Source: Psychroserpens jangbogonensis
GTDB lineage: Bacteria > Bacteroidota > Bacteroidia > Flavobacteriales > Flavobacteriaceae
Reading direction: 5' to 3'
DNA: 64,000 nucleotides
NCBI RefSeq assembly: GCF_000797465.1
Contig: NZ_JSWG01000009.1
Coordinates: 248,001-312,000, forward strand
In this document: one piece after another, positions 1 through 64,000 of the stretch
How the letters are laid out: the number at the start of each line of letters is the position of its first letter
Numbering within the stretch: position 1 is the first letter of the stretch
Program-made: the position numbers and the translations under genes
The notes under the pieces: model-generated
The model's database searches: none
What the model was told of the DNA's origin: nothing
The model's input: the letters and a program-made list of their open reading frames with translations, nothing else

Positions 1-1
1 T

Positions 2-274
2 ATAGATAATTTTAAAGATGGAGCATTCAGAATGGCTATAAATCATCATATTCCTATTGTACCTATTACTTTCGGAGATAATAAAAAACGATTTTCATAT
101 ACTTTTTTCAGCGGAAGTCCAGGCCTTATGAGAGCTAAAATTCATAAGTTCATCACTACAGAAGGATTGGCTGTTGAAGACACAAGGAAGTTAAACGTAG
201 AAGCACAAACTCTAATTTTAAACCAATTATTAGAATTTAATAAAAACCAAAAAGCTACTCTTGGCACAGAGTAG
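2..274 (+). CDS. Lysophospholipid acyltransferase (PlsC-like), C-terminal part
   Basis: The reading frame is open from the window edge, so this is the 3' end of a longer gene. The visible 90 or so residues begin with a segment ending FKDGAFRMA, followed by HHIPIVPITF. This is the usual region after the FPEGTRS motif in 1-acyl-glycerol-3-phosphate acyltransferases, where a small-molecule acyl chain is transferred to lysophosphatidate at the inner membrane. The HX4D and FPEG motifs would lie upstream and cannot be seen. The stop codon sits inside the right arm of a terminator hairpin. The family call rests on the conserved C-terminal pattern only. Confidence 0.7.
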   Translation: MDNFKDGAFRMAINHHIPIVPITFGDNKKRFSYTFFSGSPGLMRAKIHKFITTEGLAVEDTRKLNVEAQTLILNQLLEFNKNQKATLGTE

Positions 275-279
275 CTTTT
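250..279 (+). terminator. Rho-independent terminator overlapping a stop codon
   Basis: AAAAGCTACTC (250-260) and GAGTAGCTTTT (269-279) form a perfect 11-bp stem around an 8-nt loop. The TAG stop of the acyltransferase gene (272-274) lies inside the right arm, so the coding sequence and the terminator share bases. Confidence 0.8.
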
Positions 280-329
280 AAGTTGTTATTGCTAATCAAC
301 ACAATAACTATCTAACCAACTAAAAAAAC

Positions 330-2072
330 CTAAAACTTAAAACTAAGTCCAGTATATACACCTATAAAAAATGGTTTAAAATCACCAGATGTATTATTGA
401 ACGTATTTATTTGATACTTGAATGTGGGTTCAAGATTAAATTGAAACTGTTTTGAAAAATTATAGTCAACACCGATTCCAATATTTGCTGTATAACTCAA
501 ATCTTTAACATTTGAAGCTTCTCCTAAGCGTGAACGGTCACCATTGTTTAAAACAGCATACACATCATTATCACTTAAAATTAGCGCACTAAATCCTCCT
601 ATAAGGTTTAACCCTAATTTACTTTCTACTAAATTGTATTCAAGTTCAACTGGGACTTCAATAAAACTAAGTTGTTGGTCTAATGAACCTAGTTCTTGTG
701 TGAATAAGGTAGCAGGTGCATTTTCAAATTTAAAGTTCCTTGCACTGTAAATTGAATGTTGACTCATGCTATCCACTAAGTTTACATTTGCAATTTGACG
801 ATTTCCACGAGCAACAGGATTTGTGTTTTCAAAAATTAGAACATCATTTGTTTTATAACCTAATTGGACTTTATTGATACCTGCTCTAATTTTGAGTTTT
901 TTGTTTAAGGCATAACTTCCTTTAATACCATAACTCATGTTAATTTCAGATTCTTTAGTATTTTCAATAAATTGATTGTCCAAGGAAGAACCTTCACCCA
1001 ACGAACTGAAATAAACAGGCGCTACGCTTGGTGAAACGCTCCACCTGTTTAGTTTCTCTTCCTCTTCTTCTAATTCTTCCGTGTTTTCGGCTTCAGCTAT
1101 TGCATTTTCAATAGCATTAACTTCTTCCTTTTCTTCTTTTTCTATTTCTTTATTTTGAGTGTCTTCTATGGTGCTATTATCTTTTTCTAAAGCATCTTTA
1201 TCTTTAATGTCTGTTTTAGCAACTGTTGCTTTTATGCCAGTTTGAGTTGACTTAAGCAGTGCGTCAATTTCAGACTTATCTTTAATTGTGTTTTGCGTAC
1301 TCTTATTTGTTTTAGATAAAGTATTTGTAACTGAATCTTTATCCTTAGTGTCTACATTAGCAACAGTAACATTGGTATCTTCTTTGGTTGACTTAAGAAG
1401 CACATCTATTTCTGATTTATCTTTAATTGTATTTTGTGTATTCTGAATGGTTTTAGATGATGTTTTTGTAGTACTTGCTACAGCATCTTTTGTCAAAAGG
1501 TTGTTATTCGAGTTTTTCTCGTCTTTCTGAGACTTTTCGTAATCATTTGTATTGGTAGCAATACTATTTTGAGTTTTTTCTTTGAGTTTATCTCTGTTAG
1601 TACTTTCTGAAGCTACTAAAGGATTCTCTTTGTTCTCTGAAGTGATTACGTTGCTTTTATTCTTGTTTACTGAAGATTGGCCTTCTTCAACTATTGTTTT
1701 AGAGTTAGCGTCAACAATTTGTTCCTCTGTATCGTTTTCCAAAATCACCTTTGACGGATCATTTTGATCTAACGTATTATTTTCGTCTTGCGAATTGGAG
1801 TTATTGTTCGTTTTAGATTCATTTACAATAGTATCTTTTGAAATACCATCTGTATCAGAGGTGTTAAAAAACTGATTAGTAATTGTAACCAAAAGGACTA
1901 AACCTGCTGCTATTCCAGCAACTCTCCACCAAATAGGAATAACGCGACGTTTTTTACGTTTGTCCTCATGGAGTTTTTCCTCTATGTTTTCCCAGACATA
2001 ATCTTTAGGTGCAACATCAAAGTTTTTGAGTTGCTCCTTAAAGAGTTTATCTATATTCTTTTTTTCGTTCAT
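330..2072 (-). CDS. Inner-membrane helix, long linker and C-terminal outer-membrane barrel; putative anti-sigma protein
   Basis: The 580-residue protein has three parts. Residues 1-45 are charged and probably cytoplasmic. One hydrophobic helix lies at about 46-68 (start RRVIPIWWRVAGIAAGLVLL). A low-complexity Asn/Lys/Thr/Glu linker runs from about 70 to 335 and contains a repeated 46-residue unit (both copies carry NTIKDKSEID) and a Glu-rich stretch. The last 240 residues look like a PorT-type outer-membrane beta barrel and end in an aromatic residue (TGLSFKF). The start overlaps the stop of the sigma factor gene by one base (TAATG), so the two are co-translated. In Bacteroidota, genes directly after an ECF sigma gene often encode its membrane anti-sigma factor. 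That role is inferred from position and the N-terminal helix; no known zinc-binding anti-sigma motif was seen. Confidence 0.65.
   Translation of the reverse strand: MNEKKNIDKLFKEQLKNFDVAPKDYVWENIEEKLHEDKRKKRRVIPIWWRVAGIAAGLVLLVTITNQFFNTSDTDGISKDTIVNESKTNNNSNSQDENNTLDQNDPSKVILENDTEEQIVDANSKTIVEEGQSSVNKNKSNVITSENKENPLVASESTNRDKLKEKTQNSIATNTNDYEKSQKDEKNSNNNLLTKDAVASTTKTSSKTIQNTQNTIKDKSEIDVLLKSTKEDTNVTVANVDTKDKDSVTNTLSKTNKSTQNTIKDKSEIDALLKSTQTGIKATVAKTDIKDKDALEKDNSTIEDTQNKEIEKEEKEEVNAIENAIAEAENTEELEEEEEKLNRWSVSPSVAPVYFSSLGEGSSLDNQFIENTKESEINMSYGIKGSYALNKKLKIRAGINKVQLGYKTNDVLIFENTNPVARGNRQIANVNLVDSMSQHSIYSARNFKFENAPATLFTQELGSLDQQLSFIEVPVELEYNLVESKLGLNLIGGFSALILSDNDVYAVLNNGDRSRLGEASNVKDLSYTANIGIGVDYNFSKQFQFNLEPTFKYQINTFNNTSGDFKPFFIGVYTGLSFKF
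1230..1450 (-). repeat. Imperfect tandem repeat inside the linker of the barrel protein
   Basis: Two copies of a unit of about 138 bp lie in frame in the linker. Each encodes NTIKDKSEID followed by (A/V)LLKST, then a Lys/Asp-rich segment. The copies are diverged, so the repeat is not recent. Limits are approximate. Confidence 0.6.
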
Positions 2073-2614
2073 TATAAACTTTGCGAATTACTACTCGCTT
2101 TGTATTGTTCTATTTTATTTTTTAAAATCAACCTTGCTCGAGCAAGATTTGATTTTGATGTGCCAACCGAGATGTCAAGCATTTTTGCGATTTCTTTATG
2201 TGAATAATCATCCAAAGCATATAAATTAAACACCAATCTGTAACGATCTGGTAGCTCTTGAATGATTTGCAATAAGAAGTCTATATTAATGTTGTCTTCA
2301 TCAACTTCAACTGAAACATCTTCAATTTGGTCTTCATTAATTATGTCAAAAACACCAACGCTTCTATAGCGTTGCAAGGCTGTGTTAATTGTTATTCTTT
2401 TTAACCATCCTTCAAAAGAGCCTTTACTTTTAAACTGGTCTATTTTTTTAAATATAGTAACATATGCGTCTTGCAAATTATCTTCGGCTTCAGCATAATT
2501 ACGTGAATACTTCAAGCAAATCGAAAACAGTTTACTCGCAAAGAGCTTATATATTTGACTTTGTGCCTGAGCATCATTTTTTTTACATTGTGCTATGAGT
2601 TGTTCTAAACTCAA
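2072..2614 (-). CDS. RNA polymerase sigma factor, ECF (sigma-70 family)
   Basis: This 180-residue protein has the two ECF domains. Region 2 lies at about residues 20-85 and includes AEAEDNLQDAYVTIFKKI and the FEGWLKRITINTALQRYR segment. Region 4 lies at about 115-168 with the helix-turn-helix HKEIAKMLDISVGTSKSNLARAR. It should direct RNA polymerase to a specific promoter set. The only possible start is TTG at 2612-2614: there is no ATG in frame before region 2 and an in-frame TAA lies 21 nt upstream. The gene lies 33 nt downstream of a lipoprotein gene and overlaps the barrel/anti-sigma gene by one base, so the three probably form one operon. An ECF-type promoter in front of the operon suggests autoregulation. 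Confidence 0.93.
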   Translation of the reverse strand: MSLEQLIAQCKKNDAQAQSQIYKLFASKLFSICLKYSRNYAEAEDNLQDAYVTIFKKIDQFKSKGSFEGWLKRITINTALQRYRSVGVFDIINEDQIEDVSVEVDEDNINIDFLLQIIQELPDRYRLVFNLYALDDYSHKEIAKMLDISVGTSKSNLARARLILKNKIEQYKASSNSQSL

Positions 2615-2647
2615 ACGTGTTGGTGTTATTAATTAATATAAATTTAA

Positions 2648-3061
2648 TTAGTCTACTACAGGAACCTCAATAACATAGTAGATATCATTTCCGCTTTCAT
2701 CTTCGCCTTGCCAAAATCTAAACACGTAAGGGTCAATATCGTTTACTCTGAAGTTTAAAGTAGCTTCTACCTCTTCATATTCAAAAGTTTCACAATTTTC
2801 ATCAGGAAAAACAGAAGTGATAATTGCAATAGTTCTTTGGTTTAGTTCACTTAGATAATAAAAATCATTAAAAACGTGACAACCAGAAGGTCTTAAATAT
2901 GTCACTATGATTTCATGTGTACTTCCAAACTGAAACTCTGCAGGCATATAAACATTTTCAACAGGTAAGGTTTCATAGTAAAAATCTGATGAATCATCAC
3001 CTTCTTCACTACAAGATAATACCGAGCAAATTAAAAAACTTAATAAAAATAATTTCTTCAT
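2648..3061 (-). CDS. Small lipoprotein, first gene of the ECF sigma operon
   Basis: The 137-residue product starts with a lipoprotein signal (MKKLFLLSFLICSVLSC) with the lipidated cysteine at residue 17, then an acidic stretch SEEGDDSSD typical of surface or periplasmic lipoproteins. The rest is a compact domain with two cysteines (GCHVF and DENCE) that could form a disulfide. No family was recognised. It sits directly upstream of the ECF sigma gene and behind a promoter that matches the one before the 4364 small ORF, so it may sense or report envelope state for that sigma factor. This role is inferred from position. Confidence 0.75.
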   Translation of the reverse strand: MKKLFLLSFLICSVLSCSEEGDDSSDFYYETLPVENVYMPAEFQFGSTHEIIVTYLRPSGCHVFNDFYYLSELNQRTIAIITSVFPDENCETFEYEEVEATLNFRVNDIDPYVFRFWQGEDESGNDIYYVIEVPVVD

Positions 3062-3099
3062 ATAATTAAATATTTAGGCAACACGTGCCTCAATCACTA

Positions 3100-3131
3100 T
3101 ATAGATGCAATAGGAGTATAAAGGTTGCGTC
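3100..3131 (-). promoter_or_regulatory. Putative ECF-sigma promoter of the lipoprotein/sigma/barrel operon
   Basis: Read on the minus strand, ACGCAACCTT is followed by 10 nt and TTGCATCTA. GCAACC resembles an ECF -35 element and CATCTA a -10 element, 15 nt apart. The same two blocks with identical spacing occur at 4255-4283 on the plus strand, and both are followed a short way on by ATTGAG. The site does not fit the housekeeping TAnnTTTG consensus. It lies about 40 nt upstream of the lipoprotein ATG. Confidence 0.7.
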
Positions 3132-3140
3132 TAAAAACCA

Positions 3141-3167
3141 AAAAAATCCCGAATAAGGGATTTTTTT
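3141..3167 (-). terminator. Terminator after recA
   Basis: AAAAAATCCC (3141-3150) and GGGATTTTTT (3157-3166) form a 10-bp stem with a GAATAA loop. It lies 17 nt beyond the recA stop and just upstream of the ECF promoter of the next operon. The flanking A and T runs would let it work in both directions. Confidence 0.8.
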
Positions 3168-3183
3168 GTCTTGTTGGGTTATT

Positions 3184-4188
3184 TTAAGCGTCTCCTTTAA
3201 TTAACGCTCTCACTTTCGCTTCAAGTTCATCCATTAGTTCTGGATTGTCTTTTATTAACGCTTTAACGGCGTCTCGACCTTGTCCTAGCTTAGTTTCTCC
3301 ATAGCTAAACCACGAGCCACTCTTTTTGACAATCTCATGTTCTACAGCTAAATCTAAAATTTCTCCTACTTTAGAAATCCCTTCACCATACATGATATCA
3401 AATTCACACATTTTAAAAGGTGGAGCTACTTTGTTTTTTACAACTTTAACTCTTGTTTTGTTTCCGGCTACATTACCATCAGTTTCTTTAATTTGAGTAG
3501 ATCGTCTGATATCTAATCTTACAGATGCGTAAAATTTCAGGGCGTTTCCTCCAGTAGTCGTTTCTGGGTTCCCAAACATAACACCAATTTTTTCTCTTAA
3601 CTGGTTAATAAAAATAACTGTACAATTAGTTTTACTAATAGAACCTGTTAATTTTCTTAAAGCTTGAGACATTAAACGTGCATGAAGTCCCATTTTTGAG
3701 TCTCCCATTTCGCCCTCAATCTCACTTTTAGGAGTAAGTGCTGCAACAGAATCTATAACCACAATATCAATTGCTCCAGAACGAATTAAATTATCTGTAA
3801 TTTCAAGAGCTTGCTCACCATTATCAGGTTGTGAAATAATAAGGTTGTCTATATCTATTCCTAAATTTTCAGCATATGTTCTATCAAATGCATGTTCTGC
3901 ATCAATAAATGCCGCTATTCCTCCAGCTTTTTGGGCTTCGGCAATAGCATGAAGTGTTAATGTTGTTTTACCTGAAGATTCTGGTCCATATATTTCAATT
4001 ACTCTACCTCGAGGATAACCTCCAACACCCAATGCAATATCTAGTCCTAAAGAACCTGAAGAGATTGCCTCAACATCAACGACTGCTTGGTCGCTCATTT
4101 TCATCACTGTACCTTTGCCGTAGGCTTTGTCTAGCTTGTCTAACGTTAGTTTTAATGCTTTTAATTTTGCTTCTTTTTCGCTACTCAT
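3184..4188 (-). CDS. recA: Recombinase RecA
   Basis: RecA forms filaments on single-stranded DNA, catalyses strand exchange and triggers LexA-type self-cleavage. The 334-residue protein has the Walker A motif GPESSGKT at residues 68-75, the Walker B region ([12 protein letters not shown]) and the RecA signature ALKFYASVR. The L2 loop region [12 protein letters not shown] is intact. Length is normal for the family; the C-terminal acidic tail is short. It is flanked on both sides by copies of an unusual ECF-type promoter but has its own housekeeping-type promoter and terminator, so it appears to be a separate unit. Confidence 0.98.
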
Positions 4189-4216
4189 TTCAATCTGTTT
4201 TTATTTGATAGGTCTG

Positions 4217-4247
4217 CTAAATTACAACAACTTTTAATTATTTTCAA
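4217..4247 (-). promoter_or_regulatory. Housekeeping-type promoter of recA
   Basis: On the minus strand, TTG (4247-4245) is followed after 20 nt by TAATTTAG (4224-4217). This is close to the Bacteroidota TAnnTTTG consensus, and it lies about 30 nt upstream of the recA ATG. No LexA-type palindrome was recognised. Confidence 0.55.
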
Positions 4248-4254
4248 TCTTCTG

Positions 4255-4283
4255 ACGCAACCTTTTTAAACATTTTGCATCTA
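4255..4283 (+). promoter_or_regulatory. Second copy of the ECF-type promoter, reading away from recA
   Basis: ACGCAACCTT, 10 nt, then TTGCATCTA, followed by ATTGAG at 4287-4292. Blocks and spacing match the minus-strand promoter at 3100-3131 exactly. Transcription from here would start near 4290 and cover the 30-codon ORF and the structured region that ends at the 4546 terminator. Confidence 0.7.
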
Positions 4284-4363
4284 CTAATTGAGATTGGGAA
4301 ATCTTGCTATGAAAATGGTCAGTTACATGACTTATCCACTTAAATTTAATTCTTTTAATTAGG

Positions 4364-4456
4364 ATGAGATTTTTTAGAAAAATTATTTTTAACAACGCAT
4401 TAGGTCTTTCAGGAGCTGTTCAAGTTAACAGTAACTGTAAAGCCGATGGCGGCTAA
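4364..4456 (+). CDS. Candidate 30-residue peptide under the ECF-type promoter
   Basis: ATG at 4364 opens 30 codons up to TAA at 4454-4456. The peptide begins MRFFRKIIFNNALGLSGAVQ and ends VNSNCKADGG: a basic, amphipathic N-terminus, a short hydrophobic middle, one cysteine and a Gly-Gly end. AGG lies directly in front of the ATG. No family was recognised. A Gly-Gly end is reminiscent of leader-processed peptides but is at the wrong end for a normal leader. It could also be a chance ORF within a structured RNA. Confidence 0.4.
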   Translation: MRFFRKIIFNNALGLSGAVQVNSNCKADGG

Positions 4457-4509
4457 CTCGCAAAATATTTTTAAGATTAAATTAAAAATATTAATAACGA
4501 GTAAGTCTA

Positions 4510-4546
4510 AAAAAAGCACTTTGGAAAATCCATAAGTGCTTTTTTG
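4510..4546 (+). terminator. Terminator of the small transcript
   Basis: AAAAAAGCACTT (4510-4521) pairs fully with AAGTGCTTTTTT (4534-4545) around a 12-nt loop, followed by more T residues. It separates the small unit from trhO. Confidence 0.85.
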
Positions 4547-4558
4547 TTTTTTTGGATA

Positions 4559-4586
4559 TTGTTAAACAATGGTTTTTGTACCTTTG
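4559..4586 (+). promoter_or_regulatory. Housekeeping promoter of trhO
   Basis: TTG (4559-4561), 17 nt, then TACCTTTG (4579-4586). This is a full match to the Flavobacterium/Bacteroides consensus and lies 37 nt upstream of the trhO ATG. Confidence 0.75.
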
Positions 4587-4623
4587 CAATTCATATTTTT
4601 TTAACACCTAAAATTAGTATAGC

Positions 4624-5688
4624 ATGCAACTGTACAATAACTTAAGTGCTAATGAAAGAGCAGAACTAATAGAGAAAGCGGGAAAAGATCGCTTAACTAT
4701 CTCTTTCTACAAGTACGCCAAAATTGGCAATACCGAAATTTTTAGAAACCACATGTTTATAGCTTGGAACGATTTTGACGTTTTGGGTAGAATATATGTT
4801 GCTAATGAAGGTATTAATGCCCAACTCTCTGTTCCAGCAGAAAGTTTCCAACCCTTTAAAAACCATTTAGACACAATTTCTTTTTTAGAAAATGTAAGAT
4901 TAAACATTGCCATTGAGCATGATAATTTTGCTTTTTTAAAGTTAAAAGTTAAAGTACGTCATAAGATTGTTGCAGACGGTTTAAATGACAATACCTTTGA
5001 TGTTACAAATAAAGGTGTTCATGTAAATGCAGAGACATTCAATTATTTAATTGAAGATCCAAATACCGTTTTGGTTGACATGCGTAATCATTATGAAAGC
5101 GAGATTGGTCATTTTAAAAATGCAGTAACTCCAGATGTGGATACGTTTAGAGAATCTTTAGATCTTATTGAAGAAGATCTTAGAGAACACAAAGAAGATA
5201 AAAACCTAGTCATGTATTGTACAGGAGGAATTCGTTGCGAAAAGGCGAGTGCTTACTACAAACACAAAGGGTTTAAAAATGTATTCCAGCTAGAAGGAGG
5301 TATTATCAATTATGTGAGACAAGTTGAAGCCAATGATTTAGAAAATAAATTTTTAGGAAAAAACTTTGTATTTGATGAACGTCGCTCTGAACGCATTTCT
5401 GATGATGTAATATCTAATTGTCATCAATGTGGCAAGCCTGCAGATATGCATACAAATTGTGCTAATGAAGCTTGTCATTTGTTATTTATTCAATGTGATG
5501 ATTGTAAGGAACAAATGGAAAACTGTTGTTCTACAAGCTGTAAGGAAATTAGTAGATTGCCATTTGAAGAGCAAAAGGAATTACGAAAAGGCCAAGGCAA
5601 TAGCAACGACATTTTCAAAAAAGGAAGAGCAGATCACCTACCTTTTAAAAAAGACTTAAGAAATATTTTTGAAGTCTTAAAAAAATAA
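4624..5688 (+). CDS. trhO: tRNA uridine-34 hydroxylase (rhodanese-domain, TrhO/YceA family)
   Basis: TrhO makes 5-hydroxyuridine at the wobble position of certain tRNAs using oxygen. The 354-residue protein has the N-terminal acylphosphatase-like domain (about 1-130, with YVANEGINAQLS) and a rhodanese domain (about 140-240) with the catalytic loop CTGGIRCEKAS. A Cys-rich C-terminal tail follows (CHQCG, CANEAC, CDDC, CCS), as in family members. It stands alone between its own promoter and terminator. The older family name is rhodanese-related sulfurtransferase. Confidence 0.93.
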   Translation: MQLYNNLSANERAELIEKAGKDRLTISFYKYAKIGNTEIFRNHMFIAWNDFDVLGRIYVANEGINAQLSVPAESFQPFKNHLDTISFLENVRLNIAIEHDNFAFLKLKVKVRHKIVADGLNDNTFDVTNKGVHVNAETFNYLIEDPNTVLVDMRNHYESEIGHFKNAVTPDVDTFRESLDLIEEDLREHKEDKNLVMYCTGGIRCEKASAYYKHKGFKNVFQLEGGIINYVRQVEANDLENKFLGKNFVFDERRSERISDDVISNCHQCGKPADMHTNCANEACHLLFIQCDDCKEQMENCCSTSCKEISRLPFEEQKELRKGQGNSNDIFKKGRADHLPFKKDLRNIFEVLKK

Positions 5689-5720
5689 AATAAGGCTCCA
5701 TTATAAAATGGAGCCTTATT
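5689..5720 (+). terminator. Bidirectional terminator between trhO and the T9SS remnant
   Basis: AATAAGGCTCCATT (5689-5702) and AATGGAGCCTTATT (5707-5720) form a perfect 14-bp stem with a 4-nt loop. It serves the plus-strand trhO gene and can also serve the minus-strand remnant that ends at 5724. Confidence 0.88.
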
Positions 5721-5723
5721 CTT

Positions 5724-5984
5724 TTATTCTTTAATTAACTTAATTGTTTTGACTTCGTTTGAATCGCTTTCAAGCCTAACGAAACACATTCCATTTGAGA
5801 AATTTAAAGCTTGATTAAAACTAACCTGATTAATTCTAATAACATTAATTGGTTGAGTTACAATTTTTTCTCCAAAAGTGGCGGGTGACGTTAATTCACT
5901 ATCGACTTTTTAATCTAGAGTCTGCGCCATAATATGTCCGATAAAAAAAAGCGCAAAAATGTAAAGTGTAATTTTTGAATTCAT
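5724..5984 (-). pseudogene. Remnant of a T9SS-secreted protein: signal peptide joined to a sorting-type tail, with one in-frame stop
   Basis: Read from ATG at 5984, the frame gives a signal peptide (MNSKITLYIFALFFIGHIMA, then QT), then Leu-Asp and a TAA stop at codon 25 (5910-5912). The same frame continues without another stop for about 60 codons to TAA at 5724. That part ends in a pattern typical of T9SS type A sorting domains: FSNGMCFVRLESDSNEVKTI, then KLIKE. The body of a cargo protein is missing. It looks like an internally deleted gene that later gained a stop. A functional mini-protein made by readthrough is possible but less likely. Confidence 0.7.
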
Positions 5985-6180
5985 AATTTATAGTTTTAAG
6001 TTTATATGTTATCATCGAAAAGAATTATGATTGTGAGCATAATAAAAACATTCCATCAAATTATTTCTTTAAATTACTAAAAATCAATTAGATATACAAC
6101 ATTTACATGATGTAATGGTGTTAGGTTTATTCAATTATCATACTCAATAAATAATCTTATCTTTACATTTCAAAAGAACT
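5985..6180. other. AT-rich intergenic stretch without a gene
   Basis: No coding frame, tRNA or clear hairpin was seen. TATCTTTA at 6158-6165 is a possible -7 element for the ricT operon, but no TTG lies at the expected distance upstream, so the promoter call is weak. Confidence 0.4.
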
Positions 6181-6190
6181 ATGAATCGTC

Positions 6191-6213
6191 TTCTGAAAGA
6201 GATCCTTTCAGAA
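6191..6213 (+). promoter_or_regulatory. Hairpin and short leader ORF before ricT
   Basis: TTCTGAAAG (6191-6199) and CTTTCAGAA (6205-6213) form a perfect 9-bp stem with a 5-nt loop, without a T-run. It lies inside a 19-codon ORF (6181-6240, starting MNRLLKEILS) whose stop overlaps the first codons of ricT in another frame. It could modulate ricT translation; this is only a structural observation. Confidence 0.35.
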
Positions 6214-6229
6214 TTTATATATAAAATTT

Positions 6230-7402
6230 ATGAGTTGTAACAGTTGCTCAACTGGAAAGGATGGACAACCAAAAGGATGCAAAAGCAATGGGACTTGTGG
6301 CACAGATAGCTGCAATAAACTTACTGTTTTTGATTGGTTGGCTAATATGTCGTTACCTCAAGGAGAAGAAGCCTTTGTCGGTATTGAGGTGCGTTTTAAA
6401 AATGGACGAAAACTATACTACAAAAACACCGAAAGTCTTACTTTAAGTATTGGTGATATAGTGGCTACACAAGCACAATCTGGACATGATATTGGGATGG
6501 TTACTCTTACAGGAGAATTGGTAAGAGTGCAAATGAAGCGCAAAAAAATAGATATTAATGATGAAGAAAATGTCATGAAAATCTATAGAAAAGCGTCTCA
6601 AAAAGATATTGATATTTGGTCAGGAGCCAGAGATAAAGAAGAGCCAATGAAGGTGAAAGCACGTCAATTTGCTATTGATTTGCAGCTTAAAATGAAAATT
6701 TCTGATATTGAATATCAAGGTGATGCCAGTAAAGCTACATTTTATTACACAGCTGAAGAGCGTGTAGATTTTAGAGAACTTATTAAGCTTTTTGCTCGCG
6801 AATTTAGAACGCGTATTGAGATGAAACAAGTTGGTTTCCGTCAGGAAGCTGCTCGTCTTGGAGGTATAGGTTCTTGTGGTAGAGAATTATGTTGTTCTAC
6901 TTGGTTAACAGATTTTAGATCTGTTAGTACATCTGCAGCTAGATATCAGCAACTTTCTCTAAACCCTTTAAAACTTGCTGGTCAATGCGGTAAACTTAAA
7001 TGCTGTTTAAATTATGAGCTGGATGCTTATTTAGATGCTTTAAAAGCATTTCCGAAAAATGACACCAAATTATATACAGAAAAAGGAACAGCAGTTTGTC
7101 AAAAAACGGATATTTTTAAAGGACACCTTTGGTATGCTTATGAAGGTGAATGGATGAATTGGCATGTTCTTACTACAGATCAGGTCAAAGAAATTATTGA
7201 TAAAAACAAGGCGAAACAAAAAGTGGCAAGCTTAGAAGAATATGCTGCTGAGCTTATTGAAGATACTAAAACCGAGTTTGAAAACGTTGTTGGTCAAGAT
7301 AGTTTAACACGTTTCGATAGTCCAAAACATAAAAACAAACGTAAAAATAATAAAGGGAAACAAAGACGTCGTCAAAAGCCTCAGAATAATGCCAAAAAGT
7401 AA
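6230..7402 (+). CDS. ricT: PSP1-domain protein, RicT-like
   Basis: RicT (YaaT) belongs to the Fe-S-containing complex that in Bacillus supports RNase Y mRNA processing. This 390-residue protein has a Cys-rich N-terminus (SCNSCSTGKDGQPKGC), the PSP1 C-terminal domain at about 100-200, and the conserved cysteine cluster SCGRELCC followed by QCGKLKCCLNYE. The C-terminus is a Lys/Arg/Asn-rich tail. In Bacteroidota ricT typically precedes gldH, as here, where they overlap by 14 nt. Its role in this phylum has not been established by the sequence. The start chosen is the ATG that gives the conserved Cys-rich N-terminus. Confidence 0.9.
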   Translation: MSCNSCSTGKDGQPKGCKSNGTCGTDSCNKLTVFDWLANMSLPQGEEAFVGIEVRFKNGRKLYYKNTESLTLSIGDIVATQAQSGHDIGMVTLTGELVRVQMKRKKIDINDEENVMKIYRKASQKDIDIWSGARDKEEPMKVKARQFAIDLQLKMKISDIEYQGDASKATFYYTAEERVDFRELIKLFAREFRTRIEMKQVGFRQEAARLGGIGSCGRELCCSTWLTDFRSVSTSAARYQQLSLNPLKLAGQCGKLKCCLNYELDAYLDALKAFPKNDTKLYTEKGTAVCQKTDIFKGHLWYAYEGEWMNWHVLTTDQVKEIIDKNKAKQKVASLEEYAAELIEDTKTEFENVVGQDSLTRFDSPKHKNKRKNNKGKQRRRQKPQNNAKK

Positions 7403-7889
7403 GTATTGCATTGTTTTTTTAATGTTCTTAATTGCTGTCTCATGCGATTCTAATCGCATTTATGACGAATATAAGTCCATACCAGATCAATGGCATAAAG
7501 ATTCAGTTATCTCTTTTAAGGTTACACCACCAGATACAATTAACAATTACAATTTGTTTGTAAATTTGAGAAATACTAGCAACTATAAGTACAGTAATCT
7601 TTACTTGGTAGTAGAATTAAATTATCCCAATGGTAAAACATTAAAAGATACATTAGAGTATAGAATGTCTGCGCCAGATGGCACATTTCTAGGCACAGGG
7701 TTCACTGATTTAAAAGAAAATAAACTCTGGTATAAAGGTTATGATCAACCTTTTGTTTTTAATGAATCTGGAGATTACCAAATTAAAGTGCAACATGCTA
7801 TGCGCAAAAATGGTGAAGTAAATGGCGTTCTTAATCTTGAAGGCATTACTGATGTTGGTTTTAGAATTGAGCGAGATAATACAAATTGA
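7389..7889 (+). CDS. gldH: Gliding motility lipoprotein GldH
   Basis: GldH is one of the lipoproteins required for gliding in Flavobacterium and is associated with the gliding/T9SS apparatus. The 166-residue product has a lipoprotein signal with the cysteine at residue 19 (LIAVSCDSN). Family patterns such as YKSIPDQWHKD, DTLEYRMSAPDG and GFTDLKENKLWYKG are present. It overlaps the end of ricT by 14 nt and is followed by the penicillin-binding protein gene two bases after its stop. It fits the presence of T9SS cargo genes further on. Confidence 0.93.
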   Translation: MPKSKYCIVFLMFLIAVSCDSNRIYDEYKSIPDQWHKDSVISFKVTPPDTINNYNLFVNLRNTSNYKYSNLYLVVELNYPNGKTLKDTLEYRMSAPDGTFLGTGFTDLKENKLWYKGYDQPFVFNESGDYQIKVQHAMRKNGEVNGVLNLEGITDVGFRIERDNTN

Positions 7890-7891
7890 TT

Positions 7892-10246
7892 ATGGCAAAA
7901 AAGACAGTAAAAAAGAAATCAGCATCGACTACAATCGTTGATTTTTCTAAATACATACGTTGGTTTTGGATGACATTTACAGGTGGCGTTTTGTTATTCA
8001 TACTTATGTTTTTGTTGGCATCTTGGGGTTTTTTAGGAGAAATGCCAGATCATACTATTCTAGAGAATCCTAAAACTCATTTAGCAACTGAAATCATTTC
8101 TTCTGATGATAAAACCTTAGGTAAGTTTTATCTTAATGATAATCGTACTCCTGTTGATTATAGTGAATTGCCAAAACATTTGGTAGACGCTTTAGTCGCG
8201 ACTGAAGATATAAGATATTACGAGCACTCAGGAATTGATGCTAGAGGAACACTAAGAGCAGTTTCCAAGTTTGGAAAAGGCGGAGGAGCTAGTACCATTT
8301 CGCAACAATTGGCAAAACAATTATTTACTAAACAAGTCTCTTCAAATAAAATACAACGTGTATTTCAAAAAGTTAGAGAATGGGTTATTGCTATTCGACT
8401 AGAACGTCAATACACTAAAGAAGAAATTATTGCCATGTATTTCAATATCTACGATTTTGGAAATAATGCAGATGGAATTAGAAGTGCTGCTCGTATATAT
8501 TTTGGAAAGGAACCAAAAGAGTTAGATATAAAAGAAGCGGCAATGTTGGTTGGTATGTTTAAGAATTCTTCGTTGTATAATCCAAGATCGCATCGTAATC
8601 CTGAAGGCACTAAAAACAGAAGAGATGTAGTATTTAGCCAAATGGAAAAGTATGAGTATATCACGACAGCTCAAAAAGATTCACTTCAAAAAACAGAATT
8701 AGATTTAAATTATTCTCCAGAATCTCATAGAGAAGGAATTGCGACATACTTTAGAGCATATCTCGACCGCTTTATGAAAGATTGGATTAAAAATAATCCA
8801 AAACCAGATGGAGAAAGCTATAACTTGTATAATGACGGACTAAAAATCTACACGACAATAGATTCAAGAATGCAGAAGTATGCTGAGAAAGCCGTTCAAA
8901 GACACATGCCAAGATTACAAGCTGAATTTGACCACCAGAATTCACCAGATAGAAATAAAACAGCGCCTTTTTTAGACCTAGAAGAAAGTGAAATAAGAGG
9001 ATTAATGAAGACTTCGATGAGACGTTCTGAGCGTTGGAGAGTTTTAAAAAATAAAGGGAAGACTGAAAAAGAGATTGAGGCTTCATTTGATAAGCCAACA
9101 CAAATGTCTGTATTTGCCTGGAAAGATGGTAAAGCGTCAGAGATTGATACCATTCTGAAACCTATCGATTCTATGCGATATTATAAATCGTTTTTACATC
9201 CAGGTATGATGTCAATGGATCCGCAAACTGGACATGTTAAAGCTTGGGTTGGAGGAATGAATTATAGACATTTTCAGTACGATCATGTTAAACAAGGAAA
9301 GCGACAAGTAGGTTCTACTTTTAAACCATTTGTTTATGCTACTGCTATAGATCAATTGCATTTATCGCCTTGTGATACCTTGCCAAGACAACAAATAACT
9401 ATAGAAGCAGATAAATACGGAAACCCAGAACCTTGGACAACTAAAAACTCTGATGGTCGTTATGATGGATTTTTAACACTAAAAGATGCACTAGCAAATT
9501 CGGTTAATACCATTACTGCACGATTAATGGATAAGGTTGGTCCGCAACCAGTTATTGATATGGCAAAAAGGTTGGGTATAGAGCAAGATATTTTGCCCGT
9601 TCCAGCAATTGCATTAGGTACTCCAGATTTAAGTGTTTATGAAATGGTGGCAGCATACTCAACGTTTGCCAATAAAGGGGTCTATAACAAACCTGTAATG
9701 GTAACTCGTATTGAAGATAAAAATGGAACTATTCTATATCAGTTTACTCCTGAAAGTCGTGATGTATTGAGTGACGAAGTGGCTTATACTACAGTTAACT
9801 TGATGCAAGGTGTTACCGAATCAGGTTCGGGAGCTAGATTGCGCAGAACTTGGGGAGCAGATCAAGGTGTCTACAAAGAAATAATAACAGGATATCCATA
9901 TGGTTTTACAAACCCAATAGCTGGTAAAACAGGAACTACACAAAATCAAAGTGATGGTTGGTTTATGGGAATTGTTCCAAATTTAGTGACTGGTGTTTGG
10001 GTAGGTGCAGAAGATAGGGCTACACACTTTAAAACTCTGACTTATGGACAAGGCGCTGCTATGGCGCTTCCAATTTGGGCGCTGTATATGAAAGCATGTT
10101 ATGAAGATTCTGAGTTAAATGTATCAAAAGGGGAGTTTGAGAGACCTCAAAACCTTTCAATCGAAGTAGATTGTAGTAAATTAGGTGATGATGATTCTAA
10201 TGAAAAAGACACAGCTGATGAATTAAAAGATGTTCTAGATTTTTAA
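7892..10246 (+). CDS. Class A penicillin-binding protein (PBP1a-type transglycosylase/transpeptidase)
   Basis: This bifunctional enzyme polymerises and cross-links peptidoglycan at the outer face of the inner membrane. A short cytoplasmic part is followed by one TM helix at about 28-50. The glycosyltransferase domain holds ATEDIRYYEHSGID (catalytic Glu near 105) and GGASTISQQLAKQLF. The transpeptidase domain has the Ser-X-X-Lys motif in GSTFKPFVYA, the SVN triad in ANSVNT and KTG in AGKTGTTQNQSDGW. ATG at 7892 (MAKKTVKKK) is preferred over the TTG six bases upstream because it clears the gldH stop. Third gene of the ricT-gldH operon. Confidence 0.95.
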   Translation: MAKKTVKKKSASTTIVDFSKYIRWFWMTFTGGVLLFILMFLLASWGFLGEMPDHTILENPKTHLATEIISSDDKTLGKFYLNDNRTPVDYSELPKHLVDALVATEDIRYYEHSGIDARGTLRAVSKFGKGGGASTISQQLAKQLFTKQVSSNKIQRVFQKVREWVIAIRLERQYTKEEIIAMYFNIYDFGNNADGIRSAARIYFGKEPKELDIKEAAMLVGMFKNSSLYNPRSHRNPEGTKNRRDVVFSQMEKYEYITTAQKDSLQKTELDLNYSPESHREGIATYFRAYLDRFMKDWIKNNPKPDGESYNLYNDGLKIYTTIDSRMQKYAEKAVQRHMPRLQAEFDHQNSPDRNKTAPFLDLEESEIRGLMKTSMRRSERWRVLKNKGKTEKEIEASFDKPTQMSVFAWKDGKASEIDTILKPIDSMRYYKSFLHPGMMSMDPQTGHVKAWVGGMNYRHFQYDHVKQGKRQVGSTFKPFVYATAIDQLHLSPCDTLPRQQITIEADKYGNPEPWTTKNSDGRYDGFLTLKDALANSVNTITARLMDKVGPQPVIDMAKRLGIEQDILPVPAIALGTPDLSVYEMVAAYSTFANKGVYNKPVMVTRIEDKNGTILYQFTPESRDVLSDEVAYTTVNLMQGVTESGSGARLRRTWGADQGVYKEIITGYPYGFTNPIAGKTGTTQNQSDGWFMGIVPNLVTGVWVGAEDRATHFKTLTYGQGAAMALPIWALYMKACYEDSELNVSKGEFERPQNLSIEVDCSKLGDDDSNEKDTADELKDVLDF

Positions 10247-10275
10247 TAGTTAGACTGTTTTTTAAGTAAAAATCC

Positions 10276-10306
10276 AAAGCCATTCATTGTAGAATGGCTT
10301 TTTTAT
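10276..10306 (+). terminator. Terminator after the penicillin-binding protein gene
   Basis: AAAGCCATTC (10276-10285) and GAATGGCTTT (10292-10301) form a 10-bp stem with a 6-nt loop and a T-run. An ATG inside the right arm would extend the next gene upstream; the terminator argues against that start. Confidence 0.85.
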
Positions 10307-10338
10307 TTCGTATTTTTCGGTATCAAAATTTAATAGTA

Positions 10339-11040
10339 ATGATCAATAAAAAAGTAGCTAATGTTTCTGAAGCTTTAGAAGGCGTAAAAGACAATATGAC
10401 CTTTATGTTTGGTGGTTTTGGCTTATCGGGAATACCAGAAAATGCTATTGCAGAACTAGTGCAAAAAGGAGTTAAAGGTCTTAAATGTATATCTAATAAT
10501 GCAGGTGTAGACGATTTTGGATTAGGCTTATTATTACAAGGTAAGCAAATAGATAAAATGACGTCATCTTACGTTGGTGAGAATGATGAATTTGAAAGAC
10601 AAATGCTTTCAGGTGAATTAGATGTGGAATTGATTCCACAAGGGACTTTAGCTGAACGTTGTAGAGCTGCACAAGCAGGTTTCCCAGCGTTTTACACACC
10701 TGCTGGTTACGGAACTGAAGTGGCTGAAGGAAAGGAAACCAGAGAATTTGATGGAAAAATGTATGTATTAGAACATGCGTTTGATGCTGATTTTGGATTT
10801 GTAAAAGCCTGGAAAGGTGATGCAGCTGGAAACTTAGTTTTTAAAGGAACAGCTCGTAATTTTAATCCTAATATGTGTGGCGCAGCTAAAATAACAGTAG
10901 CTGAAGTTGAAGAATTGGTGCCAGTTGGTGAATTAGATCCAAATCAAATTCATATACCAGGTATTTTTGTACAGCGCATTTTTAAAGGTGAGCGTTTTGA
11001 AAAAAGAATTGAACAAAGAACTGTAAGACAAAGAGATTAA
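10339..11040 (+). CDS. scoA: 3-oxoacid CoA-transferase subunit A
   Basis: With subunit B this enzyme moves CoA from succinyl-CoA to acetoacetate or a related 3-oxoacid, allowing ketone-body or branched-chain breakdown products to enter central metabolism. The 233-residue product has the family pattern [14 protein letters not shown] near the start and [23 protein letters not shown] and [12 protein letters not shown]-like segments. ATG at 10339 ([13 protein letters not shown]) is chosen because an upstream ATG in frame lies in the preceding terminator. The gene is one base from subunit B, so the two are co-expressed. Confidence 0.95.
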
Positions 11041-11041
11041 T

Positions 11042-11695
11042 ATGTTGGATAAAAACGGAATCGCAAAGCGAATCGCAAAAGAAGTTCAAGATGGTTATTA
11101 TGTGAACCTTGGGATAGGTATCCCAACTTTAGTTGCTAATTATGTAAGGGACGACATTGAAGTTGAGTTTCAAAGTGAAAATGGTGTTTTAGGAATGGGA
11201 CCTTTTCCTTTTGAAGGAGAAGAGGATGCAGATATTATTAACGCAGGAAAACAAACTATTACAACATTACCTGGAGCAAGTTTCTTTGATTCAGCTACAA
11301 GTTTTTCTATGATAAGAGGAAAGCACGTAGACCTAACAATATTAGGTGCCATGGAAGTTTCTGAGAATGGAGATATTGCTAACTGGAAAATTCCAGGTAA
11401 AATGGTTAAAGGTATGGGAGGAGCAATGGATTTAGTAGCAAGTGCTGAAAATATAATTGTGGCCATGATGCATACTAATCGTGCTGGACAATCTAAATTG
11501 TTAGCGGAATGTTCTTTACCGTTAACTGGAGTTGGCTGCGTTAAGAAAATTGTAACAAACCTCGCTGTAATTGAAATTACAGACAATGGCTTTAAACTTT
11601 TAGAGCGCGCTCCTGGTGTTTCAGTTGAGGATATTAAAAATGCTACTCAAGGGACTCTAATTATTGAAGGAGATATTCCTGAAATGCAGATTTGA
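11042..11695 (+). CDS. scoB: 3-oxoacid CoA-transferase subunit B
   Basis: The 217-residue subunit carries the catalytic glutamate in EFQSENGVLGMGPFP, where the thioester to CoA forms. Other family segments are VNLGIGIPTLVANYV and GAMEVSENGDIANWKIPGKM. It starts one base after the scoA stop. Length is normal for bacterial SCOT beta subunits. Confidence 0.96.
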   Translation: MLDKNGIAKRIAKEVQDGYYVNLGIGIPTLVANYVRDDIEVEFQSENGVLGMGPFPFEGEEDADIINAGKQTITTLPGASFFDSATSFSMIRGKHVDLTILGAMEVSENGDIANWKIPGKMVKGMGGAMDLVASAENIIVAMMHTNRAGQSKLLAECSLPLTGVGCVKKIVTNLAVIEITDNGFKLLERAPGVSVEDIKNATQGTLIIEGDIPEMQI

Positions 11696-11724
11696 GACTA
11701 TTTCAACTAAGTAGAGATATTAAT

Positions 11725-11749
11725 AAACCACTTTTTTAGTGGTTTTTTT
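11725..11749 (+). terminator. Terminator after scoAB
   Basis: AAACCACT (11725-11732) and AGTGGTTT (11738-11745) form an 8-bp stem with a TTTTT loop and a following T-run. Confidence 0.85.
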
Positions 11750-11835
11750 ATGTTTTGTAAACTAATCCGAGAGCTCTAATACATGTTATATTGTAAGAAA
11801 AAACGTCAAATCATATAGTAAATGTTAAAATTTAA

Positions 11836-11896
11836 TGCATTTCATCGATTAATTACGTGTTTTGTCTGATTAATTAAAAACATGTTACATATTTAC
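11836..11896 (+). promoter_or_regulatory. Orphan copy of the T9SS-protease upstream module
   Basis: TGCATTTCATCGATTA (11836-11851) is identical to 13937-13952, upstream of the zinc carboxypeptidase gene. The match continues with gaps to CATATTTAC at the end, where the protease promoters have TATATTTG. No matching gene follows: downstream are only short ORFs and a 15-bp tandem repeat. It may be the promoter of a lost cargo gene, or drive a short RNA. Confidence 0.5.
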
Positions 11897-11950
11897 AAAA
11901 CCAAATCGAAACAAATATTAACCAAATTTACCATAAACTTAACTTTATGA

Positions 11951-12005
11951 TTTGCCCCAAATCTATCATAAATTTTAACCTATGAACTTTTTTGCCCCAA
12001 ATCTA
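11951..12005. repeat. 15-bp direct repeat 40 bp apart
   Basis: TTTGCCCCAAATCTA occurs at 11951-11965 and 11991-12005, and the flanks (ATGA before, TTTTAACC/TTAAACC after) are also similar, so the unit may be about 35-40 bp. The rest of the 11696-12104 gap is AT-rich and contains only a doubtful 42-codon ORF at 11982-12110. Confidence 0.7.
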
Positions 12006-12097
12006 CTTAAACCTACAGTTTCTGAAAATAAGCTGAAAATTAATTTCAGAAACACATTAAGATTGCTCAAAAATATCTTAAACCTAACTAAAAAAAT

Positions 12098-12131
12098 ATT
12101 CATGCTATAATCCTTTAGGGATAGCATGAAT
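12098..12131 (-). terminator. Terminator hairpin overlapping the end of the ABC ATPase gene
   Basis: ATTCATGCTAT (12098-12108) and ATAGCATGAAT (12121-12131) form a perfect 11-bp stem. On the minus strand it is followed by a T-rich run. The stop codon of the ABC gene (12105-12107) lies inside one arm. Confidence 0.65.
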
Positions 12132-13796
12132 AAGTTTTTTAGTGTATTCTTTTTTAGGGTTTTCATATATAATATCTGCATCGTCCATTTCTTCTACTTT
12201 TCCATTATTCATTACTAAAAGTTGATCAGACATATATTTCACCACAGCTAAATCGTGAGAGATAAATATGTAAGTAAACCCAAAATTATCTTTAAGGTCA
12301 TTTAATAAATTTAATACTTGTGCTTGAACCGATATATCCAAAGCAGAAACCGATTCGTCACAAATAATTAACTTTGGTTCTAAAGCAATGGCTCTAGCAA
12401 TTCCAATTCTTTGACGTTGACCTCCAGAAAACTCATGTGGATAGCGATTAAAATAACTATCGTCAAGACCCACTTTTAGTAGTAAATTCAATACTTTTTC
12501 TTTTCTATCAGAATCAGATGATCCTATACCATGTACTTTCATAGGTTCCATAATGGCTTTACCAACTGGAATTCTTGGATTTAGCGAAGCATAAGGATCT
12601 TGAAATATAATTTGAATATCTTTTCTTAGTTTTCTTACTTCAGTTGTATTGAGTTTGGTAATATCAATACCATGATATAAAATTTGTCCAGCTGTCGATT
12701 TATCTAATAAAAGAATAGCATTTGCTAAAGTTGATTTACCACAGCCAGACTCGCCAACCAAACCTAATGTTTCGCCTTCATAAAGTTCGAAACTTACTTG
12801 GTTTACAGCCTTAAACGATTCAGCTTTCCCAAACCAACCAGATTTTGATAGGTATTCCTTTTCAAGGTTTTTAACCTCTAGTAATGCTGGTTTATTGTAT
12901 AATGCTTCGTGAGCCGTTTTACGTTGAGCCATACTTATTGTCTCTGTTATAGAATTACCCTCCATAAAATCTTTTATGGTTGGCAAGCGTTTTAAACGAA
13001 TTTCTAATGAAGGCTTCGAACTTAATAATGCTTTAGTATAGGTGTGCTGAGGTTTATTAAAAATATCAGATACGTTTCCTTGTTCAACAATAGCACCTTG
13101 ATACATGACCAAAATGCGATCTGCTATTTCAGAAACAAGAGCTAAATCATGAGAAATAAATATGATGCTCATGTTTTTTTCGGCTTGTAACTGCTTTAAA
13201 AGCTCAATAATATCTTTTTGGACCGTTACATCTAAAGCGGTTGTAGGTTCATCTGCAATTAAAAGTTTTGGCTTACAAGCAATAGCCATGGCAATCATGA
13301 CGCGTTGTTTTTGCCCTCCAGAAATTTCATGAGGATAGGCTTTATATACACGTTCTGGTAGTGGCAATTTTACTTTTTCAAAAAGCGCAATAGTTTCTGC
13401 TTTAGCTTCAGTTTTTGATAAGTTGGTATGCTGAAGTATGATCTCAATAACCTGATTTCCGCAGGTCATTGACGGGTTTAAAGAACTCATAGGCTCTTGG
13501 AAGATCATTGCAATATCATTTCCCCTAATATTTTGAAACTCTTTTGCAGAAAGCGAAGTTAAATCTTGACTATTAAAATGAATAGCTCCGCTAGTAATTT
13601 TTGATATAGCCTTAGGGAGTAATCCTAAAATAGCCAATGATGATACAGATTTCCCTGAACCAGATTCACCTACAATACCAAGGATTTCATTGGTGTTTAA
13701 ATCATAGGAAATATTATGAATAATTTTGGTCTCGTTTTCGTTATTAAAGAATGAGATTGAAAGGTCTTTTACTTGCAGTAAAACTGTATTTGGCAT
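12105..13796 (-). CDS. ABC transporter ATPase with two fused nucleotide-binding domains (dipeptide/oligopeptide type)
   Basis: The 563-residue protein joins two OppD/OppF-like ATPase domains, so one chain can energise a peptide or nickel-type importer at the inner membrane. Domain 1 (about 1-270) has Walker A GESGSGKS, signature SGGQKQRV and Walker B LLIADEPTTALD. Domain 2 (about 305-563) has GESGCGKST, FSGGQRQRIGIARA and LIICDESVSALD. The oligopeptide C-terminal extension follows each domain. Architecture resembles YejF/GsiA, but no permease or binding-protein gene lies next to it, so the substrate is unknown. It may alternatively serve an exporter. Confidence 0.9.
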   Translation of the reverse strand: MPNTVLLQVKDLSISFFNNENETKIIHNISYDLNTNEILGIVGESGSGKSVSSLAILGLLPKAISKITSGAIHFNSQDLTSLSAKEFQNIRGNDIAMIFQEPMSSLNPSMTCGNQVIEIILQHTNLSKTEAKAETIALFEKVKLPLPERVYKAYPHEISGGQKQRVMIAMAIACKPKLLIADEPTTALDVTVQKDIIELLKQLQAEKNMSIIFISHDLALVSEIADRILVMYQGAIVEQGNVSDIFNKPQHTYTKALLSSKPSLEIRLKRLPTIKDFMEGNSITETISMAQRKTAHEALYNKPALLEVKNLEKEYLSKSGWFGKAESFKAVNQVSFELYEGETLGLVGESGCGKSTLANAILLLDKSTAGQILYHGIDITKLNTTEVRKLRKDIQIIFQDPYASLNPRIPVGKAIMEPMKVHGIGSSDSDRKEKVLNLLLKVGLDDSYFNRYPHEFSGGQRQRIGIARAIALEPKLIICDESVSALDISVQAQVLNLLNDLKDNFGFTYIFISHDLAVVKYMSDQLLVMNNGKVEEMDDADIIYENPKKEYTKKLIHAIPKGL

Positions 13797-13936
13797 ATGT
13801 AAAAATAGACAATTTTAAGTACCATAAAACACTAAAAACCTTCATTCACCTCTATTTTTACATAAATAAGTTAAAATTCATTTTCACGTAAATTATTAGT
13901 TTTCAACAATTTACATTTTTTACTATTTTTAAATCG

Positions 13937-13998
13937 TGCATTTCATCGATTATTTATGCGCTTTATGGATAAAAACACACTTAGATGTTATATATTTG
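13937..13998 (+). promoter_or_regulatory. Promoter module of the carboxypeptidase gene
   Basis: The -7 element TATATTTG (13991-13998) fits the phylum consensus but has no TTG at -33. Instead GGATAAAAA lies upstream. Bases 13947-13998 align without gaps to 18638-18689 before the next protease gene (shared: CGATT, ATG, GGAT, AAAA, ATGT, ATATATTTG). The missing -33 box suggests an activator. Confidence 0.55.
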
Positions 13999-14030
13999 TT
14001 GAAATCAAATTCATTGATACCCCAAATTAA

Positions 14031-17000
14031 ATGAAAAGAATTACTTTAACCTTAGCCGTTTTATTGACGCTTTTACTTAATGTAAATGCACAAAATTCAA
14101 TACTTAAATCACAGGATTTAGAACAAGAAAAAGCAGAAAAATACCTTTCATCAAAGGGAGAACTTACCTTTACGTTTCAAATAGAAAGAGGTGGAGATGT
14201 AGAAGCTTTAACACGTGACATGTCTCTAGTTAATTATGACCCTAACACTAATACTGTTAAGGCCTGGGCAAACGAAGCTCAGTTTAGAAGATTTGTAACT
14301 AAAAACATTCCTTACAGTATACCCAAAAGCGAAAATGAAGTTGATGAATCTGTCATATATGATGTAAGACCTTTGGCTGCTAGAGCTCCTGGTGATCAAC
14401 TTACATTTCCTCTAGCTTCTTATCCAACTTATGCAGAGTATGCACATCAAATGCAACATTTTGAAGATGATAATTTTGGATTAGTTGAGATGGTAAATAT
14501 AGGTGCGACTCATCAAGGAGATAAAGATTTACTATTTGTAAAAATATCAGATAATGTTGCTACAGATGAGCAAGAGCCAAAACTTATGCTAACCTCTTCA
14601 ATGCATGGAGATGAGATTGCTGGCTATCCAATGATGCTATCATTAATAGATTATATACTAACGGTTTATAATAATACTGGTCATTCAGATCATGCTAGAA
14701 TTAAAAATTTAGTTGAGAATGCAGAAATTTGGATTAACCCAAGCGCAAATCCAGATGGGACTTATCATAATAGTTCGGGTAATACTTCAGTGACTGGTTC
14801 AAGAAGAGGTAACGCCTTAAATATTGATTTGAATAGAAATTATCCAGATAACGTTGCTGGAGCACATCCTGATACCGAAGTTTATCAAACAGAAACTTTG
14901 GCGTTTATGGCTTTTGCAGAGGCACATAACTTTGTATTGTCAGCAAATTTTCATGGTGGAACAGAATTAGTTAATTATCCTTTTGATAATGCGTATTCCG
15001 CTCAATATATTCATGCAGATAATGATTGGTTTGAGCACATTGGTATAGAATATGCCACACATTGTCAAACAGATGCAAACGCAGGACCAAGTTCAACACC
15101 ATCATATAGTAATAAAGCTTCATATATGACTGATGATGATGACTGGGATGAGAGTGCAGGTAACCAAGCATGGCATAATGATTATGCACAAAGTCCTGGT
15201 GTAACTCATGGAGCAGAATGGTATCGTGTTTATGGAGGAAGACAGGATTACATGAATTTTTATGAGCAATGTAGAGAAATTACAATAGAGCTTTCCGATG
15301 TTAAAATTTTAGCCGAGAGTTCATTAGTTGATTATTGGTATTATAATAGAGATGCCTTATTAGATTTTTTAACTCAAGGAACTTATGGCTTTAGAGGAAT
15401 TGTAGCAGATGCAACGAATCCTTCTCTAGAAATTGAAGGCGCAAAAGTAACCATTGTAGGTCATGATGATTATGGTTCTGAAATTTATACAGATGTGGAT
15501 GGCGATTATTACAGACCAATTAAAGCAGGTACTTATGACTTATTATTCGAAGCGCCATGTTATCAACCAGTAACGGTTTCAGGCCAATCAATAACTGATG
15601 GTAATACAGTTGTTTTAGCAAATGTTCTATTGACTCCTTTAGCGAGTATACCAACAGGACTGCAAGCTTCGAATGTAAGCACTACTTCAGCAACATTAAG
15701 TTGGGATGAAATATCTGGAATAACTTACGACTTGCGCTATAGGGAACAAGGAGAGCCTTCTTGGACAACAACTACAGTTTCAGAGGCAACTAAACAGCTA
15801 ACGGGTTTAACTGCATTAACGCAATACGAGGTTCAAGTAAGAAGTAATTGTGGTAATTTCAATTCTGCTTATAGCAGTTCGGTTCTATTTACAACCTCAG
15901 ATGCAGTTGCATGTGTGGGAACATTGATATCTTCTTTCCCTTATTTAGAAACTTTTGATTCTGGATTAGGAGACTGGACACAAGATTCTGGAGATTCCGG
16001 AGATTGGTCTTTAGATGCAAATGGAACGCCTTCAAATAATACAGGACCTTCAGATGATAATACTGGTAATGGTAATTATCTTTTTACTGAAGCATCATCT
16101 AGTGGTGTGGGTTCTAATGCCACTGTTATCTTAACGAGTTCATGCTTTGATCTTACAAACTTTACTACGGGTTCTTTTTCATTTTATTATCATATGTTCG
16201 GAACAGACGTTGGGACATTAAATTTAGAGATATCATCAGATAATGGTGATAATTGGACAAATATATTTACAGAATCCGGTAATCTTGGTAATCAATGGAA
16301 TACACAAAACATAGACTTAAGTAGTTATTTCGGCGAAACCGTAAAATTTAGATTTACTGGTATAACAGGTAATGGTTGGAGTAGTGATATTGCAATTGAC
16401 CATATTGTTATAGTTGACGACTATGACTATTGTGCGTCTAACGGAAATGATACTTCTGACGAATACATAAATAGAGTGCAACTTAACACCTTAGATAACA
16501 ATAATTCAGGAGTCGGAACAGACGGAACAGGTTATTCAGATTTTACTGACACTCCTTCTCTAATCACTAATTTATTATCAGGTACACAATATACAATAAC
16601 AGTTTCACCAGATTGGCCAGGTAATTCATTTAATGAAGGCTATTCTGTATGGATAGACTATAATCATAATGGTGATTTTTCAGATAGTGGAGAGCAAGTT
16701 TGGACACAGGCTGCAACCAATAGCGCGTCAGTTTCTGGAACTTTTACATTACCAACTACAGACATTAATTATGGAGAGACTAGAATGCGAGTTTCAATGA
16801 AATATGATGGAATACCAACAGAATGCGAATCCTTTGGTTACGGTGAAGTAGAAGATTATAAAGTCAATATTGTTTACGATGGTCTTTTATTCACAAATAA
16901 TACTTGGATACCTAGCGCTCCAAATGGTACAACTACATCTGAAAAGGTTCTATTATTAGATGGAATATATAATGTTGACTCTGCAATTAGTGTTAACAAC

Positions 17001-18464
17001 ATTATTGTAAATTCTGGAGCAACAATTAATGTTGAAAAAGGACAATCTGTAGCAGTTGCTCTAGACATAAGAAATTTTGGTGAATTTATTTTAAATTCTG
17101 ATTCTGATGAATTCTCTAGTTTAATTGTTGAGGGTTCAGTAGCTGGAGATGTAAAGTACAATCGTCATGTCACATCAAATGCTGGCGGAAATGATATTAT
17201 TTCGCCACCAGTGAGTGGTGAGTCCTTTACAAGCTTTATTTCTAATAATTCCAACATACTATCTAATTCTGGACAGACGGTTTATCTTTTTGGACCTTTT
17301 GAAAAACCAATAAATCATTATCAACTATTTTCTAATGTTGAGGCCGTAAATCTTGAAGCAGCTAAAGGATATCGAACGGGCTCTACAGATGGTGGGACGT
17401 TTACATTTTCGGGTTCAGTTACTACGGGATCATTAAATGTTCCTATAGTGAAAACAGGAATCGATTTTGCCAAGTGGAATTTAATAGGTAACCCTTATAC
17501 TTCATACATAAAATTAGAAGATTTTTTAAATGCAAACTTAACTGAGTTGGATGCTCAAAGTGTTGCCATATATGGTTATGATGCTGATATCACAGACGGA
17601 AGTGTATGGACCATATGGAATGTTGCTTATTCAAAGGATAACCCTAATACTTTAATTGCTCCTGGTCAAGGATTCTTTGTCTCTTCAAAAGATGGCGGAT
17701 CTAATGTATCATTTACACCGTCTATGAGAACTACAGGTTCTACAGACGATTTTATAGAAGGAAGAAACGCGGATAATACTATTTCTCATTTTGTAATTAA
17801 AATGACGTCTACTGATAAAGTTTTTGGTACTGATATTTATTTTATAGAAAATGCCTCTTTAGGGCTAGATATAGGTTATGATGCCGAACTTTTTGAAGAA
17901 ACACCGTTATCATATTCTATCTATTCAGAATTAACCGAAGGGAGTCAAGACTTAAACATGGCAATTCAATCTATTGGATTCGACGATGTAAATGGAAGTA
18001 CTTTAGTTCCTTTAGGCATTAATCTTTTACAGGGTCAGCAAGTAAGTATAAGTATGGACACTTCAGATTTAGATTATGACGTATATTTAGAAGATACACT
18101 TACAAATACAGTCACACTTTTAAATACATCTGAATATAATTTAACGGCAGATACAGATTTAATTGGTACTGGACGTTTTTATATTAGGTTTGAAGCAGAA
18201 ACATTATCAATTGTAGACTCTGGTCTTAGTAATGTTCAAGTTTTTAATAATTCTGATACAAAACAGATAATTGTAAAAGGTCCGTTGACCGAAGACACAT
18301 CATTTATTCTGTATGATATTCAAGGAAGAGAAATTATTAGAAAAGATTTAAATACAAGCAATGCTATTAATATTATAGATGCTTCCAATTATTCAAAAGG
18401 AGTTTATTTAGTCCAGCTTACCAATACTACAGGTACAATTAGTAAAAAGCTAATTATTAGGTAA
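14031..18464 (+). CDS. Secreted M14 zinc carboxypeptidase with adhesion modules and T9SS sorting tail
   Basis: The 1477-residue protein has a signal peptide (1-20, ending NVNA). The M14 domain (about 130-440) has zinc ligands H192 and E195 in HGDE, H308 in FHGGTE, DLNRNYPD and the likely catalytic E420 in TIELSD. Then come a carboxypeptidase regulatory-like fold (about 450-535), fibronectin III (about 540-625), a MAM-like jelly roll (about 625-795), a GEVED domain (about 800-945), a T9SS-cargo module (about 948-1390) and a type A sorting domain (to KKLIIR). It should be exported to the cell surface or medium and digest peptides. Its C-terminal third is almost the same as that of the next gene, while its FN3 and GEVED match the third gene better. 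Confidence 0.93.
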   Translation: MKRITLTLAVLLTLLLNVNAQNSILKSQDLEQEKAEKYLSSKGELTFTFQIERGGDVEALTRDMSLVNYDPNTNTVKAWANEAQFRRFVTKNIPYSIPKSENEVDESVIYDVRPLAARAPGDQLTFPLASYPTYAEYAHQMQHFEDDNFGLVEMVNIGATHQGDKDLLFVKISDNVATDEQEPKLMLTSSMHGDEIAGYPMMLSLIDYILTVYNNTGHSDHARIKNLVENAEIWINPSANPDGTYHNSSGNTSVTGSRRGNALNIDLNRNYPDNVAGAHPDTEVYQTETLAFMAFAEAHNFVLSANFHGGTELVNYPFDNAYSAQYIHADNDWFEHIGIEYATHCQTDANAGPSSTPSYSNKASYMTDDDDWDESAGNQAWHNDYAQSPGVTHGAEWYRVYGGRQDYMNFYEQCREITIELSDVKILAESSLVDYWYYNRDALLDFLTQGTYGFRGIVADATNPSLEIEGAKVTIVGHDDYGSEIYTDVDGDYYRPIKAGTYDLLFEAPCYQPVTVSGQSITDGNTVVLANVLLTPLASIPTGLQASNVSTTSATLSWDEISGITYDLRYREQGEPSWTTTTVSEATKQLTGLTALTQYEVQVRSNCGNFNSAYSSSVLFTTSDAVACVGTLISSFPYLETFDSGLGDWTQDSGDSGDWSLDANGTPSNNTGPSDDNTGNGNYLFTEASSSGVGSNATVILTSSCFDLTNFTTGSFSFYYHMFGTDVGTLNLEISSDNGDNWTNIFTESGNLGNQWNTQNIDLSSYFGETVKFRFTGITGNGWSSDIAIDHIVIVDDYDYCASNGNDTSDEYINRVQLNTLDNNNSGVGTDGTGYSDFTDTPSLITNLLSGTQYTITVSPDWPGNSFNEGYSVWIDYNHNGDFSDSGEQVWTQAATNSASVSGTFTLPTTDINYGETRMRVSMKYDGIPTECESFGYGEVEDYKVNIVYDGLLFTNNTWIPSAPNGTTTSEKVLLLDGIYNVDSAISVNNIIVNSGATINVEKGQSVAVALDIRNFGEFILNSDSDEFSSLIVEGSVAGDVKYNRHVTSNAGGNDIISPPVSGESFTSFISNNSNILSNSGQTVYLFGPFEKPINHYQLFSNVEAVNLEAAKGYRTGSTDGGTFTFSGSVTTGSLNVPIVKTGIDFAKWNLIGNPYTSYIKLEDFLNANLTELDAQSVAIYGYDADITDGSVWTIWNVAYSKDNPNTLIAPGQGFFVSSKDGGSNVSFTPSMRTTGSTDDFIEGRNADNTISHFVIKMTSTDKVFGTDIYFIENASLGLDIGYDAELFEETPLSYSIYSELTEGSQDLNMAIQSIGFDDVNGSTLVPLGINLLQGQQVSISMDTSDLDYDVYLEDTLTNTVTLLNTSEYNLTADTDLIGTGRFYIRFEAETLSIVDSGLSNVQVFNNSDTKQIIVKGPLTEDTSFILYDIQGREIIRKDLNTSNAINIIDASNYSKGVYLVQLTNTTGTISKKLIIR

Positions 18465-18490
18465 ACTTTATAAATCACATATAATTACAA

Positions 18491-18520
18491 GAGCTCAGGT
18501 TTTAATCTGGGCTCTTTTTT
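18491..18520 (+). terminator. Terminator after the carboxypeptidase gene
   Basis: GAGCTCAG (18491-18498) and CTGGGCTC (18507-18514) form an 8-bp stem with one G-T pair and then a T-run. The same terminator, with its flanks, is repeated after the next gene. Confidence 0.85.
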
Positions 18521-18594
18521 ATTAAGAAGATAAGAGACCTCATTATCCTTATCATTTATAAGCTCACAAACCAAAAACCCCAGATATATTAATT

Positions 18595-18609
18595 CGCTAA
18601 TTATTAGGT
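18595..18609 (+). repeat. Copy of a protease gene end in intergenic DNA
   Basis: GCTAATTATTAGGTA is identical to 18449-18463, the last codons and stop of the carboxypeptidase gene (encoding LIIR and stop). It lies behind that gene's terminator with no coding sequence before it, so it may be a duplication scar. Confidence 0.45.
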
Positions 18610-18637
18610 AGTTGTGTTTTGTGCGTTTGCGTTTTGA

Positions 18638-18689
18638 CGATTTTTAATGCATGTTACGGATTAAAAAGCTCTCAAATGTGATATATTTG
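18638..18689 (+). promoter_or_regulatory. Promoter module of the first M12B-like protease gene
   Basis: TATATTTG (18682-18689) is the -7 element. The 52-bp block aligns without gaps to 13947-13998, including GGATTAAAA in place of a TTG -33 box. Position and conservation mark it as a shared control element. Confidence 0.55.
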
Positions 18690-18721
18690 CAAACATTAAC
18701 TCCCTAAAGGTTTTTGAAATT

Positions 18722-21700
18722 ATGAAAATTAAATTACTCCTACTCATCTTTTTGATGAGCACAAGTTTTGCAATGGCTCAAAATAAAGGACTTTGGCAAA
18801 AACAATCAATTAACAACAATCTTAGAGTAAAGCCAGGTAAACTAGATCTTCCAAGATCACAAACGTTTTCTTTAAATACCGATGGTTTAAGACAAGCTTT
18901 AGAACAATCAGCACAAATTGGTAAATCATCTAATTTGATTCTATCATTTCCTAATGCAGATGGTGTATTTGAGCGTTTTAGAGTTTTTGAAGCGTCTATA
19001 ATGCATCCAGAATTGGCAGCCAGATATCCAGATATAAAATCATATGCAGGTCAGGGAATTGACGACCCTACTGCAATAATAAGATTTAGTATATCCCACT
19101 TAGGATTTCAAAGTATTAGTCTTTCGGCAAATCGACCAGCAGTATTTATAGAAGCTTTAACAAATGATACCAGTGTATATGCTGTGTTTTCTAGAGAACA
19201 GAAAATCAACATGAATGACGACTTTGAGTGTTCAGTATCAGCGAGTATGAACAGCACTTTAAATTCAGATAATGACATGGCAATGCGAAATGCCGATGAT
19301 GGTATTTTAAGAACATATCGTATAGCAGTGTCTGCGACTGGAGAATATACAGCTTATCATGGCGGTACTGTTGCAGATGCTTTAGCAGCAATCAACCAAA
19401 CCATGACAAGAGTTAATGGGATCTTTGAAGTTGATTTCAATGTTACAATGACATTAATTGCTAATACTGATGATGTGATATACACAGATGGAACTTCCGA
19501 TCCATATACTGGAAATCTCAATAGTCAATTACAAGCTACTTTAACTGCAGAAATTGGTGAAGCCAATTACGATATAGGCCATTTATTTGGAACAGGTGGA
19601 AATAGCGGAAATGCAGGTTGTATAGGTTGTGTTTGCGTTGATGGACAAAAAGGTAGTGGATGGACAACAGCTGTAGTGCCAGAAGGAGAATTTTTCGATG
19701 TTGATTATGTTTCTCACGAAATAGGACACCAATTTGGAGCAAATCACACTTGGACTCATGCAGGAAGTGAAGGTTCTGGAGTACAAGCAGAACCAGGAAG
19801 TGGAACGACCATTATGAGTTATGCAGGAATTACAGGTGCTGCTACTGATGTGGCGAATAATGTACATCCTAATTTTCATTCTTTGTCTATTGAACAAGTT
19901 ACAGATTATATAAAGACTACAAATTGTCAAACTGATTTCCCTACAGGCAACGCTGTTCCTGTTGTAAATGCAGGTTCAGATTATACAATACCTAACGGAA
20001 CAGCATTCGAATTAGATGGATCAGCAACTGACGCTGATACAGCAGCGGGTGCATTAACCTATAGTTGGGAACAAATAGATGATAATGGAAATTTATCAAC
20101 ATTTCCAAGCCCAACGAAAACAGGAGGTGTTGCTTTTAGAGCTTATGAACCTGTTACTGAAACGAATCGGTATTTTCCTAGACTAGAAACAATTAAAACA
20201 GGAGCTACATCTTGGCAATGGGAAGCTGTACCTGATATTGGTAGAACCCTTAATTTTAGACTTACTGTTAGAGATAATGTTGTCGGAGGAGGAACTAATA
20301 GTAGTGCAGATATGGTAGTTACCGTAAATGGTACTGCTGGACCTTTTGTGGTCAATTCTCCAAACACAAATGTAACCTGGAATGCAGATGCTTTTGCAAC
20401 AATAACTTGGGATGAAGCTGGTACAACAGGAAATGGAATTAATGCAGCAAATGTTGATATTTTCCTATCAACAGATGGTGGAGATACATATCCAATAACC
20501 TTAGCTACTGGAGTTACAAATGATGGTTCACATGATATTGTAGTGCCAAACAATCAAGGTAATCAAAATAGAGTCATGGTAAGAGGAGAGAATAATATCT
20601 TCTTCGACATTTCAGATACCGATTTTACTATTGGAGCACCAATTACGTGTACAGCTACAGTACCTGCTAATTTTGCAAGTTCTAATGTTGGAGCGACTAC
20701 AGCAACCTTATCTTGGGATGCTATCGCATCTGTAGTTTTTGACATCCAATATAGAGAAGTTGGATCTGGTACTTGGCTAGATGCTTCTACTAGTAATGCA
20801 ACTTTTGATTTAATGGGATTATCACCAGAAACAGATTATGAGGCACAAATAAGAAGCCGTTGTCCAGACAACTCAACTTCTGCCTACTCTGGAATAATTA
20901 CGTTTACTACAACAGTGTTACCACCTTGTTCCGGAACTCAAATAGTATCTTATCCTTATTTAGAAACTTTTGATAGTGGATTAGGAGATTGGAATCAAGG
21001 ATCTGGAGATGCTGGTGATTGGATTTTAAACTCAGGTACGACTCCTTCTGGAAGTACTGGACCTTCAGATGATATTACAGTTGGTGGAAACTACTTATTT
21101 CTTGAAGCTTCTTCAAACGGATCTCCTGGAGAAATAGGAGCTAATGCAGCGGCTGTTTTTGAAAGCCCATGTTTTGATTTAAATGGTCTTACAGATGCTA
21201 CCTTATCATTCTACTATCATTTATATGGAGCTGATACTGGTTCTCTTGAAGTGGAAATTTCAAACGATGATGGTACTATCTGGACAAGTATTTTTGCAAT
21301 AGCCGGAGATCAAGGTGATGTCTGGAACATTCAGAATATTGATTTAGTTTCATACCTCAATCAAAATGTTAAACTAAGGATTACTGGAACAACAGGAAAC
21401 GGTTTCGCGAGTGATATGGCTATAGATCATATTGGAATTGGAGCTCCAATCCCAGATACAGAAGCTCCTGTAATTACTTTAAATGGTGCTTCTACAATCG
21501 ATTTAATAATGGGATCAACATACACAGAACCGGGTGCGTCTGCTACCGATAATGAGGATGGCGATCTAACTTCAAGTATTGTCGTTGGTGGAGATACTGT
21601 TGACCCAAATAGTTTAGGTGTTTATTTTGTGACCTTTAATGTAAGTGATGCTGCTGGAAATGATGCTATTGAAGTTACACGAACTGTAAATGTAGTTGAA

Positions 21701-23734
21701 GCAACCTACTGTGAATCTTCTGGAGATACATCTTTTCAAACCGGAGTGACTCGAGTGATTTTTGGAACAATTGATAATGCAGATGGTTCTCCAAAAGATG
21801 TAGGTTATGAAGATTTTACAAATATTAGCACAGATATTTTTCAAGGGACAAACGTAGACCTCACTGTTCATGTAGATACAGATGGAGACTATACGGTTAA
21901 TGCATTTGTATGGATTGATTGGAATCAAGATAGCGACTTTGATGATCCTGGAGAAGAGTATGATTTAGGAGATGTAACTGATGTACCAGATGGAGCTTTA
22001 CCTACCTTACCTATTACCATTCCTGAAAGTATGATTTTTGGTAATACAAGAATGAGAGTATCTGCACAGTACAATGTGGATCCAACGTCTTGTCTAACAA
22101 ATTTTGATGGTGAAGTAGAAGATTACACGGTTAATGTCAAATATGATGGTTTATTATTTTCTGGAGGTACTTGGGATCCAAGTGCGCCTGACGGAACTAC
22201 AACGGCCGATAATGTATTAATATTGGATGGTCTGTATAATGTGAATACAACTGACATTAGTATAAATGATTTAACTGTAAATTCAGGTGCTTCAATTGAT
22301 ATTGATCAAGCAAACAATATTACCGTTGGAGGAGATATCGATGTTATGAATAACGGAAACCTTGTATTAAATTCTAGTTCAACAATATTTTCAAGTTTAT
22401 TAGTTGATGGCACAGTAACAGGAGATGTTAAATATAATCGACATGTCACTGATAATGCTGGAGGGAATGATTTAATTTCTCCACCAGTAAGCGGTGAAGC
22501 CTTTACAAGCTTTATCTCTAATAACTCAAATGTATTTGCTAACACAGGTGAAACTTTATATTTGTTTGGACCTTTTGAGAAACCATTAAATGATTATGGA
22601 TTGTTTTCTAATGTTGAAGCTGTAAATCTCGAAGTTGCAAAAGGCTATCGAGCAGCATCTACCGATGACGGGACTTTTACTTTTGAAGGTTCAGTTACTA
22701 ATACAGCATTAAGTATCCCTATCGTGAGTTCAGGTACAGAATATGCAAAATGGAATTTAGTCGGTAACCCATATACATCTTATATTAAAGTAGAAGATTT
22801 CTTATTGGCAAACCTAACCGAATTAGATCCTAATACTGTAGCAGTATATGGTTATGATGCAGACATAACATTTGGAACCGAATGGACGATTTGGAATATG
22901 GCCTATTCAGATAATAATCCTGGTAGTTTAATAGCGCCTGGACAAGGGTTCTTTGTGTCGTCTAAAGTTGGTGGTTCAAACGTCATCTTTAATCCTTCAA
23001 TGAGAACTATTGGGACTTCAGACGATTTTATAGCCGGAAGAAATTCAAACTTGGCTCATTTTGTAATCACAATGAGTAGACCAGATAAAACCTATAATAC
23101 AGATATATATTTTGAGAATAATGCTTCTTTAGGCCTTGATATTGGTTATGACGCCGAATTATATGCAGAAGAACCTTCATCTTTTTCAATTTATTCTGAA
23201 CTAACTGAAGGTGGTGAAGATTTAAACATGGCAATTCAAACTATTGGATTCAATGATGTAAACGGAAGCACTTTAATTCCTATAGGTATTAATCTTTTAC
23301 AAGGTCAGCAAGTAAGTATAAGTATGGACACTACAGACTTAGAATATAATGTGTATTTTGAAGACACGCTTACAAATACAGTTACATTATTGAACACATC
23401 AGATTATAATTTAACTGCAGAAACAAACTTATTAGGTACAGGACGTTTTTATCTGAGATTTGAGACTGAGACGTTATCTGTTGTAGAAGCTGGCCTTAAT
23501 AATATTCAAATTTATAATAATTCTGATTTTAAAGAGATTATTGTAAATGGACAATTGACAGAAGACACATCGTTTGTTCTGTATGATATACAAGGAAGAG
23601 AAATTATAAGAACAGACTTGAATATTGATAGCGCTATTAATGTTATAGATTCTTCTAATTATTCAAAAGGAGTTTATTTAGTTCAACTTACCAATACTAA
23701 AGGTACAATTAGTAAAAAGCTAATTATTAGGTAA
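18722..23734 (+). CDS. Secreted reprolysin-like (M12B-type) metallopeptidase with T9SS sorting tail, copy 1
   Basis: The 1670-residue protein starts with a signal peptide (1-19, ending FAMA). The metzincin domain (about 195-400) has the zinc motif HEIGHQFGANH at 332-342. Next are a PKD-like domain (about 405-535), an Ig-like domain (about 540-640), fibronectin III (about 641-733), a MAM-like jelly roll (about 734-910), one DUF5011-type Ig domain (about 911-993), GEVED (about 994-1140), the T9SS-cargo module (about 1140-1585) and a type A sorting domain. It should be a surface or released endopeptidase. The front half is a paralogue of the next gene and the back third a paralogue of the previous gene, so it is a chimera of its neighbours. 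Confidence 0.94.
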   Translation: MKIKLLLLIFLMSTSFAMAQNKGLWQKQSINNNLRVKPGKLDLPRSQTFSLNTDGLRQALEQSAQIGKSSNLILSFPNADGVFERFRVFEASIMHPELAARYPDIKSYAGQGIDDPTAIIRFSISHLGFQSISLSANRPAVFIEALTNDTSVYAVFSREQKINMNDDFECSVSASMNSTLNSDNDMAMRNADDGILRTYRIAVSATGEYTAYHGGTVADALAAINQTMTRVNGIFEVDFNVTMTLIANTDDVIYTDGTSDPYTGNLNSQLQATLTAEIGEANYDIGHLFGTGGNSGNAGCIGCVCVDGQKGSGWTTAVVPEGEFFDVDYVSHEIGHQFGANHTWTHAGSEGSGVQAEPGSGTTIMSYAGITGAATDVANNVHPNFHSLSIEQVTDYIKTTNCQTDFPTGNAVPVVNAGSDYTIPNGTAFELDGSATDADTAAGALTYSWEQIDDNGNLSTFPSPTKTGGVAFRAYEPVTETNRYFPRLETIKTGATSWQWEAVPDIGRTLNFRLTVRDNVVGGGTNSSADMVVTVNGTAGPFVVNSPNTNVTWNADAFATITWDEAGTTGNGINAANVDIFLSTDGGDTYPITLATGVTNDGSHDIVVPNNQGNQNRVMVRGENNIFFDISDTDFTIGAPITCTATVPANFASSNVGATTATLSWDAIASVVFDIQYREVGSGTWLDASTSNATFDLMGLSPETDYEAQIRSRCPDNSTSAYSGIITFTTTVLPPCSGTQIVSYPYLETFDSGLGDWNQGSGDAGDWILNSGTTPSGSTGPSDDITVGGNYLFLEASSNGSPGEIGANAAAVFESPCFDLNGLTDATLSFYYHLYGADTGSLEVEISNDDGTIWTSIFAIAGDQGDVWNIQNIDLVSYLNQNVKLRITGTTGNGFASDMAIDHIGIGAPIPDTEAPVITLNGASTIDLIMGSTYTEPGASATDNEDGDLTSSIVVGGDTVDPNSLGVYFVTFNVSDAAGNDAIEVTRTVNVVEATYCESSGDTSFQTGVTRVIFGTIDNADGSPKDVGYEDFTNISTDIFQGTNVDLTVHVDTDGDYTVNAFVWIDWNQDSDFDDPGEEYDLGDVTDVPDGALPTLPITIPESMIFGNTRMRVSAQYNVDPTSCLTNFDGEVEDYTVNVKYDGLLFSGGTWDPSAPDGTTTADNVLILDGLYNVNTTDISINDLTVNSGASIDIDQANNITVGGDIDVMNNGNLVLNSSSTIFSSLLVDGTVTGDVKYNRHVTDNAGGNDLISPPVSGEAFTSFISNNSNVFANTGETLYLFGPFEKPLNDYGLFSNVEAVNLEVAKGYRAASTDDGTFTFEGSVTNTALSIPIVSSGTEYAKWNLVGNPYTSYIKVEDFLLANLTELDPNTVAVYGYDADITFGTEWTIWNMAYSDNNPGSLIAPGQGFFVSSKVGGSNVIFNPSMRTIGTSDDFIAGRNSNLAHFVITMSRPDKTYNTDIYFENNASLGLDIGYDAELYAEEPSSFSIYSELTEGGEDLNMAIQTIGFNDVNGSTLIPIGINLLQGQQVSISMDTTDLEYNVYFEDTLTNTVTLLNTSDYNLTAETNLLGTGRFYLRFETETLSVVEAGLNNIQIYNNSDFKEIIVNGQLTEDTSFVLYDIQGREIIRTDLNIDSAINVIDSSNYSKGVYLVQLTNTKGTISKKLIIR

Positions 23735-23756
23735 ACCTAAATCACATATAATTACA

Positions 23757-23788
23757 AGAGCTCAGGTTTTAATCTGGGCTCTTTTTTA
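23757..23788 (+). terminator. Terminator after protease copy 1 (duplicate)
   Basis: GAGCTCAGG...CTGGGCTC followed by a T-run. Sequence from the end of the coding region through this hairpin is nearly identical to that at 18445-18520. Confidence 0.85.
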
Positions 23789-23977
23789 TAGAGCATAAAA
23801 CGGTTTTGTGATTAATTATTGATTGTAGTATTTTTCTTTTAAATACATGCGGAAAAACCGTATATTTTTGATTTTTGATGCAAACTTATTAACATTTTGG
23901 TAATTTCTTTGTGAAAAATCCTATTTTCATTATCGAATTTTTTCGCTATTAAATTAATCCTTTAATCCTTCTAAATA

Positions 23978-26900
23978 ATGAAAATTAAATTACTCCTACT
24001 CGTCTTTTTGATGAGCACAAGTTTTGCAATGTCTCAAGGTAAAGCACTTTGGCAAAAACAACCAATTGACAACAATCTTAGAGTAAAACCAAGTAAACAA
24101 GATCTTCCAAGATCACAAACCTTCTCTTTAAACACTGAAGGTTTAAGGCAAGCTTTAGAAAAGACTCCCAAAAGAGGAGATTTATCCAAATCATCTAATG
24201 TGGTTTTATCATTTCCGAATGCTAATGGCGAATTCGAACGCTTTAGAGTTTTTGAAGCTTCAGTAATGGATACTGAATTAGCTGCGAGATACCCTGAAAT
24301 TAAATCATATGCTGGTCAAGGAATAGATGATCCTACAGCAATTATAAGATTTAGTGTAACACCTTTAGGTTTTCAAAGTATTAGATTTTCGGCTAATAAA
24401 CCTGCTTCTTTTATTGAAGCTGTGACTGAAGACGCTTCTGTCTATTCAGTATTTACTAGAGCAAATAAACTAAATGTAAATAATGATTTTGAATGCTCTG
24501 TAACAGAAAGTATGAATAGATCCATGAATTCTGATAGCGGCATGTCTATGAGGAATGCAGATGATAGTATCCTGAGAACATACAGATTAGTGGTTTCTGC
24601 TACAGGAGAATACACCAATTACCATGGAGGCACAAAAGCATTAGCATTGGCTGCAATTGTTCAAACGATGACTCGTGTAAACGGGATTTTTGAAACCGAT
24701 TTCAACGTGACTATGATATTGATTAATAATACAGATGATGTTATTTTCACGAACTCTGGAAGTGACCCATATACAACTACAGGATCTTATAACGGACAAC
24801 TTCAATCAGAACTTACAAGTACAATTGGAGAGGCAAACTATGATGTTGGACACTTATTTGCTAATCTACAAAACAATGGTAATGCTGGATGTATTGGATG
24901 CGTGTGTGTAAATAATCAAAAAGGTAGTGGGTGGACTTCTGCAACAGTGCCTACAGGAGAATTCTTTGACGTAGATTATGTAGCACATGAAATGGGCCAT
25001 CAATTTGGCGCTAATCATACATGGACACATGGTGGTAATGAAGGAACTAATGTTCAAATGGAACCAGGAAGTGGAACTACTATTATGAGTTATGCTGGAA
25101 TTACAGGAGCTACAGATGTTGAGCCTAACGTACATCCTAATTTCCATGCAGCTTCAATAGAACAAGTAACAGATTATGTTAAAAGTACAAGTTGCCAAAC
25201 GAATACAAATACTGGGAACGCTGTTCCTTCAGTAAACGCAGGTTCTAATTATACAATTCCAAATGGAACTGCTTTTGTTTTAGACGGGTCAGCAACTGAT
25301 GCCGATACAGCAGCTGGCGCATTGACTTATAGTTGGGAACAGATGGATGAAAATAATGCATCCTCTACATATCCAAGTACAACTGCAACAACAGGTGTTG
25401 CTTTTAGAGCTTATGAACCAACGACATCTACAAGTCGTTATTTTCCAAGACTTTCAACTATAAAAACTGGTGCAACATCATGGCAATGGGAAGCTGTTCC
25501 TAATGTTGCTAGATCGCTTAATTTTAGATTAACCGTTAGAGATAATGTTGCAGGAGGAGGAACAAATAGTAGTGATGATATGGTTGTTACTGTAAATGGT
25601 ACAGCTGGACCATTCGTTCTTAATTCACCGAATACAAATGTGACTTGGGATGCTGGTACTACACAAACTGTCACATGGAATGTTGCTGGTACTACAGGAA
25701 ATGGAGTTAATGCTGCAAATGTTGATATTTTTCTTTCAACTGATGGAGGTGATACCTATTCAGTATCGTTGGCCTCTGGAGTGACAAATGATGGTTCACA
25801 TGATATTGTTGTACCAAACAGTCAAGGAAATCAAAATAGAGTAATGGTTCGAGGAGCTAATAATATTTTCTTTGATATTTCAAATACAAACTTTACAATT
25901 GGAGCTCCAGTTGTTTGTAATGCTGACGTACCAACTGGTTTAGGAGCATCTAATGTGTCTACAACTTCAGCAACTATAAGTTGGACCGCTGTTCCTGGCG
26001 CAAGCTACGATTTAAGATATCGTGAAGTTGGAGCATCTACTTGGATAACTACGGCAGTTAATGGAATTTCTTTAAATGCTACAGGTCTAACTGCTTTAAC
26101 TCAGTATGAAGCTCAAGTAAGAAGTAAATGTTCTGGTGGAAGTAATTCAGTTTATAGTAGTTCAGTAAACTTTACAACTACTGATGTACAGTTAAATTAT
26201 TGCGCTTCAGCAAGTACAAATATTAACGATGAATATATAGGTCGTGTTCAATTAAATACGATTGATAACGCATCAGGTGGTCAGTTTTATACAGATTTTA
26301 CAAGTATATCAACAACATTAACAATAGATACTCAATATACAATAACAGTAACACCAACTTGGACTGGAACAGTTTATAGCGAAGGGTATGCTGTTTGGAT
26401 AGATTATAATAGAGATGGTGATTTTGGAGATGCTGGAGAACTTGTTTGGTCTCAAGCTGCAACGCAATCAACTCCTGTAAGTGGTAGTTTTACAATTCCA
26501 TCAGGTGCTGTTGAGAATTCTACAAGAATGAGAGTTTCTATGAAGTATAATGGTATACCAACAGAATGTGAAACTTTTCAGTATGGTGAAGTTGAAGATT
26601 ATACAGTTGTTATTGAAGGCAACGGACCAGATACTGAAGCTCCAGTAATTTCATTGAATGGTGCTTCAACATTAAATTTAAATGTTGGCGAAACCTATTC
26701 AGAATTGGGAGCAACTGCTACAGATAATATAGATGGTAATCTTACGTCAAGTATAATAATTGGTGGAGACACAGTCAATACAAGCTTAGGAGGCACTTAT
26801 GTGGTCACTTATAATGTAAGTGATGCTGCAGGTAATGCCGCTTCTGAAGTGATTAGAACTGTAAATGTGATTCCTGATACAACAGCTCCTGTGATTACAA

Positions 26901-29203
26901 TTATTGGGTCTGCAAATATTAGTTTAGAACTTGGTGATTCTTATTCTGATCAAGGCGCAACAGCCTCAGACAATATTGATGGTGATTTAACAAGTAGTAT
27001 TAATGTTGGTGGAGATACAGTAGATACTAATGTGGTTGGATTATACACAATTACTTACAATGTGAGTGATGCTGCTGGAAATGCTGCTACTCAAGTAACA
27101 AGAACGGTTACTGTAAATCCTGATACAACAGCTCCTGTTATTACCTTGAATGGAGCCTCAACAATTAACTTAAATATTGGAGATTCTTATATTGAACAAG
27201 GTGCAACTGCTACAGATAATTTAGATGGAAATTTAACATCTAGTATAGTTACTACTGGAGCAGTTAATACTACAATTGCAGGTACATATTTTGTGAATTA
27301 TAACGTAAGTGATTCGTCTGGAAATGCAGCAACTCAAGTAACAAGAACAATAAATGTAGCTGAAGATATAACACCACCAGTAATAGTATTGGTTGGAGCT
27401 TCAACGATAAACTTAAATGTTGGAGACACTTATTCAGAACAAGGAGCAACTGCAACAGATAATATAGATGGAAACTTAACATCTAGTATAGTTACTTCAG
27501 GAACAGTTAATACAGCTTCTGCAGGCACATATTTTGTAAATTATAATGTAAGTGATTCATCTGGAAATGCAGCTGCTCAAGTGACACGAACAGTAAATGT
27601 AGCTGCAGATACAACACCACCAGTTATTGTATTGGTTGGAGCATCTACAATAAACTTATTAGTAGGAGATACGTATAGCGAACAAGGTGCGACTGCTTCG
27701 GATAACATAGATGGCAATCTTACTTCGAGTATTGTTACAACAGGTTCTGTAAACACCAGTTTGGCTGGAACGTATTTTGTGAACTATAACGTAAGTGATG
27801 CAGCAGGAAATGCAGCTGCTCAAGTAACAAGAACAGTAAATGTTTCTGACCCTTCAACTGGATGTTCAGGAGGAATTACATCTTACCCTTATTCCGAAGG
27901 ATTTGAAGGCTCATTTGGAGCTTGGTCACAATCAACTGCTGATGATATAGATTGGGCAGTTAATTCTGGAACAACACCATCTTCTGGAACTGGACCTTCT
28001 TCAGCAAATCAAGGTTCTAGTTATATTTATGTCGAAGCATCGGGTAATGGAACAGGATATCCTGATAAAAGAGCAATTTTAACTTCACCTTGTTTTGATT
28101 TAAGTGCAGTTTCAACACCAACATTTAGTTTCGATTATCATATGTTTGGTGCAGCAAATATGGGATCTATTGATCTTGAATTATCTGATGATGATGGTGC
28201 TTCTTGGACAAGTATTTGGAATCAAACAGGAAATCAAGGAGACCAATGGAATACAATTGAATTAGATTTTTCTGCTTATGCAGGAAGTAATGTTCAATTA
28301 AGGTTTAACCGTTTTGTAGGAAACACATGGCAAGCAGATATAGCTATTGATAATATCAATTTATTAGAACCTGTGGCACCAACTTGTAATGATGGTATTC
28401 AAAATGGAGATGAAACAGGCGTAGATTGTGGAGGCTCTTCTTGTTCACCTTGTTCTACAAGTGACGTAGTTTTAAATAAAGGATATTTTGAAACTGGCTG
28501 GGACGGCTGGGTAGATGGAGGAAGTGATTCTTTTAGATATACTGGTACTAGATCTTATGAAGGAAGTTACTCAATACGACTAAGAGATAATACAAGTTCA
28601 TCAGTGATGACATTATCTAATATTGATGTTACACCTTACTCACAAGTGGTAGTAGATTTCTATTTCTATGTGTTTAGTATGGAAAGCGGTGAAGATTTCT
28701 GGTTACAATTTTATGATGGTTCTAGCTATATTACAGCTGCAACCTGGGTAGCAGGATCAGGAATAGAAAATAGTAATTTCTATAACGCAACCATTACACT
28801 TACACCTTCTGAATATAATTTTGCGGTGAATTCTGGATTTAGATTTAGAAATGATGCCTCTGGAAATCAAGATTATATTCATATAGATCAAGTGACTATT
28901 ACAGGAACTAATTCGAGTCGAGGAGAGATTAACAATTTAGCAATTGTCGGTAGTTTGAATGAAGCAGAAATCTCTGAAATGGATTTACGAATTCATCCAA
29001 ACCCTGTTAAAGGAGATATTCTAAATGTGGAATTATCTGAAGGCGGTAAATTTGAATATGTGATTAAAAACATGTTAGGTCAAATAATAACGAAAGGCAA
29101 CTCTACTGGTCAAATTAAAGTGAGCAGTTTAGAGGCTGGAATGTATTTTATTGAAGTAAATGATGGTGATGAAATCTTAACTAAAAAGTTTATTAGAAAC
29201 TAA
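23978..29203 (+). CDS. Secreted reprolysin-like metallopeptidase with five Ig-like repeats and T9SS sorting tail, copy 2
   Basis: The 1741-residue protein has a signal peptide nearly identical to copy 1, also in DNA. The metzincin motif is HEMGHQFGANH starting at residue 337. PKD-like and Ig-like domains follow, then fibronectin III (about 646-735), GEVED (about 740-880), five DUF5011/HYR-type repeats (about 884-1291), a MAM-like jelly roll (about 1294-1465), a short CNDGIQNGDETGVDCGG segment, a carbohydrate-binding-like jelly roll (about 1494-1645) and a different type A sorting domain (IHPNPVKGD to KKFIRN). It is likely an exported endopeptidase with matrix-binding repeats. Its C-terminal end differs from the other two large proteases. 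Confidence 0.94.
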   Translation: MKIKLLLLVFLMSTSFAMSQGKALWQKQPIDNNLRVKPSKQDLPRSQTFSLNTEGLRQALEKTPKRGDLSKSSNVVLSFPNANGEFERFRVFEASVMDTELAARYPEIKSYAGQGIDDPTAIIRFSVTPLGFQSIRFSANKPASFIEAVTEDASVYSVFTRANKLNVNNDFECSVTESMNRSMNSDSGMSMRNADDSILRTYRLVVSATGEYTNYHGGTKALALAAIVQTMTRVNGIFETDFNVTMILINNTDDVIFTNSGSDPYTTTGSYNGQLQSELTSTIGEANYDVGHLFANLQNNGNAGCIGCVCVNNQKGSGWTSATVPTGEFFDVDYVAHEMGHQFGANHTWTHGGNEGTNVQMEPGSGTTIMSYAGITGATDVEPNVHPNFHAASIEQVTDYVKSTSCQTNTNTGNAVPSVNAGSNYTIPNGTAFVLDGSATDADTAAGALTYSWEQMDENNASSTYPSTTATTGVAFRAYEPTTSTSRYFPRLSTIKTGATSWQWEAVPNVARSLNFRLTVRDNVAGGGTNSSDDMVVTVNGTAGPFVLNSPNTNVTWDAGTTQTVTWNVAGTTGNGVNAANVDIFLSTDGGDTYSVSLASGVTNDGSHDIVVPNSQGNQNRVMVRGANNIFFDISNTNFTIGAPVVCNADVPTGLGASNVSTTSATISWTAVPGASYDLRYREVGASTWITTAVNGISLNATGLTALTQYEAQVRSKCSGGSNSVYSSSVNFTTTDVQLNYCASASTNINDEYIGRVQLNTIDNASGGQFYTDFTSISTTLTIDTQYTITVTPTWTGTVYSEGYAVWIDYNRDGDFGDAGELVWSQAATQSTPVSGSFTIPSGAVENSTRMRVSMKYNGIPTECETFQYGEVEDYTVVIEGNGPDTEAPVISLNGASTLNLNVGETYSELGATATDNIDGNLTSSIIIGGDTVNTSLGGTYVVTYNVSDAAGNAASEVIRTVNVIPDTTAPVITIIGSANISLELGDSYSDQGATASDNIDGDLTSSINVGGDTVDTNVVGLYTITYNVSDAAGNAATQVTRTVTVNPDTTAPVITLNGASTINLNIGDSYIEQGATATDNLDGNLTSSIVTTGAVNTTIAGTYFVNYNVSDSSGNAATQVTRTINVAEDITPPVIVLVGASTINLNVGDTYSEQGATATDNIDGNLTSSIVTSGTVNTASAGTYFVNYNVSDSSGNAAAQVTRTVNVAADTTPPVIVLVGASTINLLVGDTYSEQGATASDNIDGNLTSSIVTTGSVNTSLAGTYFVNYNVSDAAGNAAAQVTRTVNVSDPSTGCSGGITSYPYSEGFEGSFGAWSQSTADDIDWAVNSGTTPSSGTGPSSANQGSSYIYVEASGNGTGYPDKRAILTSPCFDLSAVSTPTFSFDYHMFGAANMGSIDLELSDDDGASWTSIWNQTGNQGDQWNTIELDFSAYAGSNVQLRFNRFVGNTWQADIAIDNINLLEPVAPTCNDGIQNGDETGVDCGGSSCSPCSTSDVVLNKGYFETGWDGWVDGGSDSFRYTGTRSYEGSYSIRLRDNTSSSVMTLSNIDVTPYSQVVVDFYFYVFSMESGEDFWLQFYDGSSYITAATWVAGSGIENSNFYNATITLTPSEYNFAVNSGFRFRNDASGNQDYIHIDQVTITGTNSSRGEINNLAIVGSLNEAEISEMDLRIHPNPVKGDILNVELSEGGKFEYVIKNMLGQIITKGNSTGQIKVSSLEAGMYFIEVNDGDEILTKKFIRN
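26630..27850 (+). repeat. Five tandem Ig-like (DUF5011/HYR) coding repeats
   Basis: Five units of about 77-82 codons each begin with PVI and a GAST-like turn and end with YNVSD(A/S)(A/S)GNAA. Units 4 and 5 are the most alike (both PVIVLVGASTINL), and units 3-5 lack the GGDT insert found in 1 and 2. This points to stepwise tandem growth. Confidence 0.85.
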
Positions 29204-29227
29204 TTAAGATACAATTATTAAAAAGAG

Positions 29228-29257
29228 AAAGCCCAGATGTAATGTCTGGGCTTTTTT
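29228..29257 (+). terminator. Terminator after protease copy 2
   Basis: AAAGCCCAGA (29228-29237) and TCTGGGCTTT (29245-29254) form a perfect 10-bp stem with a following T-run. Confidence 0.9.
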
Positions 29258-29312
29258 TATTTGAGCAAATTTCTAGTAATGCTAGAAAACAGGCTTTCAC
29301 TGCTCAATCTTT

Positions 29313-29353
29313 TTTTTAAAAAAAAGGATTTCAAACAAACCATTCAATCCTTT
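29313..29353 (-). terminator. Terminator of the minus-strand exonuclease operon
   Basis: AAAGGATT (29323-29330) and AATCCTTT (29346-29353) pair; on the minus strand the stem is followed by eight T residues. A further hairpin, TTTCTAG/CTAGAAA (29268-29286), lies between the two convergent genes. Confidence 0.65.
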
Positions 29354-29361
29354 TTGCGGTC

Positions 29362-30075
29362 TTAAATATGAACAATCTCATTATCATGAAGTAATTCGTC
29401 ACCTCGCAATCGTAAAAAGATTTGAGCCACAGCAATGGTGTCTTTCTCGCAATAGGTAACGATTCTATCTATATCATTTTCTTTATAATACACCGCAAAT
29501 ACTTCGCTGCCATCAATGTCATCCTTAGGAGAAGGAATCCCTAAAACGTTCGTCAATAATTTTAAAGACGTATAGGTTTTGTAATCACCAAATTTCCATA
29601 ATTCTAATGTGTCAAGATGAGGTACTTCCCAAGGCTTTTTTCCGAATAAATTTAATTTATAAGGCAATTCAATGTTGTTAATGATCATTCGTCTTGCAAT
29701 ATATGGGAAGTCAAATTCTTTACCATTATGCGCGCAAAGCAAATGCTTTGTTTGACTAAAATGTGAGATTAAAAGGTTTTTGAAATCTTTCAATATTTTA
29801 ATTTCATCACCATAGAAGGAAGTCACTCTAAATGTTCTTAAATCTCCTTGGTAGGTGAAATATCCCACTGAAATACAAACTACTTTTCCAAACTCTGCCC
29901 AAATACCAGCACGATCATAAAATTCTTCTGCTGTATAATCATCTCGTCTTTGATATTGCGATTTTGACTCCCAAAGTTGTTGTTTGGTGTCGTCTAAATC
30001 AGAATAACTCTCTGTTTCAGGAACAGTTTCAATATCTAAAAACAATATATGCTCTAAGTTGAGTTTAGATATCAT
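29362..30075 (-). CDS. 3'-5' exonuclease, DnaQ/PolB-type fold
   Basis: The 237-residue protein matches the predicted PolB-like 3'-5' exonuclease family. Exo I is FLDIETVPE at about 12-20, the second acidic motif is in HNGKEFDFPYIARR, and the last is YCEKDTIAVAQI (the YxxxD pattern of DEDDy enzymes). It should remove nucleotides from DNA or RNA 3' ends with two metal ions; the substrate is not known. It is the last gene of a long minus-strand block and lies 4 nt after the membrane protein gene. Confidence 0.85.
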   Translation of the reverse strand: MISKLNLEHILFLDIETVPETESYSDLDDTKQQLWESKSQYQRRDDYTAEEFYDRAGIWAEFGKVVCISVGYFTYQGDLRTFRVTSFYGDEIKILKDFKNLLISHFSQTKHLLCAHNGKEFDFPYIARRMIINNIELPYKLNLFGKKPWEVPHLDTLELWKFGDYKTYTSLKLLTNVLGIPSPKDDIDGSEVFAVYYKENDIDRIVTYCEKDTIAVAQIFLRLRGDELLHDNEIVHI

Positions 30076-30079
30076 TTTA

Positions 30080-30439
30080 TTAGGCTTTAGGTTTTAATAA
30101 AGAAGCACATTGTTTTCCGAAAATCGCTGCGATACCTGCTGCTAATCCACCAACAATTCCTGTTACCAATATGAGTAGGTAAGGATTACCTTGAAGCGGT
30201 AATAAGACAGCAATTTTTTTAGATAGTGTAAAATCGTTAGCGTTAGTTAACCAAAAGGCATAAACCATCCAAAACACTGCAATAGCTAAAAAAGGAACAA
30301 AAAATACTGCACTCCTTTTTAAACTCAATAAAACTGCAGTTATAAAACTCGCAAGCATAACTGACCACCAAGGTAAAATTTGAGATAGGAGTAAAGCTAT
30401 AATAATCGTGGCAATAAAATTTATAAGGTTCTTCTTCAT
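30080..30439 (-). CDS. Small integral membrane protein, unknown function
   Basis: The 119-residue product is largely hydrophobic with three or four predicted helices (LINFIATIIIALLLSQILPW, MLASFITAVLL, FFVPFLAIAVFWMVYAFWL, and a last Gly/Ala-rich helix LILVTGIVGGLAAGIAAIFG). No family was recognised. It overlaps the end of the penicillin acylase gene by 4 nt (ATGA), so the two are translationally coupled. Confidence 0.75.
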   Translation of the reverse strand: MKKNLINFIATIIIALLLSQILPWWSVMLASFITAVLLSLKRSAVFFVPFLAIAVFWMVYAFWLTNANDFTLSKKIAVLLPLQGNPYLLILVTGIVGGLAAGIAAIFGKQCASLLKPKA

Positions 30440-32850
30440 TGTTTTGGAGTTAATTTTTGAGTAGATGTAACACCTTCAGTTGTGTTTTGGTCTTGCATAA
30501 ATAATAAATCATAATAGTTTCCTGCGGCCCAATCATCTATAAAATTATCGTAGTAGACACTTCCAGGATTTCCAGATTGACCACCAGGATAAATTCCATA
30601 GGCTTTAGGAGGAGAAGACATTTCAACAATCATTCGCCATGAAGGACCATGATTAACATCTGAGGCATTTACAGTATTTCGGTCACCTCCAACAGGAATA
30701 TCAAACCTTGAAAAGGCAGGTAATGCTTGTAATAAATGACCAACATATGCGCCTTTATAGTTTTTCCATTCGTAGTCTCCATTTTCAGTTTTCCATTCAT
30801 TTAGTTCCTTGGATGCAGCCTTAAATGAGAGACTAAATAAATCAATAGCTGTTTCTTTTTCAGGCGTCTCTACAATATCCATAAATGGATCATTAGGATG
30901 GTTCTTCAGCATATAAATCGTTTGGTATATAAAAGGGGTTTTAAGTGCTTCGTCTTCTACATTAAATTCATCCCAAGTCATTCTATACAAATGTTTAATC
31001 CATGTAGACCAAATACTTGGTCCAACATTATCAATACTGTTATTAAAATTCCAATGTCTAACATGGTTAAGAAGTAGTTGCTCGTTTTCTGTTAGTGCTG
31101 GTGTTTCCATTTTTTCAAGCATAAAAGGAACGAGTTCTTTCGCTTTTAGATTGAAGTTATTGTTTTGAAGGTTTTTGAAATCTTGAATATTAACAGTCTC
31201 TCTCGCTCTGAAATAATCATTAATCACTCGATTTCTATAGGTTCCATAACCATCATTAAATACATAAAACGGATATGATTCATCAACTGGATGTTGGTTG
31301 GCAGATCCCACAAAACCACGTTCTGGGTTTTTAATATGTGCATTGAATTCTTTTGGAATAAAACTTTGCCAGTCGTGTTCTGGATTACTTCCATCGAGTA
31401 GAAACTTTCCTTGACCTTCCCACTTATTAGGAAACTGACCTTGAACCCAGAGCGCAATATCACCTTTAGTAGAAGCAAAAGCAAAATTTTGAGCTGGTGC
31501 TACATGATTTGAAATTGCATTTAAATAATCATCATAGTTTTTCCCTTTATTTAGATTTAAAAACAACTTAGTAAAGTTATGTCCAGTATGTCCAGCCCAT
31601 TTCATCGCATACCCTTTTTTCTCGTCATTACTTTTAAATGTGTGATCATAACTCACTGGTCCATGATGTGTGTATATTACAGAATCGATATAAGTTTTCT
31701 TATCCCTTATTTTAATTTCTTCTATTCGTACCGACGTTTTTTTCCAAGCATTATCGTATTTATAAGCCTTTCTAGTTTTATCTTGAAATTCAATTTTATA
31801 CCAATCTTTTACATCTCTTGTAGCATTTGTAACTCCCCAAGAAATATCATTATTAAATCCAATAATGATTCCTAATGCGCCAGGAAGTGTCGCGCCAAAC
31901 ACATTTTGATTTGGAGATGATAATTGCATCACAAACCAAATAGATGGTAATTTTAAACCTAAATGTGGGTCATTGGCTAAAATGGCATTACCAGAATATG
32001 ATTTTTGTGGAGCAACAGCCCAATTGTTACTTCCATTATTTGGATGCGGTTTCTCCATAGTTTCTGAAATGGAATCTAATGGTAATTCTCCAAGAGGTGT
32101 TTCGGTCATTTCGACATCTATAAAACTCCAATCTTTTTCACTTGGTATTACAGGATCATTGACATCAAAAAAGTCTGGAAATAATAAATCAAAACGCTCT
32201 TTTCCAAATTTACGAAGCATATTAGTGTACTCTAGATCAGAGTCTCTTCCACAAAGCATATCTGTCATATACATTAACAAATTCATGGTTTTATCAATAC
32301 TCCAAGCTTCTGGTTGATAGCCTAATAATTTATACTCAACAGGATAGTTTTCTGGTTGAAGTTGACTTATATAAGCATTCACGCCGTCGCTGTAAGCTTC
32401 AAGATATTTCAGCGCTTCTGGATCATTTTTTATAACTTCTAAGCTGTTTTCAGCACCAAAAAGCATTCCTTTTCTACGTTGTGCTCTGTCAAAATTCAAA
32501 CCTTTTTCTCCAATAATTTCTGAAATCCGTCCAGCTGCAGCAAAAGTTTGAAATTCCATTTGCCATAAACGATGTTTGGCTGTAATATAGCCTTGAGCTT
32601 TGTATAGGTCATAATCGTTTTTCGCAAATACATGAGGAATAAGTTGAGCATCGTAATGTACAGTAACTTCATCTTCCAGACCGTTAATGGAAACAATACC
32701 ATTGGTAGAATCATCTGTTTCGTTTTGCCAAATACCTTCAGATGGTGCTAAAAACTTTCCTAAAGGAGGAAGACTACCAAGTTTTGTATTCAAAACATAA
32801 AATATAGCCATCATAGCTAAAAGGGATGTAATGAGCTTAATGTATTTCAT
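30436..32850 (-). CDS. Penicillin acylase family amidase (Ntn hydrolase)
   Basis: Members of this family are exported, self-cleaving hydrolases that cut amide bonds in beta-lactams, acyl-homoserine lactones or N-acyl compounds. The 804-residue precursor has an N-terminal membrane or signal segment (MKYIKLITSLLAMMAIFYVL), the alpha-chain part with DAQLIPHVFAKNDYDLY, and the nucleophile Ser at about 274 in GSNNWAVAP, where autocleavage would free the beta chain. Conserved NDPHLGLKLPSIW and the later GGDRNTVNA are present. The ATG at 32850 is preferred to one 21 nt upstream because it begins the hydrophobic segment. The true substrate cannot be told from sequence. Confidence 0.9.
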   Translation of the reverse strand: MKYIKLITSLLAMMAIFYVLNTKLGSLPPLGKFLAPSEGIWQNETDDSTNGIVSINGLEDEVTVHYDAQLIPHVFAKNDYDLYKAQGYITAKHRLWQMEFQTFAAAGRISEIIGEKGLNFDRAQRRKGMLFGAENSLEVIKNDPEALKYLEAYSDGVNAYISQLQPENYPVEYKLLGYQPEAWSIDKTMNLLMYMTDMLCGRDSDLEYTNMLRKFGKERFDLLFPDFFDVNDPVIPSEKDWSFIDVEMTETPLGELPLDSISETMEKPHPNNGSNNWAVAPQKSYSGNAILANDPHLGLKLPSIWFVMQLSSPNQNVFGATLPGALGIIIGFNNDISWGVTNATRDVKDWYKIEFQDKTRKAYKYDNAWKKTSVRIEEIKIRDKKTYIDSVIYTHHGPVSYDHTFKSNDEKKGYAMKWAGHTGHNFTKLFLNLNKGKNYDDYLNAISNHVAPAQNFAFASTKGDIALWVQGQFPNKWEGQGKFLLDGSNPEHDWQSFIPKEFNAHIKNPERGFVGSANQHPVDESYPFYVFNDGYGTYRNRVINDYFRARETVNIQDFKNLQNNNFNLKAKELVPFMLEKMETPALTENEQLLLNHVRHWNFNNSIDNVGPSIWSTWIKHLYRMTWDEFNVEDEALKTPFIYQTIYMLKNHPNDPFMDIVETPEKETAIDLFSLSFKAASKELNEWKTENGDYEWKNYKGAYVGHLLQALPAFSRFDIPVGGDRNTVNASDVNHGPSWRMIVEMSSPPKAYGIYPGGQSGNPGSVYYDNFIDDWAAGNYYDLLFMQDQNTTEGVTSTQKLTPKQ

Positions 32851-32931
32851 AAGTGTATAAGTATACAGCATTAAATATATAGAATATATTCTATAATACT
32901 AAATGATTGATAATATTAATTTAGATAAATG

Positions 32932-34077
32932 CTATTTGTTTAGCATTTCGTAAGCTTCTTCAATATAAATAGAAATGTCGTCAGTATAGGTTTCTAATGG
33001 GTTACCTGGCCCTTTAGAATGGCCTAATCTAACAATAATAATATTATCATTAGGCTCAACCATTACGTATTGACCTAGATGTCCTTGCATCATAAAAAAA
33101 TCTTTCCCTAGATGTTCTTTTAACCACCAACCATATCCATATTCTGGACTTTGAGGAAAACGAGGTACTACAGATTTAGCTACAAATGCAGAATCTAAAA
33201 TTTGTTGACCATTCCATTTTCCATGATCTTTATATAGTTTTCCAAAACGTGCAAAGTCTTTTGCGCTGCTTCCAATACAACAAAATGCTTTAGCCAGTCT
33301 ATTATCTTCATCATCTAATTGCCATAAAGCATTATCTGAAGAGCCAAGAGGTTTCCAGAAACTCTCAGATAGATAATTTGATAATGTTCTGTCAGTAGCT
33401 TTTTCAATAATCATTCCTAATAATTGTGTGCTTCCACTTAAGTATTCAAATTCAACACTAGGTGTTTTGATTACCTTTTGATTTAAAATTGTTTCGGCCA
33501 AATCATCATCGTAATTAGCTCTAGCTGTAACAGAAAAAGGGCTAGTATAATGCTCAACCCAGTCTAAACCAGAAGCCATGGATGCTAAATCGCCAACAGT
33601 AGTTTTTGCATAACTGTACTCTGGATAAAAGTCACTTATAGGTTGATCTAAACTTTTAATATGACCGTCCATAATCGCTTTACCTAATAAACCTGAAACA
33701 TAACTTTTTGCCATAGAAAACGAATTTGTTTTCGAGTTTTCGTCAAAGCCATCATAATATTCTTCAAACCAAATGCTATCATTTTTTATGATTACAAAGG
33801 CAACGGTTCCCCAGTTTTCATTTGCTCTTTTTAAGATTCCCGTAGCTTCAACCGAATTATAATCTTTGTGATTTGACCAAACATCTGTTTTATCTCCTTT
33901 CTCGATGATATCGTTTTCAAAATAAGGGAAATCGTCAATAAAGGCTGTATTATGACCTGTGAAATAGACGACACGAACGCCTCTTAAGATATAACCATAA
34001 TCAAAAACATACATTATAAGGACTAATACTCCAATTATGATAAGTGTTCGCTTGAGGAATTTTTTTAAAAATTTCAT
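32932..34077 (-). CDS. Serine hydrolase of the beta-lactamase/class C family
   Basis: The 381-residue protein has an N-terminal membrane anchor (about 10-28) and a class C-like domain with the nucleophile motif SMAK at 121-124 and a Tyr in EYLSGSTQLLG. C-terminal YGYGWWL and MQGHLGQYVMV segments resemble 6-aminohexanoate-dimer hydrolase and esterase relatives. It is probably a membrane-anchored periplasmic hydrolase of amide or ester bonds, not necessarily a resistance enzyme. It is 81 nt upstream of the penicillin acylase gene on the same strand. Confidence 0.88.
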   Translation of the reverse strand: MKFLKKFLKRTLIIIGVLVLIMYVFDYGYILRGVRVVYFTGHNTAFIDDFPYFENDIIEKGDKTDVWSNHKDYNSVEATGILKRANENWGTVAFVIIKNDSIWFEEYYDGFDENSKTNSFSMAKSYVSGLLGKAIMDGHIKSLDQPISDFYPEYSYAKTTVGDLASMASGLDWVEHYTSPFSVTARANYDDDLAETILNQKVIKTPSVEFEYLSGSTQLLGMIIEKATDRTLSNYLSESFWKPLGSSDNALWQLDDEDNRLAKAFCCIGSSAKDFARFGKLYKDHGKWNGQQILDSAFVAKSVVPRFPQSPEYGYGWWLKEHLGKDFFMMQGHLGQYVMVEPNDNIIIVRLGHSKGPGNPLETYTDDISIYIEEAYEMLNK

Positions 34078-34088
34078 GAAAATGCAAG

Positions 34089-34610
34089 TTATTTATTCGC
34101 TCGACGTTGTTTTAATTTTTGTTTGTAAAACCCTTTGTCAGCGATATAAAGTGTTTTATTAAAAGTAGCAATTTTATTTTGTTTGGCATCAACAAGATGC
34201 ATGGTTTTGATAATATCAATTTCATTTTTATCTGCCACTCCTTGTTTGATGTTTTCTATTTCTTCAGCTGTGAAAATGAACTCACCAAAAACTCTACTTT
34301 TTGCAGGTTTTTTATATCGTGCTTCAACCGATTTATCCCAAATGACATAATTATCACCAAGAATTTGAATGAGCTGTATCATGTAGATTGGATCTGTAGC
34401 AGATAACATGCTTCCTGCAAATATTGAACCTGCATAATTTCGATTTTTCCAATTGAGATTTATAGTAATAACCACTTTGTGTAAATCGTCACTTACTTCA
34501 ATAATTTTGGCAGTTGTTCTCCTATACATTGGCGACCAATTAAACCCATATTTGTAAATGATTGCCGGTTTAAAAAAGCGATTTAAAAATTTGGAAGCTA
34601 CTTTGTACAT
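34089..34610 (-). CDS. DUF4442 hot-dog-fold protein
   Basis: The 173-residue protein fits the DUF4442 family of thioesterase-like hot-dog folds, with FAGSMLSATDPIYMIQLIQI and KSVEARYKKPAKSRVFGEF. It might act on acyl-CoA thioesters, but no catalytic assignment is possible. It overlaps the upstream methyltransferase gene by one base (TAATG) and lies 11 nt before the serine hydrolase gene. Confidence 0.8.
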   Translation of the reverse strand: MYKVASKFLNRFFKPAIIYKYGFNWSPMYRRTTAKIIEVSDDLHKVVITINLNWKNRNYAGSIFAGSMLSATDPIYMIQLIQILGDNYVIWDKSVEARYKKPAKSRVFGEFIFTAEEIENIKQGVADKNEIDIIKTMHLVDAKQNKIATFNKTLYIADKGFYKQKLKQRRANK

Positions 34611-35083
34611 TAAAAAAGAGTTTGTTGTTTGTACGGACTTTCATGTTCTAACAACCATTGTTTTCTATATAATCCACCACCATATCCAGTTAAACTTCCG
34701 TCACTTCCAATAACGCGATGACAAGGAATAATAATCCATAATGGATTTTTACCATTAGCATTAGCAACTGCTCTAATGGCTTTTATGTCACCAAGCTGTC
34801 TAGAAAGTTCTAGGTAAGAAAATGTTTTTCCGAAAGGAATTTGCTGTAATTGCTTCCATACTTTATTTTGAAAGGTAGTCCCTTGTGGATTTAAAATGAG
34901 GTCAAATTCAGTTCGAGTACCTTCAAAATATTCTTTAAGTTGTGTGACACAATCTTCTAGTTCCACAGGGATAATGTCTGTTTCTTTTTCTTCTGAATTT
35001 AGAATAGTTACTTCACAAACACCTTCTTCGTCACCAACAATTTTGGTATAACCTAAAGGCGATTTTATAATGCAGTTTTCCAA
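34610..35083 (-). CDS. ogt: Methylated-DNA-protein-cysteine methyltransferase
   Basis: This suicide repair enzyme takes methyl groups from O6-methylguanine and O4-methylthymine. The 157-residue protein has the active-site motif IIPCHRVIGSDGSLTGYGGG and the conserved NGKNPLWI region before it, and the DNA-binding arginine helix (IKAIRAVANANGKN). There is no Ada-type N-terminal domain. The symbol ogt is used for the stand-alone form. Confidence 0.95.
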   Translation of the reverse strand: MENCIIKSPLGYTKIVGDEEGVCEVTILNSEEKETDIIPVELEDCVTQLKEYFEGTRTEFDLILNPQGTTFQNKVWKQLQQIPFGKTFSYLELSRQLGDIKAIRAVANANGKNPLWIIIPCHRVIGSDGSLTGYGGGLYRKQWLLEHESPYKQQTLF

Positions 35084-35085
35084 TG

Positions 35086-36210
35086 TTATTCGTTCTCTTC
35101 TGATGGTTTATCTTCAAGGATACCTAATTTTTTTGCTCTGGTTTCCCAGCTTTTTCTAGCCATTTGCTGAAGGTCAGATACATTATCACTTTCGTCCATA
35201 ATTTCTAGACCTAAAAGTGTTTCAATAACATCTTCCATTGTGACTAAACCGCTTACCGATCCATATTCATCTACAACTAAAGCCATATGATTTCTGCTTT
35301 CTACTAACTTTTCAAAAAGCCTAGGAATTGGCAATTCTCGAGACACTACAATGATATGTCTTTTTAATTCTGAAAGCTTTTTAGAGCCGTTATCCAATGC
35401 CATTTCTTTAAAGACTTCATCTTTTAAAACCAATCCTTTTATGTTATCCGCATCATCAGCATAGATAGGAATTCTCGAAAATCGAAGATTCATATTTTTA
35501 TTAAAAAAATCTTCAACAGTTGTTTTCTCATCTACAGATTTCATAACTGTTCTAGGTGTCATGACATCTTTTGCAAACACGTCTTTAAAAGTCAAAAGGT
35601 TTTTAATAATTTTACTTTCATTCTCTTGAAAGACACCTTCTTCATGTGCCATATCTGCCATGACTAAAAAACCTTCTCTGCTTAAAACACTTCCATGACC
35701 TTTACCACCAATAAGTTTTGTGGTAAGTTGTAATAGCCAAAGTATTCCAGTCCATTTTAAAGGAAAAATTAAAACATGTAATGCTTTAGTAGTGAAATTA
35801 GCAAGTTGTTTCCAATAGGTTGCGCCAATGGTTTTAGGTATAATTTCTGAAGCCACAAGTATTAGAATGGTCATGATGGTAGATACAACTCCCACCATAA
35901 CATCTTCTGTAAATTTAATGCCTAAAATACTTCTTGTTGTCGAACCGTATAATTCTGTATAAGCCACTTTTGCTTGTACACCAACTAAAATTGCACCTAC
36001 TGTGTGCGCAATTGTATTTAAAGTAAGAATAGCAATTAAAGGACGATCAACATCCTTCTTAAGGACCTCTAAGTCTTCAGCATATGTTTTCCCTTCATTC
36101 TTTTTTAAGTTAATAAAAGTAGGTGTAACACTTAGAAGTACGGCTTCTAAAATGGAACATAAAAAGGAAAAGAAAATGGAAATGATAGCGTAAAAAACAA
36201 GTAAACCCAT
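35086..36210 (-). CDS. CNNM/HlyC-type transmembrane protein with CBS pair
   Basis: The 374-residue protein has an N-terminal DUF21 (CNNM) domain with several helices (about 1-170) and a tandem CBS domain (about 190-320; VMTPRTVMKSVD starts it). Relatives are linked to Mg/Co efflux or are called haemolysin-family proteins. It ends shortly after the CBS pair and lacks the CorC_HlyC C-terminal domain of longer members. It lies 24 nt after hemB and 2 nt before ogt. Confidence 0.88.
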   Translation of the reverse strand: MGLLVFYAIISIFFSFLCSILEAVLLSVTPTFINLKKNEGKTYAEDLEVLKKDVDRPLIAILTLNTIAHTVGAILVGVQAKVAYTELYGSTTRSILGIKFTEDVMVGVVSTIMTILILVASEIIPKTIGATYWKQLANFTTKALHVLIFPLKWTGILWLLQLTTKLIGGKGHGSVLSREGFLVMADMAHEEGVFQENESKIIKNLLTFKDVFAKDVMTPRTVMKSVDEKTTVEDFFNKNMNLRFSRIPIYADDADNIKGLVLKDEVFKEMALDNGSKKLSELKRHIIVVSRELPIPRLFEKLVESRNHMALVVDEYGSVSGLVTMEDVIETLLGLEIMDESDNVSDLQQMARKSWETRAKKLGILEDKPSEENE

Positions 36211-36234
36211 TAAAACTATTTTAGTTGCTGCAAT

Positions 36235-37224
36235 TTACGATAATAATTTCACTACATCCTTAGCAAAATAAGAGGCTATGATGTCTGCTCCAGCACGTTT
36301 GATTGCTATAATTTGCTCTAGCATCACAGCATCGTGGTCTAACCACCCTTTTTCGGCAGCAGCTTTTAGCATTGCATATTCTCCTGATACTTGATAAACC
36401 GCTACAGGAACATCGACTTCGTTTTTAATTTCTCGAACTATATCTAAGTAACACAATCCAGGTTTTACCATTACGATATCAGCGCCTTCATCAATATCCA
36501 TTTCGGTTTCTTTAAGGGCTTCAAAACGATTAGCAAAATCCATTTGGTATGTTTTTTTGTCTTTTGGAATATTTGCGATATCTGCAGGAGCAGAATCTAA
36601 GGCATCACGAAATGGACCATAAAAAGCAGAAGCATATTTTGCTGAATAACTCATAATACCAGTATCAGTATATCCATCATCTTCTAAAGCTTCACGAATA
36701 GAAAGAATACGTCCATCCATCATATCGCTAGGTGCTACAAAATCGGCTCCAGCTTCTGCATGAGATAGACTCATTTCTGCCAAAACATCGATAGTATCGT
36801 CATTTATTATTTTTCCGTCTGAAATAATGCCATCATGACCATAAGATGAATATGGGTCAAGAGCAACATCTGTCATTACTAGCATTCCAGGACATACATT
36901 TTTTACGGTTTTAATCGCACGTTGCATCAAACCGTTTGGGTTAAGAGCTTCAGTACCTTTATTATCTTTTAGATTGTCAGGTACCTTCACAAATAATAAA
37001 ACCGATTTCAAACCTAGTTTCCATAGCTCTTTGACCTCATGTTCTAACAAATCTAAGCTGAAACGATAGTAATTGGGCATTGAAGCAATTTCTTGCTTGA
37101 TGCCTTTTCCTTCCACAACAAAAAGTGGAACAAGGAAATCATTAGGTGTAATTATCGTTTCTCGAACTAAACCTCTAATAGCGTCGTTAGTTCTTAATCT
37201 TCGGTTTCTTCTTAATGGATACAT
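36235..37224 (-). CDS. hemB: Delta-aminolevulinic acid dehydratase (porphobilinogen synthase)
   Basis: HemB condenses two 5-aminolevulinate molecules into porphobilinogen. The 329-residue protein has the two Schiff-base lysine regions: MSYSAKYASAFYGPFRDA and the signature ADIVMVKPGLCYLDIV. The N-terminal RLRTNDAIRGLVRET region is typical. It lies 28 nt after hemF in a haem gene run. Confidence 0.97.
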   Translation of the reverse strand: MYPLRRNRRLRTNDAIRGLVRETIITPNDFLVPLFVVEGKGIKQEIASMPNYYRFSLDLLEHEVKELWKLGLKSVLLFVKVPDNLKDNKGTEALNPNGLMQRAIKTVKNVCPGMLVMTDVALDPYSSYGHDGIISDGKIINDDTIDVLAEMSLSHAEAGADFVAPSDMMDGRILSIREALEDDGYTDTGIMSYSAKYASAFYGPFRDALDSAPADIANIPKDKKTYQMDFANRFEALKETEMDIDEGADIVMVKPGLCYLDIVREIKNEVDVPVAVYQVSGEYAMLKAAAEKGWLDHDAVMLEQIIAIKRAGADIIASYFAKDVVKLLS

Positions 37225-37252
37225 ATTTAAAACTGTTTAAATATTAATTAGT

Positions 37253-38161
37253 TTATGCGTTAACCCAATCTAATGGGCTTTTCAATACGTTTAATAATCT
37301 TTCTTCTTCGCTTCCAGCTTCTGGATGATGGTCGTAAACCCATTGTACATGTGGTGGTAAACTCATCAATATGCTTTCAATTCTTCCGTTGGTTTTTAAT
37401 CCGAAAAGCGTGCCTTTATCATGAACCAAGTTAAATTCGACATAACGACCTCGTCTTATTTCTTGCCAATCTCGTTGTGCTTTAGTGAACTCAATATTTT
37501 TTCGATTTTCTACAATTGGAACATAGGCTTCAAGGAAACTATTACCAACTTCGGTAACAAAGTCATACCAATTTTGCATGCTCATGTCTTCAGTCTTCTT
37601 ACAATAATCAAAGAATAAACCACCTATACCACGACCTTCATTTCTGTGTGTATTGTAAAAATACTCATCACAACGCGCTTTGTATTTTGGATAAAATTCT
37701 GGATTATGTTTGTCACAAGCTGTTTTACAGGTTTGGTGAAAATGTTTAGCGTCATCTTCAAACAAATAGTATGGCGTAAGATCTTGTCCACCACCAAACC
37801 ATTGGTCAACGATATTCCCATCTTGGTCATACATTTCAAAATAGCGCCAATTTGCATGAACTGTTGGCACCATTGGATTTTTAGGATGAAGAACGAGACT
37901 TAATCCACAGGCAAAGAAATTTGCATCCTCAACTCCGAAGTATTTTTGCATACTCTCTGGTAACTTTCCGTGAACTCCAGAAACATTCACGCCACCTTTT
38001 TCAAATACGCTCCCATTTTCAATCACTCGTGTTCTTCCACCTCCACCTTCAGGACGTTTCCAAATATCTTCTTGAAACATAGCTTTACCATCTATAGTTT
38101 CTAATTTAGAAGTAATGGTGTCCTGTAATTCGTGTATGTAATTGAAAAATTTTTCTTTCAA
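37253..38161 (-). CDS. hemF: Oxygen-dependent coproporphyrinogen III oxidase
   Basis: HemF converts coproporphyrinogen III to protoporphyrinogen IX using O2, so haem synthesis here favours aerobic growth. The 302-residue protein has HANWRYFEMYD, WFGGGQDLTPYYLF and GIGGLFFDY, which hold conserved His, Asp and Arg residues. RRGRYVEFNLVHDKGTLFGL is near the C-terminus. The GNAT gene stops 3 nt upstream of its start. Confidence 0.97.
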   Translation of the reverse strand: MKEKFFNYIHELQDTITSKLETIDGKAMFQEDIWKRPEGGGGRTRVIENGSVFEKGGVNVSGVHGKLPESMQKYFGVEDANFFACGLSLVLHPKNPMVPTVHANWRYFEMYDQDGNIVDQWFGGGQDLTPYYLFEDDAKHFHQTCKTACDKHNPEFYPKYKARCDEYFYNTHRNEGRGIGGLFFDYCKKTEDMSMQNWYDFVTEVGNSFLEAYVPIVENRKNIEFTKAQRDWQEIRRGRYVEFNLVHDKGTLFGLKTNGRIESILMSLPPHVQWVYDHHPEAGSEEERLLNVLKSPLDWVNA

Positions 38162-38164
38162 AAT

Positions 38165-38701
38165 TTAAGTCTTATATGATTCGTATAACTCCATATCTAA
38201 AGGTTGTTCACCGATAGGTGTGAATCCGTTTTTTAACGTGTTTTGCCATTCAAAACTATTATTTAAAGCGACTTTAACACTAGGCAAATTGTCTTTATGA
38301 ACGATGATTTGAAGTCGTTCTAATCCTAAGGTTTCAAATGCATATGTTGAAAGCTTTTCTATTGCCTTAGTCATGACGCCTTTTCCATTGCAATTGTAAT
38401 CTATAGCATAGGCAAACTCGCCTTGTTTTATTGTCCAATCTAGTTCTTTAATAATTATTAACCCGACAAGTTTTCGTGTCTCTATTTGTTTTAAAGTGAA
38501 CACGAACATTTCTTTATTTCGAAACTCTTTCACGCGTTTCTCTACATAGATTTGTGATAAGGTCGGATTTAAATTTTGTTCTAGCGTCTTCGGAAAATAA
38601 CGTTTTAAACGATCAGCATTTGTAATTACAAAGTCGCAAATTTTCCATGCATCACCTTCATTTATAGGGTTGATTTCGAAACCATTAAATTCTGCAATCA
38701 T
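38165..38701 (-). CDS. GNAT-family N-acetyltransferase (RimJ/RimL-like)
   Basis: The 178-residue protein has the GNAT core with acetyl-CoA-binding segment YNCNGKGVMTKAIEKL and the following GLERLQIIVHKDNLPSVKVA, as in ribosomal-protein Ala acetyltransferases. Its N-terminus (INEGDAWKICDFV) fits too. The target is unknown. It overlaps the upstream EI24-like gene by 4 nt and sits between two haem genes, probably by operon packing. Confidence 0.85.
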   Translation of the reverse strand: MIAEFNGFEINPINEGDAWKICDFVITNADRLKRYFPKTLEQNLNPTLSQIYVEKRVKEFRNKEMFVFTLKQIETRKLVGLIIIKELDWTIKQGEFAYAIDYNCNGKGVMTKAIEKLSTYAFETLGLERLQIIVHKDNLPSVKVALNNSFEWQNTLKNGFTPIGEQPLDMELYESYKT

Positions 38702-39468
38702 GGCACTAAAATTTTGGATTCTAATAGGCGGTTTTCTTCTTTTAGAAGATTAACCGTTTTTAATGAAGCTGCAGTCACACTCAATGGTAAAACTAAAATA
38801 ACGCCTATAATAGGAATAAATAAAAATAAGATAAATACAATTCCGTTTCCAATTGCCACGCCTTTATGTTTCCTTACAAACTGAACACTTTCACGATATT
38901 TAAAATGACGTTCTAATGTATAATCCATATTTCCAAAACCAGCATAATATGCTTGAACAAGGAATAGTAAAACTGTTGAAAAAATGTTTACAATAGGAAT
39001 GAACTTTAATAATAGAATAGGAATGGTAAAAAGGAGTTCCTTAACCAAGTTTCTCATATTAATTCTAATACCTCGCCATAACTGTTCCTGGAAGGTTGTA
39101 TTTCTATAATTATGTCTTTTAATTCCTGTTAAATAGACTTCAATTTTTTCTGAAACAGGACTCATGAATGGCGCAGATAATGCCATTATGATGTGTTTGT
39201 ATAGAATTAAGCCAATAACTAAAACAAAAATGGCTCCTATGAAAGTAGAGATTGCTGTAAAGGTTTCTTTACCGAAATCCCAAATCCAAGCCTTAGCAAT
39301 GAATTCACCAATATTATCTGAAAGGATGTAAGCTGAAAAACCAATAATGGTAGCTGTAATTACACTAATGACTATAGGAATGTAAAAGAACTTCCAAAGA
39401 TTTAATTTTGAAATCAATGTTAAAGCGCCTGAATACGCTTGTATACCTTTTAATATATTCTTAATCAT
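38698..39468 (-). CDS. EI24/CysZ-like multi-spanning membrane protein
   Basis: The 256-residue product has four or more helices and the EI24 family pattern: KGIQAYSGALTLISKL at the start, ALSAPFMSPVSEKIE in the middle and an LVQAYYAGFGNMDYTLER loop. CysZ in E. coli takes up sulfate, but many Bacteroidota members have no proven role. ATG at 39468 is preferred over a farther upstream ATG that would translate a GC-rich structured intergenic element. Confidence 0.82.
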   Translation of the reverse strand: MIKNILKGIQAYSGALTLISKLNLWKFFYIPIVISVITATIIGFSAYILSDNIGEFIAKAWIWDFGKETFTAISTFIGAIFVLVIGLILYKHIIMALSAPFMSPVSEKIEVYLTGIKRHNYRNTTFQEQLWRGIRINMRNLVKELLFTIPILLLKFIPIVNIFSTVLLFLVQAYYAGFGNMDYTLERHFKYRESVQFVRKHKGVAIGNGIVFILFLFIPIIGVILVLPLSVTAASLKTVNLLKEENRLLESKILVP

Positions 39469-39507
39469 AGAACTAAAGTAACAATTGTATCTCAATTTTG
39501 CGTTAGT

Positions 39508-39582
39508 GATGGAGCAATTGTTGAAGCTCATCTCTGATGGCGACTTGCAAGAGCACGACCACAAGTGGTATCGCCCAACTTT
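39508..39582. repeat. GC-rich palindromic intergenic element
   Basis: Between hemE and the EI24-like gene lies a patch much richer in GC than its surroundings. GATGGAGC (39508-39515) pairs with GCTCATC (39526-39532) with one bulge. GGCGA (39539-39543) pairs with TCGCC (39571-39575) and encloses two more palindromes, CTTGCAAG (39544-39551) and ACCACAAGTGGT (39558-39569). There is no T-run, so it is not a standard terminator. It resembles a REP-type element; no second copy was seen in this window. Confidence 0.55.
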
Positions 39583-40608
39583 TTAAGCCTTATATTCTTT
39601 TACAGCATCAATAAATGCTTTTGCATTGTCTAATGGAATATTTGGTAGAATTCCATGACCTAAATTTACAATATATCTATCTTTCCCAAATTCGTTAATC
39701 ATTTGGTGAACCATTTTTTTAATTTCGGAAGGCGGAGAAAACAATCGTGTTGGATCAAAATTACCTTGTAAAGTAATATTTCCACCAGTCAAGTATCTTG
39801 CATTTCTTGCAGAACATGTCCAGTCAATACCTAAAGCAGAAGCTCCAGATTTTGCCATATCACCTAAAGCAAACCAACACCCTTTCCCAAAAGCAATTAC
39901 AGGAGCATCATCTTTTACAGCATCAATAATTTGCTGAATATATTGCCAAGAAAATTCTTGATAATCTACAGGCGATAACATGCCTCCCCAAGAATCAAAG
40001 ACTTGAACAGCATTACATCCTGCTTTTACTTTTTCTTTTAAATAAGCAATAGTTGTGTCTGTGATTTTTTGTAATAATTGATGAGCAGCTATTGGGTTTG
40101 TGAAACAAAACTCTTTTGCTTTATCAAAGTTTTTACTGCCTTGTCCTTGCACACAATAACATAAAATTGTCCAAGGTGAACCAGCAAATCCTATTAACGG
40201 AATTTCATCGTTAAGCTTTTCTTTGGTCGCTTTAATAGCTTCATATACATAGTTCAATGCTTCTTTTACATCAGGAACAATAACATTATCGACATCTTTT
40301 TGTGTACGAACAGGATTTGGTAGATAAGGACCAAAATTAGGCTTCATTTCTACCTCAATATTCATGGCTTGAGGAATCACTAGAATATCACTAAACAAAA
40401 TTGCAGCATCCATGCCATAACGACGAATTGGTTGTACTGTAATTTCACTTGCTAATTCTGGTGTTTGGCATCGTGTAAAGAAATCATATTTAGCCTTGAT
40501 CTCCATGAATTCTGGAAGATAACGTCCAGCTTGACGCATCATCCATACAGGTGGACGATCAACTGTTTCTCCTTTTAATGCTCTTAAAAATAAATCGTTC
40601 TTTATCAT
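39583..40608 (-). CDS. hemE: Uroporphyrinogen decarboxylase
   Basis: HemE removes four carboxyl groups from uroporphyrinogen III to give coproporphyrinogen III. The 341-residue protein has the N-terminal signature [16 protein letters not shown], the [12 protein letters not shown] motif, and [17 protein letters not shown] at the end. It starts one base after the hemCD stop. Confidence 0.98.
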
Positions 40609-40609
40609 G

Positions 40610-42184
40610 TTAAACGTAATGTTCGTTTACTAATTCTATGACACTTTCTACCGTTGGGATTTTTGCAATTCTTATGTCTTCAAAGTGTTTACTTGCTTCT
40701 TTAGCTGTTGTTTCTCCAATACAGAATGCAATAACATCATCGTCATTTTCTTGCTTATAACTTTGTACTGTTGACGGACTGTAAAACATAACACTTTTAA
40801 TAGTGTCATTAATTTTTATTGGATCGTATTTGGTTTCATAAGCCGTAATTTCATTAACCTCAATATTATTTTCATTTAAAATCGTAGGCAATTCATCTAA
40901 TCGAATATCACTACAGAAATAAGTAACTTCGGTTCCTTCAATGTAATCGACTAAATATTCGGCTAAGGCTTTTGAGTTATTTTCAGTATGTTTTACTTTA
41001 CCAATTTTGCGTTCTACAAAACGTTTAGTTCGTCTACCAACACAATAGATGTTCTCAAATTGCAACTCTTGTGGTGCAAAGTTCATTAGTAAAGCTTCAA
41101 CTGCATTTTTGCTGGTAATAATAACATTTCTTGGCAAAGGACGTAAGATCTTTGGAGCCATTCGGTTTAGGTTAATCTTTATGAAATCTGAGCTTTCCGA
41201 AACCACATCGTCATGAAACAACTGTTTTTGATCATCGGTTAAGGATTTTGTCGAATAGACGTTAACTCCTTGCGACGATTTTTTGATATTGTCCATTAAA
41301 CGTTTTCCACCACGTTCTATAATATAATCAGCGCAAAACTGAGCTAATCCTTCATGCTCTCCTAGAGCAACTGTGCGTTGAACTTCAATTTTTTTGCTTC
41401 CATCAAGACTTAATAAAACACCTTGTAAGTGTACTTCTTCATCTTTTACAAATGCTAAACCACCAATAGGAGCAGAACATCCACCTTCTAAAAGATTTAA
41501 GAATTTACGCTCAATCGATGTTGCGATTTCACTTTCTTTATGATTAATTACAGCACAAATAGCTAGCGTTTCTTCATCATTTTCTAATGCAGAAATCATA
41601 ACAGCTCCTTGAGCAGGAGCAGGAATCATCCATTCTAGATTAAAACTTTCGTCAGGTCTAATATCTAGTCTGCCCAAACCAGCAGCTGCGAAAATTGCAC
41701 CATTCCAATCATTATCTTCTAACTTTTGCAAACGTGAATTTACATTACCGCGTAAACCAACTATTGTGTGTGTTGGATATCGGTTTAACCACTGTGCTCT
41801 TCTTCGTAAACTACCAGTTGCAATAATTGCATCTCGTTCAGATAGAAACTCTTCGTTGTTTTTAAATACCAAGCAATCCCTTACGTTTCCACGTTTTATT
41901 ACAGCAGCTTGTACAATTCCTTTTGGAAGTAATGTTGGTACATCTTTTAAGGAATGAACAGCAATATCTATTTCTTCATTAAGTAATGCAATATCCAGTG
42001 TTTTAGTAAAAACACCAGTAATACCTAATTCGTAAATTGGCTTGTCAAGCACAATATCTCCAGTTGATCTAACAGGGACTAATTGTGTTTTATGACCTAA
42101 ATGTTCAAGTTGACTTTGTACGGTTTTGGCTTGCCATAGTGCTAATTCACTATCACGAGTTCCAATTCTTATAATTTTAGACAT
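40610..42184 (-). CDS. hemC: Fused hydroxymethylbilane synthase / uroporphyrinogen-III synthase
   Basis: Residues 1 to about 305 are a hydroxymethylbilane synthase: [32 protein letters not shown] and the dipyrromethane-cofactor cysteine C236 in [11 protein letters not shown]. Residues about 310-524 form a HemD-like uroporphyrinogen-III synthase ([34 protein letters not shown]). The fusion joins two consecutive haem steps, which would limit loss of the unstable hydroxymethylbilane. It overlaps the end of hemA by 8 nt. Confidence 0.93.
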
Positions 42185-43439
42185 TGTCTGTAGTTGCTTC
42201 TAGTTGAAACACTTTTTTTATGAGTTCAAGGCTGTCATCTGTAGATACATCATCGCCTTTTAAATGATGCGCAAAGTGATTTGTTATTTTCTGAATAATA
42301 TTATTGCTAATGACTTCAGCCTGCATTTCATTAAAGTCAGTCATTTTCTTACGTTGCGTATTTAATTCTGCCGAAGCAAAATCTGTAAGTTTATGTTTTA
42401 AGGCTTTTATTGTAGGTGCAAATTTTCGTGTTGCTAACCAAGCATTAAACTCAGACTTTACATCTTCAATAATAGCTTCAGCAACGGGAATATGTTCTTT
42501 TCTGCGCTCTAAAGTTTCATCAGTAATTTGTGATAAATCATCTAAGTGAACTAAGGTCACGTTATCCAAATCGGTTACGTTTCCGTTAACGTTTTTTGGT
42601 ATAGATAAATCTAAAATCAACAATGGTTTTGTTGTTTGTATGCAATGCTTATCTACTGTTGGGTTTTGAGCTCCTGTTGCAACTATTAAAATATCTGATA
42701 TATTAATTTCTTCCTGAAGATTAGCATAGTCTTTCACCACGAGGTTGAACTTTCCAGCAACGGCTTCAGCCTTTGTCTTGGTTCTATTGATTAGAGTGAT
42801 ATGTTCGTTCTTGGTATGTTTAACTAGGTTTTCGCAAGTATTTCTTCCAATTTTCCCTGTTCCGAAAAGTAAAATGTTTTTTTCTGAAACAACATCAATT
42901 TCATTCATAATGTATTGAACCGAAGCAAAAGAGACAGATGTTGCGCCAGATGAAATATCCGTTTCAGTTTTTATACGCTTAGAAGCTTGTATAACTGCAT
43001 TTACCAATCGCTCTAAAAATGGATTGAGTAACTCATACTTTTTAGACAATCTTGCACTAATTTTTAACTGACTAATTATCTCGAAATCACCTAAGATTTG
43101 ACTATCTAATCCAGAACCTACTTTGAAAATATGAGAGATAGCATCTCTGTTTTTATAAACGTATGCTACTTTTTGAAATTCTTCAACTGTTCCTTTTGTA
43201 TTATCACAAAGCAATTGGATCAATTGAAAAGGATGTTGTGCAAATCCGTAAATTTCAGTTCTATTACAAGTTGAAGTCACAATAAGACTCTCAATTCCAT
43301 TTTGTTTGGCTTGCTCTAATACAGCAAGTTTGGAATTCTCATCTAAACTAAAATGACCACGCACTTCTGCATCAGCTTTTTTATAGCTGAGGCCAATTGC
43401 ATAAAATGTTGTGCCTCTCGACATGTTGTAGTGCTCCAT
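42177..43439 (-). CDS. hemA: Glutamyl-tRNA reductase
   Basis: HemA makes glutamate-1-semialdehyde from glutamyl-tRNA, the first committed step of C5-type haem synthesis. The 420-residue protein has the active-site Cys58 in STCNRTEIYG, the NADPH-binding segment LLFGTGKIGRNTCENL and a C-terminal dimerisation region. ATG at 43439 (MEHYNMSRG) is chosen. A TTG 21 nt upstream would lie at or before the predicted transcription start. It is the first gene of the haem block and is divergent from the AraC regulator. Confidence 0.96.
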   Translation of the reverse strand: MEHYNMSRGTTFYAIGLSYKKADAEVRGHFSLDENSKLAVLEQAKQNGIESLIVTSTCNRTEIYGFAQHPFQLIQLLCDNTKGTVEEFQKVAYVYKNRDAISHIFKVGSGLDSQILGDFEIISQLKISARLSKKYELLNPFLERLVNAVIQASKRIKTETDISSGATSVSFASVQYIMNEIDVVSEKNILLFGTGKIGRNTCENLVKHTKNEHITLINRTKTKAEAVAGKFNLVVKDYANLQEEINISDILIVATGAQNPTVDKHCIQTTKPLLILDLSIPKNVNGNVTDLDNVTLVHLDDLSQITDETLERRKEHIPVAEAIIEDVKSEFNAWLATRKFAPTIKALKHKLTDFASAELNTQRKKMTDFNEMQAEVISNNIIQKITNHFAHHLKGDDVSTDDSLELIKKVFQLEATTDNV

Positions 43440-43462
43440 ACCTGATTTGGATAATACCAAAG

Positions 43463-43494
43463 CAAAAATATAAAGCTTGTAAGATAAAAAACAA
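43463..43494 (-). promoter_or_regulatory. Promoter of hemA
   Basis: On the minus strand TTG (43494-43492), 21 nt, TATTTTTG (43470-43463). The predicted start site is near 43456, giving a short leader of about 17 nt before the chosen hemA ATG. Confidence 0.65.
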
Positions 43495-43531
43495 CGCTAG
43501 AGGAACTTTTAGTATCGTTTGTGGTTTTTTA

Positions 43532-43572
43532 ATGTTATTTCTTATAATAACATGATAAATGTCATATTTTTG
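43532..43572 (+). promoter_or_regulatory. Inverted repeat and -7 element upstream of the AraC gene
   Basis: ATGTTATT (43532-43539) and AATAACAT (43546-43553) form a perfect inverted repeat with a 6-nt spacer. TATTTTTG at 43565-43572 is a -7 element, but where a -33 TTG would be expected the inverted repeat lies instead. It could be an operator for the AraC protein, for itself and for hemA. Confidence 0.45.
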
Positions 43573-43608
43573 TAGTGAATACAACACTTTAAAACACTTC
43601 TGTTTAGA

Positions 43609-44529
43609 ATGAATCTAAATAACAATAAAAATAATACTGATTTATCAGCTTCAAAAAATATCGCTAGAGGTTCTTTTGAAGAGACAAAGTTAGACGACGG
43701 ATTTTTCGTACTAACATATCAAAACGACACTAATGAAGTTCAAATTGCTGAACGTGAGATTGATAGTAGTTTTATTCAGTTTCACTTTTGTGTCAAGGGT
43801 TCTAGCGAGTTTATCTTCAATAATGGTGCTTATCGCCTTAAGATTGAGGAAGAGAACTCTTTGCTATTGTATAATCCACAGCGAGATTTGCCTATTCATT
43901 TAGAAGTACATTCGAAGTCTTGGTTGGTATCTGTATTGGTTTCTATAAAGAAATTTCACGGACTATTTTCTCAAGAGGCCGATTATATCACGTTTTTAAG
44001 TGATGATAATAAGGACAAGAAATATTATAAAGACGGAAAAATTTCTCCTTCAATGGCTATTTCTCTAAATCAAATCATTAATTATAATTTGAATAGTTCT
44101 ATTAAGAACCTCTATTTTAAAGGAAAAGGATTAGAATTATTGAGCTTGTATTTTAATAGGAGTGAAGATGCCGACATTGAACAATGTCCGTTTTTAGTTG
44201 ATGAAACGAATGTAATTAAAATAAGAAAAGCAAAGGATATCATTATTTCTAGAATGTCCGAGCCTCCAACTTTACACGCCCTTTCAGAAGAAATTGGTCT
44301 CAGTTTAAAAAAGTTAAAGGAAGGGTTTAAACAAATTTATGGTGATTCTGTATTTAGCTTTTTGTTTGATTATAAAATGGAAGTCGCCAGAAAACTATTA
44401 GAAGCAGGTGATCATAATGTAAATGAGGTCGGACTTAAAGTAGGTTACAGCACGTCAAGTCATTTTATTTCAGCATTTAAAAAGAAATATGGAACGACAC
44501 CAAAGAAGTATTTGATGTCGTTGAGTTAA
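43609..44529 (+). CDS. AraC-family transcriptional regulator
   Basis: The 306-residue protein has an N-terminal cupin-like sensor region (about 40-130, with IQFHFCVKGSSEFIFNNGAY) and a C-terminal AraC double helix-turn-helix (about 205-306; LHALSEEIGLSLKKLKEGFK and VGLKVGYSTSSHFISAFKKK, ending GTTPKKYLMSLS). It lies divergent to hemA and directly upstream of hemH, so it may set haem synthesis. The ligand is unknown. Regulation of these genes is inferred from position. Confidence 0.92.
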   Translation: MNLNNNKNNTDLSASKNIARGSFEETKLDDGFFVLTYQNDTNEVQIAEREIDSSFIQFHFCVKGSSEFIFNNGAYRLKIEEENSLLLYNPQRDLPIHLEVHSKSWLVSVLVSIKKFHGLFSQEADYITFLSDDNKDKKYYKDGKISPSMAISLNQIINYNLNSSIKNLYFKGKGLELLSLYFNRSEDADIEQCPFLVDETNVIKIRKAKDIIISRMSEPPTLHALSEEIGLSLKKLKEGFKQIYGDSVFSFLFDYKMEVARKLLEAGDHNVNEVGLKVGYSTSSHFISAFKKKYGTTPKKYLMSLS

Positions 44530-44592
44530 TTAAGCTTAAATAATACTATCGTATTTTTGCACAATAAAATTGCTAAAAGAAAAACAAATTAA

Positions 44593-45624
44593 ATGAAAGG
44601 AGTTTTACTCGTAAATTTAGGTTCACCAGATTCTCCGGAACCTAAAGATGTTAAAAAGTATTTAGGTGAATTCTTAATGGATGAACGTGTGATTGATGTG
44701 CCACTTTGGGCTAGAACATTACTCGTAAAAGGTATTATTTTAAATACACGTCCAAAAGCTTCTGCGAAAGCTTATAAAAAAATATGGTGGGAAGAAGGCT
44801 CTCCTTTAATCGTATTATCAGAACGATTGCAAAACAAGATTCAAAATCAAATTGACTTTCCAGTTGCTTTGGCTATGCGTTATGGAAGCATGACAATAAA
44901 AAATGGACTTCAAGAATTGGTTGATAAAGGTGTTGATGAGGTGTTTTTAATTCCGCTTTATCCTCAGTTTGCTATGGCAACAACAGAAACTATTTTGGTG
45001 TTGGCAGAAACCATTAGAAAAGAGCATTTTCCTCAATTAGCTATTCAAGATTTGAAAGCATTTTATAACAACACAAACTATATCAAAGTCTTATCTAACT
45101 CTGTTGCCAAGCATTTAGAAGGAAAGGATTATGAACATTTATTATTTTCTTATCATGGTGTTCCAGAACGTCATATTAGAAAAAGTGATATTACGAAATC
45201 GCATTGCAAAATTGATGGTAGTTGCTGCGCAACAGCATCTCCAACACATGAGTTTTGTTATAGACACCAATGTAAGGAGGTGACGCGATTAGTTGGTCAG
45301 GCCTTAAATCTTAAGGAAGGCACATTTTCTACTTCATTTCAATCACGATTAGGTTTCGATCCATGGTTGCAGCCTTATACAGATCGAACTATCGAAAGAT
45401 TAGGAAAAGAGGGAATCAAAAAGATGGCAATTGTTACTCCAGCATTTGTTAGTGATTGTTTAGAAACACTCGAAGAAATAGCGATGGAAGGTGAAGAAAT
45501 CTTTCACGAAATGGGAGGAAAAGACTTTATGACCATTCCATGTTTAAATGATGACAAAGAGTTTGTTGATTTGTTATCTGGTTGGATTAATGAATGGGCA
45601 TTATCTGAAACCGTTAAGGCATAA
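44593..45624 (+). CDS. hemH: Ferrochelatase
   Basis: HemH inserts Fe2+ into protoporphyrin IX, the last step. The 343-residue protein has the N-terminal VNLGSPDSPEPKDVKKYL, the catalytic His in SYHGVPERHIRKSD, and the conserved Glu in CLETLEEIAMEG. A Cys-rich insert (CKIDGSCCATASPTHEFC) may matter for a metal site. It overlaps the MATE gene by one base. A weak -7 element TATTTTTG lies upstream near 44551. Confidence 0.97.
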   Translation: MKGVLLVNLGSPDSPEPKDVKKYLGEFLMDERVIDVPLWARTLLVKGIILNTRPKASAKAYKKIWWEEGSPLIVLSERLQNKIQNQIDFPVALAMRYGSMTIKNGLQELVDKGVDEVFLIPLYPQFAMATTETILVLAETIRKEHFPQLAIQDLKAFYNNTNYIKVLSNSVAKHLEGKDYEHLLFSYHGVPERHIRKSDITKSHCKIDGSCCATASPTHEFCYRHQCKEVTRLVGQALNLKEGTFSTSFQSRLGFDPWLQPYTDRTIERLGKEGIKKMAIVTPAFVSDCLETLEEIAMEGEEIFHEMGGKDFMTIPCLNDDKEFVDLLSGWINEWALSETVKA

Positions 45625-46976
45625 TGGCAAAAACGGCTTCAAAAGATTTAGGAACTCAGCCTATAGGTAAGCTACTTATTAAACAGGCTGTTCCTGCATC
45701 TATTGGAATCTTAGTTATGTCACTCAATATTTTGGTGGACACTATTTTTGTCGGACAATGGATTGGTTCAACAGCTATAGCGGCCATTAATGTTGTACTT
45801 CCTGTTTCTTTTTTCATTGCGGCTCTTGGTATGAGTATTGGCGTAGGAGGTTCTTCTATTATTTCAAGAGCATTAGGCGCGAATAATGTTAACAAAGCAC
45901 TACAAACGTTTGGAAACCAAATTACACTAACGCTACTATTTACAGTGTTATTAATTATTCCTGGCCTCTTATTTGTGGATGATATTATTCCTGTGTTTGG
46001 AGGTAAAGGAGCCATTTTTGAACCAGCAAAAATCTATTATACTATTGTACTTTATGGGATTCCGTTCTTAGCACTTTGTATGATGGGAAATACTGTTATA
46101 CGAGCAGAAGGGAAACCTAAATTCGCTATGTATGCCATGATGATTCCGTCGGTAGGGAATTTGGTATTGGACTATGTCTTTATAAACTTAATGGACCTAG
46201 GAATGGCTGGAGCCGCTTGGGCTTCGACAATATCATATCTACTTTGTTTTTTGTTTGTCTTTTGGTATTTCATGTCTAAAAATTCAGATTTAAAACTAAA
46301 TAAGTGCCAATTTAATTTGAAACTTCCTATCGTAAAAGAAATAGGTTCTTTAGGATTCGTCACACTTTCTAGACAAGCTGTTGTTAGTATCACCTATTTA
46401 TTCATGAATAATATTTTATATGATCTTGGAGGAGAAACTTCAGTAACTGCTTATGCTATTGTTGGGCGAATGCTCATGTTTGCCTTATTTCCTGTTTTTG
46501 GTATTACTCAAGGGTTCTTACCTATTGCCGGTTTTAACTATGGAGCCAATCAATATGAACGTGTTAAAGAAGCCATAGCTACAGCATTAAAATATGCAGC
46601 AGCTTTAGCTACCTTAGTGTTTATTATGTTGATGATATTTCCAGAAGAAATTACAAGATTATTCACTACTGATGCAGAAGTCATTAAAGAAACGCCTTCA
46701 GCAATGCGTTGGGTATTTGCTGCTACTCCAATTATTGCTATCCAGCTCATTGGAGCCGCGTATTTTCAAGCTGTGGGAAAAGCAATTCCGGCTTTATTAT
46801 TAACATTAACACGTCAAGGGTTTTTCTTTATTCCATTGATTTTTATTTTACCAAAGTATTTTGGCGAACTAGGTGTTTGGATGTCTTTCCCAATTTCAGA
46901 TGTGTTATCTACTATTGTAACTGCCTTATTTTTACATCGTGAAGTGAAGTTAAAATTGAGTAAGACGACTGCATAA
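45624..46976 (+). CDS. MATE-family efflux transporter
   Basis: The 450-residue protein has twelve predicted membrane segments in two repeats and MATE features such as GTQPIGKLLIKQAVPASIG at the start and the NILVDTIFVGQWIG helix. Family members expel cationic drugs or metabolites by H+ or Na+ antiport. It starts on the last base of the hemH stop, so it is co-expressed with it. A porphyrin-protective role is possible but unproven. Confidence 0.93.
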   Translation: MAKTASKDLGTQPIGKLLIKQAVPASIGILVMSLNILVDTIFVGQWIGSTAIAAINVVLPVSFFIAALGMSIGVGGSSIISRALGANNVNKALQTFGNQITLTLLFTVLLIIPGLLFVDDIIPVFGGKGAIFEPAKIYYTIVLYGIPFLALCMMGNTVIRAEGKPKFAMYAMMIPSVGNLVLDYVFINLMDLGMAGAAWASTISYLLCFLFVFWYFMSKNSDLKLNKCQFNLKLPIVKEIGSLGFVTLSRQAVVSITYLFMNNILYDLGGETSVTAYAIVGRMLMFALFPVFGITQGFLPIAGFNYGANQYERVKEAIATALKYAAALATLVFIMLMIFPEEITRLFTTDAEVIKETPSAMRWVFAATPIIAIQLIGAAYFQAVGKAIPALLLTLTRQGFFFIPLIFILPKYFGELGVWMSFPISDVLSTIVTALFLHREVKLKLSKTTA

Positions 46977-47023
46977 TATTTTTTTATGCTTATTTTTATG
47001 CAACTAACAAACCCACCTTTATA

Positions 47024-50000
47024 ATGAGATTATTTACCCTTCTTTTTTGCCTTTTTTTTATTGGAAATTTCACACAATTAGAAGCCCAATCTTTTGACGA
47101 ATCACAATACGATGCTTTAGAATATCGACTACTCGGACCTTTTCGCGGTGGACGAAGTGCTGCTGTGACAGGAGTTCCTAATAAACCTAATTTATATTAT
47201 TTTGGTTCTACAGGTGGAGGGATTTGGAAAACGCTGGATGGAGGTCGAAGTTGGGAAAATATTTCTGATGGATTTTTTGGTGGAAGTATTGGAGCGATTA
47301 CTGTTTCAAAAAGTGATCCTAACGTCATATATGTAGGAGGTGGTGAAAAAACGGTTCGTGGTAATGTGTCTTCAGGTTATGGCATTTGGAAAAGTGTTGA
47401 TGCGGGAAAAACTTGGACTTCAGCTGGACTAAAAAATTCACGCCACGTTCCAAGAATTGCTGTTGATCCAACTGATCATAATGTGGTGTATGCAGGTGTT
47501 TTGGGAAACATCTATAAGCCAACACAAGATCGTGGTGTTTATAAAAGTATTGATGGCGGAAAAACCTGGAAGAAAACATTGTTTGCGAACGAGCAAGCTG
47601 GAGTTGTAGACTTATTAATAGATCCGACTAATCCAAGAATATTATACGCTTCAACATGGAGAGTGCAACGTACGCCTTATAGTTTGAGTTCAGGAGGTGA
47701 GGGTTCAGCACTATGGAAAAGTACAGATAAAGGAGAAACTTGGACAGAGATTTCAACTAATGAAGGGTTTCCTGAAGGGACTTTAGGTATCATTGGTGTA
47801 ACTGTGTCACCAGTAAATAATCAACGTGTTTGGGCCATTGTAGAAAATAAAGATAAAGGTGGTTTATACAGAAGTGAGGATGGAGGAGAAACTTGGTCAC
47901 AAGTGAATAGCGAACGGAAATTACGTCAACGTGCATGGTATTACACAAGATTATATGCAGACACAAAAGATGAAGACGTGGTTTATGTTTTAAATGTACG
48001 TTACCATAAAAGTACAGATGGTGGAAAATCATTCAGTACGTATAATGCACCACATGGAGACCACCATGATTTATGGATTGCTCCAGAAGATCCAAATCGA
48101 ATGATTATTGGTGATGATGGTGGAGCACAAATCACATACGATGGAGGAGAAACTTGGAGCACCTATCACAATCAACCAACATCGCAATTTTATCGGGTAA
48201 CAACAGATAACCATTTTCCATATCGTATCTATGCAGCTCAACAAGATAATTCAACAATTAGAATTCCTCACAGAACAGATGGTTGGTCAATTACTGATGA
48301 TGATTGGGAATCTACAGCTGGAGGAGAATCTGCTCATATAGCTATAGATCCAGAAGACAATGATATCATTTATGGAGGAAGTTACGATGGGTTTTTAACA
48401 AGAGTAAATCACAAAAGGGGAACGGTTAGAGCTATTAATGTATGGCCTGATAATCCAATGGGTCATGGTGCAGAAGGCATGAAATATCGTTTTCAGTGGA
48501 ATTTTCCTATTATATTTTCGAAGCATAATCCAGATCGTTTATATACCTTTTCTCAACATGTACATGTAACGGAAAACGAAGGGCAATCATGGGAAATTAT
48601 AAGTCCGGATTTAACGAGAAATGATCCTGAAAAACTAAAATCTTCAGGAGGGCCAATAACGCAAGATAATACGTCTGTAGAATATTACTGTACCATTTTT
48701 GCAGCTCAAGAATCACCTATCACTGAAGGCTTACTTTGGGTAGGAAGTGATGACGGGTTAATTCATGTAACGAAAGATGGTGGACAAAATTGGGAAAATG
48801 TTACACCTAAAGGGATGCCAGAATGGATGATGATCAATAGTATTGAACCAAGTGCTTACGATGCTGGAACATGTTACGTAGCAGGAACAAAATACAAAAC
48901 AGGAGATTTTGCACCTTACTTATACAAAACTACAGACTACGGAAAAACATGGAAGAAAATCACGAATGGTATTAATTCAGAACACTTCACTAGAGTATTA
49001 AGAGAAGATCCTAAAAAGAAGGGATTGTTGTATGCAGGTACAGAAACTGGGATGTACATTTCGTTTAATGATGGTGTAAACTGGCAACCATTTCAGTTAA
49101 ACCTTCCAATTGTCCCAATTACAGATTTAGCTATAAAGGATAATAATTTAATTGTGGCAACACAAGGACGAAGCCTTTGGATAATTGATGATTTGACAGT
49201 GTTACATCAATTGAATGGCTCAGATTCTCAAGACAATAAATTATTTAAACCAAAAGACACCTATAGAATATTAGGTGGCTATAATAAAAACAGTAAAACT
49301 TCGGGTACGAACCATCCAAATGGGATAATGACTTATTTCAATCTTAAAGATTATGATAAAGAAAATGATGAGGTTTCTTTAACTTATTTTGATCAAAAAG
49401 GAGACACCATAAAAACGTATGCTACTAAGAATAAAAAGAAGAATAAACTTGAGGTTAAAAAGGGTATGAATCAATTTATTTGGGACATGACTTATGAAGG
49501 TGCTGAAAAACTAGATGGTATGATTTTTTGGTGGGCAAGTTTAGATGGCCCAGTTGCAATTCCTGGAACGTACAAAGTGCATCTTAATATAAATGGAACT
49601 GCAATACCACAATCGTTTAATATTGTTGCAGATCAGCGAGCCGAAAGTACTCAGACAGATATGCAAAAGCAATTTGATTTTATTACTGATGTCAATAAAA
49701 CAATAGATAATGCTCATAAATCTATTAAGAAAATTAGAAATATAAAAGAACAGCTTTCTGCATTTGAGACTCAATACGAGGGCAATGAAGACCTGAAAGA
49801 TTTATTAGAGAAGGCAAAAAAATTAAAAGAAGACTTTACTAAAATTGAAGAAGCTTTATATCAAACTAAAAACAGAAGTCGTCAAGACCCATTAAATTTC
49901 CCAATTAGATTAACTAATAAACTAGGACATTTAAACGCTTTGGTAAGTATGGGAGATTTTGCACCTACAGATCAAGACATTGTTGTGAAAAATGAATTAA

Positions 50001-50116
50001 CAGCCGAAATTAAAACCCAATTAGATGCTTTTGATGCTTTAATAAGTAATGAAATTAGTGCATTTAATGCAGCTTTTAATACTAAGGAATTGAACTATTT
50101 ATTTGTTGAAAACTAA
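47024..50116 (+). CDS. Secreted sortilin/BNR-repeat beta-propeller protein
   Basis: The 1030-residue protein has a signal peptide (1-22, ending LEAQ) and about eleven Asp-box/BNR repeats such as IWKTLDGGRSWENIS, IWKSVDAGKTW, VYKSIDGGKTWK and LYKTTDYGKTWKK, spread over residues 60-700. They form the VPS10/sortilin-type beta propeller found in many Bacteroidota exoproteins called glycosyl hydrolases. The C-terminal third is an Ig-like and helical region (residues about 790-1030); no T9SS sorting motif was seen. No glycosidase motif is certain, so a catalytic role should not be assumed. It has its own reading unit before hemJ. Confidence 0.9.
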   Translation: MRLFTLLFCLFFIGNFTQLEAQSFDESQYDALEYRLLGPFRGGRSAAVTGVPNKPNLYYFGSTGGGIWKTLDGGRSWENISDGFFGGSIGAITVSKSDPNVIYVGGGEKTVRGNVSSGYGIWKSVDAGKTWTSAGLKNSRHVPRIAVDPTDHNVVYAGVLGNIYKPTQDRGVYKSIDGGKTWKKTLFANEQAGVVDLLIDPTNPRILYASTWRVQRTPYSLSSGGEGSALWKSTDKGETWTEISTNEGFPEGTLGIIGVTVSPVNNQRVWAIVENKDKGGLYRSEDGGETWSQVNSERKLRQRAWYYTRLYADTKDEDVVYVLNVRYHKSTDGGKSFSTYNAPHGDHHDLWIAPEDPNRMIIGDDGGAQITYDGGETWSTYHNQPTSQFYRVTTDNHFPYRIYAAQQDNSTIRIPHRTDGWSITDDDWESTAGGESAHIAIDPEDNDIIYGGSYDGFLTRVNHKRGTVRAINVWPDNPMGHGAEGMKYRFQWNFPIIFSKHNPDRLYTFSQHVHVTENEGQSWEIISPDLTRNDPEKLKSSGGPITQDNTSVEYYCTIFAAQESPITEGLLWVGSDDGLIHVTKDGGQNWENVTPKGMPEWMMINSIEPSAYDAGTCYVAGTKYKTGDFAPYLYKTTDYGKTWKKITNGINSEHFTRVLREDPKKKGLLYAGTETGMYISFNDGVNWQPFQLNLPIVPITDLAIKDNNLIVATQGRSLWIIDDLTVLHQLNGSDSQDNKLFKPKDTYRILGGYNKNSKTSGTNHPNGIMTYFNLKDYDKENDEVSLTYFDQKGDTIKTYATKNKKKNKLEVKKGMNQFIWDMTYEGAEKLDGMIFWWASLDGPVAIPGTYKVHLNINGTAIPQSFNIVADQRAESTQTDMQKQFDFITDVNKTIDNAHKSIKKIRNIKEQLSAFETQYEGNEDLKDLLEKAKKLKEDFTKIEEALYQTKNRSRQDPLNFPIRLTNKLGHLNALVSMGDFAPTDQDIVVKNELTAEIKTQLDAFDALISNEISAFNAAFNTKELNYLFVEN

Positions 50117-50664
50117 TGGAATATTACAACTATATAAAGGCTTTACATCTCATTTTTGTGGTGACTTGGTTTGCAGGTTTGTTTTACATTCCTAGACTTT
50201 TTGTATATCAAATAGAAGCTTTTCATAAGCCATCTCCTGAAAAGGAAATTCTAGGCAAACAACTTAAGTTAATGGCTAAGCGCTTGTGGAATATTATAAC
50301 TTGGCCTTCAGCAATTTTAGCTACCATCTTTGCAATTTGGTTAATTTTATTACAGCCAGTTTGGTTAGAGCAACCTTGGATGCAGGTCAAACTGGCTTTT
50401 GTTGCATTGTTGATTTTTTACCATTTGAAAACACATCAATATTACAATCAGCTTCAACGTGATGACGTAATGAAATCTTCTAGTTTTATGAGGCTTTGGA
50501 ATGAAGGCGCCACATTTATATTGTTTGCTGTTGTATTTCTTGTAATTCTTAAGAGTGCAATTAATTGGGTATTTGGTGTTCTTGGAATTTTAGTACTTGG
50601 AGTTTTATTAATGTTAGGCTTTAAAGTATATAAAAATATAAGAAGCAAAAATCCAGATGCATAA
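50116..50664 (+). CDS. hemJ: Protoporphyrinogen IX oxidase HemJ
   Basis: HemJ oxidises protoporphyrinogen IX to protoporphyrin IX in the inner membrane. The 182-residue protein has four membrane helices, the conserved His in YIKALHLIFVVTWFAGLFY and Lys in WMQVKLAFVALLIFYH, and RLWNIITWPSA. It starts on the last base of the previous stop codon. It fills the step between hemF and hemH for the haem block. Confidence 0.94.
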   Translation: MEYYNYIKALHLIFVVTWFAGLFYIPRLFVYQIEAFHKPSPEKEILGKQLKLMAKRLWNIITWPSAILATIFAIWLILLQPVWLEQPWMQVKLAFVALLIFYHLKTHQYYNQLQRDDVMKSSSFMRLWNEGATFILFAVVFLVILKSAINWVFGVLGILVLGVLLMLGFKVYKNIRSKNPDA

Positions 50665-50726
50665 CATTGGCTTAATTATTGTTACATTTAAACGAATAAT
50701 TACCTAGATTCATTACAAATTTTCAG

Positions 50727-52181
50727 ATGAGGTTAAAAAAACTGTCTTTACGCGTTCGTATCTTTTTTGCCATGATATTATTGGTGCTTATTGCTTCTAT
50801 TTTGATTGCAGCCGTTACCATTTATCAATACAACGAAGAAGCCAGAGACTATCATAAAGAGAGGCTAGAACGTAAAGAACGCGCTATTATTAGTGATATT
50901 AATTATGTTATAAAGGAAACTACATATCCAATTGAAACCGAAAAAATACCACTCATTTTTAAGGATGATATCTATAGAATAGCCGCTATTCACGGTCTAA
51001 AGATTAACTTATACGATTTAGATGGCACACTGTTAAAATCATCTAAAGCTAGCTTCACAAGAGACACTATTTTACAATGTATCGATGTTGATGTCCTTAA
51101 TGCGATTTCGAATACTGCCGAACATAGGTATGTGGTTAAAAACAGAAAGAATGGAGAGACATTTCAGTCGTCTTACACTTACATATATGATTCGAAATCT
51201 AAGGCTTTAGCCATTTTAAATTTACCTTATTTAGAAAATGATGACTTTTTAAATAAAGAGCTCATCGAGTTTTTAGAACGATTAGGTTATGCATATTTAT
51301 TTATGATGCTTATTGCCATCATTTTAGCTTTACTGCTGTCAAAGTACATTACAAGTACCTTAAAAACTATTGCTGATAAAATCAATGAGACACGTTTAGA
51401 AAAACGCAACAAAAAGATTGATGTTGAGTCTTCGAGCGAAGAAATATCAACTTTGGTTAACTCATATAATAGCATGATAGATGAGTTAGAAGAAAGTGCA
51501 GTTCAATTAGCTACGAGTGAGCGTGAGCAGGCGTGGAGGGAAATGGCAAAGCAAGTTGCTCATGAAATTAAAAACCCATTAACTCCAATGCGATTGAGTG
51601 TACAAAGTTTTCAGCGTAAGTTTAATCCTGAAGACGAAAACATTCATCAAAAAGTTGATGAATACAGTAAGACACTTATTCAGCAAATTGATACAATGAG
51701 TTCTATAGCATCTGCATTTTCAAACTTTGCAAAAATGCCAGCACAAAAGAATGAAACACTCAATGTCACGAATATTGTAAAATTAGCATTGGATATTTTT
51801 AGCGAAGATTACATTGAGTTTTCTTCAGATAATCACGAACTCATGGCGAGTTTTGATCGTACACAGTTAATTAGGGTTCTTACCAACTTAGTCAAAAATG
51901 GAATTCAGGCTATTCCACATGATAAAGAAGATCCAAAGATTGAGGTTAAGGTAACTTCCAAAAACGATATGGTAGTAATAACAGTTGAAGATAATGGGAT
52001 AGGTATTTCTCCTGAAAATGAAAGCAAGATTTTTGAACCTAAATTCACGACTAAAACTAGTGGAATGGGACTAGGACTCGCGATGGTAAAAAATATTGTT
52101 GAAACTTATAAAGGAAGTATTACCTTTACATCTCAATACGGAATTGGAACAACTTTTTCTGTAACTTTTCCAAAAATATAA
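50727..52181 (+). CDS. Orphan sensor histidine kinase
   Basis: The 484-residue kinase has a first helix at about 12-33, a periplasmic sensor loop (about 34-185), a second helix (about 187-207), a HAMP-like linker, the phospho-acceptor H279 in AHEIKNPLTPMRL and an ATPase domain with LTNLVKNGIQAIP (N box), VEDNGIGI, and GMGLGLAMV. It is similar to NtrY-type kinases. No response regulator lies nearby. It precedes the enoyl-CoA hydratase by 12 nt. Confidence 0.93.
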   Translation: MRLKKLSLRVRIFFAMILLVLIASILIAAVTIYQYNEEARDYHKERLERKERAIISDINYVIKETTYPIETEKIPLIFKDDIYRIAAIHGLKINLYDLDGTLLKSSKASFTRDTILQCIDVDVLNAISNTAEHRYVVKNRKNGETFQSSYTYIYDSKSKALAILNLPYLENDDFLNKELIEFLERLGYAYLFMMLIAIILALLLSKYITSTLKTIADKINETRLEKRNKKIDVESSSEEISTLVNSYNSMIDELEESAVQLATSEREQAWREMAKQVAHEIKNPLTPMRLSVQSFQRKFNPEDENIHQKVDEYSKTLIQQIDTMSSIASAFSNFAKMPAQKNETLNVTNIVKLALDIFSEDYIEFSSDNHELMASFDRTQLIRVLTNLVKNGIQAIPHDKEDPKIEVKVTSKNDMVVITVEDNGIGISPENESKIFEPKFTTKTSGMGLGLAMVKNIVETYKGSITFTSQYGIGTTFSVTFPKI

Positions 52182-52193
52182 CTGTAAATTATT

Positions 52194-52976
52194 ATGAGTT
52201 ACGATAATATTCTAACGAACACTGAAGGTGGTATTACTACAATTACCATTAATCGTCCAAATAAACTTAATGCATTAAATAAGGATACGATACAAGAGTT
52301 GCATGACGCTTTTAGCGACGCCAATAAAGACAAAAGTACTAAAGTCATTATTATCACAGGAAGTGGTGAAAAAGCTTTTGTAGCTGGTGCAGATATAAGT
52401 GAGTTTGCTGATTTTGATGTAAAACAAGGCGGTAAATTAGCTGCTAAAGGACAGGAGTTATTATTTGATTTCGTAGAAAACTTATCGACACCTGTAATTG
52501 CCGCTGTTAATGGTTTTGCATTAGGTGGAGGTTTAGAATTGGCAATGGCTTGTCATTTTAGAATTGCTAGTTCAAATGCTAAAATGGGTTTACCAGAAGT
52601 CTCTCTAGGAGTTATTCCAGGTTATGGTGGCACACAACGTTTACCTCAACTTGTAGGTAAGGGTCGCGCTATGGAAATGGTTATGACTGCTGGAATGATT
52701 GATGCTAACCAAGCATTGAATTATGGATTAGTAAATCATGTGACTTCAGAAGATGAATTAATACCTTTTACTGAAAAAATTGCTAGTAGAATCATGCGAA
52801 ATTCTACAGTAGCAATTAAAGCTGCAATCAAATCTATAAATGCAAACTTTAAAGATGGAGTTGATGGTTATAAAACTGAAATTAAACAGTTTGGTAAATG
52901 TTTTGGGACAGAAGACTTTAATGAAGGCACTACAGCCTTTTTAGAAAAAAGAAAGGCAGAATTTCCAGGGAAATAA
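52194..52976 (+). CDS. Enoyl-CoA hydratase/isomerase
   Basis: The 260-residue crotonase-fold enzyme adds water to trans-2-enoyl-CoA or shifts its double bond. The oxyanion-hole motif AVNGFALGGGLELAMACHFR and the second Glu region GLPEVSLGVIPGYGGTQRLP are both present, which suggests a true hydratase. The substrate chain length is not clear. Confidence 0.95.
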   Translation: MSYDNILTNTEGGITTITINRPNKLNALNKDTIQELHDAFSDANKDKSTKVIIITGSGEKAFVAGADISEFADFDVKQGGKLAAKGQELLFDFVENLSTPVIAAVNGFALGGGLELAMACHFRIASSNAKMGLPEVSLGVIPGYGGTQRLPQLVGKGRAMEMVMTAGMIDANQALNYGLVNHVTSEDELIPFTEKIASRIMRNSTVAIKAAIKSINANFKDGVDGYKTEIKQFGKCFGTEDFNEGTTAFLEKRKAEFPGK

Positions 52977-52990
52977 CACAATAATAATTT

Positions 52991-53650
52991 TTATTGTTCT
53001 CCATTCCATTCGGCATGAAATTGACCTAAAAACCCTTCCATATAGTTGTGTCTATTTAACGCAATTTGTTTTCCGGTTTTGGTATTCATTCGATCTTTTA
53101 ATAAGAGTAACTTTTCATAGAAATGATTTATAGTTGGTGCTGTTGAAGCTTTATAGGCTTCTTTAGTCATGTTTAAATCAGGTTGTATGGAAGGGTCATA
53201 TAGTTTACGATTTTTATAACCACCATAATTAAATGTTCTTGCAATTCCAATAGCTCCAAGAGCATCTAATCTATCCGCATCTTGAACAACATCTAGTTCT
53301 ATTGAAGAAAATTTACGTGCTACATTTCCGCCTTTAAAAGATACATTTTCAATAATCTTTACAACATGCTCAATAGCTACGGAGTCTACATTTATACCAA
53401 ATAAAAACTCACGTGCTTTTTGTGGACCAATAGCGTCATCGCCATTATGAAATTTACTATCAGCAATATCGTGTAGCAACGCTCCAAGGGAAACGATATA
53501 GAGTTCTACATCTTCTTTTTTAGAAATGAGCAAAGCGTTTTTATAAACTCTTTCAATATGGAACCAATCATGACCACCTTCTGCAGACTCTAAGGTTTTT
53601 TTTACAAAAGTTTCTGTTAGTTGTATATGATGAATTTGGTCTTTTGTCAT
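52991..53650 (-). CDS. HD-domain phosphohydrolase
   Basis: The 219-residue protein has the HD motifs: GHDWFHIERVY at about 24-34 and ALLHDIADSKFH, then a later Asp in VVQDADRLDALGAIGIART. It should be a metal-dependent phosphohydrolase; nucleotide or other phosphate ester substrates are possible. It starts on the last base of the upstream acyltransferase stop. Confidence 0.92.
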   Translation of the reverse strand: MTKDQIHHIQLTETFVKKTLESAEGGHDWFHIERVYKNALLISKKEDVELYIVSLGALLHDIADSKFHNGDDAIGPQKAREFLFGINVDSVAIEHVVKIIENVSFKGGNVARKFSSIELDVVQDADRLDALGAIGIARTFNYGGYKNRKLYDPSIQPDLNMTKEAYKASTAPTINHFYEKLLLLKDRMNTKTGKQIALNRHNYMEGFLGQFHAEWNGEQ

Positions 53651-54390
53651 TAATCTAAAGTTATGGCATTGGTAATCGTATGTTCAATATCTTTTAAAAG
53701 TTCTTTTTGATTTTCAACCGCGTTTAATTCAATTGGTTGATGTACAGTAAACTTGATGTGGTTTCCAATTCCCATAGGGAATTTACCATATCGCAACATT
53801 TTCCACGAATTATTTACGGTTATTGGAACTACAAATGCTGAAGGTGCTTTTCTAAATAACAACTCCAATCCTTTTGTTTTAAATGGTTTTGGATTTCCAT
53901 CTTTACTTCGTGTACCTTCCGGGAAGATAACTGCAGTGCGATTGTTTTCTTCAATATATGAACCAAAATTTAGCATTGTAGGTAATGCTTGTCGTGGATT
54001 GTTTCGATCTATTAAAACAGAACCACCATGACGTAAGTTATACGATACACTTGGAATACCTTTGCCGAGTTCCTTTTTACTAACAAATTTAATGTGATGT
54101 TGCCTCAAGAACCACATGATTGGTGAAATGTCGTACATACTTTGATGATTGGAAACAATGATCAAAGGTTTGTTTTTTGGAATATTATGCAGATTATTCC
54201 AAGTAATACGTGTTCCTAAAATATGCAAACATCTTACTAAACAAAACTGAAGAGCGTCAACACTTTTCTTATGAGCTTGATAACCGAAAACATTAAAACA
54301 GAACCATTGTATTGGGTGAAAAATGAGTAAAGTCATTCCAAAGACAAACAAGTATAAAACTGTTAATGGATAAGCCAATAGTTTTCTCAT
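53650..54390 (-). CDS. plsC: 1-acyl-glycerol-3-phosphate acyltransferase
   Basis: PlsC acylates lysophosphatidate to phosphatidate. The 246-residue protein has an N-terminal membrane helix, the catalytic NHQSMYDIS (HX4D) and FPEGTRSKDG motifs. ATG at 54390 (MRKLL) is chosen: the -7 promoter element lies at 54395-54402, so the longer start at 54414 would not be transcribed. That leaves almost no leader before the ATG, so the mRNA may be leaderless. A second partial acyltransferase lies at the left window end. Confidence 0.93.
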   Translation of the reverse strand: MRKLLAYPLTVLYLFVFGMTLLIFHPIQWFCFNVFGYQAHKKSVDALQFCLVRCLHILGTRITWNNLHNIPKNKPLIIVSNHQSMYDISPIMWFLRQHHIKFVSKKELGKGIPSVSYNLRHGGSVLIDRNNPRQALPTMLNFGSYIEENNRTAVIFPEGTRSKDGNPKPFKTKGLELLFRKAPSAFVVPITVNNSWKMLRYGKFPMGIGNHIKFTVHQPIELNAVENQKELLKDIEHTITNAITLD

Positions 54391-54394
54391 GTAG

Positions 54395-54425
54395 CAAATG
54401 TAATTTAATGCCAATAATACACAAA
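54395..54425 (-). promoter_or_regulatory. Promoter of plsC inside the preceding terminator
   Basis: On the minus strand TTTG (54425-54422), 19 nt, TACATTTG (54402-54395): a full Bacteroides consensus. Its -33 TTTG is part of the T-run of the bacilliredoxin terminator. The -7 element ends 4 nt before the ATG. Confidence 0.75.
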
Positions 54426-54447
54426 AAAACCACGACTAAATCGTGGT
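54421..54447 (-). terminator. Terminator after the bacilliredoxin gene
   Basis: ACCACGA (54429-54435) and TCGTGGT (54441-54447) form a 7-bp stem with a 5-nt loop; on the minus strand a run of seven T residues follows. Confidence 0.85.
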
Positions 54448-54474
54448 CTTAATTCTGTAGCAATTTTACTTTTT

Positions 54475-54885
54475 CTAGCAATGATCGTTATAAGCGTCCA
54501 TTAGGTTTTCAGAAATTAATTCTGCAGGACGACCTTCAATATGATGACGCTCTAGCATGTGTACCAATTCACCATCTTTGAATAAAGCCATACTTGGCGA
54601 ACTTGGAGGGAATGGCACCATTTGTGCTCTTGCCGCATCAACAGCTTCTTTGTCAACTCCTGCAAAGACAGTGACAATATGATCTGGACGTTTAGCATTT
54701 TGTAAACTCATTCTTGCTCCTGGACGAGCATTTGCTGCTGCACAACCACAAACTGAATTTACAACGACTAGAGTTGTACCTTCTTTGGCTAATGCTGCTT
54801 CTACAGCATCTGATGTATGTAATTCTTCAAAACCTACGTTGGTTAAATCCTCACGCATTGGTTTTACTAATTCTGCTGGATACAT
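54475..54885 (-). CDS. Bacilliredoxin (BrxA/BrxB, YphP/YqiW family)
   Basis: The 136-residue thioredoxin-fold protein carries the CGC redox motif in NSVCGCAAANARPGARM, as in bacilliredoxins that remove mixed thiol disulfides (bacillithiol in Firmicutes). The Bacteroidota can make bacillithiol, so this use is plausible. Length is normal. Its own promoter is at 54919-54926. Confidence 0.92.
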   Translation of the reverse strand: MYPAELVKPMREDLTNVGFEELHTSDAVEAALAKEGTTLVVVNSVCGCAAANARPGARMSLQNAKRPDHIVTVFAGVDKEAVDAARAQMVPFPPSSPSMALFKDGELVHMLERHHIEGRPAELISENLMDAYNDHC

Positions 54886-54918
54886 ATATTTAAAATTTTT
54901 AAATTAATATTTAGATTG

Positions 54919-54926
54919 CAAAGATA
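54919..54926 (-). promoter_or_regulatory. -7 element upstream of the bacilliredoxin gene
   Basis: TATCTTTG on the minus strand, 34 nt before the ATG, fits TAnnTTTG. No TTG lies at the usual distance upstream. Confidence 0.5.
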
Positions 54927-55024
54927 CGGAAAAATAGTAGGTGGTTTTTAGTTTTCAGTAAGCAGTTTAAATGGTGCTATTACAGTTTTCTATGGTTAAT
55001 TTCGGTAACAAATGACAATAAAAA

Positions 55025-55046
55025 ACTACTAACTGTAGTATATTTG
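55025..55046 (+). promoter_or_regulatory. Promoter element upstream of the TerB/DnaJ gene
   Basis: TATATTTG (55039-55046) lies 25 nt before the ATG. An inverted repeat ACTAC/GTAGT (55025-55039) abuts it. No -33 TTG was seen. Confidence 0.45.
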
Positions 55047-55071
55047 AGTTAATTAAAAATAAAACACATAC

Positions 55072-55863
55072 ATGAGTTTTGCAAAATGGATTGGTGGTGC
55101 TTTAGGTTGGTCTTTTGGTGGACCAATTGGGGCTATAATAGGATTAGCGATTGGGAGTTTAATTGATGGCGCTTCTGAACAAGGTGGCTTTTTACTAGGT
55201 GATGGTCAGACCACAAAAAAACGATCTCGAGGAACTTTTCGTAAGACGCCTAACTATGGTGGACAAAAACAACGTTCACAAACACAATCTGGCGATTTTG
55301 AAGTGAGCTTGCTTATTTTGGCTACAGTAGTTATTAAGGCTGATGGTATTCAAGATCAAAAGGAATTGGATTACGTAAGGCAACAGTTTGTTAGCATGTA
55401 TGGTAAAGAACGTGCTAATCATGCATTTCGTTTGTTTAAAAACATTACTCAGCAGCAAGTTCCAACACGTCAAGTTTGTCTACAGATTAAACAAATGATG
55501 GATCATTCATCACGTTTACAACTTGTTCATTTCCTCTTCGGAATAGCTAAAGCGGATGGCATGGTAACCGAAGTTGAAGTGAAACAAATTTATACTATTT
55601 GTGGATATTTGGGCATTAGTTCTCGTGACTATGAAAGTATTAAAGCAATGTTTTACGATAGTAGTGACAATGCTTACAAAATATTAGAGATTACTAAAGG
55701 CGCAACCGTCGATGAGATTAAGAAAGCGTATCGAAAAATGGCTAAGAAATACCATCCAGATAAAGTTATTCATTTAGGAAAGGAGCATCAAATAGGTGCT
55801 GAGGAAAAATTCAGACAAGTCCAAAAGGCTTATGAACAATTGCAAAAAGAAAGAGACTTTTAA
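55072..55863 (+). CDS. TerB/DnaJ co-chaperone (DjlA-like)
   Basis: The 263-residue protein has a Gly-rich hydrophobic N-terminus ([19 protein letters not shown]) that should insert in the membrane, a TerB-like helical domain (about 75-190), and a C-terminal J domain (about 200-263) with HPD in [10 protein letters not shown]. It should stimulate DnaK at the inner membrane. The order resembles DjlA. Confidence 0.92.
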
Positions 55864-56009
55864 TTACTTTGATCTCTCTTATTTATGCGTTTCTCAATAT
55901 CTTTAAAGTAACGTTTTTCTTTATATTTTCTGTAGACAAATATAACTACGACAATTAGGCCAAGAATCATTATTCCGCCTTTGCCCGTTATGTATTCAAT
56001 TATTTCCAT
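55860..56009 (-). CDS. Small membrane protein, 49 residues
   Basis: ATG at 56009 opens 49 codons to a stop at 55860-55862, overlapping the convergent TerB/DnaJ gene by 4 nt. It starts [12 protein letters not shown], then a hydrophobic helix ([14 protein letters not shown]) and a Lys/Arg-rich tail ([19 protein letters not shown]). The pattern fits a real single-span protein. No family was recognised and no promoter was identified. Confidence 0.55.
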
Positions 56010-56098
56010 GCGAGTAGATTGAGGACATTATAGTCGACAATAAAGGCAAAACTTTCATTTAAATCGCTTATTTTAGATGAATTACGTAATTAAACGTT

Positions 56099-56422
56099 AT
56101 GGATAAAGCTAAAGTAAAGACTACCATATTAGATGAGATTTCAAAAACTGAAGTATCCATTGGACAATATAAAGAACTTTCCAAACCAATTGCACCAAAT
56201 GATGCTATTGGACGTGTAAGTAGAATGGATGCTATTAATAATAAAACCATTAATGAAGCCTCATTGCGTCAAGCTGTAAGCAAACTCAATGCATTAAAAA
56301 TTGTTCTTTCTAAATTTAATGACGATGATTTTGGGATCTGTTTAAAATGCAATCAAGCTATTCCATTAGGTAGAATACTTATTAGACCAGAAAGTTTGTT
56401 TTGTGTGAACTGTGCGAGATAA
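56099..56422 (+). CDS. TraR/DksA-type C4 zinc-finger protein
   Basis: The 107-residue protein has a helical hairpin and a C-terminal CLKC-X17-CVNC zinc finger as in DksA/TraR, which act in the RNA polymerase secondary channel. It is shorter than DksA and the coiled-coil tip has no clear Asp pair. The role at RNA polymerase is a family inference. Confidence 0.88.
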   Translation: MDKAKVKTTILDEISKTEVSIGQYKELSKPIAPNDAIGRVSRMDAINNKTINEASLRQAVSKLNALKIVLSKFNDDDFGICLKCNQAIPLGRILIRPESLFCVNCAR

Positions 56423-56472
56423 AATATTTGTATAAATTTCTATTCCTTATTTTTACAAAAAAACGCAATTCT

Positions 56473-57534
56473 ATGAAATCAAAAATTACTTGTCTTGTCT
56501 TATTATTTTCTGTTTATTTAAGCTTTTCTCAAAACTACTCTAATGCAGAAAGTGTTGAGTACGATCCTATTAATGATAGATGGTTAGTGTCAAATGGAAA
56601 TAGAATACTAAGTGACGATGGTCAAGGTAATCTTAGTTATTTTGGAACAGGAACCACTTCTTACGGAATAGAAGTAATGGGGAATACAGTTTTTGGAATT
56701 CAAGGTTCAAATATTGTAGGTTATGACTTAACCACAGAGCAACAAGTGACAACAGTAACAATTTCTGGAGCATCTTTCTTGAATGGAATGACAAGTGATG
56801 GTGTAAACACTATTTATGTTACCGATTTTGGTCAAGATAAGATTCATGAAATTGATTTTTCAAATTTTGCGACACCAGTTGCAACCCAAATCGTTGCTAA
56901 TACTCAAAACACACCAAATGGTGTTTTATATGATGGAGATAATAATCGTTTAATTTATACATCTTGGGGAAACAATGCGCAAATTAAACAAGTTGATTTA
57001 TCTAACAATCAAGTATCGACAATTATAACGACATCGCTTGGTAATATTGATGGAATTGATGATGATGCAGCCGGTAACTTTTATGTGTCATCTTGGACTC
57101 CAGATAGAATAACAAAGTACGATTCTAATTTTCAAAATCCAGAAACAGTAACGACACCCTCTTTAAATAATCCTGCAGATATTGGTATTAATAAAGCTAC
57201 AGGTATCATGGGAATTCCAATGGGAAGCTCAGTTATTTTTGTGGATTTAGGAGTGTTATCTGTAGAAGAATTTAGCATAAACAAATTTAATTTTACAGTG
57301 TCTCCAAACCCAATTGATACTACAAGTGAAATAAATCTGGTTAATTTAAATTCCACTTCAATTACAATTGAATTATTAGATATCTCTGGTAAAGTAGTAC
57401 AAACTATTTCTAATCGTGCAGATAAAGGAAACAGTTCTGTTTCTCTTAAAAATATTAATCAAGCTTCTGGAATTTACTTTATTCGAGCATCTAATGAATT
57501 GGGTATATCAACCAAGAAAGTTATTATAAAATAG
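56473..57534 (+). CDS. Secreted SMP-30-like beta-propeller with T9SS sorting tail
   Basis: ATG at 56473 gives a signal peptide (MKSKITCLVLLFSVYLSFSQ) and is preferred over an ATG in the previous gene. Residues about 20-270 form a propeller-like repeat set (YGIEVMGNTVFGIQGSN, TIYVTDFGQDKIHEIDFS, RLIYTSWGNNAQIKQVDLS). A type A T9SS sorting domain follows (SPNPIDTTSEINLV to KKVIIK). It should be exported to the surface or medium. The ligand or reaction is unknown. Confidence 0.88.
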   Translation: MKSKITCLVLLFSVYLSFSQNYSNAESVEYDPINDRWLVSNGNRILSDDGQGNLSYFGTGTTSYGIEVMGNTVFGIQGSNIVGYDLTTEQQVTTVTISGASFLNGMTSDGVNTIYVTDFGQDKIHEIDFSNFATPVATQIVANTQNTPNGVLYDGDNNRLIYTSWGNNAQIKQVDLSNNQVSTIITTSLGNIDGIDDDAAGNFYVSSWTPDRITKYDSNFQNPETVTTPSLNNPADIGINKATGIMGIPMGSSVIFVDLGVLSVEEFSINKFNFTVSPNPIDTTSEINLVNLNSTSITIELLDISGKVVQTISNRADKGNSSVSLKNINQASGIYFIRASNELGISTKKVIIK

Positions 57535-57568
57535 AAAACACAAAACATATTAGAAAGTATACTCCTCT

Positions 57569-57985
57569 ATGAAATATCTAATATCATTTTTTATGTTACT
57601 AAGTTCGGTAATCATAAGTGCTCAGGATGTAGTTGGAAAATATCAATTAAAAATTGATGCTACAAATGTTGAGTTATCACGTACATTAACATTAAACGCT
57701 GATGGTACTTTCGAGTTTTATAATTACGAAAGACATGACATTGGGATTCCACCAGAAAAACATCTTTACGCTAAGGGCACTTGGACTTCAGATAAGAATG
57801 TGATTATATTTTCTGCAGAATCTTCAGATATTGACGACACACATGTATTAAATTTCAATACTACTAGAGCACGATACAAAGAAAAGTCATTAAGAGACAA
57901 ATCAGATCGTGTGGTAGAAACTTCATTAATTTTTTACCAATCCGAAATCTTTTGGGTAAAAGGTATGAAGCTTCTAAAACAATAA
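57569..57985 (+). CDS. Small secreted protein of unknown function
   Basis: The 138-residue product starts with a signal peptide (MKYLISFFMLLSSVIISAQ). The mature part has a beta-strand pattern (GKYQLKIDATNVELSRTLTL, NADGTFEFYNYERHDIG, GTWTSDKNVIIFSAES) like a small lipocalin or NlpE-type barrel. No family was recognised. It lies 34 nt after the T9SS propeller gene. Confidence 0.7.
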   Translation: MKYLISFFMLLSSVIISAQDVVGKYQLKIDATNVELSRTLTLNADGTFEFYNYERHDIGIPPEKHLYAKGTWTSDKNVIIFSAESSDIDDTHVLNFNTTRARYKEKSLRDKSDRVVETSLIFYQSEIFWVKGMKLLKQ

Positions 57986-57993
57986 TAAAAATT

Positions 57994-58019
57994 AAAAGGA
58001 CAGCATTTGCTGTCCTTTT
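57994..58019. terminator. Bidirectional terminator between convergent genes
   Basis: AAAAGGACAGCA (57994-58005) and TGCTGTCCTTTT (58008-58019) form a perfect 12-bp stem; the A and T runs serve both strands. Confidence 0.88.
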
Positions 58020-58040
58020 ATAAATTATGTTTAATTGCTT

Positions 58041-58706
58041 TTATTTTAGGCTAGCCGCAATTTTTTTAACAAAGTCTGTAGCAACTAGACCTGCACTTTC
58101 TGGGTTATCTAATTGAGAAGTAACTACTGCAACTAATTGGTTTTCATCAGTTTTTTTAAGATCGTAAACCGTTGTTTCTAAAATATATAATTTAGATGTA
58201 CTTGTTGTCATAGTTTCTGGCACGTAATTTCCTAAAGTATGATACGAAATAGGATTGTAATAATAGCCATAGAAACCACCATAATACCTTGGGTAATAAC
58301 CATAATAATTTCCTCCAGCATAATAGCCACCTTCTTTATCTACTCTTGTTTCTTCTTGATAATCTTTCATCACTGTAAGGACAACACCATCAAATCCTTG
58401 AGATTTTAGAAGCTCCTGTAATTTTTGTTTACTACCCTCAGATTTTGGTTCGTTAGGCTTCAAGCTACCAAACTTAGAAAAACTTGCCGTTGCTTTAAAG
58501 CCTTTTTCTTTCATTTGCTTTACAATTTCATTTTCGAAAGTAATTCGAGCTTGCTCATTATCGGTTCTTACAACTACTAAAAAGTTATTTTCTTTAGTGT
58601 TTGAAATGTTTTCACTTTTCCAAGAGTCTAAAACTTTTACACTAGAACAGTTTTGAAGTGAAGCACTAAAGATTAAACAGATTAAAATTACAGTTATTTT
58701 TTTCAT
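58041..58706 (-). CDS. DUF4136-like lipoprotein with a Tyr/Gly-rich segment
   Basis: The 221-residue product has a lipoprotein signal with the cysteine at residue 20 (ASLQNCSSVKVLDSWKS). A globular N-terminal part is followed by an unusual stretch rich in Tyr and Gly (about 123-155, with GGNYYGYYPRYYGGFYG). The family call is tentative. It is a separate unit before the metal importer genes. Confidence 0.7.
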   Translation of the reverse strand: MKKITVILICLIFSASLQNCSSVKVLDSWKSENISNTKENNFLVVVRTDNEQARITFENEIVKQMKEKGFKATASFSKFGSLKPNEPKSEGSKQKLQELLKSQGFDGVVLTVMKDYQEETRVDKEGGYYAGGNYYGYYPRYYGGFYGYYYNPISYHTLGNYVPETMTTSTSKLYILETTVYDLKKTDENQLVAVVTSQLDNPESAGLVATDFVKKIAASLK

Positions 58707-58763
58707 TTTGAACAGATTATATTTTTTGTAAAAATACAGTTTTTGAATTAAAAAATAATTGAA

Positions 58764-59924
58764 TCAACCTCTAAACAAGAAGAAATCTTCTTTCATGCCT
58801 TCAATTTGAGCATCTTCATTAGTGATAATATAATCAATAGCTTGGGTAGTAAATTTGTCGCCTTTAGGAGTTAGGGAGACAATATTGTTATTTATGAGAA
58901 TCATATTATTTTTCATAGCTAATTCTAAAACCGTTTTTGAACGTACTTTTTGCCAATTAATATGTTCATTTAAATGATTTACATGCCGTTCACGTTGGTC
59001 GTCATGGTTTTTTAAGTGCAACAGAAATGTAAGTAATGACACTTCTATTCGCTGTTGCTTTTCTCTATAAATTACAGCGATTATACCCTTGCTTGGAGCA
59101 AACAAATACACCATTAAAAATAACAGACCAAGCATTGTAGTTATGGATCCAGCAATAGAAGCATCTAACCAATGTGCAAACCAATAGCCAGAAATTGCAC
59201 TAAAAACCCCAAAAACAATAGACAAGATTAGCATCTTTTTAAGGTTTGTAGTTAGTAAGTAAGCTGCTGCTGCTGGAGCAATCATTAATGCAACAACTAA
59301 AATAGCGCCTACAGCATCAAACGCTCCAACTGTAGTTATTGAGGAAACTGTCATCAACCCGTAATGAATAACTACTGGTGAGAATCCTAATGAAGCCGCT
59401 AAACCTTTATCAAAAGTGCTTAGTTTTAATTCTTTGAAGAATGCAAACAATAATGCAATGGTAATGATTAGAATACTTCCAATAATCCAAAGTGATTTCG
59501 GACCGACATCTATTCCTGAAATGAGTAAACGATCAAAAGGCGCAAAGGCCAATTCTCCTAGTAATACAGCATCGATATCAAGATGTATATCATTAGCATT
59601 TTTTGCAATCATAATGACACCAATGCTAAACAATACTGGGAATACCAATCCAATTGCAGTGTCTTCTTTTACTAAACCAGTTTTTTGAATGTATTCAACT
59701 AAAACGACTGTGATTACACCAGTAATTGCAGCAAGTAAAATGAGTAAGGGCGAATTTAAATCTTGAGTTATAAAAAAACCAATAACAATTCCAGGCAATA
59801 TAGAATGACTAATCGCATCACTAATCATTGCCATTTTTCTTAGCACTAAAAAAGTACCAGGAATAGCACAAGCAATGGCAACTAGACTTGCTATGATTTG
59901 TATTTCTATTTGTGCGCTACTCAT
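58764..59924 (-). CDS. Metal ABC transporter permease with winged-helix-like tail (second permease)
   Basis: The 386-residue protein has eight or nine helices of the ZnuB/TroCD/MntB permease family (ALISDAISHSILPGI-like region MISDAISHSILPGIVIGF; GAILVVALMIAPAAAAYLLT). About 110 residues at the C-terminus are soluble and helical and end in a winged-helix-like pattern (VLELAMKNNMILINNNIVSL, TPKGDKF). Its start overlaps the first permease by 8 nt. It probably pairs with that permease. Confidence 0.9.
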   Translation of the reverse strand: MSSAQIEIQIIASLVAIACAIPGTFLVLRKMAMISDAISHSILPGIVIGFFITQDLNSPLLILLAAITGVITVVLVEYIQKTGLVKEDTAIGLVFPVLFSIGVIMIAKNANDIHLDIDAVLLGELAFAPFDRLLISGIDVGPKSLWIIGSILIITIALLFAFFKELKLSTFDKGLAASLGFSPVVIHYGLMTVSSITTVGAFDAVGAILVVALMIAPAAAAYLLTTNLKKMLILSIVFGVFSAISGYWFAHWLDASIAGSITTMLGLLFLMVYLFAPSKGIIAVIYREKQQRIEVSLLTFLLHLKNHDDQRERHVNHLNEHINWQKVRSKTVLELAMKNNMILINNNIVSLTPKGDKFTTQAIDYIITNEDAQIEGMKEDFFLFRG

Positions 59925-61044
59925 CTTGTTTGGTTAATTGATTATACAGATTTGAAGCCGATTGAAAACCTTCATTAGTTAAACTCCAAGTTGAACCTTG
60001 AAGAGTAACATAGTTTTTCTCAACTAGTTTTTTTAAGGTACCTTTTGTAAAACCGTGAAAATTATTTAAGATTTTAACTTCATGAGGATGAGAAATATTT
60101 TCGTGTGTTTCGGCAATATGATACATAAAAGCCAATGTTTTATGTAACTCTAAATCGCGTCTGTTTTTTATGAAACGGATTTGTTTAAAAAGTAAACCAC
60201 GACTAGGAGAAAACACAAAAGATATAAACACAAAAACGGCAGCAACAATTACTATTACTGGTCCAGTTGATAAGTTGTTTTGACTCGCACTAATTGCTGT
60301 TCCAAAAACCCCAGAGAATGCTCCAAATAAAGCGGCAAGAAACACCATTTTAGCAAGACTATTTGTCCATTGTCGAGCTGCAGCTGCTGGAGCCAATAAC
60401 ATAGCACTCATTAATACAACTCCAACTGTTTGAAGACCTAGTACGATTGCTAAAACAATAAAGCTTGTAATTAGAATATCTATAGCGTTGGTATTGAATC
60501 CAAGTGTTTTAGCATAATCTTTATCAAATAGTAAAATCTTGAATTCTTTCCAAAATAGAAGTAATACAAAGAGGCAAATTCCCGTAACAATTGCCATCAT
60601 CCAAACATCACTTTCAACAAGAGTTGCGGCTTGTCCAAATAAGTATTTATCTAAACCAGCTTGATTAGCATTTGGTTGTTTTTGTATAAACGTAAGGAGG
60701 AGCATTCCGAAGCCAAAAAATAGAGACAAAATTAGCCCTAGAGCAGTGTCAGATTTGAGGTGAGTTTTAGTGATTATACTTCTAATCCAGAAGGTTCCAA
60801 TCAAGCCACTAACCAATGCGCCAAGCAACAAGGTATTACTGTCTTTTGCACCTGTAATTAAAAATGAGATAGCAATTCCAGGTAAGGCAGCATGAGAAAT
60901 AGCGTCACCCAAAAGACTTTGTTTTCTAAGCACAGCAAAGCTACCTAACATTCCAGTTACAGCCCCTAAAATAGCTGTTCCTAGTGTGATGGTTCTAAGT
61001 GTATAGTCTGTAAAGACTAAAGAAAAATACTCTTGGATATCCAT
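59917..61044 (-). CDS. Metal ABC transporter permease with winged-helix-like tail (first permease)
   Basis: The 375-residue permease has the family signature LLGDAISHAALPGIAISF and VLMSAMLLAPAAAARQWT. About 90 C-terminal residues look like the N-terminal helix-turn-helix of DtxR/MntR regulators (LHKTLAFMYHIAETHENISH, LKKLVEKNYVTLQGSTWSLT, then NEGFQSA). It overlaps the ATPase gene by one base. Confidence 0.92.
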   Translation of the reverse strand: MDIQEYFSLVFTDYTLRTITLGTAILGAVTGMLGSFAVLRKQSLLGDAISHAALPGIAISFLITGAKDSNTLLLGALVSGLIGTFWIRSIITKTHLKSDTALGLILSLFFGFGMLLLTFIQKQPNANQAGLDKYLFGQAATLVESDVWMMAIVTGICLFVLLLFWKEFKILLFDKDYAKTLGFNTNAIDILITSFIVLAIVLGLQTVGVVLMSAMLLAPAAAARQWTNSLAKMVFLAALFGAFSGVFGTAISASQNNLSTGPVIVIVAAVFVFISFVFSPSRGLLFKQIRFIKNRRDLELHKTLAFMYHIAETHENISHPHEVKILNNFHGFTKGTLKKLVEKNYVTLQGSTWSLTNEGFQSASNLYNQLTKQDE

Positions 61045-61781
61045 TATTCCTGAATACTTACTTTGTAATTAATACCATAAGTCTTGGTTAAATTGTCATC
61101 ATTAAAAATATCTTTAACAGGACCAGTAGCTATTTTTTTAACGTTCAAAAAGGTAACCCAATCAAAATATTCGGGAACTGTTTGTAAATCGTGATGTACA
61201 ACAATAACTGTTTTGCCAGCTTTTCTTAATTCTTTTAAAATATTGATGATTGCTATTTCAGTTGTTGCGTCAACACCTTGAAAAGGCTCATCCATAAAAT
61301 AGATTGAAGCATCTTGAACTAAAGCTCTTGCCAAAAATATCCGTTGTTGTTGTCCACCAGATAACTGACTAATTTGTCTATTTTTAAAAGGAAGCATTCC
61401 AACTTTTTCAAGAGCTTCTAAAGCGGCTTTCTTTTCTTTTTGTCTAGGACGCTTTATCCAACCTAAACTTCCATAGGTTCCCATCATAACAACATCAAGA
61501 GCTGTAGTTGGAAAATCCCAATCTACACTTCCTTTTTGTGGCACATATGCTACTAAAGAGCGTTGTTCTTTATAAGATTTCCCATAAATAGTTACACTTC
61601 CAGCAATAGGTTTTAGAATACCTAAAATGGATTTTATTAGCGTAGATTTCCCAGCACCATTTGGACCAACAATAGCCATAAGTACGCCTTCTGGAATTTC
61701 TAAATCAATATCCCAAAGTACCGGCTTATAATTGTAAGCTACAGTTAAATCATCTATTTGTACTGCAATATTGTTCTTCAT
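61044..61781 (-). CDS. Metal ABC transporter ATPase
   Basis: The 245-residue ATPase powers metal import. Walker A is [13 protein letters not shown], the signature [15 protein letters not shown], Walker [12 protein letters not shown] and a switch His in [11 protein letters not shown]. It is flanked by one-base overlaps with the binding protein and the first permease. Confidence 0.95.
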
Positions 61782-62698
61782 TATTTTAATGCATTAACAA
61801 TTGTATTTACATTGTATTCAAACATGCCAATGTAGGTGCCTTCAATAGTTCCTGCATTTCCTAAAGCATCAGAATATAAAGTTCCACCAATAGACACTTC
61901 ATGATCTTTTGATCTTACTGCTGCTTGCAAAGCTTCGATTGTTCGCTTTGGCACTGAACTTTCCACAAAAATAGCTTTGATGTTTTTTTTAATAATAAAC
62001 GCTGATAATTTCTGAACATCTTTTACACCAGCTTCAGTTGCTGTAGATAAACCTTGGAGTCCAACTACTTCAAAATCGTATGCTTTACCAAAGTAATTAA
62101 ATGCGTCATGAGCTGTTACCAAAATCCTTTTTTCTTTTGGAAGTGTTTTAATAATACCTTTCAATTTTGACTGAAGTGCATCTAACTTTTTGAGATATGA
62201 AGTTTCATTCGTTTTATAGTTTTCAGCATTTTCAGGATCTTTTTCTGAAAGAACTTGAGTTGTTTTTTGAGCAAATTGCTTGAAATAATTTATGTCAAAC
62301 CACACATGTGGATCATAGTTTGACGCAAAGTAATCTGAACCAATTAAGGTGTTTTTGTCTAATTCTTCTCCTAGAGCTATTGGTGTTTTAGTTTGGCTAC
62401 CCATTTTTTCAAAAACCTCTACAAGTTTACCTTCAAGATGTAGACCATTGTAAAAAATAATATCTGCTTTAACTAATTTGGTAACATCTCCTTCGCTAGC
62501 TTTATATAAGTGCGGATCGACACCACTTCCCATTAAACCTTCAATATTGATGTAATCACCTCCAATATTTTCAACTAAATCTGTTATCATGGAAGTTGTT
62601 GTTACCACGTTTAGTTTTCCATCAGATGGTTTGTCATTTTTGCAACTAAAAACAGTTACAATCATTACTAATATTAATAGGTTTTTTATTGTATTCAT
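61781..62698 (-). CDS. Metal-binding lipoprotein (TroA/ZnuA-like solute-binding protein)
   Basis: The 305-residue lipoprotein (cysteine near residue 19, TVFSCKND) captures a divalent metal in the periplasm. Likely ligands are His in [10 protein letters not shown], His in YDPHVWFD, His in [12 protein letters not shown] and Asp in [14 protein letters not shown] third His instead of the Glu of Mn-specific PsaA/MntC resembles TroA, which binds Zn and Mn. There is no His-rich loop as in ZnuA. The choice of Zn, Mn or Fe cannot be made from this alone. Confidence 0.93.
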
Positions 62699-62706
62699 TT
62701 CGTTTT

Positions 62707-63519
62707 TTATTTAGTAGGCAATTTGAAACTTACTCCAGCACTTAGCAATATATCTTGACCTTCAGTAATCCCTGAACCCACTGTTGCATCTAGCTGAACA
62801 TTATTTGTTATTAAATAGGTTAATCCAGTATTCCAAAGATGGTTGGCTTTATTATCCTCAGGAAAATCACCATATAATTCAATATAAGCACCTATTTTAT
62901 CTGTAACACTATAGCCATATGATAATGTGTATATATATGCTGCTGCAGGTGAATCATCACGCCATTGAGCACCAATATTATAACCGATACTTGATTTTTC
63001 ACTTAATGTATGTGCAAATGAAAATCTAAAGTCGACACCAGTTGTTTCAGGCTTATAATCTTGACTCGCTGTAAACGGAAGGTATAAATGACTTAGGAAT
63101 CCTATTTCAGGCATCCAACCGTTTTCGTGAGCAATTCCAATTTTCACACCTAATAACAATGGATTAAATCCGCTAGTAACATCATCTAATTTAGTACCAT
63201 TTATTGTGGTTTGACCTTCTACAAAATCCCAACCAACACGTAATTCTAGATTATCAAGTAATCCTAAACGCACTAAAGTTGTATTGTATGTAAAAGTTTC
63301 AGATTTGATATTATTATCTTCAAAACTTTCATAAAAACCTCCAGTTTCTATTTGAACAAAACCAGGAGCAATTGTTTGAGGTGATTCTGTAGCATCTGGT
63401 CTATCGGTAATAAAAGGTTCGGAATTTGCATTTGATGTTTTGTCATCTTGAGCAAATAAGCTTGCTGAACAACATATAATCATTAAAAAATGTAGTAGGT
63501 AAGTGTTTTTAGTTTTCAT
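62707..63519 (-). CDS. Outer-membrane beta-barrel protein (transporter/Phenol_MetA_deg type)
   Basis: The 270-residue product has a signal peptide (MKTKNTYLLHFLMIICCSAS, then LFAQ) and a barrel-like beta pattern: PFITDRPDATESPQTI at the start, LELRVGWDFVEG, AYIELYGDFPEDNKA, and a final VSFKLPTK. ATG at 63519 gives the cleanest signal peptide and overlaps the repressor gene by 11 nt. It lies 8 nt before the metal-binding lipoprotein gene, so it may pass metal through the outer membrane. Confidence 0.85.
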   Translation of the reverse strand: MKTKNTYLLHFLMIICCSASLFAQDDKTSNANSEPFITDRPDATESPQTIAPGFVQIETGGFYESFEDNNIKSETFTYNTTLVRLGLLDNLELRVGWDFVEGQTTINGTKLDDVTSGFNPLLLGVKIGIAHENGWMPEIGFLSHLYLPFTASQDYKPETTGVDFRFSFAHTLSEKSSIGYNIGAQWRDDSPAAAYIYTLSYGYSVTDKIGAYIELYGDFPEDNKANHLWNTGLTYLITNNVQLDATVGSGITEGQDILLSAGVSFKLPTK

Positions 63520-64000
63520 CAACATATATAATTTTAGTAAAGTTTTCATTCAAAACAATCGTATTAGAACCTATTGCTATTTGGGTCATTTTATTCCCAC
63601 TAAATTGTTTTGAAACGGTTAGTGTATTTCTGTATTTAATTCCATTTTGAGCGCAAAAATCAAAGAATTCTTTATCGTCACTCATTAATCTAGCGATAGT
63701 ATATGTTTTCCCTTCTTCTGCATCAGCAAGAGTAATAGAGGTGTCTGTTGTCGTAATTTTACCATCGGCATTTGGTATTGGATCACCATGAGGATCAAAC
63801 TTTGGATGTCCTAAATATTCACTAATTTTTTCTGCAAGTAAATCTGAAGTTTGATGCTCTAGTAATTCCGCTTCTCGATGAATATCATGAAGTGATAAAT
63901 CAAACATTTTAAATAAAAGAGATTCCCAAAGGCGATGTTTTCTCACCACATTGAGTGCCATTTTTTTGCCTTTTTCAGTCAACTGAAGCGCTTGGTACTT
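63509..64000 (-). CDS. DtxR/MntR-family metal-dependent repressor, C-terminal part
   Basis: The frame is open to the window edge, so the N-terminal DNA-binding domain lies outside. The visible 163 residues start KYQALQLTEKGKKMALNVVR, which is the end of the winged helix. The metal-binding and dimerisation region HRLWESLLFKMFDLSLHDIH with HREAELLEHQTSD follows, then a FeoA/SH3-like domain at the end (ITLADAEEGKTYTIARL to NFTKIIYVDEN). It should repress the downstream importer operon when metal is plentiful. Confidence 0.92.
   Translation of the reverse strand, partial: KYQALQLTEKGKKMALNVVRKHRLWESLLFKMFDLSLHDIHREAELLEHQTSDLLAEKISEYLGHPKFDPHGDPIPNADGKITTTDTSITLADAEEGKTYTIARLMSDDKEFFDFCAQNGIKYRNTLTVSKQFSGNKMTQIAIGSNTIVLNENFTKIIYVDEN

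Follow-up and report, generated by a model that had tools for sequence, protein, structure and literature searches.

The two identical promoter-like sequences that flank recA in Psychroserpens jangbogonensis are quite probably promoters of one ECF sigma factor, acting in a circuit with a Dma-type (dual membrane-spanning) anti-sigma that would drive a set of exported proteins together with a small RNA. This reading draws on promoter anatomy, conservation and spacing, on the content of the regulon, on coding and hairpin constraint, and on a Dma-like protein architecture, each established by the comparison of sequences. The window, meaning the whole 64-kb stretch of DNA analysed, was compared with the remainder of the genome (3.63 Mb, 62 contigs) and with relatives. 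The features of the locus are collected in Table 1; individual loci, genomes and contigs are cited by L, G and C numbers.

Table 1. Features of the recA-flanking locus, in window coordinates.
Feature	Position	Strand	Basis
Dma-type anti-sigma candidate	330..2072	-	580 aa; orthologue alignment, AlphaFold2, Foldseek
ECF sigma factor	2072..2614	-	Pfam Sigma70_r2 2e-14, Sigma70_r4_2 4e-17; orthologues
Small lipoprotein, operon gene 1	2648..3061	-	ORF; tblastn match in 78/80 loci (not L133, L150)
ECF-type promoter, lipoprotein/sigma/Dma operon	3102..3130	-	GCAACC -35, CATCTA -10; exact match
recA, between the twin promoters	3184..4188	-	Pfam RecA 7e-141
ECF-type promoter, small RNA	4255..4283	+	Exact match; seen across genus
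Putative ECF-driven small structured transcript with own terminator	4290..4552 (ends approximate)	+	Fold, genus DNA match
Conserved 5' leader GGGAAAnnTTGCTATGAAA	4296..4314	+	Sequence comparison
17-codon upstream ORF, starts in leader	4309..4362	+	Sequence; not conserved
30-aa ORF MRFFRKIIFNNALGLSGAVQVNSNCKADGG	4364..4456	+	pN/pS, family-genome search
RNA hairpin inside ORF, codons 17-19 with 22-24	4412..4435	+	Covariation; synonymous-codon test
Second stem, stop-codon region with 3' side	4453..4506	+	Cognate-pairing test; one mismatch in window copy
Intrinsic terminator of small transcript	4514..4545	+	Sequence; part of fold
TACCTTTG housekeeping-type box before trhO, 3' of terminator	4579..4586	+	Sequence
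trhO/UPF0176 rhodanese gene, next downstream	4624..5688	+	Pfam UPF0176_N, Rhodanese

A preliminary description of this DNA had reported ACGCAACCTT-N10-TTGCATCTA twice, and both copies proved exact, with no further match in the window when up to three mismatches are allowed; the form ACGCAACC-N12-TTGCATCTA likewise has exactly two copies in the window, at the same places. Dinucleotide shuffles of the window gave 0.03 matches on average, and two were reached in none of 100. Across the P. jangbogonensis genome, GCAACC-N14-GCATCTA has four matches against none for the reversed pattern, and ACGCAACC-N12-TTGCATCTA at up to two mismatches has seven sites, again against none. A spacer one base longer was absent at up to one mismatch from all 57 genomes searched (own and relatives), and at up to three mismatches it gave 11 matches against 6 reversed. 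At 100 further sites, introduced below, a purine occupies the seventh position after CATCTA in 97 cases (86 A, 11 G), and this peak would place the transcription starts at 4290 (plus strand) and 3095 (minus strand), the base being G in both, in agreement with the starts expected earlier near 4290 and 3090. ATTGAG, described as following both sites, is indeed present at each, but at unequal offsets after CATCTA, 7 nt on the minus strand and 3 nt on the plus strand. Since the offsets differ and no such element emerges from the base counts at the 100 other sites, it was rejected as a shared promoter element and is probably incidental.

Conservation of the locus was followed from the sigma protein, for which 552 relatives were confirmed. 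The best 80 of these, at 70-92% identity, were used; they come from Flavobacteriaceae genera or are labelled with broader Bacteroidota names, and among named isolates Psychroserpens mesophilus comes closest, at 90%. With up to three mismatches, the motif stands before the sigma operon in 78 of the 80 loci (absent from L091 and L139). The suggested autoregulation of the lipoprotein/sigma/barrel operon is very probable. The recA-side motif was found in 72 loci and both motifs in 70. L147 carries a further recA-side match that the distance rule left uncounted, as recA is aligned only partly there; in L089 the recA-side motif was not found. Over the 966 kb of these loci, at up to two mismatches, the motif has 150 matches, compared with none reversed, none with N13 and one with N11. 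Conservation and spacing controls thus support the assignment of both twin sites as ECF-type promoters.

The gene lying between them had been taken for a bystander, and the exceptional loci, where recA is displaced and the motif stays, uphold this. In L127 and L154 recA is more than 4 kb distant and the motif is still at the sigma operon. In L119 and L135 some 4.2 kb separate recA from the minus-strand motif, after which comes the conserved leader. The stretch examined contains no recA in L077 and L105. As the motif tracks the sigma operon or the small RNA, recA was rejected as the promoter target. In L133 and L150, the two loci in which no match to the lipoprotein was found, the motif stands immediately before sigma.

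The operon comprises the lipoprotein, the ECF sigma and a candidate anti-sigma of Dma architecture. The small lipoprotein has no Pfam match at E<=0.001 (best 0.026, below the cut-off). The sigma protein, of 180 aa, carries Sigma70_r2, Sigma70_r4_2 and Sigma70_ECF, that is, regions 2 and 4 only, which marks it as an ECF factor, and a barrel-protein match follows it in all 80 loci. Alignment of 40 orthologues of the Dma-type candidate revealed that they have the N-terminal block and a hydrophobic segment in common, vary in the middle and are conserved at the C-terminus. AlphaFold2 places helices at residues 3-16 and 24-34 with low confidence (pLDDT about 50-68), a TM-like helix at 47-69, a disordered tether with pLDDT below 50 over most of 70-338, and C-terminal barrel strands at 344-579, mostly above 80 pLDDT and the sole confident part of a model that is weak overall (pTM 0.44). 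Foldseek matches the barrel to OmpA-type barrels.

A four-part chain of this kind, with an N-terminal anti-sigma part, a TM helix, a disordered tether and a barrel, is described for the Dma proteins in PMC13088901, where the Das/Dma systems of Bacteroides thetaiotaomicron pair an ECF21 sigma with a dual membrane-spanning anti-sigma; PMC12045153 cites the Dma work. All four parts are found in the P. jangbogonensis protein, in architecture only, and from its position the N-terminal part would be the anti-sigma domain. The two systems are alike in an adjacent ECF sigma and four-part anti-sigma-type chain, likened by architecture rather than by sequence, and in effects on exported proteins. Unlike the Bacteroides systems as presented in PMC13088901, the present one displays a promoter code, a dispersed lipoprotein/outer-membrane regulon and a small-RNA promoter beside recA; the main text of that paper gives no promoter code (the word "motif" is absent and "promoter" occurs once, in an unrelated sense). 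A vesicle phenotype is not known from the present system.

In the proposed circuit, the Dma-type anti-sigma would hold the ECF sigma, a single chain reaching from the cytoplasm to the outer-membrane barrel. The barrel or tether may sense a change in the outer membrane, a signal we infer, and so free the sigma. Freed sigma would amplify its own operon from the minus-strand promoter and turn on dispersed exported proteins, largely lipoproteins and outer-membrane proteins, while the plus-strand promoter would yield a small structured RNA with an ORF of 28-30 aa in about half of the loci.

The dispersal of these targets overturns the idea that the twin promoters define a local sigma regulon: the seven sites in the own genome and a mean of 7.8 across the 23 genus genomes searched are spread genome-wide, and a local regulon was ruled out. 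The 57 genomes were split by whether they contain a sigma match at 55% identity or more, and the number of sites follows this orthologue. There are 179 sites in the 23 genus genomes (reversed control 4), and 11 non-genus genomes with the orthologue hold 36 (reversed control 2), giving 215 against 6 in 34 orthologue-bearing genomes; the 23 genomes without it hold 8 against 6. Individual genomes deviate, with a 60% identical sigma and zero motif sites in G035 and one site each in G024, G025 and G029, whose sigmas are 59-64% identical.

To characterize the targets, 100 further sites from 16 genus genomes and five others were taken from about 150 among the matches listed; many are orthologues of one another, which makes them partly dependent. 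Pairs flanking recA were left out, except L275, L277 and L279 (members of the G032 and G033 pairs by position). An ORF of at least 60 aa with an ATG start lies within 200 nt of 91 of the 100 sites. It is signal-peptide-like after 86 and lipobox-like after 52, by a simple hydropathy rule that is lenient, since 19 of the 47 window ORFs pass it; of 1641 points placed at random in these stretches, 441 had such an ORF, 51 a signal-peptide-like one and 6 a lipobox-like one. The median distance from motif to start codon is 22 nt (80 signal-peptide-like cases). Three sites fall inside ORFs, and in L244, L276 and L278 the motif has no sensible target. A Pfam scan of ten first genes gave five with a match above the cut-off: a TonB-dependent receptor, a lectin-like (LamG) lipoprotein, a lipocalin-like lipoprotein, a Calx-beta/DUF7507 protein and a DUF7933 protein. 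At the own-genome intergenic site C62:78385, an ORF of 857 codons or more that begins like an exported protein starts 15 nt after the motif. Many regulon lipoproteins carry acidic residues in the third and fourth positions following the Cys, resembling the surface-export signal of lipoproteins described in PMC5080379. Judged from these genes, the regulon appears to be genome-wide and to consist mostly of lipoproteins and outer-membrane or exported proteins, a surface-protein control circuit of marine flavobacteria.

Two further observations concern individual sites. A second short conserved RNA of about 95 nt, with the core AAAACATTTTTAAGGATAACGGTGTTTT and its own terminator, follows the ECF motif in L190 (301-460; own genome C4:296359, intergenic), L203, L210, L258 and L281; four of these five copies have no ORF of at least 15 aa, and L258 has one of 27 aa. 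A SusC/TonB-type receptor (L188, L195, L202 and others) has a near-invariant signal peptide, MKLKLTWLMTLFMAFVMQ, and a constant 5' leader of 141-142 nt after the ECF promoter, compared with the usual 15-30 nt.

Alternatively, one or several other ECF sigmas of the genome might recognise the motif, the neighbouring sigma gene being merely a target. Genomes of this group do hold several ECF paralogues, and many in the genus have a second sigma of about 51-56% identity that might read the same motif; SM6, an ECF promoter motif of Flavobacterium psychrophilum, could be common to several factors according to PMC9723704. Yet none of the four sigma matches listed in the own genome is a 50-60% paralogue, site counts track the orthologue as described above, and the own genome's paralogous sigma (C4:262748, 40% identity) has a distinct promoter, AGGCAACC-N13-TTGCGTCTA, immediately upstream (C4:263325, minus strand; L005), with a spacer one base longer than that of the twin motif and CGT in the -10 box. 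A search for this second form gave 30 matches in 22 of the 57 genomes against 2 reversed, and 14 of the 30, in 14 different genomes, lie immediately upstream of a 34-40%-identical sigma. Recognition by another factor is therefore improbable, and the neighbouring ECF sigma would be the one that recognises the twin motif.

The same paralogue bears on the relation to SM6, whose -10 box contains CGT and whose targets are T9SS genes according to PMC9723704; the twin motif has N12 and GCATCTA. Both sets comprise ECF-type promoters before a sigma/anti-sigma pair, a regulatory RNA (Rfp11 in F. psychrophilum) and trhO/YceA. The CGT box is lacking at the twin sites, which read CATCTA, and the CGTCTA N13 form is found before the paralogous sigma. 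On these promoter forms, SM6 would correspond to the paralogous sigma and the twin motif would be a separate code. Two more paralogue-type sites in the own genome precede an exported-looking protein and an ORF labelled ABC-ATPase-like by eye from its sequence; an ABC ATPase is a gene type also under SM6 in F. psychrophilum (PMC9723704).

On the plus strand, the small structured transcript anticipated in the preliminary description is upheld by the fold of 4289-4555, whose z-score is -5.7, with none of 200 shuffles equally stable, and DNA matches occur in 22 of 22 same-genus relatives. The leader is present by a strict pattern in 53 of the 75 loci with the trhO-side motif, and about 18 of the other 22 look like near variants. 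It is kept in L102, L104, L117, L143 and L149 with ATC in place of its ATG. The genus of the window has extra sequence, including the upstream ORF, between leader and small ORF, and the upstream ORF stops one base before the small ORF's ATG; in L084, L090, L096, L106 and L144, from other genera, the small ORF begins at the ATG of the leader itself. No known RNA family was recognised: Rfam gave nothing at the gathering score for window positions 1-8000 (the best match, to a Streptococcus sRNA model over 4480-4551 with E 1.1, scored 28.2 bits where 55 are required) or for five related loci. A search of the own genome for antisense targets of the leader, at three mismatches, gave three weak matches besides itself, and two for the reversed control. 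One of the three is intergenic, next to a DnaJ-like ORF, and the others fall on the noncoding strand of ORFs.

It is rather unlikely that the plus-strand promoter serves trhO, with the intervening region as a leader with an attenuator. In F. psychrophilum a YceA rhodanese gene is reported to have an ECF-type (SM6) start (PMC9723704, Table 2C), and trhO is present in 69 of the 80 loci, with a U32 peptidase gene in 5 of the 10 searched among the other 11. Against this, the terminator and a separate box, TACCTTTG, which fits the TAnnTTTG consensus of PMC9723704, stand before trhO. Moreover, L151 and L152 keep promoter and leader with trhO 1.5-2.6 kb downstream. As a separate observation, the U32 peptidase gene, presumably TrhP-like in the trhO-less loci, replaces trhO after the small RNA in L096, L100, L108, L139, L144, L291, L292 and L279, and in some other loci it lies directly behind trhO.

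The small ORF, of 28-30 aa, was identified in 40 of the 75 loci with the trhO-side motif (39 by the search pattern, plus L139), and the pattern found none in 35. The preliminary description mentioned neither this ORF nor the anti-sigma character of the barrel protein. Among 299 sampled family genomes, 58 match the ORF at E<=1e-4 and 71 at E 0.01, a cut-off at which stretches of long ORFs enter the tail. The best 30 matches are all neighbours of recA and have the motif upstream within three mismatches, 28 being followed by trhO and two by the U32 peptidase gene. Over 67 distinct 30-codon sequences pN/pS is 0.40, entropy is highest at third codon positions (0.95, versus 0.58 and 0.49), and the frame is preserved through in-frame length changes. 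All 72 distinct peptides share one frame; as the set was selected by length and C-terminal pattern, conservation of these two features is partly built in. From these measures the ORF looks coding, and it would be translated. The peptide has a basic start, a hydrophobic middle, and a Cys followed by KADGG; the Cys, present in 27 of 28 aligned peptides, resembles a lipobox with a very short mature part, and together with the short polar tail it suggests a minimal lipoprotein. Peak hydropathy averages 1.9 over the 28 peptides and is 1.45 in the window's own, the core being weak in many. A known small-protein family was discarded, NCBIfam giving no match and Pfam none above the cut-off, its single match having E 0.18 in one of 28 members. 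Among the open-licence papers listed, no title or beginning of an abstract describes the promoter pair or the ORF.

RNA structure constrains the same bases. At the pair between codon 19 base 1 and codon 22 base 3, the 67 sequences have G-C 31 times, A-T 22, G-T 13, T-T once and A-C never (Fisher test 1.6e-8, which ignores relatedness). In the hairpin as a whole, the paired fraction is 0.84 compared with 0.80 in shuffles and the covariation score 0.35 compared with 0.26 (0/1000 each), and the number of pair types is not above shuffles (774/1000 equally high). Swaps of synonymous codons lower stability from -9.62 to -7.26 (sd 0.28), with 0/1000 as stable as the real sequences; shuffles and swaps alike ignore shared descent among the sequences. 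RNAalifold predicts this hairpin only, with 10 pairs, a modest -5.06 kcal/mol and a covariation term of -1.21, and the second stem was for this reason examined by cognate pairing: cognate arms give -10.3 and exchanged arms -8.3 (0/5000, and also 0/5000 on 45 distinct arms). The hairpin region was inspected in 17 ORF-less loci: its flanking sequence is present in 10, and a clear hairpin fold was obtained for six, all of them Winogradskyella (L119, L122, L136, L142, L146, L153); many of the remaining 18 of the 35, viewed by eye, are shorter RNAs without it. The pairing tests, the hairpin in ORF-less loci and the leader with ATC lead us to favour an RNA role in addition to the peptide.

Three accounts of the transcript can be weighed on this evidence. 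It is possible, if doubtful, that it serves solely as the mRNA of a secreted or membrane peptide of 30 aa whose translation the hairpin merely tunes. Type I toxin-like membrane peptides are one candidate kind of product here, beside a minimal lipoprotein; the pN/pS, the frame kept through length changes, and the basic start, hydrophobic middle and lipobox-like end agree with such an mRNA. The pattern finds no ORF, however, in 35 of the 75 loci, where the leader stays in most and the hairpin clearly in six, hydropathy peaks low, and the peptide falls in no family above cut-off. The converse, a pure regulatory RNA with the ORF as a by-product, accounts for the strong fold, the covariation and pairing tests, the hairpin of Winogradskyella and the leader in the five loci with ATC, but it is unlikely in view of the variable third codon positions, the pN/pS and the 72 peptides in one frame (C-terminus and length being in the selection pattern).

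The reading we consider most likely is a trans-acting RNA with a membrane- or lipid-anchored peptide. In its specific form it is held tentatively: a dual-function RNA of the Flavobacteriaceae Dma circuit, in which leader and hairpins would act as RNA and the ORF would supply a tiny lipid-anchored or membrane peptide ending in CKADGG. On this dual-function reading, the peptide would be lacking in Algibacter and others, with promoter and leader kept, and in Winogradskyella with the hairpin kept as well. Sigma-E, with the small RNAs MicA and RybB, is an envelope ECF sigma driving small RNA, and SgrS/SgrT is a dual-function RNA, structured and coding. The present system, by description, resembles the former in an envelope ECF sigma leading to a small RNA and the latter in an RNA both structured and coding; it differs in its Bacteroidota host and in having no Rfam match at the gathering score. 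To our knowledge, a dual-function RNA tied to an outer-membrane-sensing ECF system is known from no other bacterium.

The type of sigma/anti-sigma pair is already known, and what is added is the promoter code and the small RNA with its ORF. The recA neighbourhood is by itself no proof of SOS control. The small RNA, with its embedded, hairpin-forming 30-codon ORF, offers a locus where peptide and RNA constraints lie on the same bases and also where they part ways. The promoter code, with its start site and spacing, was drawn from 215 sites in the 34 orthologue-bearing genomes. It suggests that the regulon is made up of exported lipoproteins and outer-membrane proteins, and it makes the control range of outer-membrane-spanning anti-sigmas testable in culturable marine bacteria.
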